Shown here one piece after another: positions 1 to 64,000 of a stretch of DNA of 64,000 nt. The notes under the pieces are model-generated. The model searched no databases, was not told where the DNA came from, and saw nothing but the letters and a program-made list of their open reading frames with translations. The position numbers and the translations under genes are program-made. Location of the stretch: positions 1,364,001 through 1,428,000 of the forward strand of contig NZ_CP107913.1 of the NCBI RefSeq assembly GCF_036014115.1, given 5' to 3'. Source of the DNA: Streptomyces sp. NBC_00448 (lineage in GTDB: Bacteria; Actinomycetota; Actinomycetes; Streptomycetales; Streptomycetaceae). Every line of letters begins with the position of its first letter. Positions within the stretch are counted from its first letter, which is position 1.

Positions 1-2
1 AA

Positions 3-1385
3 CGCCTCCAGCAGGAGTTGCTGCCCGGCCGGCTGCCCGACACCGTCGGCCTGCGCGCGGTCGCCCGCTACCGCACCGCCGACGGCCAGGAACTCGGCGG
101 CGACTGGTACGACACCATCGCGCTGTCGGGCGGGCGGACGCTGGCGGTGATCGGCGACGTGATGGGCCACGGCCTGGAACAGGCGATCGCGATGGGCATC
201 ATCCGGCACGCGGCGCTGACCGTCGCCGCCCTGGACATGCCGGTGGACGAGATCATGGCGCACCTCAACGACGTGGTGGTCCGGCTGGCCCCGCGCGTCG
301 ACGACCCGGTGGTGTGCGCGACCTGCCTGCTCGCGCTGTACGACCCGACCTCCGGCGCGTGCAGCATCGCCAGCGCCGGCCACGCCCCGCCGATCGCCCT
401 GGAGCCCGGCGGGACCGCGCACCGTCTGACCATCCCCAGCGGGCCGCCGCTGGGCATGGCCCAGGTGCCCGCGCAGGTCACCGAGACGGTCTTCGCCGAG
501 GGCACCGTCCTGGTGCTGTACACCGACGGGCTGCTCGGCTCGCAGGCGCCGGACGCCGGGCGGCTGACCGACGCCGTCGCCCGGTACGCCGGCACCGCGC
601 CGGTGCCGGTCGGCGGCGAGCGCGCCGAGCACTGGCTGGCCACGATGTGCGACGCGGTGGTGGCGCAGCTGCCGCCGGACCCGTGCCGCCAGGACGACGC
701 GGTGCTGCTGGCCCTGAGCACCGGCCGGGTGCCCGCGGACCGGATGGCCGCCTGGGACCTGCCGTGGGCGCCGGAGTCCGCGGGCCGGGCCCGGGACCTG
801 ACCGCCGCGGAACTGGCCGCATGGCACCTGGACGACCTCGCCGACACAGCCACCCTCATCGTCAGCGAGCTGATCGGCAACACCGTGCGGCACGCCGTCG
901 GGCTGGTCCCCGACACCGAGGAGGCGGCGGACGGCGACTCCGACGAGGACGCCGACCTGGGAGACCTCGGCGACCTCAGCGACCTCGGGCTCGACAGCGG
1001 CCTGAACCTGAAGATCGGGCTCGGCCTGGACGACGGCCCTGACGCCCAGGCCGCCGACGCCGGCTTCGTACGGCTGCGGCTGCTGCGGATCGAGCACGCG
1101 CTGATCTGCGAGGTGTACGACGGGTCGCAGGCCACGCCGCGGGTGCGGCACCCGCTGCTGGACGACGAGTTCGGCCGCGGGCTCCAGCTCGTGGCGATGA
1201 TGGCCGGGCAGTGGGGCACCCGCTACACCGAGAGCGGGAAGTGCATCTGGGCCAGCCTGGACGCCCCGTCCCCGCCGGACGACGACCCGCCGGGCGCGAC
1301 GGCCGACGCGGACGGCGGCACGGGCGCGGCGGCGGGCGCGGGGCACGCGGGGCGGCGGACCGCGGGGCAACCCGCCGCTGGCTGA
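3..1385 (+). CDS. SpoIIE-type PP2C phosphatase with HATPase domain (5' truncated)
   Basis: The reading frame is open from the window edge, so the start and any sensor domains lie upstream. The first residues (LQQELLPGRLP) are the usual entry to a SpoIIE/RsbU-type serine phosphatase. GGDWYD and GDVMGHG carry the metal-binding Asp/Gly residues, and SAGHAPP and LYTDGLLG are later phosphatase motifs. After about nt 750 comes an HATPase_c_2 (RsbW-like) domain with N-box ELIGNTVRHA. An acidic Asp/Leu/Gly insert (about nt 915-1045) interrupts the ATPase domain just after the N-box. This family typically controls anti-sigma/anti-anti-sigma switches by dephosphorylation and kinase action in the cytoplasm. 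Partners are not visible here. Confidence 0.9.
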   Translation, partial: RLQQELLPGRLPDTVGLRAVARYRTADGQELGGDWYDTIALSGGRTLAVIGDVMGHGLEQAIAMGIIRHAALTVAALDMPVDEIMAHLNDVVVRLAPRVDDPVVCATCLLALYDPTSGACSIASAGHAPPIALEPGGTAHRLTIPSGPPLGMAQVPAQVTETVFAEGTVLVLYTDGLLGSQAPDAGRLTDAVARYAGTAPVPVGGERAEHWLATMCDAVVAQLPPDPCRQDDAVLLALSTGRVPADRMAAWDLPWAPESAGRARDLTAAELAAWHLDDLADTATLIVSELIGNTVRHAVGLVPDTEEAADGDSDEDADLGDLGDLSDLGLDSGLNLKIGLGLDDGPDAQAADAGFVRLRLLRIEHALICEVYDGSQATPRVRHPLLDDEFGRGLQLVAMMAGQWGTRYTESGKCIWASLDAPSPPDDDPPGATADADGGTGAAAGAGHAGRRTAGQPAAG

Positions 1386-1421
1386 CGGGAGTTGCTCCGT
1401 TCGGCGCCTGCCGGGAAGGTG

Positions 1422-2261
1422 CTACGACGCCAGCGTGGTCATGATCGCGCGGGCCGCGGCGGCGAGCGACGCGGTGAGGCGGTCGAGGTCGGGCAGGTCG
1501 GGCGGCTCGGTGTCGGGGCCGGTGCCGTAGGCGGTGGTCGTCGACTCCAGCCGGAGCGTGATCACCGCGCCGCCGCTGAGGACTTCGAGTATGCGGGTGG
1601 GGTTGTCGAAGCTGAGGAGGTACGCCTTGTCGCCGAGGCGGGGCACGGCGCGGGTGCGGGTGGTGACCCGCAGGTTCGACGGGTCCACCGCCCGCTCCGC
1701 CTCGAACTCCGCCGCCGGGTCGGAATAGCGGTGCAGGGAGACGTCGACCTGGACGGTGTACGAGGTCTTCGTGCCCTGGGTGGGGGTGCCTTGGGCGACG
1801 AAGCCGCACTGGGCGCGGTCCAGCCGCGCGGTGTGCTCGAAGACCGCGGGCCACACCCCGCTGTCGGTCGACTCGACGGCCGTGCCGAACGCGTCGAAGG
1901 CGTAGGCCGTGCAGGGGTTCTGCGCTATCCGGTAGCCGTGCATGTCCGGTCCGCGGTGGCGCTGCGGCAGCACGCCCGCGTAGGCGAGGGCCGCACCGGC
2001 CAGCGAGGCGACGAGCACGCCGCCGAGGGCGCCCCGCAGCCACCCCGGCAGCTTTCCGAGCGGGCTGGGTCGCGGCGGCAGGCCCGCCATCACCTCGGGC
2101 CGCGGGCCCGGCAGCAGGCCCCGCCGGCCGCTCCCCTCGCCCCAACCGCCGTCACCTCGGGGGCCGTTGAGTGCGGGGCGTCCGTCGTCGGAGTGGGGCC
2201 CGTAGGCGCTGCCGCCGTCGCCTTCTTCGGCCTCCCAGGACTCCTCGGGTTCGGTGATCAT
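1422..2261 (-). CDS. Membrane-anchored protein of unknown function
   Basis: A 279-residue protein with an acidic, Gly-rich N-terminal cytoplasmic part, one hydrophobic segment (about residues 74-95, GALGGVLVASLAGAALAYAG), then an extracytoplasmic domain of about 170 residues with two cysteines (NPCTAY and RAQCGF) that may form a disulfide. The ATG at 2261 is the start used. The architecture resembles DUF3558-like actinobacterial exported proteins, but I cannot assign a family firmly. It follows the LC7 operon on the same strand after a 162-nt gap and converges with the upstream phosphatase gene. Function unknown. Confidence 0.7.
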   Translation of the reverse strand: MITEPEESWEAEEGDGGSAYGPHSDDGRPALNGPRGDGGWGEGSGRRGLLPGPRPEVMAGLPPRPSPLGKLPGWLRGALGGVLVASLAGAALAYAGVLPQRHRGPDMHGYRIAQNPCTAYAFDAFGTAVESTDSGVWPAVFEHTARLDRAQCGFVAQGTPTQGTKTSYTVQVDVSLHRYSDPAAEFEAERAVDPSNLRVTTRTRAVPRLGDKAYLLSFDNPTRILEVLSGGAVITLRLESTTTAYGTGPDTEPPDLPDLDRLTASLAAAARAIMTTLAS

Positions 2262-2423
2262 CGGATCTCCCCCACGTCAGCGTGCGAACACTGTACGGTC
2301 GGGCCGCCGAAACGTCACTGCACTTCTCCGCCGGCCCCGGGGGCGGTCCGGGGCCGAGGGAGACGGGCGGGAGCAAGCGGGGAAACCGGTGGCGGGCCCG
2401 GGAAGGCCGGGGCGGGAGGCTTG

Positions 2424-2798
2424 TCAGACCTCCAGGTCGTTCTCGATCCGCTTGAGCTGGTGCCGGGCCATCGCCAGGTTCGCCCGCTGCTTGTCCAGGG
2501 CGAGGTAGAGGAACAGCCCGCTCTTGCCGCGCCCGGTGAGCAGGCGGATCAGGTGGTACTGCGTGCCGAGGGTGATGAGGATGTCCTCGATCTCGTCCTT
2601 GAGGCCGAGCAGTTCCATGGTGCGGGCCTTGGCGCGGACCACGTCGGTGTTGCCCGCGGCGGCCACGGTGAGGTCGAGGTCCTTCCCGCCGCCGATCGTG
2701 CCCAGGGCCATGCCGCTGGTGTAGTCGACGAGGGCGACGCCGATGACGCCCTCGATCGAGGTCATCGCGTCCTTGAGGGCGGTTTCGGTGTTGGCCAT
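2424..2798 (-). CDS. Roadblock/LC7 domain protein
   Basis: A 124-residue single-domain roadblock/LC7 (MglB-like) protein. The ATG at 2798 is preceded by a strong AAGGAAG ribosome site; an in-frame upstream extension to 2903 is Arg/Pro-rich and unlikely to be translated. IGVALVDYTSGMALG is the typical N-terminal strand-turn of the fold and LFLYLALDKQRANLAMA its last strand and helix. LC7 proteins bind or regulate Ras-like GTPases; in Streptomyces conservons (CvnB) they accompany a kinase and a GTPase. This is the last gene of a four-gene run (4621 to 2424) that has three LC7 proteins but no GTPase. It is paralogous to the first gene (4211-4621), sharing the LDK..ANLA segment. Confidence 0.88.
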   Translation of the reverse strand: MANTETALKDAMTSIEGVIGVALVDYTSGMALGTIGGGKDLDLTVAAAGNTDVVRAKARTMELLGLKDEIEDILITLGTQYHLIRLLTGRGKSGLFLYLALDKQRANLAMARHQLKRIENDLEV

Positions 2799-2907
2799 GG
2801 CGTGGCTGCTTCCTTTCACGGGTGCCGGCGTGCCCGGCGGTCGGGTGGTGGTGCGGGGGGTTCTGGCGTGGGCGCTGCGCGCCCGCGGCGGACGTTCGGT
2901 CATCAGT

Positions 2908-3300
2908 TCAGGCGTCCTCCCTGTCGTCGGCGGCGCCGTCGAGCAGGTGCGCGAGGTAGGCGCTGGACCGGCGGGCCTCCATATGGAGCCGGCCCACGTT
3001 GATCCGCGGTCCGGCCAGGACGGTCAGTACGCAGGCCGGTCCCGCGGCGTACAGCGCGACATAGCCGTGCTCGCCCCGTACCAGCAGCTCGCGGAAGGAG
3101 TGGCCGCCGGCCGCGTCCGACAGCCGCAGCCCGATGCCGAATCCGGCGGAGCTGAGCGCCGCGAGTGTCTCGGCGGGCGTGTCGGGGGCCTCGTGGGCGA
3201 TCAGCAGCCCGTCCACGGTGCACGCGAGCACGCCGGTCGCATCGGGCAGCCGGGCCAGCAACCGGCCCAGCTCGTCGCGTACTTCGGCTTCGTGCGCCAT
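2908..3300 (-). CDS. Roadblock/LC7 domain protein (CvnB-like)
   Basis: A 130-residue LC7 protein; the ATG at 3300 has a GAAGGAGAC ribosome site. The sequence LGRLLARLPDATGVLACTVDGLLIAH followed by a long helix and GYVALYAAGPACVLTVLAGP fits CvnB of Streptomyces conservons better than the two flanking LC7 proteins do. It is the third gene of the operon, 47 nt after the PATAN-like gene and 109 nt before the last LC7 gene. It presumably dimerises with itself or with its LC7 neighbours in the cytoplasm; no partner GTPase is encoded in this window. Confidence 0.88.
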   Translation of the reverse strand: MAHEAEVRDELGRLLARLPDATGVLACTVDGLLIAHEAPDTPAETLAALSSAGFGIGLRLSDAAGGHSFRELLVRGEHGYVALYAAGPACVLTVLAGPRINVGRLHMEARRSSAYLAHLLDGAADDREDA

Positions 3301-3347
3301 GAGTCTCCTTCGTCCGGCCCGTTCGGCCCGCTGCCGCAGGGCGCGCC

Positions 3348-4214
3348 TCACAGGTGCTCCAAGGCGTCGCGGAGCCGGCGCAGCAGCGCCGCGTCCGCGT
3401 CGTGGGCGATGTCCCTGAACCAGGCGGGCGCGGGCACCGGTGCCCGGCCGGCGTTCGGCGGGGGCACCGCGACCCGCCCACTCGCGGCCAGGCGCCGTAC
3501 GTGCACCAGCGCGTGGAAGGCGGGCCGGCCGAGCAGGGCCGCGATCGCGGACGGGGTGCGCACCCCGTCCGCGAGGTCGAGGACGGCCCGCTCGTGGCGG
3601 GTGGCGGGCGGCAGCCGAGGGTCGTGCCGGGGCTGTACGGGTGCCGCGTCGAGCTGGGGGCACGGCCACAGCGTGTCCAGGAACCGGCGCCGCCTGCGGG
3701 ACTCCCGCTCCACCTCGCTCAGCGGCACCGGGCGCACCGGCCCGAACCAGTGCGCGGCGCCGTGCCGGAACCGGGTCGGGCCGCCGGTGGGCGCCAGCAC
3801 GAAGAAGGCGGCGTCGAAGAGCGTGCCGAGTTCGCTGATCTCCAACTCCCCCTCGGACAACCGGTGGTGGTCAAGCAGCCAGCGGGCGGTCCGGCCCTCG
3901 GCGCCGCCCTGGCGCACCGCCTCCTGCCATGCCTCGGCGGACAGCCGGCCGCCGACCGTCAGCAGCACCTCGATCCCGGGCGCGGCCGGGCTCTCGGCGT
4001 GCACCACCGCACCGTCGAGGAGGTAGAGGGTGCCGGTGTCGCGCAGCAGCGCCCCTGTCGCGCGCTGCTCGGCGAGGCGCACCAGCATCGGGGAGAGCGG
4101 TGTGGCGGGCGCGGGCGGGTCGGGGGTGGGTGCGGGCCGGTCGGGGACCGGGGCGAGGGCGGCCGGGGGCGCACCGGGTACGGCGGGGGTGTCGGGGGCG
4201 GGTGCGGCCGTCAT
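3348..4214 (-). CDS. PATAN/DUF4388-like domain protein with C-terminal winged-helix-like region
   Basis: A 288-residue protein. Its ATG at 4214 overlaps the stop of the upstream LC7 gene (ATGA), so translation is probably coupled. A Pro-rich N-terminus (about 45 residues) precedes a domain reading ATGALLRDTGTLYLLDGAVVHAES, which matches the pattern of DUF4388/PATAN domains (small hydrophobic residues around a 'G.L.l..G.i..A' core). The C-terminal third (HERAVLDLADGVRTPSAIAALL, then ALVHVRRLAASGRV) looks like a winged-helix module. Such proteins sit beside LC7/GTPase systems in bacteria, so I infer an adaptor or regulator for the LC7 proteins. DNA binding is a guess. Confidence 0.75.
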   Translation of the reverse strand: MTAAPAPDTPAVPGAPPAALAPVPDRPAPTPDPPAPATPLSPMLVRLAEQRATGALLRDTGTLYLLDGAVVHAESPAAPGIEVLLTVGGRLSAEAWQEAVRQGGAEGRTARWLLDHHRLSEGELEISELGTLFDAAFFVLAPTGGPTRFRHGAAHWFGPVRPVPLSEVERESRRRRRFLDTLWPCPQLDAAPVQPRHDPRLPPATRHERAVLDLADGVRTPSAIAALLGRPAFHALVHVRRLAASGRVAVPPPNAGRAPVPAPAWFRDIAHDADAALLRRLRDALEHL

Positions 4215-4621
4215 GCGAGCACCAGCCGCTGGGCGAGGTCGCGTATCCGGATCAGCGCGAGCGCGAGGTTGGCGTGCGACTTGTCCAGCCACAGGTGCAG
4301 GAACACCCCGCCCTCGTACGGGGCTTCGACGAAGCGCAGCAGGTGGTAGCCGGTGCGGGTGACCACCACGACGTCCTCGACCAGCGGGCCCTTCTCCCCC
4401 GCCGCGCCCGCCTCGGCGACGGCCTGCGGGCAGGCGAACACCGGGTGCTCGGCGGCGGCCCGCGCGAAGTCGGCGGTCTGCGCGGCCATCGCCTCATGGT
4501 CGCCGTCCGGCGCCTCCCCGACCTTGCCGAGCGCGAGTCCGCTGATCCACTCCACCAGCGCGGCGCCCCTCGCCCCCGGCAGCGTCATCGCCTCGAGCAG
4601 GCACTCGTCGATCCCGGACAC
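4211..4621 (-). CDS. Roadblock/LC7 domain protein, first gene of the operon
   Basis: A 136-residue LC7-like protein beginning at GTG 4621 behind a GAGGGGAG ribosome site. GARGAALVEWISGLALGKVG is the first LC7 hairpin and GVFLHLWLDKSHANLALALI the final strand and helix, closely resembling the last gene of the operon. An in-frame upstream extension to 4765 lacks a ribosome site. A 6-5-6 inverted repeat (4654-4670) lies about 35 nt upstream of the start and may be part of the control region. It is translationally coupled to the PATAN-like gene. Confidence 0.85.
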   Translation of the reverse strand: MSGIDECLLEAMTLPGARGAALVEWISGLALGKVGEAPDGDHEAMAAQTADFARAAAEHPVFACPQAVAEAGAAGEKGPLVEDVVVVTRTGYHLLRFVEAPYEGGVFLHLWLDKSHANLALALIRIRDLAQRLVLA

Positions 4622-4653
4622 ACGACTCCCCTCGGTGCAGGGTCCGTTGGGCC

Positions 4654-4670
4654 ACCGCCGACTGGGCGGT
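4654..4670. promoter_or_regulatory. Inverted repeat upstream of the LC7 operon
   Basis: ACCGCC-5 nt-GGCGGT, perfect arms, ending about 33 nt upstream of the GTG at 4621. It could be an operator or an RNA hairpin in the leader; nothing distinguishes these. Confidence 0.35.
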
Positions 4671-4784
4671 GACGAGCAAGTTACGCACCGTGCCACCCGG
4701 TTCGGGGAGTTCTGGCATTTTCCACTGGTACGTGCGGGGCGCTGTTCTAAGATGCCCCTCCGCACACCGTCGCCGGCCGCCGGT

Positions 4785-5615
4785 TCAGTCCCGTGTCGTG
4801 GCGAACTCCCAGATCACCGGCAGGAATTGCTCGGGCGTCTCCATTTGGGGCATGTGGCCGGTGCCGGGCAGCGACACGAACTGCGCGCCCGGGACGGCCT
4901 GCGCGAAGGCCCGCCCGTAGCCGGTGTCCACCACCCGGTCGCTTTCGCCCCACAGCACCACCGTCGGATGCGCGACCTTCGCCAGGCGCTCGCGCAGCGT
5001 CGGGTCCCCCATGTCCGCGCCCGCGTACGTCCGGAGCGCGGCACTGTTGCCGGCAGCGACCGCGCGCTGCTCGTCGGACAGCGCGGAGGGGTCGAAGCGG
5101 AACTTCGAGGGGTCGTGGAAGGAGAGCCGGGAGAGCTCGACGGGTGTCAGCCCGTGGGTGTCCGCGACGGGGTGGCCCGGCACGCGGATGCCGACGCCGT
5201 TGACGATGGCGACCCCGGAGACGCGGTCGCTGCCGAGCAGGGCGAGTTCGGCGGCGATCCAGCCGCCGACGGAGTTGCCGACCACGATGACGTCGTGGAC
5301 GTCGAGCGCGTCGAGCAGCGCCGCGTAGACCTCGGCGATACCCGCCGGATCGCTCAGCCAGTCGGGCCGGGCGGTGCCGCCGAAGCCGGGGTGGACGGGG
5401 GTGATCACCCGGGCCGGCCGCTCGTCGGCGAGCCGGCGGGCGAACGGCGCGACGGTCTGCGGGCCGCCACCGCCGTGCAGCATCAGGAAGGTCCGGCTCC
5501 GGTCCTGGTCCTGGTCCTGGTCCTGGTCCTGGTCCTGGTCATCGTTGGTGACGGTGAGATCGAGGGTGCCGCCGCTCACGGTGAGGGCGAGCGTGCGGGT
5601 GGTGGTGCTGGTCAT
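4785..5615 (-). CDS. Alpha/beta-fold hydrolase
   Basis: A 276-residue hydrolase starting at ATG 5615 behind GAGGAGC. MLHGGGGPQT is the oxyanion-hole loop, VVGNSVGG holds the nucleophile Ser, WGESDRVVD the acid and GTGHMPQ the catalytic His, so the triad is complete. The substrate is unknown. Near the N-terminus a hexanucleotide repeat (5501-5540) encodes a run of Asp-Gln pairs between the first two strands. It lies 124 nt downstream of the cupin gene on the same strand and is probably cotranscribed with it under the divergent TetR regulator. Confidence 0.88.
   Translation of the reverse strand: MTSTTTRTLALTVSGGTLDLTVTNDDQDQDQDQDQDQDRSRTFLMLHGGGGPQTVAPFARRLADERPARVITPVHPGFGGTARPDWLSDPAGIAEVYAALLDALDVHDVIVVGNSVGGWIAAELALLGSDRVSGVAIVNGVGIRVPGHPVADTHGLTPVELSRLSFHDPSKFRFDPSALSDEQRAVAAGNSAALRTYAGADMGDPTLRERLAKVAHPTVVLWGESDRVVDTGYGRAFAQAVPGAQFVSLPGTGHMPQMETPEQFLPVIWEFATTRD
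5501..5540. repeat. GGTCCT hexanucleotide tandem repeat inside the hydrolase gene
   Basis: Six full copies plus four bases of GGTCCT; in the coding frame this gives alternating Asp-Gln. The unit is two codons, so copy-number change would not shift the frame. Confidence 0.95.
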
Positions 5616-5739
5616 CGGGTTGCTCCTCGGGCGGATGCGGGCGGTGCGAGTCGGGGCGGGTCAGGGCCGGGTGGGACGCGGGCCGGTCGGCGGCGGGGGC
5701 CGGTCGGCGACGCGGGCCGACGGCCGGAACGGCCCGAGC

Positions 5740-6198
5740 TCAGGCGAAGTCGTCGGCCGGCACGGTGGCGTAGCGGCTCATGGTGCGGATGGTCGCCTGC
5801 CGGTTCAGCTCCTGGCCGGCGGCGATCATGTCGCGCAGGTCGCGGAAGTACCGCACGTACAGGTCGGGCGTGAAGGTGTTGAGGATGACGGCGGGTTCGT
5901 CGCCGTGGTTGGCGAAGGTGTGCGGGGCGCCGGGCGGGACCATCGCGAGCGACCCGGCCGGTGCGACGTGGACGGTGTCGCCGACGGTGAAGTGCACGGT
6001 GCCGGAGACGACGTAGAAGCCCTCGTCGTGCTCGGCGTGCCGGTGCTGCGGCGGGCCCTCGGTGTGCGGGGCGATGGTGATCTCACCGATGCCGAGCCGG
6101 TGCCCGGTGGTGGCGCCGTCCTCAAGGATGCGCATCCGGGTCCCGCCCAGCGCGATCACCTCGCCGCCGTCGGGGCCGATCACGGAGACCTCGGTCAT
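5740..6198 (-). CDS. Cupin-domain protein
   Basis: A 152-residue single-domain cupin. ATG 6198 sits about 10 nt after GAAGGAG, preferred over a GTG at 6216. The metal ligands are visible as PQHRHAEHDEGFYV (His, His, Glu) in the first cupin motif and PPGAPHTFAN in the second. Such small cupins are often dioxygenases or isomerases, but the substrate is not evident. It is the first gene of a cupin-hydrolase pair divergent from a TetR regulator, with a palindromic operator in the 136-nt gap. Confidence 0.85.
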   Translation of the reverse strand: MTEVSVIGPDGGEVIALGGTRMRILEDGATTGHRLGIGEITIAPHTEGPPQHRHAEHDEGFYVVSGTVHFTVGDTVHVAPAGSLAMVPPGAPHTFANHGDEPAVILNTFTPDLYVRYFRDLRDMIAAGQELNRQATIRTMSRYATVPADDFA

Positions 6199-6274
6199 GG
6201 CTGCCAGCTCCTTCACTCATTCGCAAGAATTCGCTCTCACAAAGGTAGGACGCTCCCTCTCATCGTGCAAGTCA

Positions 6275-6291
6275 ACTCTCATGAAGAGAGT
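6275..6291. promoter_or_regulatory. Putative TetR operator between cupin and tetR genes
   Basis: ACTCTC-ATGAA-GAGAGT is a perfect 6-5-6 dyad that extends outward with one mismatch per side to 23 bp. Two more CTCTCA half-sites occur on the cupin side (about 6234 and 6257). Its place in a divergent promoter fits binding by the adjacent TetR protein. Confidence 0.65.
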
Positions 6292-6334
6292 CGAGTGCTA
6301 CGATGAAGGCTGATCGACAGGAAGGGACGGGACG

Positions 6335-6949
6335 ATGACCGCACAGGCCGCCACCGGGCGCAGCAACCAGAAGAAGCGCACCCGCGCGGCGATCATCGCC
6401 GCCGCGCGCGACCTCGTCGGGTCCGGCCGCGAGGTGACGATGCCGGAGATCGCCCGCTCCGCGCTGGTCTCCGAGGCCACCGCCTACCGGTACTTCCCCG
6501 ACCTCGCCTCGCTGATCGGCGAGGCGCTGGCCGGCGCGTGGCCGGAGCCCGCCGACGCGCTGTCGCCGGTCGCCGGGTCGGCCGATCCGGTCGAACGCGT
6601 CGCGTTCGCCTGCGAGTTCCTGCTGCGCGGCACCCTCGCCCGCCAGGGCGCGGTACGGGCCATGATCGCGGCCACCATCACCCGCCCCGAGGCGGCGAGC
6701 GCCCGGCCGGGCATCCGGTTCGGGCTGATCGAGCACGCCCTCGAACCCGTCCGCGAGGCGTTCCTGGCGGCCGACCCCGAACGGCTCGCCCAGCTCGAAC
6801 GCGACCTCGCGGTGGCCGTCAGCGCGGAGGCGCTCTTCTGCCTCACCGACCTGTGCGGGCTCGCCCCCGACGTGGCGATCGCCAGCGCGGTGCGCACCGC
6901 GTCCACCCTGACCGCTGCCGCGCTGCGCACCCTGCCGGACCGGCCCTGA
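6335..6949 (+). CDS. TetR/AcrR family transcriptional regulator
   Basis: A 204-residue regulator starting at ATG 6335 behind GGAAGGGA. The N-terminal helix-turn-helix reads REVTMPEIARSALVSEATAYRYFPDLASLIGEAL, the classic TetR pattern ending in the conserved Tyr-Phe. The C-terminal ligand domain is all helical and has no recognisable ligand signature. It is divergent from the cupin-hydrolase pair and most likely represses both itself and that pair through the dyad at 6275-6291. Confidence 0.92.
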   Translation: MTAQAATGRSNQKKRTRAAIIAAARDLVGSGREVTMPEIARSALVSEATAYRYFPDLASLIGEALAGAWPEPADALSPVAGSADPVERVAFACEFLLRGTLARQGAVRAMIAATITRPEAASARPGIRFGLIEHALEPVREAFLAADPERLAQLERDLAVAVSAEALFCLTDLCGLAPDVAIASAVRTASTLTAAALRTLPDRP

Positions 6950-7018
6950 CGCCGGCGCGAAGACGTTCCGCCGTCCCCCGCGGCAGTACGGCCCGCACGC
7001 CGCCGCGCCCCGCTCCGT

Positions 7019-8416
7019 TCAGCGCCCGAACCACACCGTGGTGACGTTGCAGAACGCCCGGATGCCCTGCGCGGACAGCTCCCGGCCGTATCCGGAGCGC
7101 TTCACGCCGCCGAAGGGCAGGGCGGGGTGGGAGGCGGTCATCCCGTTGAAGAAGACACCGCCGGCTTCGAGGTCGCGGGCGAAGCGGCGCTGCTCGTCCG
7201 CGTCGCGGGTCCAGACGTTGGAACTGAGCCCGAACGGCGTGTCGTTGGCGAGCGCGACGGCCGCGTCGAGGTCGGGCACCCGGTAGAGGGTGGCGACCGG
7301 GCCGAACGCCTCCTCGCGGTGGATGCGCATCGCGTCGGTGACGCCGGCGAGCACGGTGGGCTCGTAGTACCAGCCGTCGGGCAGTGCCGCGGGGCGGCGG
7401 CCGCCGCACAGCGCCTCGGCGCCCCGGGACAGCGCGTCCTGGACCAGTTCCTCCAGGTCGGCGCGGCCCTGCTCGGTGGAGACCGGCCCGACGTCGGTGG
7501 ACTCGGCGGTCGGATCGCCGACGGTCAGCCGCTCCATGGCCGTCACGAAGCGCTCGGCGAACGCGTCGTACACGTCCTCGTGCACGATGAACCGCTTGGC
7601 GGCGATACAGGACTGGCCGTTGTTCTGCACCCGGGCGGTGACGGCGGTGGACGCGGCGGCGTCGAGTTCGGCGGCGGCCGACGGCATCACCACGAACGGG
7701 TCGCTGCCGCCGAGTTCGAGCACCGTCGGCTTGATCGCGTCGCCGGCCGCCGCGGCCACCGCGCGGCCGGCGCCCTCGCTGCCGGTGAGGGTGGCGGCGG
7801 CCACCCGCGGGTCGCGCACCACATCCTCCACGGCGCCGGAGCCGATCAGCAGCGTCTGGAAGCAGCCCTCGGGGAAGCCCGCCCGGTGGAAGAGGTCGCC
7901 GAGGTAGAGCGCGGTCTGCGGGACGTTCGAGGCGTGCTTGAGCAGGCCGGTGTTGCCCGCCATCAGCGCGGGCGCGGCGAAGCGGATCACCTGCCACAGC
8001 GGGAAGTTCCACGGCATGACCGCCAGCACGACGCCGAGCGGGCGGTAGCGGACGACCGCGCGGTGCGCGCCGCTGTCGGCCACGTCGGCCGGGTCGGGGT
8101 GCTCGTCGGCCAGCAGCCCTTCGGCCCGATCGGCGTACCAGCGCATCGCCTTGGCGCACTTGGCGGCCTCCGCGCGGGCGGCGGCGAGGGTCTTGCCCAT
8201 CTCCGTGGTCATGGTCCGCGCGATGGTGTCGCGCTCGCTGTCCAGCAGGTCGGCCGCGGCGCGCATCAGTGCGGCCCGGGTGGCGAAGTCGGTCTCGCGG
8301 TGCTCCCGGAACGCGCTCTCCGCCCGGGCGATCCGCTCCTCGACGGCGGCCGCGTCCATCGGCTCGAACGTCTTGAGGGTCCGGCCGGTGGCGGGGTCCA
8401 CGGTGGCGATGGGCAT
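7019..8416 (-). CDS. NAD(P)-dependent aldehyde dehydrogenase (succinate-semialdehyde type)
   Basis: A 465-residue aldehyde dehydrogenase starting at ATG 8416 after GAGGAGGAGC. VMPWNFPLW lines the cofactor site, VLELGGSDP contains the general-base Glu, and NNGQSCIAAKRF contains the catalytic Cys. GVKRSGYGRE near the C-terminus is typical of GabD-like succinate-semialdehyde dehydrogenases. It oxidises an aldehyde to the acid in the cytoplasm; the true substrate cannot be read from sequence. It is monocistronic, with its 3' end convergent with tetR. Confidence 0.92.
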   Translation of the reverse strand: MPIATVDPATGRTLKTFEPMDAAAVEERIARAESAFREHRETDFATRAALMRAAADLLDSERDTIARTMTTEMGKTLAAARAEAAKCAKAMRWYADRAEGLLADEHPDPADVADSGAHRAVVRYRPLGVVLAVMPWNFPLWQVIRFAAPALMAGNTGLLKHASNVPQTALYLGDLFHRAGFPEGCFQTLLIGSGAVEDVVRDPRVAAATLTGSEGAGRAVAAAAGDAIKPTVLELGGSDPFVVMPSAAAELDAAASTAVTARVQNNGQSCIAAKRFIVHEDVYDAFAERFVTAMERLTVGDPTAESTDVGPVSTEQGRADLEELVQDALSRGAEALCGGRRPAALPDGWYYEPTVLAGVTDAMRIHREEAFGPVATLYRVPDLDAAVALANDTPFGLSSNVWTRDADEQRRFARDLEAGGVFFNGMTASHPALPFGGVKRSGYGRELSAQGIRAFCNVTTVWFGR

Positions 8417-8754
8417 CTGCTGCTCCTCCTCTGCCCCCCGCTGCGGTGCTGTGCCGTTGTCGTGCCCCTACCCGGGTGTCGTGCCGCTACCCGTACGGGC
8501 GCCGGGTGCCCGCGGGCCCGGAGCCATCGTCACCCGGTGCGGCCCGGTCCGCGACAGCACGGGGGCCACCGTGGTGGCATCCGGGACCGCCGCGCACTCG
8601 TGTGCTTCGAGGGACGTTCACCGATTCGTCACACCAGACACATGCTTCTCGGGCTCTACGCGCGGAGAATCAGGTGGCGCACCATGTACCGCACCCGCAC
8701 GCCCGCTTCCGATGACGGTTCCCCCATGCACCGCCCCCACCTGGAGGTTGACGG
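8417..8754. other. 338-nt intergenic region between divergent genes
   Basis: Separates the aldehyde dehydrogenase (leftward) from the secreted protein (rightward). It holds a 19-bp tandem duplication (8458-8495) and a less GC-rich patch (about 8620-8690) that may carry the rightward promoter. I see no RNA gene and no convincing ORF. Confidence 0.5.
8458..8495. repeat. 19-bp tandem duplication
   Basis: Two adjacent copies of TGTCGTGCCSCTACCCGKR (S, K and R mark the three differing bases) lie about 42 nt upstream of the aldehyde dehydrogenase start. It could be a duplicated regulator site or a neutral duplication. Confidence 0.7.
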
Positions 8755-10401
8755 ATGCCCGCTTTCCGAGTCCCTGGCACCACCGGCTCGCCCCGCAGAT
8801 CCCGTACCGCCGACGCCGACCGGGCGCCGCGGCTGCCGCGTGTCCCGCTGGTCCCCCGCAGCCGCGTGCTGGTCGGCGCGATCGCCGCGCTGGGCGCGGT
8901 GGCCGCGCTCGGCGGTCTGGGGCTGTCCGGCGGCAGCGCGCAGGCCGCGGCCGACCCGCGAACCGGGGCCGCCCCGGCCGCCACCGCGACCCACCGCGTG
9001 CTGTTCGACAACACGAAGGCCGAGACGGCCGGCAACGCCGACTGGATCATCAGCACCAGCCAGCCCGACCCGCTGGGCGAGAACGCCTCGCCGAGCAAGG
9101 AGACCGACTGGACCGGCGCGCTGTCGTCGTGGGGCGTGGCCCTGCAGAAGGCCGGCGGCTACCAGTTGGCGACGCTGCCGTCTGGCAAGACCATCACCTA
9201 CGGCGACTCCTCCAACCCGCAGGACCTGAGCAACTTCGACGAGTTCGTGCTCGACGAGCCCAACACCCAGTTGAGCGCCGCCGAGAAGACCGCGGTGATG
9301 ACGTTCGTCAAGAACGGCGGCGGTCTGTTCCTGATCTCCGACCACAACGGCAGCGACCGCAACAACGACGGCTACGACTCGCCGAAGGTGATCAACGACC
9401 TGCTGACCAACAACGGGGTGGACAACTCCGACCCGTTCGGCTTCTCCGTGGACCTGCTCGACATCAGCACCGACACCCCCAAGGCGATCAGCGACAGTTC
9501 CGACCCGGTGCTGCACGGCCCGTTCGGCACCGTGACCGGCAGCATCATCGCGGACGGCACCACCTTCACGCTCAAGCCGGCCGACAACTCGGCCGTCAAG
9601 GGCCTGCTGTACCGCACGGGTTACTCCGGCAACACCGGCGCGTTCTTCGTCACCAGCACCTTCGGCAGCGGCCGGGTGGCGATCTGGGGTGACAGCTCGC
9701 CGGTCGACGACGGCACCGGCCAGTCGGGCAACACCCTGTACGACGGCTGGAACGACACGCGCGGCACCGACGCGGCCCTCGCGCTCAACGCCACCGCGTG
9801 GCTGGCCGGCGACGGCAGCGGCGGCACCACCGGAGGCACCAGCTCCGGCACGTCGTCCGGCACCTCCTCCGGTACGTCCTCGGGCACGTCGTCCGGCTCC
9901 ACCACCGGCTCCACCACGGGCGGTTCGGGCGGCTGCACCTCCGCGCAACTGCTCGCCAACCCGGGCTTCGAGTCGGGCAACACGGGCTGGACGGCGAGCA
10001 GCAAGGTGATCACGAACGCCACCGCGGAGGCCGCGCACACCGGCTCGTACAAGGCGTGGCTGGACGGCTACGGCACCGCCACCAACGACACGTTGTCACA
10101 GAGCGTGTCCATCCCGTCCGGCTGCTCCGCCTCCTTGAGCTACTGGCTGCACATCGACACCGCGGAGACCGGCACGACGGCGTACGACACGCTGACCGCG
10201 CAGGTGCTCAACTCCTCGGGCACGGTGCTGTCCACGCTGGCGACGTACTCCAACACGAACGCGGCGGCCGGCTACACGCAGCGCAGTTTCGACCTGAGCG
10301 CGTACGCGGGTCAGACGGTGACGGTGAAGTTCACCGGCGTGGAGGGGTCGAAGCTCCAGACCTCGTTCGTCATCGACGACACGGCGCTGAACGTGAGTTG
10401 A
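8755..10401 (+). CDS. Secreted multidomain protein with C-terminal jelly-roll-like domain
   Basis: A 548-residue exported protein; the ATG at 8755 follows GGAGG by 7 nt. Residues 1-65 form a signal peptide with a long basic n-region, hydrophobic core and Ala-rich cleavage site. A domain of about 290 residues follows (HRVLFDNTKAETAGNADWII; FVKNGGGLFLISDHNGSD; GSGRVAIWGDSSP), resembling GATase-like/DUF4350-type folds. Then come a Ser/Gly/Thr linker with GTSS repeats and a C-terminal beta-sandwich beginning LLANPGFESGNTGW, which is common as an accessory domain on Streptomyces secreted peptidases and glycosidases. No catalytic residues can be named. Its 3' end nearly abuts the convergent phosphatase gene. 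Confidence 0.75.
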   Translation: MPAFRVPGTTGSPRRSRTADADRAPRLPRVPLVPRSRVLVGAIAALGAVAALGGLGLSGGSAQAAADPRTGAAPAATATHRVLFDNTKAETAGNADWIISTSQPDPLGENASPSKETDWTGALSSWGVALQKAGGYQLATLPSGKTITYGDSSNPQDLSNFDEFVLDEPNTQLSAAEKTAVMTFVKNGGGLFLISDHNGSDRNNDGYDSPKVINDLLTNNGVDNSDPFGFSVDLLDISTDTPKAISDSSDPVLHGPFGTVTGSIIADGTTFTLKPADNSAVKGLLYRTGYSGNTGAFFVTSTFGSGRVAIWGDSSPVDDGTGQSGNTLYDGWNDTRGTDAALALNATAWLAGDGSGGTTGGTSSGTSSGTSSGTSSGTSSGSTTGSTTGGSGGCTSAQLLANPGFESGNTGWTASSKVITNATAEAAHTGSYKAWLDGYGTATNDTLSQSVSIPSGCSASLSYWLHIDTAETGTTAYDTLTAQVLNSSGTVLSTLATYSNTNAAAGYTQRSFDLSAYAGQTVTVKFTGVEGSKLQTSFVIDDTALNVS

Positions 10402-10408
10402 GCACGGG

Positions 10409-12613
10409 TCAGGCGGTGGGGTCGGTGTCGGCGACCCCGCCGCCGCCCCCGCCGCCCTCCTCCTCGGCCCTCTCGTCCCCTTCCCCGTCCTCGCCGTCCT
10501 CGGGGCCGAACTCGCACCACACGGCCTTCCCGTCGCCGCGCGGTTCGACGCCCCAGTTGTCGGCGAGCGCGTCGATCATCAGCAGGCCGCGGCCGGAGGT
10601 GGCGGCCTCGCCGGGGGTACGGCGGCGCGGCCAGACGCTGGAGCGGTCCTGCACGGACAGCCGGACCCGGCGGACCGGTTCCGGCAGCACTTCGAGGGTG
10701 AGGACGGCGCCGCCCTCCGTGTGCAGCAGGACGTTGACGAGCAGTTCGCCGGCGGCCAGCTCGATGTCGTCGGACAGGTCGTCCAACTCCCAGGCGGTGA
10801 GGGCCTGGCGCAGCGCGAGCCGGGCGTCGGCCAGCCCCTCGGGGTCAGCCTGGTGGACGTACTGGTGGATGCGGGGCGCGCGGGTGGTGCCGGGGTCCGG
10901 GGAGCGGCGCAGGATGAGCAGCGCGACGTCGTCGTTGGAACCCCAGCGCTGCCAGAGGTTGTCGGCGAGGTGGTCGGCCAACTCCTCGGCGCGCTGCGGG
11001 CCGTGGTGGACGGCCTCGGCGAGCGCCTCCATGCCGATGGTGATGTCCGCGTCGCGCTCCTCGACCAGGCCGTCGGTGCAGAACACCAGGGTCTCGCCGG
11101 GGACCAGGTCGAGCCGGGTCTCGGGGAACTCCTGGAGGTCGAACGAGGTGGCCAGGCCGAGCGGGAGGCCGCCGCGGACGTTCGGCCAGCCGGTACGCCC
11201 GTCGGTGTGCCGGATCAGCGGGCCGAGATGGCCGGCCCTCGCGGTCCACAACGTGCCGGTGGTGAGGTCGAGTTGGGCGTATCCGCAGGTGGCGAAGCGC
11301 TCGGTGTCGAGTTCGGCGAGGAAGCGGGAGGCCCGGGCCAGCACGGTGGACGGCGGGTGTCCCTCGGCGGCGTAGGCGCGCAGGGCGATCCGCAACTGGC
11401 CCATCACGGCGGCCGCGTGGGTGTCGTGCCCCTGGACGTCGCCGACCACCAGGCCGACCCGGCTCTGCGGCAGCGCCACGACGTCGTACCAGTCGCCGCC
11501 GACCTCGCGGCCGCTGGAGGCGGCGTGGTAGCGCACCGCGATCTCGGCGCCGTCGAAGCGCGGGACATGCCGGGGCAGCATCGTGGCCTGCAGTCCGGTG
11601 GCGAACTCGCGTTCCTGGTCGAAGAGGATGGCGCGCTGCAGGGACTGGGCGAGGATGCCGGCCAGTGCCGCGCACAGCTCGCGGTCCTCGCGGCTGAACC
11701 GGGTGCGGCCGCGGTAGAAGAGGGCGAGCCCGCCGATGGAGTGGGACTGGGCGATCAGCGGGAGGAAGGCGCAGGCGTCCATCCCGATCTTCTCGACGAA
11801 CGGGCGCACCAGCGGGAAGCGGGCCTCCAGTTCGTCGTTGTCGGCGAAGAACTGGGGCTGCTGGGTCAGTACGGTGTCGGCGAGCGGCAGCGACTCGATC
11901 AACCGGACCGGCTCGAACGAGGGCACCCCGCGCATGAGTTCGCCGGCCGTGGCGACGAACCTCATGTTGCTGCCCTCCACGAGCGAGAGGGTCAGCCCGT
12001 CCGCGCGGAACCGCTCGACGCCCCCGACGCCGGTCAGCACGGCGGTGACGTCGTCGATGGTGACGGCGTGCGAGAGCGCCTCGGTGATACGGCCGACGAT
12101 CGAGGAGAAGCTGTGGCGCGGCGGCACCTCACCGTCGGCGGGGGCGGGGGCGGCGGCGGGCGGGGCCTGGGTGAGGTCGTCGGTGGCGTCCCTGACGATG
12201 CCGACGACGCGGTGCGCGTAGCCGTGCTCGTCGCGCAGGATCGTGCCCTGGGTGTGGGTCCACTGCTTGACGCCGTCCCGGCGGGTGATCTGGAAGTAGC
12301 CGCCGTAGCTGCGCCGGCCGGACTGCATGGCGCGGCGCAGCTCGCGGTCGATCCGGTCGCCCTCCTCGTGGGTGACGCGCAGCACCAACGCGTCTGGGCT
12401 GCGGTTGAACTCCTCGGGCCGCAGGTCGAACACGCGCAGCCCCGCCTCGTCGAGGTCGAAGACGCCCTGGTCGAGATCCCAGTCGAAGCTGCCCATGCCG
12501 TTCATGGCGAGCCGCTCCTCCGGGCCGATCGCCGGGGAGACGGGACGGCCGGAGACGGAGGGGCCCACGCGGGGGTCGTAGCGGCCGCGGGCCAGGCGCT
12601 TGCGAGCTGTCAT
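10409..12613 (-). CDS. PAS-GAF-SpoIIE phosphatase-HATPase regulator
   Basis: A 734-residue signalling protein starting at ATG 12613 behind GGAGCAG. Order: a PAS domain (about residues 35-150, NGMGSFDWDLDQG ... GIVRDATDDL), a GAF domain (about 165-330), a PP2C/SpoIIE phosphatase (about 345-570, VGGDWYDVV, GDVQGHD, LVFCTDGLVE) and an RsbW-like ATPase (about 595-720, AAGELLVNVLLHT, GRGLLMIDALADNWG). It probably senses a small ligand or light/redox and controls anti-sigma antagonists. The C-terminus ends in a run of Glu/Gly. It is soluble, and its 3' end is 7 nt from that of the convergent secreted-protein gene. Confidence 0.92.
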   Translation of the reverse strand: MTARKRLARGRYDPRVGPSVSGRPVSPAIGPEERLAMNGMGSFDWDLDQGVFDLDEAGLRVFDLRPEEFNRSPDALVLRVTHEEGDRIDRELRRAMQSGRRSYGGYFQITRRDGVKQWTHTQGTILRDEHGYAHRVVGIVRDATDDLTQAPPAAAPAPADGEVPPRHSFSSIVGRITEALSHAVTIDDVTAVLTGVGGVERFRADGLTLSLVEGSNMRFVATAGELMRGVPSFEPVRLIESLPLADTVLTQQPQFFADNDELEARFPLVRPFVEKIGMDACAFLPLIAQSHSIGGLALFYRGRTRFSREDRELCAALAGILAQSLQRAILFDQEREFATGLQATMLPRHVPRFDGAEIAVRYHAASSGREVGGDWYDVVALPQSRVGLVVGDVQGHDTHAAAVMGQLRIALRAYAAEGHPPSTVLARASRFLAELDTERFATCGYAQLDLTTGTLWTARAGHLGPLIRHTDGRTGWPNVRGGLPLGLATSFDLQEFPETRLDLVPGETLVFCTDGLVEERDADITIGMEALAEAVHHGPQRAEELADHLADNLWQRWGSNDDVALLILRRSPDPGTTRAPRIHQYVHQADPEGLADARLALRQALTAWELDDLSDDIELAAGELLVNVLLHTEGGAVLTLEVLPEPVRRVRLSVQDRSSVWPRRRTPGEAATSGRGLLMIDALADNWGVEPRGDGKAVWCEFGPEDGEDGEGDERAEEEGGGGGGGVADTDPTA

Positions 12614-12682
12614 CCGACTGCTCCGGGGTCGGGCCGGGGACCGGGGACCACGTACGCGCGACGCATCACCAGGGCGGCTTCG

Positions 12683-13033
12683 TCACTTTCGGGGATGTAT
12701 ATCGCTTTTGCCGGAATGATGGTCATCATGGCTATTATCACCCGATGACGGATGCGACGTGCGGGGGCGGCCGTGCGGGCGGTCCGAGGGAGGGGGCGAG
12801 GACGGCGGCGAGCCGGCGGTGGGGCCGAGGGGCGCGGTGAGGGTCGGGGTGAGGACGCGCAGCGCGACCAGGCCGGGGCGGGCGGGCCACGGGACGGGCG
12901 CCTCGACGCCGGGAAAGCGCTCCACCAGCGCGTCGAAGACCCGGTAGGCGCTGGCCTCGTCCCGGGCGGTGATCACGACATGGGCGAGGCCGTCGGCGCC
13001 GCCGAGGCGCTGCGCGGGGACTCTACGGTCCAT
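12683..13033 (-). CDS. Small hypothetical protein with an atypical C-terminal tail
   Basis: A 116-residue protein from ATG 13033 (GTG at 13039 is an alternative closer to the AAGGGAG ribosome site). The first 90 codons show strong G/C third-position bias and contain GGADGLAHVVITARDEASAYRVFDALVERFPGV, a plausible small alpha/beta domain. The last 20 codons are abruptly AT-rich and encode an Asp/His/Ser-rich tail that overlaps a dyad, suggesting part of a control region has been read into the gene. It lies 70 nt upstream of the phosphatase gene on the same strand. Function unknown. Confidence 0.5.
   Translation of the reverse strand: MDRRVPAQRLGGADGLAHVVITARDEASAYRVFDALVERFPGVEAPVPWPARPGLVALRVLTPTLTAPLGPTAGSPPSSPPPSDRPHGRPRTSHPSSGDNSHDDHHSGKSDIHPRK
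12716..12729. promoter_or_regulatory. Perfect dyad in an AT-rich block upstream of the PAS-GAF-SpoIIE gene
   Basis: ATGATG-GT-CATCAT lies in the only AT-rich block (about 12685-12745) of this area, about 100 nt upstream of the phosphatase start. It is a candidate operator or promoter element for the leftward gene, despite lying within the tail codons of the small ORF. Confidence 0.4.
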
Positions 13034-13229
13034 GGGCACGGGTTCGGCTCCCTTCCTCGGGATGCGGTTGCCCGGAGGGACATGGCGGATGGGGACACGG
13101 TTGCCGATCTTCACCGGGTTCACCCGCACGGGCCGAGGGCGGCATGCCCGCGGGGGCATCGGGTAAGCGACAGGGCGTCGATCGCGGGGCGCGTTCGCGT
13201 CCCGTGCCGTACCGACCTGGGAGGTCACG

Positions 13230-13475
13230 ATGACCGAGCCATTCCCGACGCCGACGCCGCCGCGCCCCGGCGGCCCCTCGCCGGGTCCGGACCCGACGCC
13301 GGGACCCGGACCCGGACCCAGCCCCGTACCGAACCCCACGCCGAACCCGGTGCCCGGGCCGGCTCCCGATCCCGTGCCGACGCCTCCCGGCCCCGAGCCG
13401 ACACCGCCCTCCCCGGCGCCGGACCCGATCCCGCCGACGCCCCAGCCCGAGCCGGCCGCGCCCCCGCTGCAGTGA
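13230..13475 (+). CDS. Small proline-rich protein
   Basis: An 81-residue protein from ATG 13230, with a GGGAGG site 8 nt upstream. Nearly half of the residues are Pro, in Pro-Thr/Pro-Gly/Pro-Asp pairs (PGPDPTPGPGP ...). There is no signal peptide, membrane segment or cysteine. The ribosome site supports translation, but with such a composition the frame could be an artefact of repetitive DNA. It is 24 nt upstream of the NYN-like gene on the same strand. Function unknown. Confidence 0.5.
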   Translation: MTEPFPTPTPPRPGGPSPGPDPTPGPGPGPSPVPNPTPNPVPGPAPDPVPTPPGPEPTPPSPAPDPIPPTPQPEPAAPPLQ

Positions 13476-13499
13476 GGTGCGTGTGCGAGGGTGGGGGGT

Positions 13500-13931
13500 G
13501 TGACCGAACGACCACTGCTCGTCGTCGACGGCGCGAACGTGGTCGGCTCCGTGCCGGACGGTTGGTGGCGCGACCGGTACGCGGCCGCCGAGCGCCTGCG
13601 TGACGCTCTCGTGCCCTACGCGACCGCCGGACTCCCCGCGGACGGCCCCGCGCCACCCTGGACGGTCGGCGTCCCCTTGGACGTGGTCCTCGTCGTGGAG
13701 GGCGCGGCCCGCGGGGTCGGCTCCGTCCCCGGTGTGACGGTCCGCTCCGCGCCCGGCAGCGGTGACGACCTCATCGCCGAGGTGGCGGCGGAGGCCCGCG
13801 CCGACGAAAGCGGCCACCGGGGCGGAGCCCGTCCCTGCCTCGTGGTCACCGCCGACCGCGGCCTCCGCTCCCGCGTGGTCGCCGTGGGCGCCGACGTGAC
13901 GGGCCCCCGCACGGTAAGGCGGCGCCCCTGA
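13500..13931 (+). CDS. NYN/PIN-like domain protein
   Basis: A 143-residue protein starting at GTG 13500, right after a G-rich ribosome site. LLVVDGANVVGSVPDGWW matches the first strand of NYN/YacP-like nuclease folds with its conserved Asp and Asn; GSGDDLIAE and CLVVTADRGLRSRV supply the later Asp residues expected in that fold. NYN proteins are small ribonucleases or nucleotide-binding proteins. A conserved actinobacterial gene of this kind is often left as hypothetical. It is followed by a 299-nt gap containing a dispersed repeat. Confidence 0.72.
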   Translation: MTERPLLVVDGANVVGSVPDGWWRDRYAAAERLRDALVPYATAGLPADGPAPPWTVGVPLDVVLVVEGAARGVGSVPGVTVRSAPGSGDDLIAEVAAEARADESGHRGGARPCLVVTADRGLRSRVVAVGADVTGPRTVRRRP

Positions 13932-14013
13932 CCCCCCGGCTTGCCCCTTTACCGGTCCCGGGACCACCCGCGCCCCTTGGTTGTGACCCTCCTCCGCGGA
14001 AGGAGCCGCAGCA

Positions 14014-14143
14014 ATCCAGGGGCGCTGGGGGTACCTCCCAGGCAAAGCTCTGGGGGAGGAACTGCGCGACAAGCCCACCACCGGCGGGTGGTCCCTCGGC
14101 CGACAGGACGAGGCAACCCGGGGGGTCAGGGCACCCTCAGGGG
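14014..14143. repeat. Dispersed Streptomyces-type intergenic repeat, copy 1, with nested insert
   Basis: Begins ATCCAGGGGCGC, continues GGAACTGCGCGA, then a CGGCGGG tract and GTCAGGGCACCCTC. The same blocks in the same order form copy 2 at 21622-21719. Copy 1 is split after GGGGCGC by about 32 bp (CTGGGGGTACCTCCCAG ... CTCTGGGGGA) that is itself an imperfect palindrome. It occupies most of the 299-nt gap 13932-14230, which holds no gene. Confidence 0.8.
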
Positions 14144-14230
14144 GACCGACATTGCGTCGGTGGGGCGCGGCCTGGTAGGACTGCGACGCACCGTTACGTC
14201 ACATGTTCGAGGCCGCGGACGGGGGTTCAC

Positions 14231-17200
14231 GTGGTCGGAACGGCCGTCACACGCACACCGCGCCGCCTTCCCGCGGCAGCGAGACGCTCGACGCAGCACG
14301 GCCTGGTGCTGGCCGCGGTCGCGGTGACCGTACTCCTGTGCGCGACCGCCCTCGCAACTCTCGTGACGCTGGCGGGGCGTTCGGTGGAGTCCGAGGCGGA
14401 CCGGCGGCTGGCCGCCGACCTCGACGCGCAGGTGTCGGTCAACGCGTCGTTCCGGGCCGGGGGGATGGCGGCCGCCGACCGGAGCGTACGGGCCGCCGCC
14501 GCGAGGGTCTTCGGGAGCGTGCCGCAGCGAACGTCCGTGGGGTTACTGGGCACTTCGGCGGTGTCGGTGACCGGTGTCGACGGCGCCGAGGGACCGCCGC
14601 GCGGGCCCGGCGGCAGCGGGCTGCACCCGGTCGCGGTGCAGGACCCGAGCAGGTTCGGGCAGTTGGTCGCGGGGAGTTGGCCGGCCGGCACGGCGGACGC
14701 CCCGGCCGGCACGTTCACCTCGCTGCCCGAGGTGCGCGTCTCCACGGGTTCGACGGCCCCGGTGGACGCCGCCGTGCCCCAGCCGCTGGCCGAGCGCCTG
14801 AAGCTCCGCCCGGGTTCGCGCGTACGGTTGAAGGACGCCGCCGGCCGCACCATGACGTTGCGGATCGCCGGCGTCTTCCGTGCGGCCGGAGCCGTCGGGT
14901 TCTGGCCCGCGATGGCCGGTGACCTGACCGAGGGCGAGAGCAGCAGCCAGCAGTTGCTGGTGGTCTCCGCGGCGGCCCTGAACGGAAGCGCCGTGCTGAA
15001 CGGGCACGTGACGGCCCGCTGGAGCGTACAGCCGGACTTCTCCCACCTCGGCGCGGGAGACCTGGCGGGACTGCACGACCGGGTGCGCGGCTTCACCGGC
15101 AGCCAGAGCGACGTGTCGGTGTTCCACGGGAAGCGGCCGTCGTTGGACGACCTGGCGGTGTCCTCGGGTCTCCCGGAGGCGATCGACGACCTGGACGTGC
15201 CGATCGTGGCGGCCCGGTCCGCGCTGTACCTGCCGAGCGTGATGCTGGCCGTCCTCGCGCTCGCCACCCTTCTGCTGACCGCCCGTCAGATGACCGTGCG
15301 CCGGCGCGACGAGTTGGCGCTCCAGCAGGCCAGGGGCGCGGGCACCCCGCGACTGCTGCGCGGCGCGGCGGCCGAATGGGCGGTCACCGGCGTGCCGGCC
15401 GCGGTCGCGGCACCGTACCTGGCCGGGCTGCTGCACCCCGGCAGCCGCGGCGCCGACGCCTGGGCGGCGGTGGGTCTGACCCTGCTGGTGCACGCCGCGG
15501 CGGTCCTGCTGCCGGTCCTGCCGACGGTGCGGCTGCGGGCGGGCCGGGGCGCGCGGGCGGCCGTCGCGCAGCGGTGGGGCGCCGATCTGGCGCTACTGGC
15601 CGTCGCGATCCTGGGGTTCCTGGAACTGCGGCGGCACCGCTCGCTGATCGCGGGCGGGATCGGCGGCGTGTCCGTGGACCCGGTGATGGTCTTGGTCCCG
15701 GCCGTGGCGAGCGGGGCCGCCGCGCTCCTGCTGCTGCGGCTGCTGCCCCTGACCGCCCGGCTGCTGGACGCGTTCGGCCGCCGGGGCCGCGGGCTGGTCC
15801 CCGCGCTGGCCGGGTGGCAGTTGAGCCGGCGTGCCGCGCGCAACGCCGGCCCGGTGGTGCTGATGTGCCTGGCCGTGTCGGTGAGCGCCTTCGCCACCAC
15901 CGCGCTGGCGTGCCTGGGCGGTCTGGCCTCCGAGCAGGCCGCGTTCACGGTCGGCGCGGACGTCAGGATCGATCCGGGCCAGGACAACGACTACCCCGCC
16001 GAGGTGTTGGACGCCGCCTATCGGGCGCTGCCCGCGGTGACGGCCGTGACGCCGGTGACCCAGGCGACGGTGAACCTGCCCGGCGGGACCGGCGAGGAGC
16101 TGGACGCCACCATCGGCGGGGCCGTCCCCGGTACGTCCACCCCTCCCGGTACGGCCTCCCCGGCTGGTACGTCCGCCCCGGCCGCGTACGGGATCACCCT
16201 CCCGGGGCGGCCGACCACGCTGCTGCTGGACGAGAAGCTCGGCAGCGACGGCAGCACCGCGCCGCCCCACCTGGAACTGGTCGTGCAGGACGCGGCCGGA
16301 CTGGACAGCACCATGTCCGCCGCCCTGCCCGCCGCCGACGGCGCCCGGCACACCCTCGCGATCCCCCTGGACGTCGCGCTCGGCGGCGGCCGCCCGCGCG
16401 CGTACCCGCTGACGGTGACCGCGGTCAACGTCCTGCCGCAGGTGGGGGTGGCGCCCGCCCGGCTTGACCTGGACCTGCTCCGGATCGGCTCGCGCGGCAC
16501 CACGGACACCTGGGCCGCTCCCCTGCCGCGGGGGCAGGTGTGGAGCGACGGCACCGTGGCCGCCGCGGACGCCGCCGCGGGAGCCTGCCGGGGGGACACG
16601 TCCGGCGCGTACGTCTACGGCTTCCCGGGGGTGTGCTCGATCCGCGCCGGCGGCTCCGCCGTCCTGCGGACCACGATCAGCACCGGCCACCGGACCCCGG
16701 GCGCGGACGACACCGACGGCGCCGACGACGACAGGACCCAGCCCGACAGTGAGGTGCGGCTGCTGGCCGGGCCCGCCGGCGGACCGGCGCCGCTTCCCGT
16801 GCGCGCCGACGCGCAGGCACTGCGCGAGGGCCACCTCACCGTGGGCAGCGCCACCACACTGGACCTGGGCGGCGGCGCCCCGGTGCCCGCCAAGGTCGTG
16901 GGCCGGGTCGGCCCGCCGCGCGGACTGGGGAGCGGGCAGGGGCATCTGATCGCCGACCAGCGCCTGCTCGCCGGCGCCCTCACGCGCGCCGGCGCCCCGC
17001 AGCAGGACCCGGCGTTCTGGTGGATCAGCAGCACCGACAGCGCGCGCACGGCCGCCGCCGCGCAGGCGCAGCCCGCGCTGGGCCGGGTGACCACCACGGC
17101 GCAGGCCGCCGCGGCGCTGCGGTCCGACCCGTTCCGCAGCGGGCTGCGCCGGGTACTGGAGCTGGTCCGCGACCTGGCACCCTGCTTCGCGGTCATCGCC

Positions 17201-17569
17201 TTCACCGTCCACGCGGTGATCTCCGCCCGGCAGCGCCGCAAGGAGTTCGCGCTGCTGCGGGCGATCGGCGTCGGTTCCGGACGGCTGGCCGCGCTGCTGG
17301 GTACGGAGCAGGTCGGTCTGGCCCTGTTCGCGGTGGTCCCGGGGGCGTTGATGGGCATGGGGCTGGCGTCGGCGGTGCTGCCGCTGGTCACCGTGGACGA
17401 CAGCGGACAGGCACCGTATCCGCCGCTGCCGCTGGTCATGCCCTGGCGGACCGTGGCGCTGACCGCGGTGGCGACCGCGCTCGCCGTCAGTGCGGTCGTA
17501 CTGGCGCTGGCCCGGCTGCTGGCCCGGGTGGACCTGGTGCGCGTGCTGCGGGCGGGGGAAGACCGTTGA
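14231..17569 (+). CDS. Large ABC transporter permease, FtsX family
   Basis: A 1112-residue membrane protein starting at GTG 14231. One transmembrane segment (about residues 24-48) precedes a long extracytoplasmic domain. An FtsX-type block begins near residue 330 (LYLPSVMLAVLALATLLLTARQ, then VRRRDELALQQARGAG), followed by further helices, a second exported domain and a C-terminal FtsX block (about 975-1112, ISARQRRKEFALLRAIGVGSGRLAALLG). It belongs with MacB/LolCE-like exporters and mechanotransmitting FtsX permeases. The following permease begins within about 150 nt, and the convergent ATPase (20518-21543) is the likely partner. The cargo is unknown. Confidence 0.9.
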   Translation: MVGTAVTRTPRRLPAAARRSTQHGLVLAAVAVTVLLCATALATLVTLAGRSVESEADRRLAADLDAQVSVNASFRAGGMAAADRSVRAAAARVFGSVPQRTSVGLLGTSAVSVTGVDGAEGPPRGPGGSGLHPVAVQDPSRFGQLVAGSWPAGTADAPAGTFTSLPEVRVSTGSTAPVDAAVPQPLAERLKLRPGSRVRLKDAAGRTMTLRIAGVFRAAGAVGFWPAMAGDLTEGESSSQQLLVVSAAALNGSAVLNGHVTARWSVQPDFSHLGAGDLAGLHDRVRGFTGSQSDVSVFHGKRPSLDDLAVSSGLPEAIDDLDVPIVAARSALYLPSVMLAVLALATLLLTARQMTVRRRDELALQQARGAGTPRLLRGAAAEWAVTGVPAAVAAPYLAGLLHPGSRGADAWAAVGLTLLVHAAAVLLPVLPTVRLRAGRGARAAVAQRWGADLALLAVAILGFLELRRHRSLIAGGIGGVSVDPVMVLVPAVASGAAALLLLRLLPLTARLLDAFGRRGRGLVPALAGWQLSRRAARNAGPVVLMCLAVSVSAFATTALACLGGLASEQAAFTVGADVRIDPGQDNDYPAEVLDAAYRALPAVTAVTPVTQATVNLPGGTGEELDATIGGAVPGTSTPPGTASPAGTSAPAAYGITLPGRPTTLLLDEKLGSDGSTAPPHLELVVQDAAGLDSTMSAALPAADGARHTLAIPLDVALGGGRPRAYPLTVTAVNVLPQVGVAPARLDLDLLRIGSRGTTDTWAAPLPRGQVWSDGTVAAADAAAGACRGDTSGAYVYGFPGVCSIRAGGSAVLRTTISTGHRTPGADDTDGADDDRTQPDSEVRLLAGPAGGPAPLPVRADAQALREGHLTVGSATTLDLGGGAPVPAKVVGRVGPPRGLGSGQGHLIADQRLLAGALTRAGAPQQDPAFWWISSTDSARTAAAAQAQPALGRVTTTAQAAAALRSDPFRSGLRRVLELVRDLAPCFAVIAFTVHAVISARQRRKEFALLRAIGVGSGRLAALLGTEQVGLALFAVVPGALMGMGLASAVLPLVTVDDSGQAPYPPLPLVMPWRTVALTAVATALAVSAVVLALARLLARVDLVRVLRAGEDR

Positions 17570-17715
17570 GGCGCGCCACCGGGCAGGACCGGACCGCGCG
17601 CCGCGTCCCGGGCGGAGGCAGGAGTACGGACACGGGTGCGGGTGCAGCCGCGGATACGAGTACGGGGCCGGGTCCCGCCGCGGGTCCGGGTCCGGGCAGG
17701 CGCACGGGTGCGGCG

Positions 17716-20532
17716 ATGACGCTGCGCCTGATCCGCAAGGAGGCCCGGGGCGATCTGCCGCTGCTCGCCTGCCTGGCGGTGCTGGTCCTGGTGCTGGCGG
17801 GCATGTGCGCGTGGGCCCCCTCGCTCGCGGGCCGCCAGGAGGACCGGGCGCTGCGGCAACGCGTCGCCGCCGCGCAGGCCGGCGCCCCCCTGATCACCTT
17901 GAGCACCGTGCCGGAGGTCTTCAACTCCGGCCCGCCGGCCCTGGACATGGCCACCCTGCTCGGCGACGGCCGCGCCCTCTCCCACCGGCTCAGCGGCTCC
18001 GCGGCACGGCATCTCAGCTTCGCCGGCAGCGGCGGCTACGACTACAACCCGGCCACTCTCACCTCCCCGCTCCCACCCGGGGAGACAGGCAGCAGCACCA
18101 CACTGGCGATCAGCCACCTGCCGGACGCGCGGGCCCATCTGCGCTACGTCAGCGGCCACGCGCCGGCCGACCGCACGCCGATCGGCGCGGCGCCGCAGAT
18201 CGGCCTGTCGCAGGCCACCGCGCAGGCACTGGGAGTTCGGGCCGGCAGCCGGCTCGGCGTCGAGTTCGCCCGGGTGCCGGCCCTGCAGAGGTCGCCCGAC
18301 GCGCAGCTGGTGGTGAGCGGGATCTTCCGGACCGCGGCCGGCGCCGACGACTTCTGGGGCAACCGGCCGTCACTGGCCCAGCCCTCCCGCTACCCCGCCC
18401 AGCAAGCCGGCGGCACGGTGCTCGCCGTCAGCGGCCTGGTCGGCACCGACGCCGCCGACCGGCTGGCGGCCGCCGGGGTGCCGGGCCCTTCGGTGACCTG
18501 GCAGTTGCGGGCCGATCTGCGCCAGTCGGCGCTCGACCGGGCCCGCGCGCTGAGCGGCCCGCTGTCCCGCTACGGCACGGACCTGGACCGGGCGCTGTGC
18601 CGCGGGACCGACGCGTACACCGGCGGCGAGAGCTGCGCGGTCGGCAGCCAGCGCACGGGGCCGCTGACCGTCACCGACGCGCTGACACCGCTCGTCGGCA
18701 CCTTCAGCGCGCAGGACCACCAGGCCCGCGGGCTCGCGACGTTCGCCGTCGACGCGCTGGCCGCGGTGGCGCTGGCCACGACGGCGGTCGCCGTACGGCT
18801 GCTGCTGCGCCGGCGGAAGGCGCACCTGCGGCTGCAGCGTGCGCGCGGCGCCTCCACGGCGCGGCTGGTCCTGCTGCGCGGTGCCGTGGCATGGCCGGTG
18901 GTGGTGATCGCCGCGCTGCTCGGCTGGGCGGGCGGCCGCCTGCTCGCCCCCACCGGGGTCTCCGGGGCTCCACGACCGCTGTCCGCGGCCGTGCTCGCCG
19001 CGACCGCGGCGCTGACGGTGTCGCTGCTGACCTGGCTCGCGGTCCGCGAACCGCCCCGGCCACGACGGACCACCCGCCGGCGTCGTACCCGCCGGCCCGT
19101 CGCCGGCAGCCGGCGCGTGGTCGTGGAGGTCACCGTGCTGCTCGCGGCGGCCGCCGGCGTGGCCGCGCTGAGGTCACAGGGGCCCGACTGGGTGCTGGGC
19201 GCGGTGCCGGTGCTACTGGCCCTGGCCACCGTGCTGATCCTGCTGCGGCTCTACCCGCTCGCCCTGCGGCTGCTGCTCCTGCGGGCCCGCCGCGGCAAGG
19301 GCACCGTGGGCTTCATCGGAGCGGCCCGGGCCGCGCACGACGCCCCGGCGACCGGGCTGGCCCTGTTCGTGCTGGTGCTGACCCTGGGCACGGCCGTGTT
19401 CGGCGGGCTCGTGCAGCGGACGATCGGCGACGGCCTGGCGGCGGGCGCGGCCTGGAGCACCGGCGCCGACGCCTCCGCGACCACCGCCGGGGACACCGCG
19501 CCCGCACCGGACGCGCTGACCGGCACGAGCGGGATACGTACCGCCCTCCAGCATCTGCACGCGCTCGATCTGGTCGGGCAGGCCGACGGCGCCGAGATCT
19601 CGTCGGTCGCGGTGATCACCGTGGAGCCCCGGCAACTGGTGGCCCTCGCCCCGCACTCGCCGCTGGCCCGCACCCTGCGGTCCGCGCTGATCGGCCCGTC
19701 GGGCGACACGACGGGCGCCGGCGTCCCGCTGCCGTCCGTCGTGTCGCCCGCCCTGCGGGCGCGCGAGCGCACCGGCGGCTTCACCTCCACCGTCGAGGTC
19801 CACGGCCGTCCGCCCGTGCAGCTGGCCCTGGACCCCGTCGGCACCCTCAGCGCCGCGGACCTGCGCGACCCCCTGCTGGGCCCGATCACGGCACAACTCG
19901 CGCCCGGGACACCGCTGCTGATCACCGCCGCCTCCGCCGACCACCTCATGCCGCAGCAGTCCTCCGGGACCACCGTGCTGCTCCTCCAGGGCGACGGTCC
20001 CGGCACCAGCACGGCGGCCCTCCAGTCGGCGGCGGCCAAGGCGCTCGGGCCGCTGGCAACGGTCCGCACCCGCTCCCGGACGCTCAGCGCCCTGCGCGAC
20101 GACGGCCTGACCCGCGGCCTGGAGAACGTCTACGCCACCGCTTCGGCTCTCGCCGCCCTGTCCGGCCTGCTCGCGGTGGCCCTGGAACTGATCCTCACCT
20201 CGCACGAACGCGGCCGCACCACCTCGTTCCTGCGGACGCTCGGCCTCGGCGGCAAAGCGGCCGGGGCGCTGCACTTCCTGCAGATGCTCCCGCTCGCGGC
20301 GGCCGCGGCCGTGGGCGGCACCCTGGTCGGCGTGGTCGAACCCCGGCTCATGGCACCGACGCTGAACCTGCGCCAGTTCACCGGCGGCGCCACGCAACCG
20401 GCGCTGCGCACCGACTACGCTCTGACCCTCGCCCTGGTCGGCGGCGTGGTCCTGCTGATCCTGGTCGCGGCGGCCACGGAGACCGTCCTCGCCCGCAGGC
20501 GCCGCCTGGGCGCGGTGCTACGCCTCGGCTGA
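17716..20532 (+). CDS. Second ABC transporter permease, FtsX family
   Basis: A 938-residue paralogue of the preceding permease. I chose ATG 17716 because MTLRLIRKEARGDLPLLACLAVLVL is a natural cytoplasmic start followed by the first membrane helix. A TTG at 17566 overlaps the upstream stop behind GGGGGAAG and would add a 50-residue Gly/Thr/Arg-rich leader. FtsX blocks occur near residues 340-400 (RRKAHLRLQRARGAS) and 800-938 (HERGRTTSFLRTLGLGGKAAG). The two permeases probably form a heterodimer. The last 15 nt overlap the end of the oppositely transcribed ATPase gene. Confidence 0.88.
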   Translation: MTLRLIRKEARGDLPLLACLAVLVLVLAGMCAWAPSLAGRQEDRALRQRVAAAQAGAPLITLSTVPEVFNSGPPALDMATLLGDGRALSHRLSGSAARHLSFAGSGGYDYNPATLTSPLPPGETGSSTTLAISHLPDARAHLRYVSGHAPADRTPIGAAPQIGLSQATAQALGVRAGSRLGVEFARVPALQRSPDAQLVVSGIFRTAAGADDFWGNRPSLAQPSRYPAQQAGGTVLAVSGLVGTDAADRLAAAGVPGPSVTWQLRADLRQSALDRARALSGPLSRYGTDLDRALCRGTDAYTGGESCAVGSQRTGPLTVTDALTPLVGTFSAQDHQARGLATFAVDALAAVALATTAVAVRLLLRRRKAHLRLQRARGASTARLVLLRGAVAWPVVVIAALLGWAGGRLLAPTGVSGAPRPLSAAVLAATAALTVSLLTWLAVREPPRPRRTTRRRRTRRPVAGSRRVVVEVTVLLAAAAGVAALRSQGPDWVLGAVPVLLALATVLILLRLYPLALRLLLLRARRGKGTVGFIGAARAAHDAPATGLALFVLVLTLGTAVFGGLVQRTIGDGLAAGAAWSTGADASATTAGDTAPAPDALTGTSGIRTALQHLHALDLVGQADGAEISSVAVITVEPRQLVALAPHSPLARTLRSALIGPSGDTTGAGVPLPSVVSPALRARERTGGFTSTVEVHGRPPVQLALDPVGTLSAADLRDPLLGPITAQLAPGTPLLITAASADHLMPQQSSGTTVLLLQGDGPGTSTAALQSAAAKALGPLATVRTRSRTLSALRDDGLTRGLENVYATASALAALSGLLAVALELILTSHERGRTTSFLRTLGLGGKAAGALHFLQMLPLAAAAAVGGTLVGVVEPRLMAPTLNLRQFTGGATQPALRTDYALTLALVGGVVLLILVAAATETVLARRRRLGAVLRLG

Positions 20533-21543
20533 CGGCGGCGGGACGTGACCGGTCCCGTCGCCCTCCGCGTCGGCGGCCGCCTTCGCCTGGCGCGCGGCTG
20601 TGTCCGGCCACACGCCGACGTGATCGGACTCCAGGGCGAGCCGCACCCGCTTGCGCAGGTGCAGGCGCTCGGTGAACTCGCGCGGTATCTGCAGCCGCCC
20701 GTTGCGGTCCAGCACCGCGTACTCCTCGGAGGTGAGGGCCTCGACGCCGTCCTCGCCGGTGGCGACCCGCCGCAGCACCTCGGTCGAGGTGCGGCCGTTG
20801 CGTATCCGGACGGTGCGCTGGACCTGTTCGGACACCAGCGTGTCGTGGGTGACCACGATCACGGTGACGCCCAGTTCCTCGTTGGCCTGCCGCAGCGCGG
20901 CGAAGATCTCGTCGCTGGTGGCGGTGTCGAGTTCGCCGGTGGGCTCGTCGGCGAAGAGCACCCGGGGCTCGTTGGCGTTGGCGACGGCGATGGCGACCCG
21001 CTGCTGCTCGCCGCCGGACAGCGCGTCGGGGGTACGGTCCCGGCAGTGGCCGACGCCGAGCAGGTCGAGCAGTTCCTCGGCGCGGGCCCGGCGCCCGGAG
21101 CGCCGCACCCCGGTGTAGGTCATCGGCAGCATCACGTTCTCGGCCGCCGAGAGGTACGGCAGCAGGTTGCGGGCGGTCTGCTGCCAGACGAACCCCACGG
21201 TGGAGCGCCGGTACTCCAGCCGGGCGCGGCGCTTCATCGCCAGCAGGTCGTGCCCGGCGACCTCGGCGGAGCCCGCGGTGGGCACGTCCTGGCCGGAGAG
21301 TATGCCCAGCAGGGTGGACTTGCCGGAGCCGGACGCCCCGATCACCGCGATCATCTCGCCCTCGGCCACGGCCAGGTCCAGGCCCTGGAGCGCCTGGACC
21401 TCCACGCCCTCGGTCTGGTAGATCCGCACCAGGTTCTCGCACACGACCAGACCCTCGTCCCGGTCCGGCACCCCGGCCGCGGCAGCCCGTCGCGTCAACT
21501 CCGCCAAGTCCGGTGCACCGGCTGTCCGTTCACGAGCGGCCAC
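20518..21543 (-). CDS. ABC transporter ATPase (LolD/MacB type) with C-terminal AbrB-like domain
   Basis: A 341-residue ATPase starting at GTG 21543 after a GGGGGGAC site. Walker A is GASGSGKST, the Q-loop region is VGFVWQQ, the signature LSGGEQQRVA and Walker B VLFADEPTGELD with the H-loop VTHD, so it is complete and of the class that pairs with FtsX permeases. The usual domain ends near residue 245. A tail then reads EEYAVLDRNGRLQIPREFTE followed by RLHLRKRVRLALESDHVGVWP (about 273-312), which fits the AbrB/SpoVT swapped-hairpin pattern of DNA-binding proteins. It converges with, and overlaps by 15 nt, the second permease gene. Confidence 0.9.
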   Translation of the reverse strand: MAARERTAGAPDLAELTRRAAAAGVPDRDEGLVVCENLVRIYQTEGVEVQALQGLDLAVAEGEMIAVIGASGSGKSTLLGILSGQDVPTAGSAEVAGHDLLAMKRRARLEYRRSTVGFVWQQTARNLLPYLSAAENVMLPMTYTGVRRSGRRARAEELLDLLGVGHCRDRTPDALSGGEQQRVAIAVANANEPRVLFADEPTGELDTATSDEIFAALRQANEELGVTVIVVTHDTLVSEQVQRTVRIRNGRTSTEVLRRVATGEDGVEALTSEEYAVLDRNGRLQIPREFTERLHLRKRVRLALESDHVGVWPDTAARQAKAAADAEGDGTGHVPPPSAEA

Positions 21544-21621
21544 GGCCGTCCCCCCGGGTGAAGTCGCGATCCGACAGCGGCAAGGGTAGTCCCGGGGGCA
21601 ACGTGTCGAGGCGCCGCAGGT

Positions 21622-21719
21622 ATCCAGGGGCGCGGGGAACTGCGCGAGGCCCCCGCCGGCGGGATGTCCTGGAACCGACAGAACCGGTCAGCCCCGCAGG
21701 TCAGGGCGCCCTCGCCAGG
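21622..21719. repeat. Dispersed Streptomyces-type intergenic repeat, copy 2
   Basis: An uninterrupted copy of the element at 14014-14143: ATCCAGGGGCGC, GGGGAACTGCGCGA, CGGCGGG, then GTCAGGGCGCCCTC. It lies in the divergent gap between the ABC ATPase and ada-alkA. Confidence 0.8.
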
Positions 21720-21779
21720 TGGACCACCGGGTCCGAAACACGCCGGCCGGAAGACGGCCGGCAGGCGATACTGGGAACC

Positions 21780-23267
21780 ATGGCAACGGAAGAGGGCAAC
21801 TACGAGGCCGTCCGAAGCCGAGACGCGCGGTTCGACGGCCTCTTCTTCTTCGCGGTGTCGACCACCGGCATCTACTGCCGCCCGAGCTGCCCCGCGGTCA
21901 CCCCGAAACGGGAGAACGTCTCGTTCTTCGCGACGGCCGCGGCAGCCCAGTCCGCGGGCTTCCGCGCGTGCCGCCGGTGCCGCCCGGACGCCGTGCCGGG
22001 CTCCGCGGACTGGAACGCGCGTGCCGACGTGGTCGGCCGGGCGGTACGGCTGATCGGCGACGGCGTGGTGGACCGGGAGGGCGTCGCGGGCCTGGCCGCA
22101 CGGCTCGGGTACAGCGCCCGCCAGGTCCAGCGCCAGCTCAACGCGGAACTCGGCGCCGGCCCGATCGCGCTGGCCAGGGCCCAACGCGGCCACACCGCGC
22201 GGGTGCTGCTGCAGACCACGTCCCTGCGGGCCGCGGACATCGCGTTCGCCGCCGGCTTCGCCAGCGTGCGGCAGTTCAACGGGACGATGCGGGAGATCTA
22301 CGCGGCCACGCCGACCCAGTTGCGCTCGGCCCGGGCGAACTCCGGTGGCCGGAAGGGCGAGTTGGGGCCCGACGGCGCGGCCGGGGTGCCGCTGCGGCTG
22401 GCGTACCGGGGCGCCTACGACAGCGGGCAGGTCTTCGACTACCTGGCGGCGCGCACGGTCGCGGGGGTGGAGGAGGTGGTGGGCCAGGACGCCGGCCCGC
22501 CCGGACCGGGCCGTACCCACGGCCGCACCTACCGCCGGACCCTGCGGCTGCCGCACGGCGCGGGCGTCGCGGAGGTGTCCGAACGGGCCGGCACGGGAAG
22601 CTGGTTGGCGTGCCGGCTGCACCTGGAGGACCTGCGGGACCTGACGACCGCGACACAGCGGATGCGGCGGCTGTTCGATCTGGACGCGGACCCGTACGCG
22701 GTGGCCGAACGGCTCTGCACCGACGAGGAGTTGGCCCCGCTGGTGGCGCGGCGCCCGGGCATCCGCTCACCAGGGGCGGCGGACCCCGAGGAACTGGCGG
22801 TGCGCGCGGTGCTGGCCGAAGGGCTGACGGCCCCCCGCGCCCGACGGGCTACCGACCGACTCGCCTCCTGCTACGGGCAGTCGCTCCCCGCACCGAGCGG
22901 CGGACTGGCGCTGCTCTTCCCGCGCCCGGCCGAACTGGTGGACGCGGACCTGGCGGCGGTGGACGTGCCGGACGAGCGGCGGGCCGCGGTACGCGCGGTC
23001 TCCCGTGCGCTGGCGTCGGGCGCGGTACGGCTGGACCCGGGCGCGGACCGCGACGAGGCCGAACGGGCCCTGCTGGCGCTGCCGGGCGTGCACCCCTGGA
23101 CGGCGGGCTACATACGGATGCGGGCCTTGGGCGACCCCGATGTCCTGCTGGAGCCGGCCGTGGCGGGCGCCGCCCGCTGGCGGCCGTGGAGTTCGTACGC
23201 GACCCACCACCGCTGGCGCTCGGCGTCCGCGGGCCGGGCGGAACGGGCGCCCCAGCACACGGCCTGA
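21780..23267 (+). CDS. Ada-AlkA fusion: methylphosphotriester sensor, AraC HTH and degenerate 3-methyladenine glycosylase domain
   Basis: A 495-residue protein from ATG 21780. The N-terminal Ada domain has the four zinc cysteines Cys33, Cys37, Cys64 and Cys67 in canonical spacing; Cys33 would accept methyl groups from DNA phosphotriesters. An AraC-type HTH follows (about 78-185, RAADIAFAAGFASVRQFN). The rest aligns with AlkA-type HhH-GPD glycosylases: LPGVHPWTAGYIRMRALGDPD is the HhH motif and RWRPWSSYATHHRW the C-terminal block. Between them, the stretch that normally carries the catalytic Asp (PTDLG-like) is shortened to EPAVAGA, and the usual GQQVS-like motif reads AEGLT. The glycosylase may therefore be inactive, leaving an adaptive-response regulator. 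Confidence 0.88.
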   Translation: MATEEGNYEAVRSRDARFDGLFFFAVSTTGIYCRPSCPAVTPKRENVSFFATAAAAQSAGFRACRRCRPDAVPGSADWNARADVVGRAVRLIGDGVVDREGVAGLAARLGYSARQVQRQLNAELGAGPIALARAQRGHTARVLLQTTSLRAADIAFAAGFASVRQFNGTMREIYAATPTQLRSARANSGGRKGELGPDGAAGVPLRLAYRGAYDSGQVFDYLAARTVAGVEEVVGQDAGPPGPGRTHGRTYRRTLRLPHGAGVAEVSERAGTGSWLACRLHLEDLRDLTTATQRMRRLFDLDADPYAVAERLCTDEELAPLVARRPGIRSPGAADPEELAVRAVLAEGLTAPRARRATDRLASCYGQSLPAPSGGLALLFPRPAELVDADLAAVDVPDERRAAVRAVSRALASGAVRLDPGADRDEAERALLALPGVHPWTAGYIRMRALGDPDVLLEPAVAGAARWRPWSSYATHHRWRSASAGRAERAPQHTA

Positions 23268-23317
23268 ACCGGCGAGCGGGAGCGCGCGCCCCCGAACAGC
23301 ACGACGCCGCACGGGAG

Positions 23318-24436
23318 TCAGGGGCGTTCGCGCTGGTGCTCACGGCGCCGCCGCTCCTCGTCGAGGAGGGCCATGAACTTCTTCGTGCTCGCCTCGGCGT
23401 CGCCGTCCTCCTCGTCCTGGACCGGTCCCTGCTCGCGCAGTTGGCGCTCCTGGACCATGGCCGGCGGGACCGGGTCGACGTCGGAGGGGCGCGGGCCCTC
23501 GGGTCCGTCCGGCCCGATCCGGATCAGCCGCTCCACCCGGATGATCCGGAAGTGCCGTCCGGCGACGTCGAGTTCGTCGACCTGCTCGGTGTCCAGGTGG
23601 TCGGCGGCGCGCTTGTAGAACTCGTGCTCCTCGTCGGTGAGTTCATGCTGCCAGGGCACCATCACCCGCAGTTGCACGGCCAGTCCGTCGCGGGCGTCGC
23701 GCGGGGTGGCCGCGGTGCCGGTGGACTGCGGCCGCCAGCGGCCCCCTTCGCGTTCGGCCGCCATGAACGTGGCCGGGAGCAGCACCCCGCCCGGGTGGGT
23801 GCCCGCGGCGGCACGGGAGTCCTCGCGCACGTCGCGCGGCACCGTGCCGTTCTTCCGCAGGGCGGTGAGGAGTTCGACCCGCAGCACGCCGGGCGACAGC
23901 CCCGCCTCGCCGCCGGACGCGATGGTCAGGTCCGCCGCGGGATCGAGCGGCGGCTGCGCGGGGTCCGTACGGTCGGGGTCGGTGCCGCGCGGCGGCTCCG
24001 GGCCGTCGGGGCCCATCCGGATGAAGCGCTCGGCCCGCACCACGCGGTAGCGCGCGCCGGCCACGGTCAGCTCGTCCAGGCGTTCCCAGTCGAGGCGCTC
24101 GGCCGCCTCGGTGTACTGGGCGCGGCCGGTCTCGTCGCCGTCGGCCGCGCACCGCTCGGCGCGTGCCCGGAAGTGCGCGCCGAGCGCGTCGCGTGCGTCC
24201 TGCGGGGCCAGCCCGGCGAACCCGGGCCGCAACGTCCAGCCGCCCTCGGGCAGTTCACGGGCGGCGCCGAACACCGGACCGCCGGCGAACAGCGTCGACG
24301 GATACGCCTTGCGGGCCTTCCAGGTCTCCACGTCCGCGGGCGCGGACAGCCCGGCCGCGACCGGTGACGGTGGCACGGTCGGCCGCGGCCACTCCCGGCC
24401 GGTCACTTCCTCCTGAGCGTCACCGTTCACCTTCAT
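23318..24436 (-). CDS. DUF5954-like protein
   Basis: A 372-residue soluble protein; ATG 24436 is preferred over an upstream in-frame ATG at 24484. It contains two related halves, each with an 'RxxRxIRxGPDGPE' signature (ERFIRMGPDGPEPPR and ERLIRIGPDGPEGPR) and preceded by a DELxVAGxxxRxxR strand. This repeated architecture is what I recall for the Streptomyces family DUF5954; no enzymatic motif is visible. The C-terminus is a charged helix. It converges with ada-alkA (50 nt apart). Function unknown. Confidence 0.72.
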   Translation of the reverse strand: MKVNGDAQEEVTGREWPRPTVPPSPVAAGLSAPADVETWKARKAYPSTLFAGGPVFGAARELPEGGWTLRPGFAGLAPQDARDALGAHFRARAERCAADGDETGRAQYTEAAERLDWERLDELTVAGARYRVVRAERFIRMGPDGPEPPRGTDPDRTDPAQPPLDPAADLTIASGGEAGLSPGVLRVELLTALRKNGTVPRDVREDSRAAAGTHPGGVLLPATFMAAEREGGRWRPQSTGTAATPRDARDGLAVQLRVMVPWQHELTDEEHEFYKRAADHLDTEQVDELDVAGRHFRIIRVERLIRIGPDGPEGPRPSDVDPVPPAMVQERQLREQGPVQDEEDGDAEASTKKFMALLDEERRRREHQRERP

Positions 24437-24585
24437 GCCATTAGCATGCCCGTCCGGCCGTCCCGAGGCCCCCGATTCCAGCAAAACCGCGCTCCGGACG
24501 GCGCCGACGGGCGACCGGTTCGCAGGTCACGGGAACGGCGTACGGTCACTGGCGCGTTCCGCCGTGGCGGAAAACGCCCGGTGGC

Positions 24586-25473
24586 TCAGCCGGCCTTCGC
24601 CAGCTTGGCGATCTGCGCGCTGACGACCTCGGCGGGGATCACCGGGTGGTCACCGGGAAAACCCTGGTTCGAGAAGACCGCGATGGTGGCTCCGCTGCGG
24701 ACGACGAGGAAGCGGAAGGGCGCCTTGGCGGGTTTGCCGCCGTCGAGATCACCGCTGTCGTCGACGCTCGCCACGATCTGGGTGAGGTCGTACTCCACGG
24801 CGTCGTCACCGACGGAGGGCGCGGCCTGCGGCTTGGGGTCGGCGAACCGGTCACCGTCGCGTTCGGGGAAGGAGTCACAGGCTTTGAGGGATGCGCGCAG
24901 GTCGGTCATCACCCCGCGGGCGTCGGCCGGTTGGTAGGCGAGCAGCGCGTCCTCCACCGACTCGTGGCCCTTGCCCTTCCGCCGGACGTCCTGGATCAGA
25001 ACGGCGTGGTGCTGGCGGGTGGTGCTCACCGGTCCCATGGCGATGCCGCCGAGGGGTGCGCACGCGGCCGGGGACACGCGCGGCAGCCGGGTGACGTCGG
25101 GGATCGTCTGCTTGATCTCGACGCCGTCCGAGCCCCGGCCGGACACGGTGTCGGTACTCCATCCCGAACCCGGCAGGTCCGCCGGGCCCACCGCCGCCTG
25201 CTCCAAATCCCGCTGGCCGAGCATGCGGACCGCCGACCCGGAACCGGCTGGGTCGGCCGTACCGGACGCCGCCGCCGTACTGGACGGGCGAGGAGTGCCG
25301 CCGCTCGCGCCGCGGCCACCGCCCCGGCTGTCCCCGCCGCTCCCGCAGGCCGTAGCCGCGGCCACCACCGCGGCCAGGCAGATCGCCCTCGCCGCCGACC
25401 GCCGCGCCATCCGTGCCCGCGCCGCCCGTCTCCCTGCCCGTGCCCGTGCCGTCCGCGACGTCAGGTCGCCCAT
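24586..25473 (-). CDS. Putative lipoprotein
   Basis: A 295-residue exported protein starting at ATG 25473 after a G-rich site. An Arg-rich n-region, the hydrophobic core AICLAAVVAAATAC and Cys43 followed by a Gly/Ser linker form a lipobox. The extracytoplasmic domain (about residues 85-295) has pairs of Cys and resembles PknH-type sensor or other small actinobacterial lipoprotein domains, but no family is certain. It lies on the outer face of the membrane. It is transcribed away from the ROK gene, which ends 226 nt upstream. Confidence 0.75.
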   Translation of the reverse strand: MGDLTSRTARARAGRRAARARMARRSAARAICLAAVVAAATACGSGGDSRGGGRGASGGTPRPSSTAAASGTADPAGSGSAVRMLGQRDLEQAAVGPADLPGSGWSTDTVSGRGSDGVEIKQTIPDVTRLPRVSPAACAPLGGIAMGPVSTTRQHHAVLIQDVRRKGKGHESVEDALLAYQPADARGVMTDLRASLKACDSFPERDGDRFADPKPQAAPSVGDDAVEYDLTQIVASVDDSGDLDGGKPAKAPFRFLVVRSGATIAVFSNQGFPGDHPVIPAEVVSAQIAKLAKAG

Positions 25474-25699
25474 GAAGTCCCCCCACTGATGTCCACGGCC
25501 GAACGCCCTTCAAGCGCCGCACCGTTGTGACGCGGCGCCCTCGCCGCTCCCCCAAGGCCCGCCCCGCCGCGCCAACGGTGCCGACAGCCTGCGGAAACGT
25601 ACTCCCGGCCGGCCGCGCGGCGCAATTCCGTAGCGAACGGCCGCCCGCACGGCCCGAACCGCCGTCCGGCGCGGCGGAGTCCCGCGCGGACCGGGAGCG

Positions 25700-26872
25700 T
25701 CAGGCGCCGAGGAAGCGGGCGATGCCCGCCGGGGAGAGCAGGTGCTGGACGGCGAGGCGGCGGGCGCCCTCGATGCCCGCGCGGCGGCCGAGCACGGTGG
25801 TCTCGATGGCGACGGTCCGGGTGGCCAGCGGCAGCGCGCGGCGGTAGACCGCGGCGCGGATGTCCGCGAGCAGGTCGTCGTGGAGGGAGGCGATCGAGCC
25901 GCCGAGCACGATGGTGTCGGGGTTGTAGAAGCTGACGAGCGAGGCGAGGACGTCGCCGATCCGCTGCGCGGCGAGCCGGACCTGGCGGCGGGCCAGCGGG
26001 TCGCCCTCGGCGACGAGGCGCACCACGTCGGCGGCGTGCTCCGCGGGCAGGCCGGCCGCGCGCAGCCGGGCGGCGACGGCGGCGCCGGACGCGACGGCCT
26101 CGACGCAGCCGGTGTTGCCGCAGTGGCACAGCACGTCGTCGTGGCCGGGCACCGCGATGTGCCCGATGTCGCCCGCCGCACCGGTGGCGCCGCGGTGCAC
26201 GACGCCGCCGGAGACGATGCCGCAGCCGATCCCGGTGCCGACCTTGACGTAGAGCAGATGGGCGGCGGCGGGCCGGTGGCCGTACTCGCCGAGCGCCATC
26301 ATGTTGACGTCGTTGTCCACCAGGACGGGGGCGCCGCGCCGGCCGGCGAAGAACCCGGGCACCCGGTAGCCGTCCCAGCCGCGCATGATCGGCGGGCGCA
26401 CCACGGTGCCGGTGCTCGCCTCGACCGGGCCCGGCACGCCGATGCTGATCGCGCGGACATGCTCGGCCGGGTGCCCGGCGGCCGCGAGCATCCGTCCGAT
26501 CTGGGCGTCGAGCGCGGTCAGTACGGCCTCGGGTCCGTCGTTGATGTCGAGTTCCTCGGTGGCCTCCGCCAGTACGGTGCCGCCGAGTTCGGAGATCGCG
26601 ACGGTGCCGTGGGTGGCGCCGAGGTCGACCGCGCACACCACGGCGGTGCGCGAGGCGAGTTGCAGGGTCAGCGGCGGGCGGCCGCGCTCGGTGGCCAGCG
26701 TGCCGGTCTCGACCAGCAGGCCGCGGTCGATCAGCAGGTCCACCCGCTGGGCGACGGCGGCCCTGGACAGGCCGGTGGCGGTGGCCAGTTGGCTGCGGCG
26801 GGTGGCTCCGCCCGCCACGAGCCCGGCGAGTTCGCTGAGCGAGGTGAGCTGCCGGTCGGTTGCTGCGGTCAC
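25700..26872 (-). CDS. ROK family transcriptional regulator
   Basis: A 390-residue regulator. I take GTG 26872 as the start; the frame is open further upstream without a convincing start. The N-terminal winged helix reads SQLATATGLSRAAVAQRVDLLIDRGLLVE. The ROK domain shows CAVDLGATHG, VGTGIGCGIV and the zinc motif CHCGNTGCVE. ROK repressors respond to sugars or sugar phosphates. It is divergent from the four-gene sugar module, which it probably controls through the AT-rich block at 27263-27312. This leaves an unusually long 5' region of about 390 nt for its own mRNA. Confidence 0.9.
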   Translation of the reverse strand: MTAATDRQLTSLSELAGLVAGGATRRSQLATATGLSRAAVAQRVDLLIDRGLLVETGTLATERGRPPLTLQLASRTAVVCAVDLGATHGTVAISELGGTVLAEATEELDINDGPEAVLTALDAQIGRMLAAAGHPAEHVRAISIGVPGPVEASTGTVVRPPIMRGWDGYRVPGFFAGRRGAPVLVDNDVNMMALGEYGHRPAAAHLLYVKVGTGIGCGIVSGGVVHRGATGAAGDIGHIAVPGHDDVLCHCGNTGCVEAVASGAAVAARLRAAGLPAEHAADVVRLVAEGDPLARRQVRLAAQRIGDVLASLVSFYNPDTIVLGGSIASLHDDLLADIRAAVYRRALPLATRTVAIETTVLGRRAGIEGARRLAVQHLLSPAGIARFLGA

Positions 26873-27354
26873 GTGTACGCCTGTCCCTCTCGATCGATGT
26901 CGCCGCCCCGGCCGGGCCGCTCCTCGCGCGCGCCGGACGGTCCCGGCCGGTCCCTGCCCGGGTCGGCCGGAAGTGCGGTACCCGCCGTACGGCCCGACGC
27001 CGGCGCCGGGGCCAGGGCCGTACGACGGGACCCCGCGCCCGTTGGTCGCGCCCGCCCGTACAACGGACCCTGCACGCACCGACGTCGGCGCGCCGGCGCG
27101 GCCGAACCGGACACCCGGCACCCCAGCACGCCCGGCACGGCATCCGGCGCCCTCGCCCCCACCGGGACCGGCCCGCCGCACTCTCGCGCGCCCCGACCGA
27201 CCCGGTGAACGACCCGGCCATCACCCCGGCGACCGCCGTCACGCCCACGCCGCCCGCCCGCCGATTTATGACAGAAGTTAGCGTAAATTTTGCCATTGTC
27301 AACCGAAACATCCCTGGCTAGCGTCTTCCGTGAGCCGAAATGGAGGGAAGTTTG
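26873..27354. promoter_or_regulatory. 482-nt divergent control region of the ROK regulator and sugar module
   Basis: The left 390 nt are extremely GC-rich, without a supported gene. At 27263-27312 the composition switches to AT-rich sequence (TTTATGACAGAAGTTAGC, AAATTTTGCCATTGTCAA), the typical appearance of a ROK-regulated promoter with GACA...TGTC half-sites. The rightward gene starts 42 nt further on behind GGAGGGAAG. Confidence 0.6.
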
Positions 27355-28665
27355 GTGGCACTCTCGGGGCCCAATGCAAAGAACCCGCCGGGTACGCCCG
27401 GCGCGACCGGCACGACCGGCACGACCGCGCTGCGGACGGCGATCGCCGGCACCGGCATGATCGGCCGGGTCCATCTGGACGCCGTGCGCCGCAGCGGCGC
27501 CCCGGTGGTCGGCGTCAGCTCCTCCACGCCGGCCCGGGCGAAGGAGGCCGCCGCCGCGCTCGGCGTGGAGCGGGCCTTCGACTCGTCCGAGGAGCTGGTC
27601 ACCAGCGACGACGTGGACGTGGTGCACATCTGCACGCCGAACGACGTGCACGCCCGGCTGGCCGAACTGGCCCTGCGCGCGGGCAAGCACGTGGTGTGCG
27701 AGAAGCCGCTGACCACCTCCTCGGCCACCGCCGACGCGCTGGCGGCGCTGGCCGCGCACAGCGGCAAGGTGGCGGCCGTACCGTTCGTCTACCGCTACCA
27801 CCCGATGGCCGCGGAGGCCCGCGCGCGGGTGCTCGACGGCCGGGCCGGGGACGTACGGCTGGTGCACGGGCACTACCTCCAGGACTGGCTGTCACTGCCG
27901 GACGACACCAACTGGCGGGTGGACGCGGTGGCCGGCGGGCCGTCGCGGGCGTTCGCCGACATCGGCTCGCACTGGTGCGACCTGGTGGAGTGGGTGACCG
28001 GGCACCGGATCGCCGAACTGACCGCGCTCTCCCAGACGGTGCCCCGCACCGGCGGCCGGCCCGCCACCGAGGACGTGGTGCAGTTGCTCTTCCGCACCGA
28101 CCTCGGCGCGAGCGGGTCGGTGACCGTCTCGCAGATCTCGCCCGGCCGCAAGAACCGGCTGTGGTTCGAGGTGGACGGCAGCCGCACCTCGCTCGCCTTC
28201 GACCAGGAGGCGCCCGAGTCGCTCTTCGTCGGCAGCCGCGGCGAGAACGCCACGGTGCTGCGCGACCCGGCCACCCTCTCCCCCGAGGCGGCCCGGCTGT
28301 CGGTGGTGCCCGGCGGGCACCCGATGGGCTACCTCGACTGCTTCGCCGCGTTCGTCCGCGACGTGCACGCCGCCGCCCGCGCGGCCGACGCGCCCGGCTC
28401 GGAGAGCGCTCCCCCGAACCCTGGCGCGGAGCCCGGCACGACTCCCTCCGGAGCGGGGGAAAGCGCTCTCCCGGGCACGGAATCCACCCCTGCCGACCCG
28501 AACCAGCCGAACACCAGGCACACTGGAGAGCGCTCTCCCGTACCCGCCGCCGACACCGCCCGCCCCACGCCCTTCGCCACCTTCGCCGACGCCGCCCGCA
28601 TGGTGCGCCTGACCGAGGCCGTACTCGGCTCGGCGGCCGACCGGACCTGGAAAGAGGTCTCCTGA
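27355..28665 (+). CDS. Gfo/Idh/MocA family oxidoreductase with operator-bearing linker
   Basis: A 436-residue NAD(P)-dependent oxidoreductase; GTG 27355 follows GGAGGGAAG by 4 nt. The Rossmann start is TAIAGTGMIGRVH and the catalytic lysine motif is VVCEKPL. The C-terminal beta-sheet domain includes FADIGSHWCDLVEWVTG. Near residues 345-400 a Pro/Gly/Ser/Thr/Glu-rich linker, not typical of the family, carries three AGCGCT-centred palindromes in the DNA. Sugars or inositols are the usual substrates. It is the first gene of a module followed directly (1-nt gap) by an isomerase gene. Confidence 0.9.
   Translation: MALSGPNAKNPPGTPGATGTTGTTALRTAIAGTGMIGRVHLDAVRRSGAPVVGVSSSTPARAKEAAAALGVERAFDSSEELVTSDDVDVVHICTPNDVHARLAELALRAGKHVVCEKPLTTSSATADALAALAAHSGKVAAVPFVYRYHPMAAEARARVLDGRAGDVRLVHGHYLQDWLSLPDDTNWRVDAVAGGPSRAFADIGSHWCDLVEWVTGHRIAELTALSQTVPRTGGRPATEDVVQLLFRTDLGASGSVTVSQISPGRKNRLWFEVDGSRTSLAFDQEAPESLFVGSRGENATVLRDPATLSPEAARLSVVPGGHPMGYLDCFAAFVRDVHAAARAADAPGSESAPPNPGAEPGTTPSGAGESALPGTESTPADPNQPNTRHTGERSPVPAADTARPTPFATFADAARMVRLTEAVLGSAADRTWKEVS
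28401..28414. promoter_or_regulatory. LacI-type operator-like palindrome, site 1
   Basis: GGAGAGCGCTCCCC, centred on AGCGCT, one position from a perfect dyad. It resembles the GGGAGCGCTCCC-type boxes bound by Streptomyces LacI-family sugar repressors such as CebR. It lies within the coding sequence of the oxidoreductase. Confidence 0.5.
28458..28471. promoter_or_regulatory. LacI-type operator-like palindrome, site 2
   Basis: GGAAAGCGCTCTCC, again centred on AGCGCT, one mismatch from a perfect dyad; 57 bp centre-to-centre from site 1. Confidence 0.5.
28525..28538. promoter_or_regulatory. LacI-type operator-like palindrome, site 3 (perfect)
   Basis: GGAGAGCGCTCTCC, a perfect 14-bp dyad, 67 bp from site 2 and about 130 bp before the next gene start. 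It sits in a different codon phase from sites 1 and 2. Confidence 0.55.
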
Positions 28666-28666
28666 G

Positions 28667-29587
28667 ATGAAGCTGGGCTTCCTGACCGCCTGCCTTCCGC
28701 AGCTCCCGCTCGCCGAGATCGCCGGCTGGGCCGCCGCCCACGACTACGACGCGCTGGAGGTCGCCACCTGGCCGTCCACCGGGTCGCGCGACTTCGAGGC
28801 GAGCCACATCGACGTGGTGGACTTCGGCAAGGCCGAGGCGGACTCGGTCCGCGCGCTGTTCGAGCAGCACTCCCTGACGCTGTCGGCGCTGGCGTACTAC
28901 GAGAACAACCTGCACCCCGACCGCGAGCGCCGCGCCGAGATCGCCGCCCACGTACGGGCCAACGTGGACGCGGCCGCGCTGCTCGGCGTGGAGTACGTCG
29001 GCACCTTCATCGGCCGCCACCCGGGCCTGTCGGTGAAGGAGAACCTCGCCCAGGCCGAGCGCGAACTGCCCGCGCTGGTGGAGTACGCGGGCGAGCGCGG
29101 GGTGAAGATCATCATCGAGAACTGCGTGATGGAGGGGTGGCACCCCGACGGCTACCCGGGCAACCTCGCCTACTCCCCCGAGCTGTGGGAGTGGATGTTC
29201 GACCTCGGCTTCTACCTCAACTACGACCCCTCGCACCTGCTGTGGCTCGGCATCGACCCGGTCACCGCCCTCAAGCCGTATCTGGACCGCATCCCGCACG
29301 CGCAGGCCAAGGACGCGCAGCTCGACCCGCGGGCCCGGGACCGGTTCGGGTTCTTCGGCCGCACCGTGGAGCGCACCGACGGCTGGGACAGCGGCTGGTG
29401 GCGCTACCGGGTCCCGGGCCTGGGCGACGTGGACTGGCGCCGGCTGGTGGACACCTTCTACGAGGGCGGCTTCACCGGGGTGCTCTCCGTCGAGCACGAG
29501 GACCCCGTGTGGAGCGGCGACGTGGAGCGGGTCACCCGCGGCCTGGAGATCGCCCACCGCACGCTGCGCCCGCTGATCGTCGGGTGA
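28667..29587 (+). CDS. Sugar phosphate isomerase/epimerase, TIM barrel
   Basis: A 306-residue AP-endonuclease-2-type TIM barrel, starting at ATG 28667, one base after the upstream stop. Metal ligands are visible in order: Glu in IIIENCVMEGW, Asp and His in YDPSHLLWL, His in PHAQAKD, and Glu in LSVEHED near the end. These enzymes isomerise or epimerise ketoses, inosose or hydroxypyruvate using a divalent metal. Pairing with an Idh-type dehydrogenase suggests a catabolic route for an inositol-like or amino/deoxy sugar. The exact substrate is not readable. Confidence 0.9.
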   Translation: MKLGFLTACLPQLPLAEIAGWAAAHDYDALEVATWPSTGSRDFEASHIDVVDFGKAEADSVRALFEQHSLTLSALAYYENNLHPDRERRAEIAAHVRANVDAAALLGVEYVGTFIGRHPGLSVKENLAQAERELPALVEYAGERGVKIIIENCVMEGWHPDGYPGNLAYSPELWEWMFDLGFYLNYDPSHLLWLGIDPVTALKPYLDRIPHAQAKDAQLDPRARDRFGFFGRTVERTDGWDSGWWRYRVPGLGDVDWRRLVDTFYEGGFTGVLSVEHEDPVWSGDVERVTRGLEIAHRTLRPLIVG

Positions 29588-29705
29588 CGCCCGTCCCCCG
29601 CGCCGGCCGGGCGGCCCGCGCCGGCCCCACCGCTTTCCCGTACCCGCACCAGGACCCGCACCCGCACCCGCATTCGCCGCTGTACTTCCAGGAGGCTTCG
29701 CTTCG

Positions 29706-30455
29706 ATGGCCAAACCCTTGAGCATTCAGCTCTACACCCTCCGGGACCAGATCGCCGCCGACCGCGACGGCACGCTGACCCGGCTCGCCGAGATCGGCTA
29801 CCGCTCGGTGGAGACGTACGACCCGACCGCCGACCCGGCCGGTTTCCGCAAGCTCGCCGACGACCTGGGCATCGGCGTGTCCAGCACCCACGCCTACGCG
29901 CTGTTCGACAAGGACGCGGGCGAGGTCTTCGACGCGGTCGCCACCGTCGGCACCGACCTGGCGATCATCCCGGGCGGCATCGGGCACGAGGAGTTCACCA
30001 CCGCCGACGGGCTGCGCCGCACCGCGGACCTGCTCAACGGCTTCGCCGCCAAGGCCGCCGAGCGCGGCATCCGGATCGGCTACCACAACCACTGGTGGGA
30101 GATCGAGCCGCGGTTCGAGGGCCGCACCGCGCTGGAGGTGCTGGCGGACGAGCTGGCGCCCGAGGTGTTCCTGGAGGTCGACACGTACTGGGCGCAGGTC
30201 GGCGGCGCCGATGTGCCCGCGCTGCTGGGGGCGTTGGGCGACCGGGTGCTGTCCTTGCACGTCAAGGACGGTCCCGGGGTGAAGGAGCAGCCGCACACCG
30301 CGGTCGGCAAGGGCGTGATCGATGTGCCGGCGATCCTGGCGGCGGCGCCGGACGCGCAGCGGATCGTGGAGCTGGACGAGTGCGCCACGGACATCTTCGA
30401 GGCCGTCGCGGAGAGCCGCGCCTACCTGACGGCGCTGGAGGAGGGGCTTTCATGA
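29706..30455 (+). CDS. Second sugar phosphate isomerase/epimerase, TIM barrel
   Basis: A 249-residue TIM barrel from ATG 29706, behind AGGAGG at 10 nt. SIQLYTLRDQI is the first strand, GYHNHWWEIEP and FLEVDTYWAQVGG supply His/Glu/Asp metal ligands, SLHVKDG a further His, and ELDECA the final Glu. It is shorter than and only distantly related to the preceding isomerase, so the two probably catalyse successive steps. The stop overlaps the next start (ATGA). The 118-nt gap before it contains a short CCGCAC-rich repeat tract. Confidence 0.9.
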   Translation: MAKPLSIQLYTLRDQIAADRDGTLTRLAEIGYRSVETYDPTADPAGFRKLADDLGIGVSSTHAYALFDKDAGEVFDAVATVGTDLAIIPGGIGHEEFTTADGLRRTADLLNGFAAKAAERGIRIGYHNHWWEIEPRFEGRTALEVLADELAPEVFLEVDTYWAQVGGADVPALLGALGDRVLSLHVKDGPGVKEQPHTAVGKGVIDVPAILAAAPDAQRIVELDECATDIFEAVAESRAYLTALEEGLS

Positions 30456-31567
30456 CCAGCGGTTCGGGTTCCGGGCCGGTCGGCGTCGCGCTGGTCGGTG
30501 CGGGGGTGATCAGCACGCAGTACCTCACGGCGCTGTCCACGTTCCCGGACGTCCGGGTGCTGTCCGTCGCGGACCTGGACGTGGACCGGGCCCGGGTGCA
30601 GGCGGAGGCGCACGGGGTGCCGCACGCGGGTGACGTGGCGTCGGCGCTGGCGATCCCCGAGGTGGAGATCGTGATCAACCTGACGATCCCCGCCGCGCAC
30701 GCCGAGATCGCCTCGGCCGCGCTGGAGGCCGGCAAGCACGTCTACGGCGAGAAGCCGCTGGCGCTGGCGCCCTCGGACGGCGCGAAGATCCTCGCGCAGG
30801 CGCAGTCGCGCGGCCTGCGGGTCGGCAGCGCGCCGGACACGTTCCTGGGCGCGGGGTTGCAGTCGGCGGCCCGGGCTCTGGCCTCGGGGCTGATCGGCGA
30901 GCCGGTCAGCGTGGTCGCGGTGACGCAGGGACCGGGCCCGGAGAGCTGGCACCCGAGCCCGGAGTTCCTCTTCCAGTACGGTGGCGGGCCGCTGTTCGAC
31001 ATCGGTCCGTACTACCTGACCGCGCTGGTGGCGCTCTTCGGGCCGGTGGAGCGGGTCGCGGCGAGCGCGCGGCAGGCGCGTTCGCACCGGGTGATCGGTT
31101 CCGGGCCGAAGGCGGGCACCGAGTTCGCGGTGGAAGTGCCCACGCATGTGCACGCGTTGCTCGACTTCGCGTCGGGCCCGAGCACGTCGGCGACGTTCAG
31201 CTTCGACTCGTCGGTGCCGCGGCGGATGATCGAGATCACCGGCACCGAGGGCACGTTGTCGCTGCCGGACCCGAACACGTTCGAAGGGCCGCTCCAGGTG
31301 CGGGCGTTCGGCGACGAGGAGTGGCGGGACCTGCCGGTGGCGGGGACGACCGCGGGCCGCGGGATCGGCGTGCTGGACATGGCGCGCGGTATCCGGACCG
31401 GGGCGCCGCACCGTGCGTCGGGCGAACTGGCGCAGCACGTACTGGAGTTGATGGCCACGGTGACGGATTCCGCGGAGCGGCACGGCTTCGTGGAACTCGA
31501 ATCCCGCGCTCCGGAGGTGGCGACGCTTCCGGAGGACTGGGACCCGGTGGCGGCGACGTTGACCTGA
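30452..31567 (+). CDS. Gfo/Idh/MocA family oxidoreductase
   Basis: A 371-residue oxidoreductase beginning at ATG 30452, overlapping the isomerase stop, with GGAGGAGG just upstream. GVALVGAGVISTQYL is the nucleotide-binding loop, HVYGEKPLAL holds the catalytic Lys, and FDIGPYYLTALVALFG the C-terminal domain entry. It closes the module. Two dehydrogenases flanking two isomerases suggest an oxidise-isomerise-reduce scheme on a sugar. A strong terminator follows at 31616. Confidence 0.9.
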   Translation: MTSGSGSGPVGVALVGAGVISTQYLTALSTFPDVRVLSVADLDVDRARVQAEAHGVPHAGDVASALAIPEVEIVINLTIPAAHAEIASAALEAGKHVYGEKPLALAPSDGAKILAQAQSRGLRVGSAPDTFLGAGLQSAARALASGLIGEPVSVVAVTQGPGPESWHPSPEFLFQYGGGPLFDIGPYYLTALVALFGPVERVAASARQARSHRVIGSGPKAGTEFAVEVPTHVHALLDFASGPSTSATFSFDSSVPRRMIEITGTEGTLSLPDPNTFEGPLQVRAFGDEEWRDLPVAGTTAGRGIGVLDMARGIRTGAPHRASGELAQHVLELMATVTDSAERHGFVELESRAPEVATLPEDWDPVAATLT

Positions 31568-31615
31568 CCTGCGTCGCCGCCACCGCGGCAAGCCCGGGGA
31601 ACGGCCCCCCGGATG

Positions 31616-31653
31616 CCTGGTCGACCCACCCGTGGGGGGATGGGTCGGCCAGG
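31616..31653 (+). terminator. Terminator after the sugar module
   Basis: A 13-bp stem (CCTGGTCGACCCA / TGGGTCGGCCAGG, with one G-U pair), 12-nt loop, followed by TCTTTCG. It is 49 nt past the stop at 31567 and can also serve the convergent uppP transcript. Confidence 0.7.
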
Positions 31654-31723
31654 TCTTTCGCGTTCGGGCGCCGGCGCGCGGTCGGGGGCGGTCAGCCGCC
31701 GTCCGGAGGCACGCTCAGGAAGC

Positions 31724-31762
31724 GGTCAGCGGGAGCGGTCAGCGGGAGCCGTCAGCGGGAGC
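31724..31762. repeat. 13-bp tandem repeat at the end of uppP
   Basis: Three adjacent units of GGTCAGCGGGAGC (the third begins with C) start 2 nt beyond the uppP stop codon. Confidence 0.85.
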
Positions 31763-31764
31763 GC

Positions 31765-32601
31765 TCAGGAATTGACGGTGCCGGTCGCGAGCAGGCCGAT
31801 GATCACCACGCCGACCACCACCCGGTAGACCACGAAGGAGTTGAAGGAGTGCCGGGCGACGAACCTCAGCAGCCAGGCGATGGAGGCGTAGGCGACCACG
31901 AAGGAGACGAGGGTGCCGACGGCGAGCGCGGAGGTGCTGACGCCGCCGCTGGTGGCGTCCTTGAGTTCGTACAGTCCGGCACCGGTGAGCGCGGGCAGGC
32001 CGAGGAAGAACGACAGCCGGGTGGCGGCCATCCGGTCCAGGTCCCGGATCAGGGCGGTGGAGATCGTGGCGCCGGAGCGGGAGAAGCCGGGGAAGAGCAG
32101 CGCGAGGATCTGCGAGCAGCCGACGATCATCGCGTCCTTCATGGTGACCTGGTCCTCGCCGCGCTTGAACCGGGCCATCTGCTCGGCGGCCCACATCACC
32201 GCGCTGCCGAAGATCAGCGAGAACGCCACCACCCACAGGGAGCCGAGCGGCCCGTCGATGAGCGGTTTGGCGGCGAGCCCGACGATGACGATGGGGATGG
32301 TGGAGTAGATCACCCACCAGGTGAACTTGTAGTCGTGGTTGCCGCGCTCGCTGCGATGGGCCAGACCGCGCACCCAGGCGGTGACGAACCGCGCGATGTC
32401 CCGGAAGAAGTAGACGAAGACCGCCGCGATGGCGCCGACTTGGATCACCGCGGTGAAACCGACCACCGCGTCGTCGTCGACGGGGATGTTCATCAGGCCC
32501 TCAACCAGCTTGAGGTGGCCGGTGGAGGAGACCGGCAGGAACTCGGTCAGTCCTTCCACGATGCCGAGAATGGCGGCCTGGCCGAGGCCGATGGCGCTCA
32601 T
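31765..32601 (-). CDS. uppP: Undecaprenyl-diphosphatase UppP/BacA
   Basis: A 278-residue integral membrane protein from ATG 32601. GIVEGLTEFLPVSSTGH and LLFPGFSRSGAT are the two active-site signatures of the family, and eight or so hydrophobic segments span the whole length. It dephosphorylates undecaprenyl diphosphate to recycle the lipid carrier for peptidoglycan synthesis and underlies bacitracin tolerance. It appears monocistronic. A long perfect hairpin (32651-32689) lies in its leader and a 13-bp tandem repeat touches its 3' end. Confidence 0.95.
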   Translation of the reverse strand: MSAIGLGQAAILGIVEGLTEFLPVSSTGHLKLVEGLMNIPVDDDAVVGFTAVIQVGAIAAVFVYFFRDIARFVTAWVRGLAHRSERGNHDYKFTWWVIYSTIPIVIVGLAAKPLIDGPLGSLWVVAFSLIFGSAVMWAAEQMARFKRGEDQVTMKDAMIVGCSQILALLFPGFSRSGATISTALIRDLDRMAATRLSFFLGLPALTGAGLYELKDATSGGVSTSALAVGTLVSFVVAYASIAWLLRFVARHSFNSFVVYRVVVGVVIIGLLATGTVNS

Positions 32602-32904
32602 GGGTGGTTTCCGTCCCCTGGTCTTCTGGTCTTCGGTCTTCCGGAAGTGCGGACGGACCGGGCATACCCGTGGGATGCCCGGTCCGTCCCGAATCGACTA
32701 CATTCGCGTAGACATCCGGTCAGACTCTAGAGGATCGGTGGCCGCTGTTCGACGTCGGGGCGGCACCGCCCACGGCGTACCGTACCGGAGGCCGGAGCCG
32801 TGATATGCCCGGTCACAGGCTGTTTTCCTGGGCGTCACCAGCGGTTCGGCCATTGGTCACCTTCCGTGCGACCAGGGGCCTTCGGTCCCGGCAATCGCGG
32901 GTTC
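32602..32904. other. 303-nt region between chitinase stop and uppP start
   Basis: Read leftward it contains a TAGAGT -10-like box (32724-32729) and a hairpin (32651-32689), then a purine-rich stretch before the uppP ATG. No gene is supported here. Confidence 0.5.
32651..32689 (-). promoter_or_regulatory. 15-bp perfect hairpin in the uppP leader
   Basis: GGACGGACCGGGCAT-9 nt-ATGCCCGGTCCGTCC. It ends 49 nt before the uppP ATG and lies downstream of a TAGAGT box, so it would be transcribed in the leader. It could be an attenuator, or a terminator for the chitinase transcript. Confidence 0.55.
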
Positions 32905-34485
32905 TCAGCAGGCGCCCTCGTCCTGCCACACACCCCACTCGCCGGTGGTGCCGGGGGTCTCGCCGGTGGTCCACCACTTGGCGAGCCAGGTGTGGCCGTC
33001 GTAGGAGACCTTGTTGCCGCCGACGTAGACCGCGGAGGACGACCAGGCCGTGGCGGTGCAGCCGCCGCCGGTGCTGCCACCGGTGACGGTCAGCGTGTAG
33101 GCGGCGGTGTGGGTGGTGCTGCCGGCGGTGCCGGTGACGGTCAGGGTGTAGGTGCCCGCCTTCGCCGCGGTGGTGGTGGCCACCGACAGGGTGGCGCTGC
33201 CGCCGGCGGTGACGGAGCCGGGGCTGACCGACGCGGTGACGCCGGCCGGAGCGCCGCTGACGCTCAGCGCGACGGACTGCGCCGACCCGGCGGAGACCGC
33301 GGTGTTCACCGTGGAGGTCGCCGAGGAGCCGGCGGCGACGGAGCCGGCCGACGGGGTCAGCGCGACCGAGAAGTCGTTCGCGGGCGGCGGGGTGGTGCTG
33401 CCGCCGCCGCTGAACGGCTCGAAGGTGTGGCTGAACTGCCAGGTGCTCTGCGCGACGCCGGAGCAGGTGTCCGAGCCGCCCTGGCCGGGGCAGCCGCCGT
33501 TGTCGCGCTGGAGCGCCCAGAACGACAGGGTGTTGATGCCCTTGCCGACCGCCCAGTTGTAGACGGTGGTGGCGTTGTCGGTGGTGAAGGTCTCGGCGGC
33601 GCCGAAGTCGTCGATGCCGGGCATCTCGGTGATGCCGATCATCGCCCACAGGTCCGCGTCGCTCTTCGACGGGTACAACTGCGCGAGCTGGTCGTGCAGG
33701 CCCTGCGCGGCGGTCTCGGTGTCGGTGGCCATGTTGTGCGTGGCACCGTCGTAGTAGTCGAACGTCATCAGGTTCACGACGTCGAGCTTCACGCCGTTGG
33801 AGACGGCGTTCTGCAGCACCGACAGGCCGGAGCCGTCACCGGCGGTGCCGGTGGTCAGGCCCTGGGTGGTGGTCGGCAGGGTGTAGGAGAACTGCACGGT
33901 ACGGCCGTTGCTCGCCGCCCAGTCCTGCACCATCTTGACGGCCTTGTTGCGGCGGTCGATACCGGCCGCCTTGGTCAGCGAGTTGTCCTCGGTGTCGAGG
34001 TCGATCCGGCTGACGTTGTAGGTGGTGATGACCTTCTCGTACGCGGCGGCGATGGAGCTGACGTCGGTGCAGCTGTCGGCGATCTCCGTGCCGCCGTCGT
34101 CGGCCGCGTAGCCGCCGAAGGACGGGATGACGTCGCCGCCGGCCGCCTGGATGGCGGCGATGTCGCTGCCGAAGCTGGAGGAGGCGATCGGCAGGGAGGT
34201 GTCGCCGTTCCAGTACGGCGTGCAGGAGCCGACCGAGGGCGTCTGGATGAACGCCATCGTCAGGTACTTGTTACCGGAGGCGGTGGCCAGCCCGGAGAGG
34301 CTGTCGCCGTTGTACGCCTCGAAGTACGGGGCGAAGACGTGGCTGGGCAGTGCGGTGGCGGCGGTGGCCTGCGGGGTGGCGGCGTGCGCGCCGCCGGCGC
34401 CGGTCAGCGCCAGGCCGGCCGCGGCGGCGGTGGCGGCGAGTCCGGTGAGCAGGGCGCGGAGTGGTCTGCGAACGGGTCCGGTCAT
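32905..34485 (-). CDS. Secreted chitinase, GH18 with Ig-like and CBM5/12 domains
   Basis: A 526-residue exported enzyme; ATG 34485 follows AAGGGAG, rejecting upstream in-frame codons. The signal peptide ends near residue 35 (GGAHA). The GH18 barrel (about 48-350) contains [11 protein letters not shown] with the acid Glu in the DxDxE core, and [13 protein letters not shown] Thr/Pro linker leads to an Ig-like domain (about 372-465) and a terminal CBM5/12 chitin-binding module with aromatic residues ([15 protein letters not shown]). It hydrolyses chitin or similar N-acetylglucosamine polymers outside the cell. Two dre boxes cover its promoter, implying DasR control. Confidence 0.92.
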
Positions 34486-34532
34486 GGACCGCGCTCCCTT
34501 CGATGTGGGGGTCCCAGCACAGCGGGCCATGC

Positions 34533-34544
34533 TGGTCTGGACCA
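34533..34544. promoter_or_regulatory. dre box 1 (DasR operator)
   Basis: TGGTCTGGACCA, one base from the palindromic core of the known DasR-responsive element TGGTCTAGACCA. It lies about 48 nt upstream of the chitinase start, just downstream of the -10 region. Confidence 0.8.
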
Positions 34545-34554
34545 ATGCTGACCC

Positions 34555-34586
34555 ATACTGTTTGGTCTGGACCACCCAACTGTCAA
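34555..34586 (-). promoter_or_regulatory. Chitinase promoter
   Basis: On the minus strand TTGACA (34586-34581) forms a -35 box, with CAGTAT (34560-34555) as a possible -10 at a rather wide 20-nt spacing. dre box 2 lies between them, so a bound repressor would block polymerase. Confidence 0.6.
34563..34574. promoter_or_regulatory. dre box 2 (DasR operator)
   Basis: A second TGGTCTGGACCA, identical to box 1 and 30 bp from it (start to start), inside the promoter spacer. Confidence 0.8.
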
Positions 34587-34732
34587 GAGCCCTTACAAAT
34601 AATGCGGTTGACCGGTTCCGGCGCACCGCCGGTCGGCCGGCGCGGACCCCTGTACCGCGCCGACCGCCCCGCGTCCCGACCCGGGTGCCCCGCCCGCACC
34701 CCCGGCCGGACACCCGGCCCGGGCATGCCGGA

Positions 34733-34773
34733 GGCCGCCACCGCACCCGCGAGGGGAGCACGCGGTGGCGGCC
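34733..34773 (-). terminator. Terminator after the S53 peptidase gene
   Basis: A 12-bp perfect stem (GGCCGCCACCGC / GCGGTGGCGGCC) with a 17-nt loop, 15 nt beyond the stop codon of the peptidase gene. No U-tract, as usual in this clade. Confidence 0.7.
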
Positions 34774-34787
34774 CCGGACGGCTCACC

Positions 34788-36170
34788 TCAGTGCAGGCGG
34801 CCGAGCAAGGCGAGCGCGGGGACGAACCGGGCCGCGTCCACGGTGCCGACGCCGGTGGCCATGTCGTAGCCCTTCACCGCGGTGTAACCGGTGACGCCGT
34901 CGTAGGAGTTGTTCGTGCCGTCCTTGACGTCGACCACCCCGCCGAACCCTCCGGTGCCCTTGGCGAGGGCGTACAGCGCGGTGTGGATGTCGCCGATCCG
35001 GTGCCCGGCGACCTGGTCGGCGAGCGCCACGATGCCGGAGAAGAGCGGGCTGGCCTCGCTGGTGCCACCGTAGACGTCCCAGCCGACGGACGTCGGGTCG
35101 TAGCTGGAGTACACCCAGGCGCCGCCGTCGACCGCCGCGGACATCGAGATGTCCGGGGTGCCGCGCTGCGCGCCGACCACGTTCCGCACGCCGTTCTGGT
35201 ACGACGGCCGGGCGAAGACGTGCGACTGGCCGCCGCCGCCGGCGCCGTAGTCGTTGTACACGCTCTCCGGCGCGGTGCGGTTGCCGGCGTCGTCCAGGTG
35301 GAGCTGGGTGCCGCCGATGGAGGTGACCAGCGGGTCGGAGGACGGCCAGGAGTTCACCTGGTACGGGTAGTTGGAGCTGCCGTCCTCGGTCGCGTCGGTG
35401 GCGCCGCCGTCGCCGGAGGAGCCGAGCACCGTCACGCCGCGCCGCGCCGCGTCCTTGAAGGCGTAGCGCAGGTTCTGGATGCTGGAGAAGTCGCCCTTGT
35501 CGAAGCCCGGGAAGGTGTTCTCGGTGGCCCCGAAGCTCTGGGTGATGACGTCGCCGACGCCCTGGTCGATCAGCGCCTTCTCGCCGTCCATCATCTCGGG
35601 CAGGCCGGTGACGCCCTCGGTCTCGGCGACGCCGGTCTCCAGCAGCACGATGTGCGCGGCCGGGGCGATCGCGTGCGCCATCTCCACGTCCAGCGTGGTC
35701 TCGCCGGCCCAGCCGGTGTGGTCGGGGTTGGTCGGGTCGAAGGGCGGCACGTCGCCCCACTTGACGACCTGCACCGTGGTGCTGGGCATCCCGAACTGCT
35801 TGCTGTAGACGTCCAGGTCGTGCTGGATCGTCGGTGAGCCGAAGGAGTCGACGATCACGATCGTCCGGCCCTTGCCCGTCACGCCCGCGCGGTAGAGCGG
35901 GTTGAGGTCGTACGCCTGCCGGTACTGCGTGGGGGTGTAGCAGTTGATACCCCACTCGGCCTGGCACTGGGCGATGGTCAGCGGGCTGCCCGCCCCCTTG
36001 ACCAGCTCATGTCCGACGACGGCGGGCACCGGCTTCACCGCGGGCGCGGCGCGGCCGGCCGCCGCCGTCGCCGCACCGGTGAGCGGGGCCGCGATCAAGG
36101 CGGCGGCGGTCAGGGCGGTGGCTCCTGCCGCGGCGACCACGGCGCGCGGCCGCGGGCGAGGTGTGCGCAT
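34788..36170 (-). CDS. Secreted S53 (sedolisin-type) serine peptidase
   Basis: A 460-residue exported peptidase; ATG 36170 has an AAGGAGAG site, so the ATG at 36203 is rejected. The signal peptide ends near residue 38. AGETTLDVEMAHAIAP carries the Glu and Asp of the sedolisin triad, TQSFGATE the oxyanion Asp region, GGTSEASPLFSG the nucleophile Ser, and GYDMATGVG belongs to the calcium site. The large N-terminal pro-domain of classical sedolisins is missing, leaving only about 60 residues between the signal and the catalytic core. Sedolisins usually work at acidic pH on extracellular proteins. It is monocistronic with its own terminator. Confidence 0.9.
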   Translation of the reverse strand: MRTPRPRPRAVVAAAGATALTAAALIAAPLTGAATAAAGRAAPAVKPVPAVVGHELVKGAGSPLTIAQCQAEWGINCYTPTQYRQAYDLNPLYRAGVTGKGRTIVIVDSFGSPTIQHDLDVYSKQFGMPSTTVQVVKWGDVPPFDPTNPDHTGWAGETTLDVEMAHAIAPAAHIVLLETGVAETEGVTGLPEMMDGEKALIDQGVGDVITQSFGATENTFPGFDKGDFSSIQNLRYAFKDAARRGVTVLGSSGDGGATDATEDGSSNYPYQVNSWPSSDPLVTSIGGTQLHLDDAGNRTAPESVYNDYGAGGGGQSHVFARPSYQNGVRNVVGAQRGTPDISMSAAVDGGAWVYSSYDPTSVGWDVYGGTSEASPLFSGIVALADQVAGHRIGDIHTALYALAKGTGGFGGVVDVKDGTNNSYDGVTGYTAVKGYDMATGVGTVDAARFVPALALLGRLH

Positions 36171-36515
36171 GGACTCTCCTTGTGTGGAGGGCTCTTCTGG
36201 CATGAGGTGCGGCCGTCACGGAGACGGCCGCGGTGGTCACACCGATAGATCATGCCCAGGACAAGGGAGTTCGCCGTTGGCCATCCGTCGTTTTACCCGA
36301 ACGGCCGATAATTTTACGACGCCATGACCATGTCATGCCGACCCGACGCAACGTCAGACTCACTACTGCGCAGCCGTCACAGGAGTGCGCGGCCGGGAGC
36401 GTGCAGCAGCGCGCGGGCGGCGACCGCCCAGCCGCCACCAACGCCGATGCGCCGCCCGATCGCGGCCACCGACTCACCACGGACTCCGCGACGGAGCCGC
36501 CCCGCAGGGGCACCG
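36171..36515. other. 345-nt region upstream of the S53 gene
   Basis: Contains the S53 promoter area, with a relatively AT-rich patch (36288-36318, TTTTAC repeated) and a perfect dyad (36323-36337). Beyond it lies GC-rich sequence up to the stop of the ABC permease gene. No gene is supported. Confidence 0.5.
36323..36337. promoter_or_regulatory. CATGAC-CAT-GTCATG dyad
   Basis: A perfect 6-3-6 inverted repeat about 155 nt upstream of the S53 peptidase start; candidate operator. Confidence 0.4.
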
Positions 36516-37427
36516 TCAGGACACGATGTCCTTCGTACGGAACCCGCGGAACGCCAACGCGGTGAGCACCACCGCGTACGACACCGAGACCGAGGTGCCC
36601 TCGATCACGCCGGTCCACTCGGTGGCCGGCTGCATCGCGTCGAGCCATGCGAACTGCCAGTGCGCGGGCAGGATGTCGCGCCACCGGTGCAGCGCGGTCA
36701 CCGCGTCCAGCACGTTGCCGACGATGGTCAGGCCGACCGCGCCGCCCACCGCGCCCAACGGCGCGTCGGTGACCGTGGACAGCCAGAACGCCAGCGCCGC
36801 CGTGACCAGCTGGCTGACGAAGATGTACCCGACCGCGATCGCCAGCCGCGCGACGGCGCTGCCGGCCGGCACCGCGCCCCCGGTGGGGAGTTCGAGGTCG
36901 CCCCAGCCGTAGGCCACCGTGCCCGCCACGAGCGCCACCAGCGGCAGCAGGACCAGCGCGACCGCGCTGAAGCCGAGCGCGACGGTGAGCTTGACCACGA
37001 GCAGCCGGGCTCGCGGCACGGGCGCGGCCAGCAGGTAGCGCAGGCTCGACCAGCCCGCCTCCGACGCGACCGTGTCACCGCAGAACAGCGCGACCGGCAC
37101 CACCAGTACGAAGCCCGCCGACACGAACAGGCAGGTCGCCGCGAAGTTGGCGCCGGAGGAGGTGGCCGTGTCGATCAGCGTGGGACCGTTGGCGCCGTCG
37201 CTCGGGGTGCCGCCGATCGCGAACGCGGCCATCAGCACGAACGGCAGCAAAGCGAGCAGGGCGCCGACCACCAGCGTGCGGCGCCTGCGCAACTGCCGGC
37301 GGGTCTCCACCCGCAGCCGCAGCGTACGGCCGGGTCGGTAACCGGGCGCGGTGACGGCCCCGGAGACCGCGGGGTCGTCCGGCGGCTCCGGCAGGTCGGG
37401 CACGGGTGCGGCGGGCGCGGTGCTCAT
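36516..37427 (-). CDS. ABC-2 type permease
   Basis: A 303-residue membrane protein whose ATG at 37427 overlaps the stop of the hydrolase-ATPase fusion (ATGA). A Pro-rich cytoplasmic start is followed by six hydrophobic stretches, including RRRRTLVVGALLALLPFVL and ALALVLLPLVALVAG-like helices, in the ABC-2 export pattern (VASEAGWSSLRYLLAAPVPRARLLVVK is the typical cytoplasmic elbow). It is the membrane channel for the ATPase half of the upstream fusion. The transported substrate is unknown. Confidence 0.88.
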   Translation of the reverse strand: MSTAPAAPVPDLPEPPDDPAVSGAVTAPGYRPGRTLRLRVETRRQLRRRRTLVVGALLALLPFVLMAAFAIGGTPSDGANGPTLIDTATSSGANFAATCLFVSAGFVLVVPVALFCGDTVASEAGWSSLRYLLAAPVPRARLLVVKLTVALGFSAVALVLLPLVALVAGTVAYGWGDLELPTGGAVPAGSAVARLAIAVGYIFVSQLVTAALAFWLSTVTDAPLGAVGGAVGLTIVGNVLDAVTALHRWRDILPAHWQFAWLDAMQPATEWTGVIEGTSVSVSYAVVLTALAFRGFRTKDIVS

Positions 37428-40297
37428 GCCGAACCTCCGATCAGGGTCAGGAAGGCGTCCTCCAGGCGGCGGTGCGGGCCGACCTGCGCCACCGGCACGC
37501 CGAGCCCGACCAGTTCGGCCACCAGCTCGACCGCCGTCGAGCCGTCCGCGATGACGACGAGCAGCCCGCCCTCGGCCGGCACGGCGGTGGCCACCGCGGG
37601 CAGGGCGGCCGCCTTGTCCACCAGGTCCGGCGCCAATTCGCCCGCCACGCCGACCAGTACGGTGTCGGTCGAGCCGACGATCTCCGCCACCGGGCCGGAC
37701 GTGATCAGCCGCCCGCGGTCCATGACCACCAGATGCGTACAGGTCTGCTCGACCTCCGCCAGCAGGTGGCTGGAGACGATGACGGTCCGGCCGGTGGCGG
37801 CATAGCGGATCATCACCTCGCGCATCTCGCGGATCTGCGGCGGATCGAGGCCGTTGGTGGGTTCGTCCAGGATCAGCAGGTCCGGCAGCCCGAGCATGGC
37901 CTGCGCGATCGCCAGCCGCTGCCGCATGCCCTGGGAGTACGTCCGCACCGCGCGCTTGAGCGCGTCGCCGAGCCCGGCGATCTGCAACGCCTCGGCGAGA
38001 TGGGCGTCTTCGGCCGGGCGGCCGGTCGCCTGCCAGTACAGGTCGAGGTTCTGACGGCCGGTCAGATGCGGCAGGAATCCGGCGCCCTCCACGAAGGCGC
38101 CGACCCGGGAGAGCACCGGCGCGCCCGGCCGCACCGCCTCCCCGAACACCCTGATCTCGCCCTCGTCCGGCCGGATCAGGCCCATCAGCATCCGCAACGT
38201 GGTGGTCTTCCCCGCGCCGTTCGGCCCGAGCAGGCCGAGCACCTGACCGGGCTCGACCTGGAAGGTCAACTCCCTTACCGCGTAACGGTCCGCGGACTTC
38301 GCGTACCGCTTGCTCAGCCCGCTGATTCGCAACGGGACCGCGGCCAGCGCCGGGTCGGCGGGGCGGGGGCGGACCCGGCGGCGGCCGGTGACCAGCAGCG
38401 CCACCGCGACCAGCACCGCGGCCGGCGGCAGCACCCAGGTCCACCACGGCAGCGCGTTCGCGTCGGCGCCCAGCGCGCTGTCGGTGGGGACCGTGACGGC
38501 GGAGCCGGCCAGCGCGACGGTGTAGGTCGCGGGCGCGGCGGGCGTCGCATAGCCGAGGTCGGTACTGGACAGCACCACGGCCAGCCGGTGCCCGGCCGCG
38601 AACTCGTGGTCGACTGCGGGGAGTTCGACCCGTACGGTGCGGCCCGACGGCGACCCGGTCACCCGTACCGGCGTGGCCAGGCCGGCCGGCAGGACCTGCT
38701 TGCCGTTCGGGCCGACGTCGTAGAGCTTCGCGAACAGCACGGCCTCGGGAGCGGTGGTGGACACCTTGACGGTGACGGTCGGGGCGCCGGTGAGGGTGGT
38801 GGCGTGGCGCAGGGGCGCGGACACGAAGCGGGCCGACTGGCCCGGGAAGTCGACGGCCACGCTCTGCCCCAGCTGGGCGAGTTGGGAGATCGCGCCCGAT
38901 CCCGGCACCGAGGAGATCGCGGGCGGCGAGCCGCCGGCCGGGTTGGTGATCTGCTGCGGCGAGCCGGTCAGCGGTACGCGCCGGGCGGCGGTGCCGGCCA
39001 GGCCCGGGTAGCGGTCCGCGCTCGCGCCGCGCAGCACCACGCTGCCGTCGGTCGCGTTCAGGCCGCCGGTGCGGGTGACGCGGAAGGAGGGGCCGGTACT
39101 GACGCCCTTGTCGCCCTTGAGGTAGCGGTCGAACCACGCGGTGACCCGGCCGTTCACCCGGGAGTCCTCGGTGTTGCCGCCGTCGTGGCCGCCCGCGATC
39201 CAGTCGACGGACACCGGGGCGCCGTTCGCCTTGATCGCCTTGGCCATGGCGTCGGACTGGGAGAGCGTGAACAGCGAGTCGGTCTCGCCCTGCACGATCA
39301 GCGTGGGCACCTTGATCCGGTTGCTGACCGTGGCCGGGCTCAGCGCGGCGAGTTGCGCGCGGTCCGCGGCAGTGGCCTGACCGCTCGTGGCGACCCGCTT
39401 GTAGAGGTCGCAGATCGACGGCTCGAACCGGCCGCAGACCGGGTCGGCCGAGGCGCCGTCGGGCGGGGCGGCGCCGGCAGCGGGCGCGGAGCCGGTGGTG
39501 GACGTGGAGTTGGCAGGCGTGGAGCCGGTGGACGCTGCAGGGGCGTCCGAGGCGGCCGGGGCCGACCCGGACGCGCCCCCGGTGGCGGGAGCCGACCCGG
39601 ACCCGCCGCCGGTGGGGGACGACCCGGACCCGTCGCCGGTGGGGGGCGACACCTGACCGGTCGTGGCGCCGGTGCCCGCCGGGGTGCCGCCGGAGAAGAG
39701 GATGCCGCTCCACATCTTCTTGTACACGCCGTCGGGCAGCAGCGCGTCCGCGAAGTCCCAGTACGTCTCGCGGGGCGCGATCGCGTCGATCCGCGGATCG
39801 TCGCCCGCCGCGAGCAGCGAGACCGCGCCGCCGTAGGAGATGCCGGAGACGCCGACCCGGGGGTCGCCGGGAGCGTCGAGCTGCACGTCGGGGCGGGTGG
39901 CGAGCCAGTCGACGAGCCGGCCGACGTCGGCGACCTCGCCGTCCTTCGCGTTGAGTCCGATCCGGCCGCCGGAGTCGCCGAAGCCGCGCGCGGACCAGGT
40001 CAGCACCGCGTAGCCGTGCTTCGCCAGCGCCTCGGCCTGGCCGCGCACGTCGTCCTTGGTGCCGCCAAAGCCGTGCGCGAGCAGCACCGCGGGCCGGCGC
40101 CGGGTGCCGCCGTCGGTGAAGTACGAGGTGTCCAGCCGCACTCCCCCGGCGCCGGTCAGCATCGCGTCCGTACGGTGCACCGACCCGCTCGCGCCGCCGG
40201 CCGTCGCCGTACCCGTGACGATGCCGCCCACCGCGACGACGGCGAACGCCCCCACCGCCGCGAACCACTTCCGCCCGCGCGGCCACCGTAGATCCAT
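37424..40297 (-). CDS. S15/CocE-like alpha/beta hydrolase fused to an ABC ATPase
   Basis: A 957-residue single chain from ATG 40297. An N-terminal signal-anchor (about residues 12-30) leads to an X-Pro dipeptidyl-peptidase-like hydrolase: LLAHGFGGTKDD, GVSGISYGG (nucleophile Ser near residue 152), a low-complexity Gly/Ser/Ala/Pro insert of about 75 residues (about 210-285), VQGETDSLF (acid), GGHDGG (His), and the S15 C-terminal beta domain ending near residue 590. A transmembrane helix (about 614-636) then connects to a complete ABC ATPase with GLLGPNGAGKTTTL, YSQGMRQRLA and LLILDEPTNGLD. The topology implies an exported hydrolase tethered to a cytoplasmic motor. The ABC-2 permease is coupled downstream. 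Confidence 0.93.
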   Translation of the reverse strand: MDLRWPRGRKWFAAVGAFAVVAVGGIVTGTATAGGASGSVHRTDAMLTGAGGVRLDTSYFTDGGTRRRPAVLLAHGFGGTKDDVRGQAEALAKHGYAVLTWSARGFGDSGGRIGLNAKDGEVADVGRLVDWLATRPDVQLDAPGDPRVGVSGISYGGAVSLLAAGDDPRIDAIAPRETYWDFADALLPDGVYKKMWSGILFSGGTPAGTGATTGQVSPPTGDGSGSSPTGGGSGSAPATGGASGSAPAASDAPAASTGSTPANSTSTTGSAPAAGAAPPDGASADPVCGRFEPSICDLYKRVATSGQATAADRAQLAALSPATVSNRIKVPTLIVQGETDSLFTLSQSDAMAKAIKANGAPVSVDWIAGGHDGGNTEDSRVNGRVTAWFDRYLKGDKGVSTGPSFRVTRTGGLNATDGSVVLRGASADRYPGLAGTAARRVPLTGSPQQITNPAGGSPPAISSVPGSGAISQLAQLGQSVAVDFPGQSARFVSAPLRHATTLTGAPTVTVKVSTTAPEAVLFAKLYDVGPNGKQVLPAGLATPVRVTGSPSGRTVRVELPAVDHEFAAGHRLAVVLSSTDLGYATPAAPATYTVALAGSAVTVPTDSALGADANALPWWTWVLPPAAVLVAVALLVTGRRRVRPRPADPALAAVPLRISGLSKRYAKSADRYAVRELTFQVEPGQVLGLLGPNGAGKTTTLRMLMGLIRPDEGEIRVFGEAVRPGAPVLSRVGAFVEGAGFLPHLTGRQNLDLYWQATGRPAEDAHLAEALQIAGLGDALKRAVRTYSQGMRQRLAIAQAMLGLPDLLILDEPTNGLDPPQIREMREVMIRYAATGRTVIVSSHLLAEVEQTCTHLVVMDRGRLITSGPVAEIVGSTDTVLVGVAGELAPDLVDKAAALPAVATAVPAEGGLLVVIADGSTAVELVAELVGLGVPVAQVGPHRRLEDAFLTLIGGSA

Positions 40298-40303
40298 CCC
40301 CTG

Positions 40304-40309
40304 ATCCTA
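40304..40309 (-). promoter_or_regulatory. -10 box placing transcription start at the ATG of the fusion gene
   Basis: On the minus strand TAGGAT ends 6 nt before the ATG at 40297, so the transcript would start at or next to the start codon (leaderless). A CAGGGG site also lies in this gap, so a different promoter with a leader remains possible. Confidence 0.4.
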
Positions 40310-40469
40310 GGCGGGGAGGCGCCGGGCTCCGTGACCGCCGGTCCGCTCACCGGAGATTCCCAGGAAACCGCCGGTCGCCGCGCCCGCCCGCCACCCGCAC
40401 GCCCGGATCAGCGCGGCCGTCAGGGCGCGGCCGTCAGCTCGGCGATCGGCTCGGCGATCAGCTCAGCCG

Positions 40470-42704
40470 TCAGCGCAGCGACTCGGGAAGTGCCTCCCGG
40501 TGCACGATGCCCAGCCGCTGCGTCGCACGGGTCAGCGCGACGTAGAGGTCACTGGTCCCGAACCGTCCGGGCTCCACGACCAGGACGTGGTCGAACTCGA
40601 GCCCCTTCGCCTCGCGCGGGCCGAGCAGCACCACGGACCGGGCGAGGTCGGGTTCCCCGCCTGCCTCGACCCCGTCGAGCCGGGCCGCGATCTCCTCGTG
40701 CAGCGCACGCGGGGCGATCACCGCGAGCCGCCCCTCCTCGGGCGTGAACTCGGCGACAGCCCGCGCCACCGCGCCCGCCAGATCCGCACCGGACTCCCGC
40801 GTCCACGGCCGCTCACCGGTGGACCGCACCGACCCGGGCGGCTCGAACGACGGGTCCTGGGCCCGTACCACCCGCGCGGCCAGCTCCATGATCTCCGCGG
40901 GCGTGCGGTAGTTGACCCCCAGCCGTACATGCGCGAACCGGTCACCGACATACGGCTCCAGGATCTTCTGCCACGATCCGACACCCGCCTCTTCCGAGGT
41001 CTGCACCGGATCGCCGACCAGGGTCAGCGAGCGGGTCGGCGACCGGCGCATCAGCAACCGCCATGCCATCGGGGAGAGTTCCTGCGCCTCGTCGACGATG
41101 ATGTGCCCGAAGGCCCAGGTCCGGTCGGCGGCGGCCCGCTCGGCCGCGCTCCTGTGGTCGATCTCCTCCTGCCGCGCGGCCATCCGATCGGCGTCGACGA
41201 TGTCGTGGGCGGCCAGCACCTCGGACTCGCCGTCCTCGAACTCGTAGGTCTCCGACGCCCGGGACAGCTCCAGCACACCCTGCGCGTAGTCGACCCGCCG
41301 CCGGCGCTCGGCCTCCGCCGCGGCCCGCTCGGCACTGTCGTCGGTCCCGAGCAGTTCGGCCGCCTCGTCCAGGAGCGGCACGTCGGCCGGGGTCCACTCC
41401 CGGTCGCCGGGAGCGCGGCGGACGGCCTCGGCGTCCTCGTCCGCCAGGTACACCGGCTCGGCCAGGTAGTCGGCGAGGAACGCCTCGGGGGTGAGCGCCG
41501 GCCACAGCTCCGCCACGGCGGCCTGCACCTCCTCGCTCGCGGCGACGCCCTTGCCGAGCTGGGCGATGTCGGCAGGACCGAGGAAGTTGGGGCCGCCGTA
41601 CGGGTCCGCGCCGATGCGCTCGGCGAGTTGCGCGGTGAGGGCGTCGATGACGTGGAACGCGAAGTACGGGCGGGCGAGGTTGTGCGGCAGGCGGGTCTCG
41701 CGGGCCGCCTGACGGGCTTCGTAGGCGATCTCCCAGTCCAGCACCAGGTCGCCGTCGTCGTGCCGGATGACCATGGGTGCTCCGGGCTCGGGCATCTGCT
41801 GCCGGTCGCGTACGGCGAGGGCGAGGGCCTCGGCCATCCCCGCACCGCCCTTGACGGCCGCCGCGCGGGGGGTGTCGGTGCCGCGGGCGTCCACACCGGG
41901 GTAGAGCTCGGCCTGCGTGGCGAGCATGACCCCGGTCTCGCCGAGGGCCGGCAGCACCTCGCCGATGTAGCGCAGGAACGCCGGATTGGGCCCCACCACC
42001 AGGACCGCGCGCTTGGCCAGCAGTTCCCGGTGCTCGTACAGCAGGTAGGCCGCACGGTGCAGCGCGACCGCCGTCTTGCCGGTGCCGGGGCCGCCCTCGA
42101 CGACCAGGACCCCGCGGTGCGGAGCGCGAATGACGCGGTCCTGTTCCGCCTGGATGGTTTGCACGATGTCGCCCATCCGGCCGGTGCGGGCGGAACTGAG
42201 CGCGGCGAGCAGCACGGTGTCACCGCTCGGGTCCTCGAAGCCGCTGCGTTCGCGGTCGTCGAGGTCGAGGATCTCGTCGTGCAGCTCGGTCACCGTGCGG
42301 CCCTCGGTGCTGATATGCCTGCGCCGGCGCAGACCCATGGGCGTATGGCCGGTGGCGAGATAGAACGGTCGAGCGACCGGCGCCCGCCAGTCGATCAGAA
42401 CGGGTGTGCGCTCCGCGTCGTCCGCGCGAATTCCGAGCCGGCCGATATGGTGCGTGGCGCCGTCGCGGAGATCAATACGGCCGAAGCAGAGCGAACCGTC
42501 CACCGCATTCAGCGCGGCCAGCAGCCCGGACCGCTCGGCGACCAGCACCTCGCGCTCGACCCGGGCCTGCCGCCCGCTTCCCACCGGGGCCAACGCGTCC
42601 TCGACCCGCTCCGCGGCGGACTCGCGCAGCGTGTCGACACGGCCGTAGAGCCGGTCGAGGAATTCCTGTTCCCGCTCCAATTCGACACTTTCGCGAGTTG
42701 ACAA
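40470..42704 (-). CDS. HelD-like RNA polymerase-associated helicase
   Basis: A 744-residue UvrD-superfamily protein starting at TTG 42704 (AGGGAG 5 nt upstream). The N-terminal coiled-coil helices (SVELEREQEFLDRLYGRVDTL) are the secondary-channel arm of HelD proteins. Motor motifs follow: VEGGPGTGKTAVALHRAAYLL (Walker A), HIIVDEAQELSPMAW (motif II), LVGDPVQTS (motif III), LGVNYRTPAEI (motif IV) and EAKGLEFDHVLVVEP with DLYVALTRATQRL. HelD proteins release stalled or rifampicin-bound RNA polymerase from DNA; a subset (HelR) gives rifamycin tolerance. Two dyads in the upstream region may be control sites. Confidence 0.9.
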   Translation of the reverse strand: MSTRESVELEREQEFLDRLYGRVDTLRESAAERVEDALAPVGSGRQARVEREVLVAERSGLLAALNAVDGSLCFGRIDLRDGATHHIGRLGIRADDAERTPVLIDWRAPVARPFYLATGHTPMGLRRRRHISTEGRTVTELHDEILDLDDRERSGFEDPSGDTVLLAALSSARTGRMGDIVQTIQAEQDRVIRAPHRGVLVVEGGPGTGKTAVALHRAAYLLYEHRELLAKRAVLVVGPNPAFLRYIGEVLPALGETGVMLATQAELYPGVDARGTDTPRAAAVKGGAGMAEALALAVRDRQQMPEPGAPMVIRHDDGDLVLDWEIAYEARQAARETRLPHNLARPYFAFHVIDALTAQLAERIGADPYGGPNFLGPADIAQLGKGVAASEEVQAAVAELWPALTPEAFLADYLAEPVYLADEDAEAVRRAPGDREWTPADVPLLDEAAELLGTDDSAERAAAEAERRRRVDYAQGVLELSRASETYEFEDGESEVLAAHDIVDADRMAARQEEIDHRSAAERAAADRTWAFGHIIVDEAQELSPMAWRLLMRRSPTRSLTLVGDPVQTSEEAGVGSWQKILEPYVGDRFAHVRLGVNYRTPAEIMELAARVVRAQDPSFEPPGSVRSTGERPWTRESGADLAGAVARAVAEFTPEEGRLAVIAPRALHEEIAARLDGVEAGGEPDLARSVVLLGPREAKGLEFDHVLVVEPGRFGTSDLYVALTRATQRLGIVHREALPESLR

Positions 42705-42736
42705 AGCTGCTCCCTACTGGCTAAGCTGTGCCTATC

Positions 42737-42754
42737 AGCCCCCGATGCGGGGCT
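42737..42754. promoter_or_regulatory. AGCCCC...GGGGCT hairpin upstream of the HelD-like gene
   Basis: AGCCCC-6 nt-GGGGCT followed on the plus strand by TTTTCTC, beginning 33 nt upstream of the helicase start. It could act as an operator or leader hairpin for the helicase gene, or as a weak rightward terminator. Confidence 0.5.
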
Positions 42755-42793
42755 TTTCTCATGCGCGCACAGAAAACCTCAATATACGCGAGC

Positions 42794-42827
42794 AAATCCC
42801 CGTTCCGCAATTGCGGTGCGGGGATTT
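42794..42827. promoter_or_regulatory. 34-bp near-perfect palindrome
   Basis: AAATCCCCG-tt-CCGCAATTGCGG-tg-CGGGGATTT; only the two flanking dinucleotides are not symmetric. It lies midway between the helicase start and the rightward gene at 42874. Confidence 0.6.
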
Positions 42828-42873
42828 CCGCGCCGTCCCTCCCGTGTCGGTGCCGCGGGATACGGTCGGGGGT

Positions 42874-43536
42874 GTGAGCAAGGGGTTGACGGCGGCGCAG
42901 CGCAGGGCGGTCACGGGGTCCGACCCGTCGACGGGTCGGGTGGCCGCCGGAGCCGTGGTGTGCACGGGACTGGTGGCGGCCGGGTTGGCGGTGCGCCACG
43001 GGCGGGCCGGGCAGCACTACCTGACGCCGGAGGGCCGGCGGGTGCGGGCCGAACTGGCCGAGCGCGACGCCCGGGTCGCGCGGGAGGCGGCCGAGGAATC
43101 GGCGCAGGGTGGGCGCACCGAGCCGGAGCGCGGGCAGTTCGTCGCCGACGACGGGTCCGGGACGGTGCGTACGACCGCGGCGCGGCCCGGCGAGGTGGCC
43201 GCCGCGTGGGAGGGGCTGCTCCAGATCCGCGCGGTGCTGGGTGACGGCGCGGTGGAGGTGCCGGCGGGCTGGGAGCGGGAGCGGCCGGTGCACGCGGTGG
43301 CGCTGGCCCTGGAGGCGGCGGGGGTGCCGCCGCACCGCGCCGAGCGGCCGTCGGGGTACCGGGTGGGGCCGTCTGATCATCCGGGCCTGGTCGAGGTGAC
43401 CTGGTCCGAGGCCGGTTCGGGGCCGGCCTCGCTCGCCCGCGTCGCCGCGCTGCTCGGCCCGCTCGGCTGGCAGGCGACCGAGCACCACGCCCGCGGCGGC
43501 GCGCCCTTCCTGCTCGTCTCCCCCCGCCACACCTGA
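42874..43536 (+). CDS. Hypothetical protein with winged-helix-like N-terminus
   Basis: A 220-residue soluble protein from GTG 42874 just after a G-rich site; the reading frame upstream is AT-richer and belongs to the intergenic dyads. LTAAQRRAVTG ... GLAVRHGRAGQHYLTPEGRRVRAEL has the pattern of a winged helix with a terminal wing. The C-terminal 130 residues (WEGLLQIRAVLGDG ... LLGPLGWQATEH) form an alpha/beta domain with no motif I recognise. It resembles conserved Streptomyces hypotheticals. It is divergent from the HelD-like gene and could share its control region. Confidence 0.65.
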   Translation: MSKGLTAAQRRAVTGSDPSTGRVAAGAVVCTGLVAAGLAVRHGRAGQHYLTPEGRRVRAELAERDARVAREAAEESAQGGRTEPERGQFVADDGSGTVRTTAARPGEVAAAWEGLLQIRAVLGDGAVEVPAGWERERPVHAVALALEAAGVPPHRAERPSGYRVGPSDHPGLVEVTWSEAGSGPASLARVAALLGPLGWQATEHHARGGAPFLLVSPRHT

Positions 43537-43607
43537 CCGCGCACCCCCGCCCGTCCCCACCTACTTCCCGCCGCCCCGCCCGCCCGCCCCCGGCCGCCCG
43601 GCGCGCT

Positions 43608-44669
43608 TCAGACCGCGGGCGGCGCCACCGCGAGCCCGGCCACCGGCGGGTTGAGGCGGGTGAATCCCTCCTGCCGCTGGTATGGGAAGTAGGGATACGG
43701 CGCCGTCCGCGCGCTCGCCGCGTCGAGCCTCGCCGTCTGGTCCGGGGTGAGCGCCCAGCCGACCGCGCCGAGGTTCTGCCGGAGCTGCTCCTCGTTGCGG
43801 GCGCCGATGATGACGGAGGAGACGGTCGGCCGCTGGAGCAGCCAGTTGAGGGCGATCTGCGGGATGGCCTTGCCGGTCTCCTCGGCGATCTCGTCGAGGA
43901 CGTCGACCACGCGGTAGAGGAGTTCGTCCGCCACCGGCGGGCCGAAGTCGGCGGTCTGGTGCAGCCGGCTGCCGGCGGGCAGCGGCCGGCCGCGGCGGAT
44001 CTTGCCGGTCAGCCGGCCCCAGCCGAGCGGGCTCCAGACCACCGCCCCGATCCCCTGGTCGAGCCCGAGCGGCATCAGCTCCCACTCGTAGTCGCGCCCG
44101 ACGAGGGAGTAGTAGACCTGGTGCGCGACATAGCGCGGCCGGCCGTACTTCTCCGCGACGGCGAGGGACTTCATCACCTGCCACCCGGAGAAGTTGGAGA
44201 CTCCGACGTAGCGGACCTTGCCCGCCCGCACGAGGTCGTCGAGCGTGGCCAGGACCTCCTCGATCGGCGTGCCGGCGTCGTAGGCGTGCAGTTGGAAGAG
44301 GTCGATGCGGTCGGTGCCGAGCCTGCGCAAGGCGGCCTCGCACGCGGCGAGCAGCCGCGACCGGGAGGAACCCGCGTCGCCCGGCCCGTCGCCCGTGGGC
44401 AGGCTGGTCTTGGTGGACACGATCACCTGGTCCCGGCGGCCCTTGATCGCCTCGCCCAGCACCTCCTCGGACGCGCCGCCGGAGTAGACGTCGGCCGTGT
44501 CGAACATCGTGATCCCGGCGTCCAGGCAGATGTCCACCAGACGGCGTGCCTCGCGGGCGTCGGTGCTGCCCCAGGCGCCGAAGAGCGGGCCCTGCCCGCC
44601 GAACGTGCCGGCGCCGAAGCTCAGCGCGGGCACCTTGAGGCCGGACGAACCCAACCGCCTGTATTCCAT
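43608..44669 (-). CDS. Aldo/keto reductase
   Basis: A 353-residue AKR starting at ATG 44669 behind AAGGAG. FDTADVYSGGASEEVLG has the catalytic Asp and Tyr, KTSLPTGDG the Lys, and DLFQLHAYD the His; YVGVSNFSGWQVMK and VIIGARNEEQL are the cofactor-binding elements. It reduces carbonyls with NADPH; the physiological substrate is unknown. It is divergent from a TetR gene across a 168-nt gap with a dyad, and is probably its target. It is only distantly related to the second AKR of this window (48377-49378). Confidence 0.92.
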   Translation of the reverse strand: MEYRRLGSSGLKVPALSFGAGTFGGQGPLFGAWGSTDAREARRLVDICLDAGITMFDTADVYSGGASEEVLGEAIKGRRDQVIVSTKTSLPTGDGPGDAGSSRSRLLAACEAALRRLGTDRIDLFQLHAYDAGTPIEEVLATLDDLVRAGKVRYVGVSNFSGWQVMKSLAVAEKYGRPRYVAHQVYYSLVGRDYEWELMPLGLDQGIGAVVWSPLGWGRLTGKIRRGRPLPAGSRLHQTADFGPPVADELLYRVVDVLDEIAEETGKAIPQIALNWLLQRPTVSSVIIGARNEEQLRQNLGAVGWALTPDQTARLDAASARTAPYPYFPYQRQEGFTRLNPPVAGLAVAPPAV

Positions 44670-44761
44670 GACTGCTCCTTCGATCGTTCGCTCGTCCACC
44701 GGGCGGCGGCGCGCGCCGCACACGGCACGCACAGCACCGCGAACACGCGCCGCCCACCGAC

Positions 44762-44783
44762 TAACGGTCATCCAGTTCCGTTA
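44762..44783. promoter_or_regulatory. Putative TetR operator between AKR and tetR
   Basis: TAACGG-10 nt-CCGTTA, with a third CCGTTA half-site at 44833-44838 overlapping the tetR start codon. Confidence 0.5.
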
Positions 44784-44837
44784 AGACGATCCCGACGATA
44801 GCACTGGCGCAGCCATTAATAGAACCAGAGTCCCGTT

Positions 44838-45464
44838 ATGACCGTGGAACGACCAGACCCGGGAAGCGTCCGACCAGGCGGGCGGACGGCACGCGCGCGC
44901 GGCGCCGTGCTCGACGCGGCCGGCGACGCCCTGGCCGAACAGGGCTTCTCCCAGCTGGACCCGGCCGATGTCGCGCGCCGCGCCGAGGTGGGCCGGACCA
45001 CCGTCTACCGCCGCTGGGGCACGGTGGCCGGCCTGGTGGCCGACCTGCTCACGGACATGGCCGAGCATTCGCTGCCGCGCACCGAGACCGGCTCGCCGCT
45101 CGGCGACCTGACGGCCAACGCCCGACTCGTCCCGCGCACACCGGCCGACCCGCGGCAGGGCGCGCCGTTCCGCGCGGCGATCGCGGCCGCCACCTGCGAG
45201 CCGAAGACCGCCGAGGCCCTGCGGCGCTTCTACCTCACCCGCGTCGGCGAGTGGGCGCCCCGCGTCCAGCAGGACATCGACCGCGGCGAGGCGCCCGAGG
45301 GCACCGACACCCACGAGGTGATCCGCGCGGCGTCCGCCCCCCTCTACTACCGCCTGCTCACCGGCGGCGAGCGGCTCGACGAATCCGCCGCGGACCGGGC
45401 CGCTGCGGCCGCCATGGCCGCCACCAGCGCGGGCGTCTTCGTGCGGAGCGCCGAGTCGCGCTGA
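44838..45464 (+). CDS. TetR/AcrR family transcriptional regulator
   Basis: A 208-residue regulator from ATG 44838. The N-terminal HTH reads QLDPADVARRAEVGRTTVYRRWGTVAGLVADLL, with the Tyr-Arg-Arg-Trp ending common in the TetR_C_11 subgroup. The C-terminal domain is helical, with conserved Arg/Tyr positions (RRFYLTRVGEW). There is no good ribosome site, and a TTAATA-like box lies about 17 nt upstream, so the leader is short. It most likely represses the divergent aldo/keto reductase and itself. Confidence 0.9.
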   Translation: MTVERPDPGSVRPGGRTARARGAVLDAAGDALAEQGFSQLDPADVARRAEVGRTTVYRRWGTVAGLVADLLTDMAEHSLPRTETGSPLGDLTANARLVPRTPADPRQGAPFRAAIAAATCEPKTAEALRRFYLTRVGEWAPRVQQDIDRGEAPEGTDTHEVIRAASAPLYYRLLTGGERLDESAADRAAAAAMAATSAGVFVRSAESR

Positions 45465-45707
45465 CCGCCCCCCGACCACCCCCGCGCCGCGACGCGAGGC
45501 AGCACGCGGCAGCACGCGAGTCCACCGGTGGCCGTCGCGGTTTCTCGCGCCCTGATACCCGACATGACGCCCAGATGTCCGGGTTATTGCGAGAAGAAAT
45601 CGTAATCTTGCACGAACTCATTTACTTACTGCGGCGGCGCTCGTAGTCTCTCCACGCCCGGCCGGGTGTACCACTTCCCCTCACCCCCGACCCGCAAGGA
45701 CCTGCCT

Positions 45708-48167
45708 GTGTCGCAACAAACGCGCAGCCACGACCAGAACCCCCCACGGCAGCACCGGTTCAGACGGCGCGGCACCGCCGCCGTGCTCTCCTTCGCGGTC
45801 GCCGCCGCGGCCGCGCTCACCGCGGTGACCCTGGCGAGCGCCCCCTCCGCGCACGCCGCCGGCGGCGTACCGGCCCCCTCGCCCGTCGGCATCTCCGGCC
45901 GCGGCGCGAACGTGCCGTTCACGGAGTACGAGGCGGAGTACGCCAACACCAACGGCGCCCTGATCGGCCCGGACCGGCTCTACACCCACCTGCCCTCGGA
46001 GGCGTCCGGCCGGCAGGCCGTGACCCTCGACGCGGTGGGCCAGTACGTCGAGTTCACCCTCACCAAGCCCGCCAACGCGATGTCGCTGCGCTACAGCATC
46101 CCGGACTCCGCCGACGGCAAGGGCCGGGACGCCTCCCTCGACGTGCAGGCGAACGGCCAGTCCGTCAAGACCCTGCCGGTGACGTCCCGTTACAGCTGGT
46201 ACTACGGCGGCTACCCGTTCAGCAACGACCCGGGCGGCGGCAACGCGCACCACTTCTACGACGAGTCCCGGACCATGTTCGGCACCACCTACCAGGCCGG
46301 CACGGAGATCCGGGTGCAGGTCACCTCGACCGCGCAGTCGCCGTCGTTCACCATCGACCTCGCCGACTTCGAGCAGGTGGCCGCGCCGATCGCCCAGCCC
46401 TCCGGCTCGATCAACGCCGTCACCGACTACGGCGCCGACCCCACCGGCGCCACCGACTCCACTGCGAAGATCCAGGCGGCGGTCGACGCCGGCCAGGCGC
46501 AGGGCAAGCCGGTGTACATCCCGCAGGGCGACTACACGCTCTACGACCACGTCATCGTGGACGGCGTGACGGTCGAGGGCGCCGGTCCCTGGTACACGGT
46601 CTTCGGCGGCCGCGACCCGGTGAACCGCAACCGCGCCGCGGGCTTCTACGGCAAGTACGTCGCCGGCGGCGGCTACACCGGGGAGATCCGGCCGAAGGAG
46701 GCCGGCGGCCCGAGCAAGAACGTCACCCTGAAGGACTTCGCCATCATCGGCGACATCACCGAGCGGGTCGACGACGACCAGGTCAACGGCATCGGCGGCG
46801 CCCTGTCGAACTCGACCATCGACGACCTGTGGATACAGCACGTCAAGGTCGGCGCCTGGATGGACGGTCCGATGGACCATCTCACCATCGAGAACAGCCG
46901 CATCCTGGACACCTCGGCCGACGGCGTCAACTTCCACTCCGGCGTGACCGATTCGACCGTCACCAACACCTTCGTCCGGGACACCGGCGACGACGGCCTC
47001 GCGTCCTGGCCGGAGAAGGCGCCCAACGCGGACGACAGCTTCACCCACAACACGGTGGTGCTGCCGGTGCTGGCGAACAACATCGTCACCTACGGCGGCA
47101 AGGACTTCACGATCTCGGACAACGTGATGGCCGACACCGTCACCAACGGCGGCGGCCTGCACATCGCCAACCGCTACCCGGGCGTCAACGGCGGCTCGGC
47201 CAACGGCGTCTCCGGCACCATCACCGCGGACTCCAACACCCTGATCAGAGCCGGGAACAGCGACTACAACTGGCAGTTCGGGGTGGGCGCGATCTGGTTC
47301 GACGGCCTCCAGGGCACCGTCGACGCGGACATCGAGATCACCAACACCGACATCCTGGACAGCTCCTACGAGGCGATCCAGTCGATCGAGGGCGGCGGCG
47401 TCACCGGCGTCCACTTCAAGAACGTCAACATCGACGGCGCCGGCACCTTCGCCATCCAGGGCCAGGCCCCGGCGAACATGACCTTCACCAACGTGACCGC
47501 GAAGAACATCGCGCAGGCGGACAAGCCGATCTACAACTGCGAGGGCACCGCCCTGGTCCTCAACGACAGCGGCGGCAACTCCGGCTGGAACAACGGCGGT
47601 CAGCAGTGCAACGGCTGGCCCGCGCCGGTGTGGACCAACGGCGGCGTGCCCACCGGCGGCGGCAGCGGGGGCGACAGCGGCGGCACCACCCCGCCGACCA
47701 CGCCTCCCGCGACGCCCCCGACCACCCCGCCGACCACTCCCCCGGCCGACGGCAACCTCGCCAAGGGCCACCCGGCCACCGACACCGGCCACTCCGACGT
47801 CTACACGGCCGCCAACGCGGTGGACGGCGACGCCAACTCGTACTGGGAGAGCACGAACAACGCCTTCCCGCAGTCGCTGACCGTCGACCTCGGCTCCGCC
47901 CGGACCGTCGGCCGCCTCGTGCTGAAGCTGCCGCCGGCCGCCGCGTGGGCCACCCGCACCGAAACCCTCTCCGTCCTCGGCTCCACGGACGGCTCCACCT
48001 TCAGCACGCTCAAGTCCTCCGCCGGGTACACCTTCGACCCTTCCAGCGGGAACACCGCTACGGTGTCCTTGAGCCCGACCTCCACCCGCTACCTCCGGCT
48101 CACCTTCACGGCCAACACCGGCTGGCCCGCGGGCCAGCTCTCCGAGCTGGAGGCGTACGCCTCCTGA
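45708..48167 (+). CDS. Secreted alpha-1,3-glucanase-like (GH87/mycodextranase type) enzyme
   Basis: An 819-residue exported enzyme from GTG 45708 behind AAGGA. The signal peptide is cleaved near residue 50 (SAHA-AGG). An N-terminal carbohydrate-binding beta-sandwich (about 65-235, YEAEYANTNGALIGP) precedes a right-handed beta-helix (about 245-640) starting INAVTDYGADPTGATDSTAKIQ. Asp-rich turns such as DTSADGVNFHSG and DTGDDGLASW are the likely catalytic acids of GH87. A Gly/Thr/Pro linker leads to a terminal F5/8-type (CBM32-like) domain (about 685-819). It would attack fungal or bacterial alpha-1,3-glucan (mycodextran). A strong terminator follows. Confidence 0.88.
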   Translation: MSQQTRSHDQNPPRQHRFRRRGTAAVLSFAVAAAAALTAVTLASAPSAHAAGGVPAPSPVGISGRGANVPFTEYEAEYANTNGALIGPDRLYTHLPSEASGRQAVTLDAVGQYVEFTLTKPANAMSLRYSIPDSADGKGRDASLDVQANGQSVKTLPVTSRYSWYYGGYPFSNDPGGGNAHHFYDESRTMFGTTYQAGTEIRVQVTSTAQSPSFTIDLADFEQVAAPIAQPSGSINAVTDYGADPTGATDSTAKIQAAVDAGQAQGKPVYIPQGDYTLYDHVIVDGVTVEGAGPWYTVFGGRDPVNRNRAAGFYGKYVAGGGYTGEIRPKEAGGPSKNVTLKDFAIIGDITERVDDDQVNGIGGALSNSTIDDLWIQHVKVGAWMDGPMDHLTIENSRILDTSADGVNFHSGVTDSTVTNTFVRDTGDDGLASWPEKAPNADDSFTHNTVVLPVLANNIVTYGGKDFTISDNVMADTVTNGGGLHIANRYPGVNGGSANGVSGTITADSNTLIRAGNSDYNWQFGVGAIWFDGLQGTVDADIEITNTDILDSSYEAIQSIEGGGVTGVHFKNVNIDGAGTFAIQGQAPANMTFTNVTAKNIAQADKPIYNCEGTALVLNDSGGNSGWNNGGQQCNGWPAPVWTNGGVPTGGGSGGDSGGTTPPTTPPATPPTTPPTTPPADGNLAKGHPATDTGHSDVYTAANAVDGDANSYWESTNNAFPQSLTVDLGSARTVGRLVLKLPPAAAWATRTETLSVLGSTDGSTFSTLKSSAGYTFDPSSGNTATVSLSPTSTRYLRLTFTANTGWPAGQLSELEAYAS

Positions 48168-48190
48168 CAGGCGTACGCCTCCGACCGGAT

Positions 48191-48220
48191 CGGGGCACCC
48201 CTCGCCAGAGGGGTGCCCCG
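48191..48220 (+). terminator. Terminator after the glucanase gene
   Basis: A 13-bp perfect stem CGGGGCACCCCTC / GAGGGGTGCCCCG with a 4-nt loop, 24 nt past the stop codon. Confidence 0.85.
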
Positions 48221-48376
48221 CACCCGGACCGCAGCACGGCAAGACGGCCGGCCCGCGGGACCGTGAGACCGCAGGACGCCGGAGTCGCCGCGCGCACCAG
48301 CCGCAGGTCACCGCGGCGCGGGGGCGGCAGGGCCCAGCTCCGTCCGTGCTTTCGGCAGCGCATAGAGTCGCGTTCC

Positions 48377-49378
48377 ATGGAATATCGTCACCTCGGCCGC
48401 AGCGGCCTGTTCATCAGCGAGATCGCCTACGGAAACTGGCTCACCCACGGCTCCCAGGTGGAGGAGGACGCCGCCACCGCGTGCGTGCGCGCCGCGCTCG
48501 ACGCGGGCATCACCACCTTCGACACCGCCGACGTCTACGCGCAGACCCGCGCCGAGTCCGTGCTCGGCCGCGCGCTGAAGGGCGAGCGGCGCGAGGGCCT
48601 GGAGATCCTCACCAAGGTCTTCTGGCCCACCGGCCCGGGGCACAACGACCGGGGCCTCTCCCGCAAGCACATCGCGGAGTCCATCGAGAACTCGCTGCGC
48701 CGGCTGCAGACCGACCACGTCGACGTCTACCAGGCGCACCGCTTCGACGTCTCCACCCCGCTGGAGGAGACGATGGAGGCGTTCGCGGACGTCGTGCACT
48801 CCGGCAAGGCGCACTACATCGGCGTCTCGGAGTGGACCTCGGACCAGATCAGGCGCGGCCACGCGCTCGCCCGCGAGCTGCGCATCCCGCTGGTGTCCAA
48901 CCAGCCGCAGTACTCGGCGCTGTGGCGGATCATCGAGGGCGAGGTCGTGCCCACCTGTGAGGAACTGGGCCTGGGCCAGGTGGTGTTCTCGCCGATCGCG
49001 CAGGGCGTGCTGACCGGGAAGTACAAGCCGGGGCAGCAGCCGCCGGCGGGTTCCCGGGCCACCGACGGCAAGGGCGGCTCGGACATGATCAGCCGCTGGA
49101 TGCACGACGACCTGCTGGAGCGGGTGCAGCAGCTCCAGCCGCTGGCCGCCGAGGCGGGCCTGTCGCTGGCCCAGCTCGCCGTCGCCTGGGTACTCCAGAA
49201 CCCGAACGTCTCGGCGGCGATCGTCGGCGCCTCCCGCCCCGAGCAGGTCGCGGAGAACGCGAAGGCCGCGGGCGTGAAGCTCGACGCCGAGCTGATGGCG
49301 AAGATCGAGGAGGTGCTCGCCCCGGTCGCGATCACCGACCCGAAGCGGGTCCACGAGAACGTGCCCGAGCGCCGCTGA
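48377..49378 (+). CDS. Aldo/keto reductase, K+-channel beta-subunit-like (AKR6 type)
   Basis: A 333-residue AKR from ATG 48377; no clear ribosome site. FDTADVYAQTRAESVLG, ILTKVFWPTGPG, DVYQAHRFD, YIGVSEWTSDQI and AAIVGASRPEQVAENAKA are the catalytic and NADPH-binding motifs; the channel-beta-like 'W' loop and overall length suggest the AKR6/YghZ group that reduces aldehydes such as methylglyoxal. It lies alone between the glucanase terminator and the PAP2 gene. Confidence 0.92.
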   Translation: MEYRHLGRSGLFISEIAYGNWLTHGSQVEEDAATACVRAALDAGITTFDTADVYAQTRAESVLGRALKGERREGLEILTKVFWPTGPGHNDRGLSRKHIAESIENSLRRLQTDHVDVYQAHRFDVSTPLEETMEAFADVVHSGKAHYIGVSEWTSDQIRRGHALARELRIPLVSNQPQYSALWRIIEGEVVPTCEELGLGQVVFSPIAQGVLTGKYKPGQQPPAGSRATDGKGGSDMISRWMHDDLLERVQQLQPLAAEAGLSLAQLAVAWVLQNPNVSAAIVGASRPEQVAENAKAAGVKLDAELMAKIEEVLAPVAITDPKRVHENVPERR

Positions 49379-49488
49379 GGCGGAGCGCGGAGCGCGGTAC
49401 ACCTCGCGTCCGGCCCCGGCGCCGGCCGCCGCCGGGCGGTTCGCCTCGCGTGGCGGTGCGGGGCGGACCGGTCCCGCGCGTAGGGTGA

Positions 49489-49502
49489 CTACAGTTCTGT
49501 AG
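49489..49502. promoter_or_regulatory. CTACAG-TT-CTGTAG dyad upstream of the PAP2 gene
   Basis: A perfect palindrome just downstream of a TAGGGT box (49481-49486), about 83 nt before the PAP2 start; a candidate operator. Confidence 0.45.
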
Positions 49503-49511
49503 ACGTCTGTT

Positions 49512-49537
49512 CCGGCCGGCCGCGCGCGGCCGGCCGG
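49512..49537. promoter_or_regulatory. 26-bp perfect GC palindrome in the PAP2 leader
   Basis: CCGGCCGGCCGCG joined to its exact complement with no spacer. With no loop it is not an ideal terminator; it may simply be GC-rich sequence or a binding site. Confidence 0.45.
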
Positions 49538-49584
49538 GCGGGCCCCGCGCGCACCGCCGGGGTCCGGGGAAGGCGGGCCGCCCG

Positions 49585-51736
<2,152 letters not shown>

Positions 51737-51768
51737 CTAGCCGGCGCATCCGGGGCGTTGTACGCCAA

Positions 51769-52770
51769 GTGACTTCTTTGCTGCGCGACACGCCGTTCTC
51801 CGTCCTGGACCGGTCCCGTACCCGCGAGGGCGAGGACCCGCCGCGGGCGCTGCGCGAGACCGTCGGCTTCGCGCGGCAGGCGGAAGCGCTGGGTTACCAC
51901 CGGTTCTGGGTCTCGGAGCACCACAGCGTGCCGGGGGTGGCCGGCTCCGCGCCCACCGTGCTCGCGGCCGCCGTGGCCTCGGCGACCTCGCGGATCAGGG
52001 TCGGCACCGGCGGGGTGATGCTGCCCAACCACCGGCCGCTGGTGGTCGCCGAGCAGTTCGGCGTGCTGGAGTCGCTCTTCCCCGGGCGGATCGACATGGG
52101 CCTGGGCCGCTCGGTCGGTTTCACCGGCGGCGTACGCAAGGCGCTCGGCCACGGCAAGGAGGCCGCCGAAGGCTTCGACGAGCAGATCGGCGAGCTGCTC
52201 GGCTGGTTCGACGGCACCCAGCGCGCGTATCCGCAAGTGCACGCCTGGCCCGCCGAAGGGCTGCGCCCGGCGCCGTTCCTGCTCGCCACCGGCAGCGGCG
52301 CCGACCTCGCCGCCGCGCACGGCCTGCCGCTGGTGATCGGCGGGATACGCGGCGAGGACGCGATGCTGCGGGCGGTGGACCGCTACCGCGCCGCGTTCCG
52401 CCCCTCGCCGTGGGCCGCCGCGCCGTATGTGGTGGTCTCCGGCACCGTGGCGGTCGCCACCACCGGGGAGCAGGCGCGCCGGCTGCTGGCCTCCGAGGCG
52501 TGGGCGACGGCGTACTCCCGCACGCACGGCGTCTTCCCTGCGCTGGCGCCGTACGCGTCGATCGCCGCGACCGCGATGGCCGGCGCGGAGCGGGACCGCT
52601 TCGAGGAGGCGATGGCCGGGCACATCCACGGCACCCCGCAGGACGTGGCGAAGTCCCTCGAATCGCTGCTGTCACGCAGCGCCGCCGACGAGTTCCTGGT
52701 GACCACCAGCACCTACGACCGCGCCGAACTGCTCGAGTCCTACCGGCTGCTGGCCGGCCTGCTGCACTGA
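51769..52770 (+). CDS. LLM-class flavin-dependent oxidoreductase
   Basis: A 333-residue luciferase-like protein from GTG 51769; no ribosome site is visible, so translation could be leaderless. ETVGFARQAEALGYHRFWVSEHH is the typical first helix and strand, RIRVGTGGVMLPNHRPLVVAEQFGVLESLFPGRIDMGLGRSVG contains the flavin-binding region, and FLVTTSTYD the C-terminal strand. It uses FMNH2 (or F420, common in actinomycetes) to oxidise unknown substrates. It stands alone between a divergent cell-wall enzyme and the inositol-phosphate synthase gene. Confidence 0.9.
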   Translation: MTSLLRDTPFSVLDRSRTREGEDPPRALRETVGFARQAEALGYHRFWVSEHHSVPGVAGSAPTVLAAAVASATSRIRVGTGGVMLPNHRPLVVAEQFGVLESLFPGRIDMGLGRSVGFTGGVRKALGHGKEAAEGFDEQIGELLGWFDGTQRAYPQVHAWPAEGLRPAPFLLATGSGADLAAAHGLPLVIGGIRGEDAMLRAVDRYRAAFRPSPWAAAPYVVVSGTVAVATTGEQARRLLASEAWATAYSRTHGVFPALAPYASIAATAMAGAERDRFEEAMAGHIHGTPQDVAKSLESLLSRSAADEFLVTTSTYDRAELLESYRLLAGLLH

Positions 52771-52781
52771 GCGGCCCGGCT

Positions 52782-52807
52782 GCGAACCCCGCGAACCCCG
52801 CGAACCC
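52782..52807. repeat. Short tandem repeat of GCGAACCCC
   Basis: Two full units and a third lacking the last C, in the 120-nt gap after the oxidoreductase gene. Confidence 0.7.
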
Positions 52808-52829
52808 GCAGGCCGGACACCCCCGCCCG

Positions 52830-52835
52830 TAGGAT
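52830..52835 (+). promoter_or_regulatory. -10 box of the inositol-phosphate synthase-like gene
   Basis: TAGGAT, about 55 nt upstream of the ATG at 52891; the -35 is not clear. Confidence 0.45.
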
Positions 52836-52890
52836 CGTACGGACGCGGTCCGCGCATCCGCCGGCCGCCGGGCACGGGAGGGGACCTCGG

Positions 52891-53985
52891 ATGAGCACCG
52901 TACGGGTCGGCATCGTCGGCATCGGCAACTGCGCGTCGTCGCTGGTGCAGGGCGTGGAGTTCTACCGGGACGCCGAGCCGGGCGCGGTGGGGCTGACCCA
53001 CCCGGTGTGCGCGGGGTACGCCATCGGCGACGTGGAGTTCTCCGCGGCCTTCGACGTGCACACCGGGAAGACCGGCCGGGACCTGTCGGAGGCGATCTGG
53101 GCGGCGCCGAACAACTCGCGGGCGTTCGCGAAGGTGCCGCACCTGGGCGTGCCGGTGACCGAGGGCCCGCTCGCCGACGGGGTGGGGCGCGGCAGCGCGG
53201 ACCGGCTCGACGTGCGGGGCGAGGCGAGCCTGGACGACGTGGTGCGGCGGCTGAAGGAGAGCGGCACGCACGTCCTGGTGAACTTCCTGCCGGTGGGCAG
53301 CCAGGCGGCGTCCGAGCTGTACGCGCGGGCGGCGCTGGAGGCCGGCTGCGCCTTCCTCAACTGCATCCCGTCGGTGGTGGCGCGCTCCCCGCAGTGGGCG
53401 GAGCGGTTCGCGGCGGCCGGGCTGCCGCTGGCCGGCGACGACCTCAAGAGCCAGTTCGGCGCGACGCTGATCCACCGCGCGCTGGTGGACGTGCTGCGGC
53501 GCAACGGCGTGGCGCTGCGCAGCACCTACCAGTTGCTGGGCGGCGGCAACATGGACTTCTGGAACATGCAGGACGCGGAGCGGATGGCCGACAAGAAGGC
53601 CACGAAGGCGCAGGGCATGTTCGCCGGCGGCACAGACGCGGCCGGGAGCGGGGACGGTACCGGGACCGGGAAGGCGGCCGGCGGCGAGCCGCAGGTCCAC
53701 GTGGGAGCCGACTTCATCCCGTTCCTCGGCGACCGCAAGGTGGCCTTCATCCGCGTGGAGGCCGAGGCGTTCGGGGGCACCCCGCTCGACATCGACCTGC
53801 GGATGGAGGTCGACGACTCGCCGAGCGCGGCGGGGAACGTCCTGGACGCGGTGCGGTATCTCAAGGCCGCGCTGGACCGCGGGGTGGGCGGCGTGGTGGA
53901 CGCGGTGGCGGCCTCGGTGATGAAGGCGGCGCCGGTACCGCTGGACGAGGCGGCGACCGCGCGGGGGCTGGCCGAACTGGGCTGA
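52891..53985 (+). CDS. Inositol-1-phosphate synthase-like protein
   Basis: A 364-residue protein from ATG 52891 after GGGAGGGGACC. VGIVGIGNCASSLVQGVEFY is the NAD-binding motif of actinobacterial Ino1, NFLPVGSQAASELYARAALEAGCAFLNCIPS and DDLKSQFGATLIHRAL are further core motifs, and MDFWNMQ corresponds to the conserved NMDF loop. A Gly/Ala/Asp-rich insert of about 25 residues (about 245-270) interrupts the helix-loop after the KK..K residues. Ino1 converts glucose-6-phosphate to inositol-1-phosphate. Because of the insert and several non-consensus positions it may be a paralogue rather than the housekeeping enzyme. Confidence 0.85.
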   Translation: MSTVRVGIVGIGNCASSLVQGVEFYRDAEPGAVGLTHPVCAGYAIGDVEFSAAFDVHTGKTGRDLSEAIWAAPNNSRAFAKVPHLGVPVTEGPLADGVGRGSADRLDVRGEASLDDVVRRLKESGTHVLVNFLPVGSQAASELYARAALEAGCAFLNCIPSVVARSPQWAERFAAAGLPLAGDDLKSQFGATLIHRALVDVLRRNGVALRSTYQLLGGGNMDFWNMQDAERMADKKATKAQGMFAGGTDAAGSGDGTGTGKAAGGEPQVHVGADFIPFLGDRKVAFIRVEAEAFGGTPLDIDLRMEVDDSPSAAGNVLDAVRYLKAALDRGVGGVVDAVAASVMKAAPVPLDEAATARGLAELG

Positions 53986-54177
53986 GCGGGCCACGGGCCA
54001 CCTGCCCGTACGCCGTCGCGCGGCGGCGTACCCGACGGCCGATCAGCGCGGTATGACTATCCGACATATGACGGTACGTCTGGTTGGCGGCGCCCGGGTC
54101 ACTCGCAGGCGCGTCGGCCTCACCGGTATGGGCTGCACCACCGCGCAGGGGTTGCCCATCGTTCTTACGGTGATCAT

Positions 54178-55497
54178 ATGAACGACATCCGTCCTCTTCG
54201 CCACTCCGCTCGCCGCCGCACCACGCTGCCCGTCACCCTGCCCGCCGCGCTGCCCGCCGCCGCGCTGGCCGCCGCGTGCTGCCTGACCGCGCTGACCGCC
54301 GCGCCCGCGGTGGCCGTGGCAGCCGCTCCGGCGGTGGCGCCCGCGTCCGATGGGGGTCAGGGCTCCTCGGGCTCCGCCGCCGACACCTCCCAGACGGCCG
54401 TGGACCGGACGCTGCTCGCCGAGCCCGGCGTGCACGTGCTGCCCCGCGCGGGCGCCCCCGAACTGCCGTCCGACCTGTCCGCGCTGTCCTGGACGGTGTC
54501 CGACGCCCGCACCGGCCAGGTGCTGGCCGCGAAGAACGCGCACCGGCAGCTGCCGCCCGCCTCCACCCTCAAGACGCTCTTCGCCGACACGGTACTGCCG
54601 CGCTTCCCCGGCGACCTCAGGCACAAGGTCAAGGACTCCGACCTGGCCGGCCTGGGCGACGGCAGCAGCCTGGTCGGGGTGCAGCCCGGCCAGACCTACA
54701 CCGTCGCCGACCTGTGGCGCGGCGTCTTCCTCGCCTCGGGCAACGACGCCGTGCACGTGCTGGCGAACATGAACGGCTCGGTCGCGAAGACCGTCGCCGA
54801 GATGCAGGCCAAGGCGCGGATGCTGGGCGCGGACGACACCCATGTGGTCACCCCGGACGGCTACGACGAGCCGGGGCAGGTCTCCTCCGCCTACGACCTG
54901 GCGGTGTTCGCCCGGGCCGGCCTGGACAACCCGGACTTCGCGCAGTACGCCTCGACGAAGGACTCCGAGTTCCCCGGCGGCTACGACGCGCACGGCTCGT
55001 ACGTGGCGTCCTTCGGCATCGAGAACACCAACCGGCTGCTCACCGGCGAGAAGGGCGTCACCGCCTACCCGGGCCTGGTCGGCGTGAAGAACGGCTACAC
55101 CACCAACGCGGGCAACACCCTGGTCGCCGCGGCCCGCAAGAACGGCCGCACCATCATCGTGTCGGTGATGAACCCGCAGTCCGGCGCGACCAACGCCGTC
55201 TACACCGAGGCGACGAAACTGCTCGACTGGGGCTTCTCGGCGGCGGACCACACCACGTCGGTGGGCACGCTGAACGCCGCGGCGCCCGAGCGGCCGGCCG
55301 ACGCGGGCACCGCACCGGACTCCGCGCGGGCCGGGCGCGGTGCGCCGCAGGCCCCCGAGGAGGCGCACGCCGCCCCGGTGGCGTCGCGTTCCGCGGTGGC
55401 CTCGCCGACGGCCTGGGCGGTCGGCGGCGCGCTGGTGCTGCTGGCCGCCGCGTCGGTGGTCGTGCTGCGGCGCCGAGCAGCCGCGAAGAACCGGTAA
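54178..55497 (+). CDS. D-alanyl-D-alanine carboxypeptidase (DacA-like)
   Basis: A 439-residue exported, C-terminally anchored enzyme from ATG 54178. A basic n-region and hydrophobic segment form the signal. SxxK is PPASTLKTLFA, SxN is SGND, and the third motif reads GVKNGYTTNAG (Lys-Asn-Gly instead of Lys-Thr-Gly). A Pro/Ala-rich stretch leads to a transmembrane helix (GALVLLAAASVVVLR) and an Arg/Lys tail, so the catalytic domain faces the cell wall. It trims the terminal D-Ala of peptidoglycan stems. No strong ribosome site is visible. Confidence 0.9.
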   Translation: MNDIRPLRHSARRRTTLPVTLPAALPAAALAAACCLTALTAAPAVAVAAAPAVAPASDGGQGSSGSAADTSQTAVDRTLLAEPGVHVLPRAGAPELPSDLSALSWTVSDARTGQVLAAKNAHRQLPPASTLKTLFADTVLPRFPGDLRHKVKDSDLAGLGDGSSLVGVQPGQTYTVADLWRGVFLASGNDAVHVLANMNGSVAKTVAEMQAKARMLGADDTHVVTPDGYDEPGQVSSAYDLAVFARAGLDNPDFAQYASTKDSEFPGGYDAHGSYVASFGIENTNRLLTGEKGVTAYPGLVGVKNGYTTNAGNTLVAAARKNGRTIIVSVMNPQSGATNAVYTEATKLLDWGFSAADHTTSVGTLNAAAPERPADAGTAPDSARAGRGAPQAPEEAHAAPVASRSAVASPTAWAVGGALVLLAAASVVVLRRRAAAKNR

Positions 55498-55610
55498 AGC
55501 TCCTGGCAGAGGGGTACGCTCGGTGATCGGGCGGTCGAGCCGGGCGGTGGGCGCGAGTCGGCGGCCGCCCGTGCGCTGACGCGCGCCGCCGGAGGGGGAG
55601 CTGTAGCCGC

Positions 55611-57716
55611 ATGAGCCGTCGTTCGACCGGGTTGGTGTCCACGTGGGCCGAGATCCAGCGCCAGCAGCAGCGGCAGACGGAGGCTCAGCACCGGGCCCGG
55701 GAGCAGCAGCGGCGCGAGGCCGAACGGCGGCAGCGGGCCGCGGAACGTGCGCTGGCCCGCTCGCAGAAGGAGCAGCAGGCGGCCTACCGGCGCCGCCGCG
55801 AGGACGACGCCCGCCGGCGTACCGAGGAACTGGAGTGCCGCAGCGAGGAGTTGGCGGGGCTGCTGCGGGCGGGCTGCGCGGCGCCGGTCCTCTCGCCCGA
55901 AGCGCTGGTGCTCCCCGAGGAGTTGGAGCCGTTCGCGCCGGGCCCGTTGGCGGTGCCGGTGGCCATGCCGCGGCTGGAGAGCTACGCCCCCGCGCACCGC
56001 TCGGCGTGGGGCCTGGGCCGCCAGGACCGGCAGACGCGCGAACGCTACGAGCACGACCTGGGGGTGGCGCGGGCCGCGGAGACCCAGCGGCAGCACCAAC
56101 TCGCCGACTACCAGGAGCGGTACCGGCGCTGGGCGGAGCAGCGGCTGGCCGAGATACGCCGGCACAACGCGGGGGTGCGCGACTCGCTGGAGCGGCTACG
56201 CGGCGGCGAACCGGACGCGGTGGAGGAGTACTTGACGGGGGCGCTGTACTCGTCGCGGGCGTGGCCGGAGGGGTTGCCGCGGCAGGTGTCGGCGACTTTC
56301 GAGGCGCCCGAGCGGCAGTTGGTGCTGAACTGGGAGCTGCCGGCGTTCTCGGTGGTGCCGGAGGCGGCGCTGGTGCGGTACATGCCGAGCGTGGACCGGG
56401 ACAAGGAAGTGGCGCGGCCGGTCACCGAACGGCGGGCCGCCTACCGGGACCTGCTCGCGCAGTGCCTGCTGCTGGTGCTGCGCGAGGTGTTCGGCGCGGA
56501 CTCCTTCGGCCTGCTCGGCTCGGTGGTGCTCAACGGCTTCGTGGACGACACCGATCCCGCGACCGGGCACCGTACCCCGGTGTTCCTGGCCACCGCGATG
56601 GTCTCCCGGGCGGACTTCGACGCGGTGAACCTCGTGCAGGTCAACGCGGTGGACTGCCTGGTCGACGGTCTGGGCGGGCAGTTGTCGGCACGGCCGGACC
56701 GCAGGGCGGCGGTGGTGCCGGTGCGGCAGCCGGGCGAGGCGGGCCGCGGGGTGGTCACGCACGGCGGCGGCGAGGAGCCGGACCTGCTGACGATGGACCC
56801 GCTGGAGTTCGAGGAGCTGGTCGCGGAGCTGTTCCGGGCGATGGGCATGAGCGCGGTCACCACGGTGCGGTCCGGCGACGGCGGGGTGGACGTGGACGCG
56901 CTGGACCCGGACCCGATCCGCGGCGGCAAGATCGTGGTGCAGGTCAAGCGGTACCGCAACACCGTCACGCCCAGCGCGGTACGCGACCTGTACGGGACCG
57001 TGCAGTCGCTCGGCGCCAACAAGGGCGTGCTGATCACCACTTCGGGCTTCGGCCCGACCTCGCACGCCTTCGCCAACGGCAAGCCGCTGACGCTGGTGTC
57101 GGGTACGGACCTGGTGGAGCTGCTGCACCAGCACGGCCTGGGCGGGCGGTTGGGCGGCGCGCCGGCCGCGCGCACGAGCGAGGGAACGCCGACTGCCGGG
57201 CAGGGGCTCGGACTTGACGACGAACCGGACGCGAGCGTGCTGGGCATGTGGTGGGCCGGGGAGGTTGCGCTGGACGTGTGCGCGCTGGTGTGCGCGGGCG
57301 GCCGGGTGCTCGGCGACGACCACTTCGTCTTCTACAACAACCCCCGCACCCCGGACGGCAGCGTGCGGATGATGCCGGGCCTGGGTGGCGACAAGGCGGC
57401 GATCTGGGTGAGCTTCGACCGGCTGCCGGCCACCGCCGACCGGGTGGTGCTGGTCGCCGCGATCGACCCCGAGGTCAATCCGGACGCCGATCTGGCCGGG
57501 TTCACCGACGCCCGGATACGCCTGACCGACCCGGAGGGCAGCGAGGCGGACCGGCTGGACGTCTCCGACGGCCGCCCGGGCGAGACCGCCCTGGTGCTGG
57601 GCTCCTTCCGCAGGCGCGCCGGCGACGACTGGACCTTCGTGCCCGGCGGCAAGGGCTACCAGGGCCCCGGCGGCCTGGTCGAGCTGGTGCAGGAGCACGG
57701 CATCGAGGTGGAGTAG
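55611..57716 (+). CDS. Coiled coil - Mrr-like restriction nuclease - TerD fusion protein
   Basis: A 701-residue soluble protein from ATG 55611 behind GGAGGGGGAG. Residues about 10-85 are an Arg/Gln/Glu-rich coiled coil, and another helical part covers about 140-205. A domain of unknown type (about 215-385) precedes an Mrr-type PD-(D/E)xK nuclease (about 395-510): LEFEELVAELFRAMG (Glu), DGGVDVDALDPD (Asp, near residue 425) and IVVQVKRY (Gln-x-Lys, near 444), all catalytic positions intact. The C-terminus (about 540-700) is a TerD-like domain: HFVFYNNPRTPDGSV, DRVVLVAAIDPEV and the ending GKGYQGPGGL; its first calcium loop (VALDVCALV) is degenerate. Such a fusion suggests a stress- or invasion-responsive DNA-cutting protein. 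Confidence 0.88.
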   Translation: MSRRSTGLVSTWAEIQRQQQRQTEAQHRAREQQRREAERRQRAAERALARSQKEQQAAYRRRREDDARRRTEELECRSEELAGLLRAGCAAPVLSPEALVLPEELEPFAPGPLAVPVAMPRLESYAPAHRSAWGLGRQDRQTRERYEHDLGVARAAETQRQHQLADYQERYRRWAEQRLAEIRRHNAGVRDSLERLRGGEPDAVEEYLTGALYSSRAWPEGLPRQVSATFEAPERQLVLNWELPAFSVVPEAALVRYMPSVDRDKEVARPVTERRAAYRDLLAQCLLLVLREVFGADSFGLLGSVVLNGFVDDTDPATGHRTPVFLATAMVSRADFDAVNLVQVNAVDCLVDGLGGQLSARPDRRAAVVPVRQPGEAGRGVVTHGGGEEPDLLTMDPLEFEELVAELFRAMGMSAVTTVRSGDGGVDVDALDPDPIRGGKIVVQVKRYRNTVTPSAVRDLYGTVQSLGANKGVLITTSGFGPTSHAFANGKPLTLVSGTDLVELLHQHGLGGRLGGAPAARTSEGTPTAGQGLGLDDEPDASVLGMWWAGEVALDVCALVCAGGRVLGDDHFVFYNNPRTPDGSVRMMPGLGGDKAAIWVSFDRLPATADRVVLVAAIDPEVNPDADLAGFTDARIRLTDPEGSEADRLDVSDGRPGETALVLGSFRRRAGDDWTFVPGGKGYQGPGGLVELVQEHGIEVE

Positions 57717-57986
57717 CGCGACCGCGGACCGGAGTGTGCTAGAGTCACCGTAGGGACTTATAGGTCAGCGCCCTTCTGATGGCGCCTCGTCCCTCTCACC
57801 CCTCGGTTTTCCTCCGAGCGTGGTCTGTTTTCCGATCGACACGGCGACGGCCGATCTTCGTCCTCGCCCGACTTCCCGCGGTACCCGGAGCGTGCATCCC
57901 TCCGCTCGGGCCGCAACTCCCTCACGCCCTACGGCGGCGTACGGCGCCGCCCGTCTGATCCATCCGTCCGCGAAAGGACGACATCC
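57717..57986 (+). promoter_or_regulatory. Long pyrimidine-rich leader of the Rho-like gene
   Basis: The 270-nt gap holds a TAGAGT -10 box (57740-57745, extended TGTGC before it), a small hairpin GCGCC-8 nt-GGCGC (57768-57785), then about 200 nt rich in C and U with many UC/CC dinucleotides and few G, like a rut site. The mRNA leader would be about 230 nt. A GAAAGGAC ribosome site precedes the ATG at 57987. No ORF is supported. Confidence 0.6.
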
Positions 57987-59135
57987 ATGACCGAGATTCT
58001 CGAACGCCCGCTGAACCGGCAGGAGTTGCCGCAGCGGGTGACCGGCGTGCTCGACACCGAGCGCGGCGGACAGGCCCGGCTGCGCGGCCCCGGCCTGCTC
58101 CCCTCCCCCGACGACCCGGCCGTGCCGCAGGCGCTGGTCCGCCGGGCCGGGCTGCGCAGAGGCGACCTGGTCGAGGGCACCGCCGGCAAGCCCGGCACCC
58201 TCGCCGACGTGCGGTCCGTCAACGGGCGGCCGCCGGCCACCCCGCGCCCCCACTTCGGCGACCTCACGCCGCTGCACCCCAACGAGCCCCTGCGGCTGGA
58301 GAGTTCCGCGCTCAAGGGCTCCTCGGCCGCCGCCGGGCGGGTCATCGATCTGATGGCGCCGATCGGCAAGGGCCAGCGCGGCCTGATCGTGGCCCCGCCC
58401 AAGGCCGGCAAGACCGTGCTGCTGCAGGGCATCGCGGCCGCGGTCGCCACCAACCACCCCGAGGCGCACCTGATGGTGCTGCTCGTGGACGAACGTCCCG
58501 AGGAGGTCACCGACATGCGGGCGAGCGTCCGCGGCGAGGTGATCTCCTCGACCTTCGACCAGCCCGCCCGGCAGCACATCCATGTCGCCGAGCTCGCGAT
58601 CGAGCGGGCGAAGCGAATGGTCGAGCAGGGCCGCGACGTGGTGATCCTGCTCGACTCCCTGACCCGGCTGTGCCGGGCCCACAACAACAACGGCGCCGGC
58701 AGCGGCCGCACGCTCTCCGGCGGGGTGGACGCCGCCGCCCTGCTCGGCCCCAAGCGGCTGTTCGGCGCGGCCCGGCTGGCCGAGGAGGGCGGTTCCCTGA
58801 CGATCCTCGCGACCGCCCTGGTCGACACCGGTTCGCGCGCCGACGACTTCTACTACGAGGAGCTCAAGAGCACCGGCAACATGGAGTTGCACCTCGACCG
58901 CTTCCTCGCCGAGCGCCGGGTCTTCCCGGCGCTCGACATCACCACCTCGGGCACCCGGCGCGAGGAACTGCTCGTCCCCGCCGACGAGTTGGCGGTCCGC
59001 TACCACCTGCGCCGCGCGCTCGTGAACCGCGACCCGCACGGCGCCACCGAGGTCCTCCTCACCCGCCTGCGCGAGACCGCCACGAACGCGGACTTCCTCC
59101 GCAACGCCCGCGCCACCGTGCCCGGCGCCTCCTGA
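57987..59135 (+). CDS. Short Rho-like transcription termination ATPase with degenerate RNA-binding domain
   Basis: A 382-residue Rho-family protein. The motor is intact: IGKGQRGLIVAPPKAGKTVL (Walker A, Lys near 142), LLVDERPEEVTDM, ILLDSLTRLCRAHN (Walker B), LSGGVDAAAL with GPKRLFGAARLAEEGGSLTI (Q-loop region), and KSTGNMELHLDR (R-loop). Streptomyces housekeeping Rho is far longer. Here the N-terminal helical bundle is absent, and the cold-shock-like part (about 15-85) lacks the aromatic residues that grip RNA: the usual GFGFLR reads GQARLRG. It is probably a second Rho with altered loading. It follows the Mrr-TerD gene on the same strand. Confidence 0.88.
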   Translation: MTEILERPLNRQELPQRVTGVLDTERGGQARLRGPGLLPSPDDPAVPQALVRRAGLRRGDLVEGTAGKPGTLADVRSVNGRPPATPRPHFGDLTPLHPNEPLRLESSALKGSSAAAGRVIDLMAPIGKGQRGLIVAPPKAGKTVLLQGIAAAVATNHPEAHLMVLLVDERPEEVTDMRASVRGEVISSTFDQPARQHIHVAELAIERAKRMVEQGRDVVILLDSLTRLCRAHNNNGAGSGRTLSGGVDAAALLGPKRLFGAARLAEEGGSLTILATALVDTGSRADDFYYEELKSTGNMELHLDRFLAERRVFPALDITTSGTRREELLVPADELAVRYHLRRALVNRDPHGATEVLLTRLRETATNADFLRNARATVPGAS

Positions 59136-59251
59136 CGCCCCGGAGCCTCGCCACGCCCCCCGGCGCCTCGTCAGACCTCAGGCACCCCGGTGCCCGGGGG
59201 CACCGCGGAAAATCGGGTGCCTCCGGCGCCGGGAACCGGCAGGATCGTCGG

Positions 59252-60109
59252 ATGACCGACAGGGAACCGACGGGCCGAATCCTCCCGGGCCGCCTCCTTC
59301 CGGGCCACTTCCTTCGGGACCGCTTCCTCCGGGACGGCTTCGTGAAGGTGGAGGGCGCGTTCGCGAGGAGCACCGCACGGGAGTGCGCGGCCCTGCTGTG
59401 GGAGCGGACCGGGTGCGACCCGGACGACCCGGCCACCTGGACCGAACCGGTGCACTGGGTCGGCGACATGGCCCAACCCCCCTTCGCGGCGGCAGCCAAC
59501 ACCCAAGTGCTGCATGCCGCGTTCGACCTGCTGGTGGGTGCGGGCCGGTGGGCGCCGCGCTCCTCGCTCGGCTCGTTCCCGCTGCGCTTCCCGCACCCGG
59601 TGGAGCCCGATGACGCCGGCTGGCACATCGACGCGAGCTTCCTTCCGCCGGGCGGGCGGCAGTATCACGTCAACACGCGGTCCGAGGGCCGCGCGCTGCT
59701 GATGCTCTTCCTGTTCACGGACGTGGCCCGGGCCGACGCGCCCACCCGTATCCGGATCGGCTCGCACCTGGACGTGCCGCCGGTGCTGCGGCCGTACGGC
59801 GAGGAGGGCACGTCGATCTTCACCGTCGCGAAGGAGGTGGACGAGGCGAGCGCCCGCCGCCCGCTCGCCCTGGCGACCGGACGGGCCGGGGACGTGTACC
59901 TGTGCCATCCCTTCCTGGTGCACGCGGCGCAGCCGCAGCACGGCGGCCGGCCCCGTTTCATGGCGCAGCCGCCGCTGTACCCGGCCGAGCCGCTGCGGCT
60001 GGAGCGGCCGGACGGGGCGTACTCCCCGGTCGAGCTGGCCATCCGCGCCGGCCTGGCCGCCGTGCCGCGGGAAGCCCCGACGCTCGGCCCGGGGCCGGAC
60101 ATCGGTTAG
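59252..60109 (+). CDS. Phytanoyl-CoA dioxygenase family protein
   Basis: A 285-residue Fe(II)/2-oxoglutarate dioxygenase from ATG 59252. GWHIDASF contains the His-x-Asp pair and YLCHPFLVHAAQPQHGGRPRFM the distal His and the Arg that binds 2-oxoglutarate. A leucine/arginine-rich N-terminal repeat (GRLLPGHFLRDRFLRDG) precedes the fold. Substrates of actinobacterial members are mostly small molecules or secondary metabolites; none can be assigned. It is followed within 10 nt by the LuxR regulator gene, with which it may be cotranscribed. Confidence 0.85.
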   Translation: MTDREPTGRILPGRLLPGHFLRDRFLRDGFVKVEGAFARSTARECAALLWERTGCDPDDPATWTEPVHWVGDMAQPPFAAAANTQVLHAAFDLLVGAGRWAPRSSLGSFPLRFPHPVEPDDAGWHIDASFLPPGGRQYHVNTRSEGRALLMLFLFTDVARADAPTRIRIGSHLDVPPVLRPYGEEGTSIFTVAKEVDEASARRPLALATGRAGDVYLCHPFLVHAAQPQHGGRPRFMAQPPLYPAEPLRLERPDGAYSPVELAIRAGLAAVPREAPTLGPGPDIG

Positions 60110-60119
60110 CGTGCACAGC

Positions 60120-62927
60120 ATGCTGCATGGACGGGGAGCCGAAGCGGACACGGTCGAGGCGCTGCTGGACGGGGCGCGGGCGGGCCGCAGCGGGGTGCTG
60201 GTGGTGCGCGGGGACGCCGGGATCGGCAAGACCGCGCTGCTGACGCACGCGGTGGAGCGCGCACGCGCGGCGGGTTTCACGGTGGTGCGCAGCTCGGGCG
60301 TCGAGTTCGAGGCCGAACTGCCGTACGCCGGACTTGAGTTGCTGCTGCGCAAGGCGATGGGCGCGATCGGGTCGGTGCCGGAGCCGCAACAGCGGGCGCT
60401 GCGTGCGGCGTTCGGGCTGACCGCGGGGAACGCGGGCGAGCCGATGTTCGTCGGTCTCGCGGTGCTGTCGCTGCTGTCGGGGCACGCGGGCGACGGGCCG
60501 CTGCTGTGTGTCGTCGACGACGCGCAGTGGCTGGACCGGGCGTCCGCCGACGCGCTGGCGTTCGCGGCCAGGCGGCTGGACGCGGAGGGCGTGGTGATGC
60601 TCTTCGCGGCCCGCGACGGCGAGGGGTCGTTCGTCGCGCCGGGGCTGCCCGAGCTGCGGCTGGGCGGGCTCGACGCGACGGCGGCCGGCACGCTGCTGGC
60701 CGAGCGCGGCGCCGGGCTGGGCACGGCCGTACGGCGCAGGGTGCTGGCCGAGGCGCAGGGCAACCCGCTGGCCCTGCTGGAGCTGCCGCTCGCGCTGGAC
60801 CCGGCCGGCGGAGCCGACGGCGCCGGCCCGGCGGGCCCCGGCGTGGACGTCGGGCCCGACCCGCTGCCGCTGACCAGCAGGCTGGAAGCCGCCTTCCACG
60901 GCCGGGTCGCCGACCTGCCGCGCGGCACGCAGACGCTGCTGCTGATCGCCGCCGCCGACCACACCGGCCACCCGGACACCCTGCTCGCCGCCGCCACCGC
61001 GCTCGGCGTCGGCGTGGACGACCTGCCGCCCGCGCAGGACGCGGGGCTCGTCCTGGTCGACGAGGAGGACCGGCTGCGGTTCCGCCATCCCCTGATGCGG
61101 GCCGCGATCCACCAGCGGGCCCCGCTGCCGGAGCGGCTGGCCGCCCACCGGGCGCTGGCCGAGGCGGCCGACCCGGTACACGACCCGGACCACCGCGCCT
61201 GGCACCTGGCGATGGCCGCGACCGGCCCGGACGAGGAGGTGGCCGCCGCCCTGGAGGCCACCGCGGCGCGGGCCCGCCGGCGCAGCGGCCACTCCGCCGC
61301 GTCGGTCGCCTACGAGCGCGCCGCCCGGCTGAGCACCGACTCCACCGCCCGCGCCGACCGCCTCCTGCTCGCCGCCGAGGCCGCCTCGGAGGCCGGCGAA
61401 CTGCCCCGGGCCCGGGACTTCGCCGAGCAGGCCGCCCGCGTGGCGGCCCCGGTCCTCTCCCCCGGCTCCGCGGCGGAGGCGGTGATACGCGCCAGGACGC
61501 TGTACGTACGGGCGCTCGCCGACTTCTGGCAGGGCGCCTTCCCCGGCGCGCACCGGATGCTGCTGGTGGGCGCCGACGCGGTGGCCGCGGTGGACCCGGA
61601 ACGGGCCGGGCGGATGCTGGTGCAGGCGGTGCACACCGCGTGGTACCTGGGCGCCGCCGAGGTCGAGGAGACCGTACGGCGGCTGGCGGCACTGGAGTTG
61701 CCCCGGGACGCGGCGATCCGCCCGGTCGCGGACTTCTTCGCCGGCGCGCTGGGGCTACCGGGCCCTGCCTCTGCCGCCGCCCCGCCGACGCCGGAGGAGC
61801 TGCTGCCGGCCGCGGCAGCGGTGCGGGCCGCCAATGGCGGCGACGCCGACCCCCGCGAGCTGGTGATGCTCTGCGCGGCCGGCATGCTGCGCGGGCAGGA
61901 CGATCAGACGTACGAACTGGCCGCCCAGTTGGCGACGGAGAGCCGGGACAGCGGCGGGGTGGGGCGGCTGGCGACGGTGCTGTTCTTCCGGGCCGAGGTG
62001 GAGGTGTTCGAGTCGCGGATCGCCGAGGCGTACGCCACCGCGGCCGAGGGGCTGCGGATCGCCCGGGACACCCAGCAGGCGCAGTGGGTCAGCCAGTTGA
62101 GCGGTGCGCTGGCGCAGGTGGCCGCGCTGCGGGGCGACGAGGAGGAGTGCCGCGCCCACGTCGCCGAGGCGCTGGCGGCCGCACCGGGCGCGCCGACCGC
62201 GCCGGGTGCCGGGTGGGCGTACTGGTCGCAGGGCCTGCTCGACCTCGGCCTGGGCCGGGCCGGATCGGCCCTGGAGCGGCTGGAGTTGCTCAGCGAGCCG
62301 CTGCTGCGGCACCACATCTGCACCACCCGCAGCGTGCCGGACCTGGTGGAGGCGGCGGTCCGCCTCGGCGAACCCGGGCGTGCGGCCGAGCCGTTCGCCC
62401 GGTTCGAGCGGTGGGCGCGGCGCACGGGGCAGGACTGGGCGGAGGCCATGGTGGCCCGCTGCCGGGCACTGCTGGCCCCCGACGACCAGGCGGAGGCGTA
62501 CTTCACGGCGGCGCTGGCCGCGCACGACCCGCACCGGCGCGCGCTGGAGGCGGCCCGCACCGAGCTGCTGTACGGGGAGTGGCTGCGGCGGGCCCGGCGC
62601 AGAAGCGAGGCGGCCGGGCGGCTGCGGTCCGCGCTGGAGGTCTTCGAACGGCTCGGCGCCCGCCCGTGGGCGGATCGGGCCCGCGGTGAACTCGGCGCCT
62701 CCGGCGCGCTGGTGACGGCACATCAGGAGACGCGTTCGCTCGCCGAGCAGGCGGGGCTCACCCCGCAGGAGGGGCAGATCATCCGGCTGGCCGCGCACGG
62801 CCTGTCGAACAAGGACATCGCCGCACGGCTGTTCCTCAGCCCGCGTACGGTCGGCTACCACCTGTACAAGGCGTACCCGAAGCTGGGCGTCGCCTCGCGC
62901 GGCGAACTGTCCGGGCTGCTGGCCTGA
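60120..62927 (+). CDS. LAL-type LuxR regulator with AAA ATPase domain
   Basis: A 935-residue regulator; ATG 60120 (MLHGRGAEADTVEALL) is preferred over GTG 60111. Walker A is VRGDAGIGKTALL and Walker B LLCVVDDAQWLD in the N-terminal NTPase domain. A long helical-repeat (TPR-like) midsection follows, and the C-terminal LuxR HTH reads LTPQEGQIIRLAAHGLSNKD then IAARLFLSPRTVGYHLYKAY. LAL regulators activate pathway-specific operons, often secondary metabolism or sugar use, after ATP-dependent switching. No target cluster is evident in the window. The 15-bp terminator 62957-62991 follows. Confidence 0.92.
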   Translation: MLHGRGAEADTVEALLDGARAGRSGVLVVRGDAGIGKTALLTHAVERARAAGFTVVRSSGVEFEAELPYAGLELLLRKAMGAIGSVPEPQQRALRAAFGLTAGNAGEPMFVGLAVLSLLSGHAGDGPLLCVVDDAQWLDRASADALAFAARRLDAEGVVMLFAARDGEGSFVAPGLPELRLGGLDATAAGTLLAERGAGLGTAVRRRVLAEAQGNPLALLELPLALDPAGGADGAGPAGPGVDVGPDPLPLTSRLEAAFHGRVADLPRGTQTLLLIAAADHTGHPDTLLAAATALGVGVDDLPPAQDAGLVLVDEEDRLRFRHPLMRAAIHQRAPLPERLAAHRALAEAADPVHDPDHRAWHLAMAATGPDEEVAAALEATAARARRRSGHSAASVAYERAARLSTDSTARADRLLLAAEAASEAGELPRARDFAEQAARVAAPVLSPGSAAEAVIRARTLYVRALADFWQGAFPGAHRMLLVGADAVAAVDPERAGRMLVQAVHTAWYLGAAEVEETVRRLAALELPRDAAIRPVADFFAGALGLPGPASAAAPPTPEELLPAAAAVRAANGGDADPRELVMLCAAGMLRGQDDQTYELAAQLATESRDSGGVGRLATVLFFRAEVEVFESRIAEAYATAAEGLRIARDTQQAQWVSQLSGALAQVAALRGDEEECRAHVAEALAAAPGAPTAPGAGWAYWSQGLLDLGLGRAGSALERLELLSEPLLRHHICTTRSVPDLVEAAVRLGEPGRAAEPFARFERWARRTGQDWAEAMVARCRALLAPDDQAEAYFTAALAAHDPHRRALEAARTELLYGEWLRRARRRSEAAGRLRSALEVFERLGARPWADRARGELGASGALVTAHQETRSLAEQAGLTPQEGQIIRLAAHGLSNKDIAARLFLSPRTVGYHLYKAYPKLGVASRGELSGLLA

Positions 62928-62956
62928 GTTCGGCCCGCCCGGCCCGAACGCGCGGA

Positions 62957-62991
62957 CGGGCCCGCCCGGTTGTCAGAACCGGGCGGGCCCG
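62957..62991. terminator. Bidirectional terminator between luxR and the M23 gene
   Basis: CGGGCCCGCCCGGTT / AACCGGGCGGGCCCG, 15-bp perfect stem with a 5-nt loop, placed between the convergent stops at 62927 and 63024. Confidence 0.9.
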
Positions 62992-63023
62992 CCGATCGCG
63001 GCCGTGTGACCGCGGTGCCGGTG

Positions 63024-63830
63024 TCAGATGACGACGCCGTGGCTGCTCAGGTAGGCGACCGGGTCGATGTCCGAGCCGTAGCTCGGCGTGGTGCGCACCT
63101 CGAAGTGCAGGTGCGGCCCGGTGACGTTGCCGGTCGCGCCCGAGATGCCGATCTGCTGGCCCTCGGTGACGGTCTGGCCGGCCGAGACCAGCGCCTGCGA
63201 CAGGTGGCCGTACAGGGTGTACTTGCCGTCGGCGTGGTGGACGATCACGTCGTTGCCGTACGCGCCGTCCCAGCCGGCCGACACGACGGTGCCCGCGGCG
63301 ACGACGTGCACCGGGGTGCCGGAGCCGACGAGGAAGTCGACGCCGGTGTGCGAGCCGCTGGACCACAGCGAGCCCGACGCCTTGTAGCCGGTGCCGATGG
63401 CGGCGTCGCCGACCGGCTTCATCCAGCCGGTGCCGGCGGTGGTCGTGGCGGCGGCGGTGGACGCGGTGGCGGTCTTGGCCGCGGTCTTCGCCTGCGGCGC
63501 GGCCTTCGCGGCGTCGAGGGTTAGTACGGTGCCGGGGCGGATCAGGCCGGGGTTCGACCCGATGACGGCCTTGTTGTCCTGGTAGAGCTGCTGCCAGCCG
63601 CCGGTGACGTGCTGCGCGGTGGCGATCTTGACCAGGGTGTCGCCCGTGACGACCTTGTACGTGGCCGACGCGGCGGTCGTGCTCTTCGCCGGGGTGGCCG
63701 CGCCCGCGTGGGTCGCGGCGACCAGCGGCAGCACGAGTGCGGCGCCGCCGGCGCCGGCGGCCACGTAGAGGCGGGTGAGACGGCGGCCGTTGCGGACCTT
63801 GGGCTTGCGGTGCCGGCTGTGTGCGGGCAT
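63024..63830 (-). CDS. LysM-M23 peptidoglycan endopeptidase under a c-di-AMP riboswitch
   Basis: A 268-residue exported enzyme from ATG 63830 with GGAGAGGAC upstream. The signal peptide ends near residue 44 (HAGAATPA). A LysM domain (about 57-106, YKVVTGDTLVKIATAQH) binds peptidoglycan, and a Thr/Ala linker leads to an M23/LytM domain (about 155-268) with zinc ligands in [10 protein letters not shown] and HHADG / TGPHLHFEV. It is homologous in its last two domains to the Rpf-LysM-M23 enzyme at 50303-51616. It cleaves peptide cross-links of the wall. Its leader is a c-di-AMP riboswitch, so expression should fall when c-di-AMP is high. Confidence 0.93.
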   Translation of the reverse strand: MPAHSRHRKPKVRNGRRLTRLYVAAGAGGAALVLPLVAATHAGAATPAKSTTAASATYKVVTGDTLVKIATAQHVTGGWQQLYQDNKAVIGSNPGLIRPGTVLTLDAAKAAPQAKTAAKTATASTAAATTTAGTGWMKPVGDAAIGTGYKASGSLWSSGSHTGVDFLVGSGTPVHVVAAGTVVSAGWDGAYGNDVIVHHADGKYTLYGHLSQALVSAGQTVTEGQQIGISGATGNVTGPHLHFEVRTTPSYGSDIDPVAYLSSHGVVI

Positions 63831-63845
63831 GGGGGATGTCCTCTC

Positions 63846-64000
63846 CTACGCCTGCGAGGTGAGCTGTCGGGTTCGGGCAGGAGATGCCCGGCCGCGGATG
63901 CGGCTTCACCCCGAGCCGCCCGGGTGCGACCGCCGGCGGTGCGGCGGTCGACTCGAGCGGCGGCTTACCTGGTTCCCCCGCTCCTGCCATGTCGGTGTTC
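63846..64000 (-). ncRNA. ydaO/yuaA-type c-di-AMP riboswitch (5' end beyond the window)
   Basis: Read on the minus strand the leader contains the conserved blocks of the c-di-AMP riboswitch in order: GCGGGGGAACCAGGTAAG, then CGGGGTGAAGCCGCATC, then TGCCCGAACCCGACAGCT and CACCTCGCAGGCGTAGGAG, ending 8 nt before the ribosome site of the M23 gene. The 5' strand of the closing stem probably lies just past the window edge. In Streptomyces this riboswitch class is known to control rpfA-type and other muralytic enzyme genes as an OFF switch. Confidence 0.9.

Follow-up and report, generated by a model that had tools for sequence, protein, structure and literature searches.

The locus analyzed here lies in the window, a stretch of 64,000 nucleotides from Streptomyces sp. 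NBC_00448, and comprises a helD gene, two dyads in front of it and, interleaved with these, the elements of two putative promoters (Table 1). The closest solved relative of the product of 40470-42704 is HelD of Mycobacterium smegmatis (E 8.5e-164), and the original prediction of a HelD-like helicase was right. With homology nearest to M. smegmatis HelD and the presumed PCh loop region present, the protein belongs to class II. The family scores do not support the suggestion that it is of HelR type, as the window HelD falls under the curated cut-offs of both NCBIfam families concerned (688.4 bits against 1100 for HelR_2, 424.3 bits against 750 for HelR), and it reaches 619 bits against 1051 for HelD_MYCSM. 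Among 35 genomes of the window's genus, 14 have this helD (E ≤1e-190), two have HelR over its cut-off and none has both, although these numbers are small. Weak helicase matches with equal scores lie close to either end of the single contig of one genome (G000:C1:7457 and 9641019), which suggests a linear chromosome with terminal inverted repeats.

Table 1. Features of the helD region, with positions in the window.
Feature	Position	Strand	Basis
helD, class II	40470..42704	minus	744 aa, TTG start at 42704; HelD homology and family scores
Putative antisense promoter, -35 (TTGACA)	42698..42703	plus	Reverse complement of helD codons (T)TG-TCA-A; kept in 110/129 upstream regions
Putative antisense promoter, -10 (TAAGCT, spacer 18)	42722..42727	plus	TAnnnT 17-19 nt on in 106/110 regions; shuffle controls
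First dyad, hairpin, proposed terminator of antisense RNA	42737..42754	plus	TTTCT after it; repeat search, folding, terminator scan
Putative sense promoter, -10 (TATATT)	42781..42786	minus	Sequence and alignment of regions picked by this motif; AATATA-like box in relatives
Second dyad (palindrome of 34 bp; putative two-way terminator, sense -35 at center)	42794..42827		Folding, compensatory changes
Putative sense promoter, -35 (TTGCGG, spacer 18, mid-palindrome)	42805..42810	minus	Sequence and alignment

Both dyads were found as originally described. The first is a hairpin with arms AGCCCC (42737-42742) and GGGGCT (42749-42754), six pairs and a loop of six, whose start is 33 nt away from 42704, the first base of the TTG codon on the minus strand. 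Statistically it is modest on its own: the folding energy is -11.2 kcal/mol on one strand and -13.0 kcal/mol on the other (z about -2.2), and 10 and 6 shuffles out of 200, respectively, do as well. A terminator scan over a 901-base stretch returned three terminator-like sites against a shuffle mean of 0.3, two of which are this hairpin. On the plus strand TTTCT comes directly after it. The second dyad, which lies upstream of the hairpin in helD's direction, is the near-perfect palindrome of 34 bp, with 15 of its 17 symmetrical pairs Watson-Crick when read from the sequence, and the repeat search reports it inside a 23-nt arm pair at 83%. Since none of 200 shuffles folds as well as the 51-nt palindrome segment (-31.8 kcal/mol, z -4.95 on one strand; -30.8 kcal/mol, z -5.21 on the other; z thus about -5), this dyad is beyond chance. 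A further small hairpin lies near the assumed sense start, TTTTCT/AGAAAA in the window (42754-42776) and TTTCTGTG ... CACAGAAA in the relatives L004-L010. In an Rfam search every family stayed far below its gathering score, the best one reaching E 0.15 and 15.1 bits where 108 are required, and a known RNA family was rejected for the dyads on this basis.

A rifamycin-associated element (RAE) had also been proposed for the dyads. No exact copy of the motif that we take to represent the RAE, GGnCTTGCnGCAAGnCC, is present in the window's genome, and the dyads are therefore not an RAE. A longer form of the element, searched with up to two mismatches, gave two poor sites in this genome, both away from helD and no more than the reversed control, and a scan within the window gave one site with three mismatches, far off at 2104 and at chance level. 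With neither the exact nor the mismatch search yielding a match, an RAE at the dyads was rejected. The motif as used is sound; at least one exact copy occurs in 25 of the 35 genomes of the genus, where the copies precede frames that begin, by eye, like FAD monooxygenases and glycosyltransferases, and an RAE precedes all four loci of the same family on the HelR side (L020, L022, L024, L026). The fifth HelR-side row of the tree, L025, is from another family and has no RAE. In two relatives, L006 (1218-1234) and L007 (1197-1213), an RAE lies about 280-300 bp ahead of the orthologous helD and is directed away from that gene; next come the worn beginning of a glycosyltransferase-like frame and, after that, an LRV/HEAT-repeat gene. 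The HelD proteins of these two are 86% identical, and the RAE near helD in both is probably that of a single lineage. Within the flanks examined, a motif search places an rgt-/rox-like neighbor beside this helD only in L007, and inspection by eye adds a worn copy in L006.

The putative antisense promoter (42698-42727, plus strand) has its -35 within the first codons of helD and faces helD's own promoter. We compared the upstream regions of 129 helD-family loci, leaving out L113 for its incomplete match, and found the gene start NTG-TCA-A, which is TTGACA on the other strand, in 110 of them (109 of 128 distinct regions, L072 being a duplicate of L009). L116, whose start lies beyond the range scanned, was counted as lacking the antisense -35, and one is visible there by eye. 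The start codon is TTG in 107 of the 110, and the second codon is the rare serine codon TCA, which makes up 2.6% of serine codons in these genes; since L005-L007 use GTG yet keep TTGACA, the first T of TTG lies outside the antisense -35. Because the regions were selected by TTGACA, the -10 provides an independent test. TAnnnT follows TTGACA by 17-19 nt in 106 of the 110 (91 at 18, eight at 19 and seven at 17), and the remaining four (L018, L029, L030, L032) keep two of the three core letters. Elsewhere in the offset range 10-59 no more than three regions match, except for 31 at offset 20, which arise because TATAnT-like boxes overlap themselves. This -10 is present in 84 of 84 Streptomycetaceae regions (shuffle mean 3.02), 12 of 12 from Micromonosporaceae (0.54), six of six from Pseudonocardiaceae (0.18) and both from MAGs (0.26), as well as in two of six from families f2 and f3 of the order (0.26), the full TAnnnT being absent in the other four. 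In the window the box matches TATAAT at only three of six letters, which is why a sigma-70 scan omits this promoter.

Across 200 Streptomycetaceae genomes, the pattern TTGACA-N5..7-CTCC-N6..9-TAnnnT gave 123 matches in 102 genomes. Eighty-eight of these lie at most 86 bp from the start of the helD match, in 88 of the 95 genomes with this helD (E ≤1e-190); the seven helD genomes without the motif are G003, G061, G144, G160, G188, G200 and G222. A looser form of the pattern gave a single match in the window's genome, at helD. The other 35 matches are away from helD, and a near-identical TTGACA...CTCC...TAACGT site occurs off helD in G066, G103, G142, G199 and G203, such that there may be a second conserved promoter of this layout elsewhere.

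On the sense side, 77 of 84 Streptomycetaceae regions have an AATATA-like -10; the near-invariance of TATATT in the alignment is not independent, because the aligned regions were picked by this motif. The two -10 boxes are 53 bp apart in the window, 50-57 bp apart in 69 of those 77 regions and 51-57 bp apart in 10 of 12 Micromonosporaceae regions, and with each transcript assumed to start 7 nt after its -10, the start sites would lie about 41 bp apart in the window, near 42734 (plus strand) and 42774 (minus strand). By eye, the helD leader of family f3 (L029-L032) has a long inverted repeat of its own, GTGCCCGAA ... TTCGGGCAC, which encloses a TATCGT-like box.

Terminator-like structures also occur behind the antisense promoter in relatives. 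Over about 100 nt, antisense terminators were found in 50 of the 110 regions against about 7.4 in shuffles (summed over groups). Proximal ones are present in 12 of 12 Micromonosporaceae regions (shuffle 1.4), 8 of 15 of the Actinacidiphila group (1.45), 12 of 69 of the 'Streptomyces etc' group (1.95), one of six from f2/f3 (0.1), two of six from Pseudonocardiaceae (0.25) and neither of the two MAGs; sense-strand terminators were counted in 33 of the 69 'Streptomyces etc' regions, a raw count apart from the shuffle comparison. By eye, the palindrome is seen in 54 of 62 dereplicated regions, and the eight without it (L008, L018, L073, L074, L076, L103, L110, L142) were dropped before pairs were counted. 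Counted around each region's own axis, with near-loop positions included and for axis groups of at least four regions (49 of the 54), 530 pair cells are the same, 67 differ in both partners but remain Watson-Crick, 24 are G-T and 99 are broken. The stem of L077 is entirely different and still paired at 20 of 20 positions, and the position of the axis differs by a few bp from region to region. RNAalifold on a MAFFT alignment found only three pairs, because these axes are out of register. Since the stems vary yet pair, with A before the palindrome and T after it, a two-way terminator would suit the palindrome better than a protein site, and the first dyad is proposed as a putative terminator of the antisense RNA.

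The 19 regions without NTG-TCA-A are L116, nine outside the clade (L019-L027) and nine inside it (four Nocardia, four Saccharopolyspora and one Actinoallomurus). In a maximum-likelihood tree of 59 rows, all 41 antisense-promoter rows fall in a single branch of 50 (support 98/94), and the RAE-bearing L020, L022, L024 and L026 are outside it, among rows for which the tree program flags long branches. None of the nine rows L019-L027 has the NTG-TCA-A start, unlike the antisense-promoter helD rows.

The elements found here, their conservation and spacing, and the covariation of the palindrome point to a face-to-face promoter pair that would control helD through transcriptional interference, a reading to which we assign a probability of roughly two in three. 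The sense promoter would start helD about 70 nt upstream of the TTG codon, and the antisense promoter, its -35 in the first codons of helD and its spacer over the ribosome-binding site, would fire toward it. The resulting short antisense RNA would stop at the first hairpin or else at the palindrome, which perhaps also blocks read-through into helD from the far side. As long as free, active RNA polymerase is available, helD would be held low by the antisense promoter; once a rifamycin or another inhibitor traps polymerase at initiation, the interference would end and sense transcription would pass, and the HelD then made would rescue RNA polymerase. Several observations count against the promoter pair: the first hairpin of the window starts about 3 nt into the antisense RNA, which is very early for a terminator, the window's antisense -10 has half of the consensus letters and the promoter scan omits it, nine regions within the clade have no antisense -35, four of the six f2/f3 regions have an incomplete TAnnnT, RNAalifold sees only three pairs, and proximal terminators are sparse outside Micromonosporaceae and the Actinacidiphila group.

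Other explanations have been weighed against this promoter pair. A HelD homologue with an inverted repeat upstream invites the reading that the first dyad or the palindrome is an RAE and the gene a HelR, and there is a likeness to the RAE-controlled helR of S. venezuelae and mycobacteria, in that both are class II HelD (the window HelD is 46-47% identical to L024 and L026) and a palindrome overlaps a -35 at the window's helD too. The genome without an RAE match, the HelR score below the cut-off and the placement of RAE-bearing HelR on a separate branch outside the antisense-promoter clade all contradict this reading, and it is almost certainly wrong. The palindrome might otherwise be an operator of RAE-like function and different sequence, where a rifamycin- or stress-responsive regulator would switch helD. 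It overlaps the sense -35, in the same way that the RAE of mycobacterial helD overlaps the -35 of promoter 2 (PMC10719064), and it keeps a fixed place beside the sense -10. However, a bound protein is hard to reconcile with a stem that varies with compensation, as far as the wholly different L077, and with a shifting axis; the core of the palindrome occurs in exact form only once in the genome, on which ground an operator regulon was rejected, and its one-mismatch sites are near the control count. Moreover, the eight regions without a palindrome keep the antisense promoter where listed, and an operator would leave that promoter unexplained. We regard this explanation as unlikely.

It is improbable that the hairpins work from the leader of the helD mRNA, as an attenuator or by stabilizing the message. 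While the first hairpin does lie in the leader, ahead of the start codon, the palindrome is placed ahead of the sense -10 and so outside the proposed helD mRNA, the antisense strand carries the T-run, and the Rfam search gives no support for a leader element. The antisense promoter could also serve a divergent upstream gene, the two promoters merely overlapping back to back, and the window does have a frame at 42874-43536 (plus strand) ahead of it. By crude gene calls, however, the upstream gene is divergent in only 20 of the 110 regions, co-directional with helD in 66 and undecided in 24, and the terminators come after the antisense start. With most callable upstream genes co-directional, a divergent function was rejected and appears very improbable.

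The proposed promoter pair has a counterpart in Bacillus subtilis, where a convergent-promoter rifampicin alarm is known for helD and pps (PMC12802891). As described there, an antisense promoter represses helD and sub-inhibitory rifampicin releases it, the start sites are 39 bp apart, removal of 17 bp abolishes regulation, and two putative terminators lie behind the antisense promoter. The same text sets out the layout as two convergent promoters at most 300 bp upstream, with spacers of 16-20 and 45-100 bp between promoters, and the alarm itself as a stronger antisense promoter, a sense promoter slow to escape and expression raised by antisense mutation. Judged on spacers and distances, the window has this layout, with both spacers at 18 and the -10 boxes 53 bp apart. 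It further resembles the B. subtilis alarm as described in having a helD gene, a putative antisense promoter between the helD promoter and start codon that faces the helD promoter, a similar distance between the predicted starts, and putative terminators behind the antisense promoter. It differs in that the gene is an actinobacterial class II helD, the antisense -35 lies in its first codons, the antisense spacer is 17-19 in actinobacterial regions against 19 in B. subtilis, the window's sense -35 sits inside a palindrome, and the layout is known from sequence. The link to rifamycins in the original prediction therefore persists in another form: the HelD-like gene stands, the RAE falls, and the layout matches that of the B. 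subtilis helD alarm (PMC12802891). By analogy, a polymerase-inhibitor alarm at this helD is conceivable, at slightly less than even odds. According to PMC8655204, only the RAE-bearing one of five S. venezuelae helD genes is rifampicin-induced, which speaks against the rifamycin part of the proposal if a non-RAE helD of that organism belongs to the clade.

PMC12802891 sets Actinobacteria apart as RAE users, and in the literature listed by our searches, mostly openly available papers taken without supplementary tables such as that paper's list of 18,798 genes, we saw no report of a two-promoter alarm at actinobacterial helD. The layout described here bears on what turns on those actinobacterial helD genes that have no RAE. 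We tentatively suggest, with the balance tipped a little against it, that the large non-RAE-HelR branch of actinobacterial class II helD uses a regulator-free sensor of polymerase occupancy, in which any drug or state that traps initiation would switch helD on. Actinobacteria are the group that makes rifamycins; if the proposal is true, the conserved promoter pair of Streptomycetaceae, Micromonosporaceae and Pseudonocardiaceae would bring this group within the reach of the alarm, and if Bacillus and the actinobacteria reached it separately, this would be convergent evolution of a rifamycin alarm.
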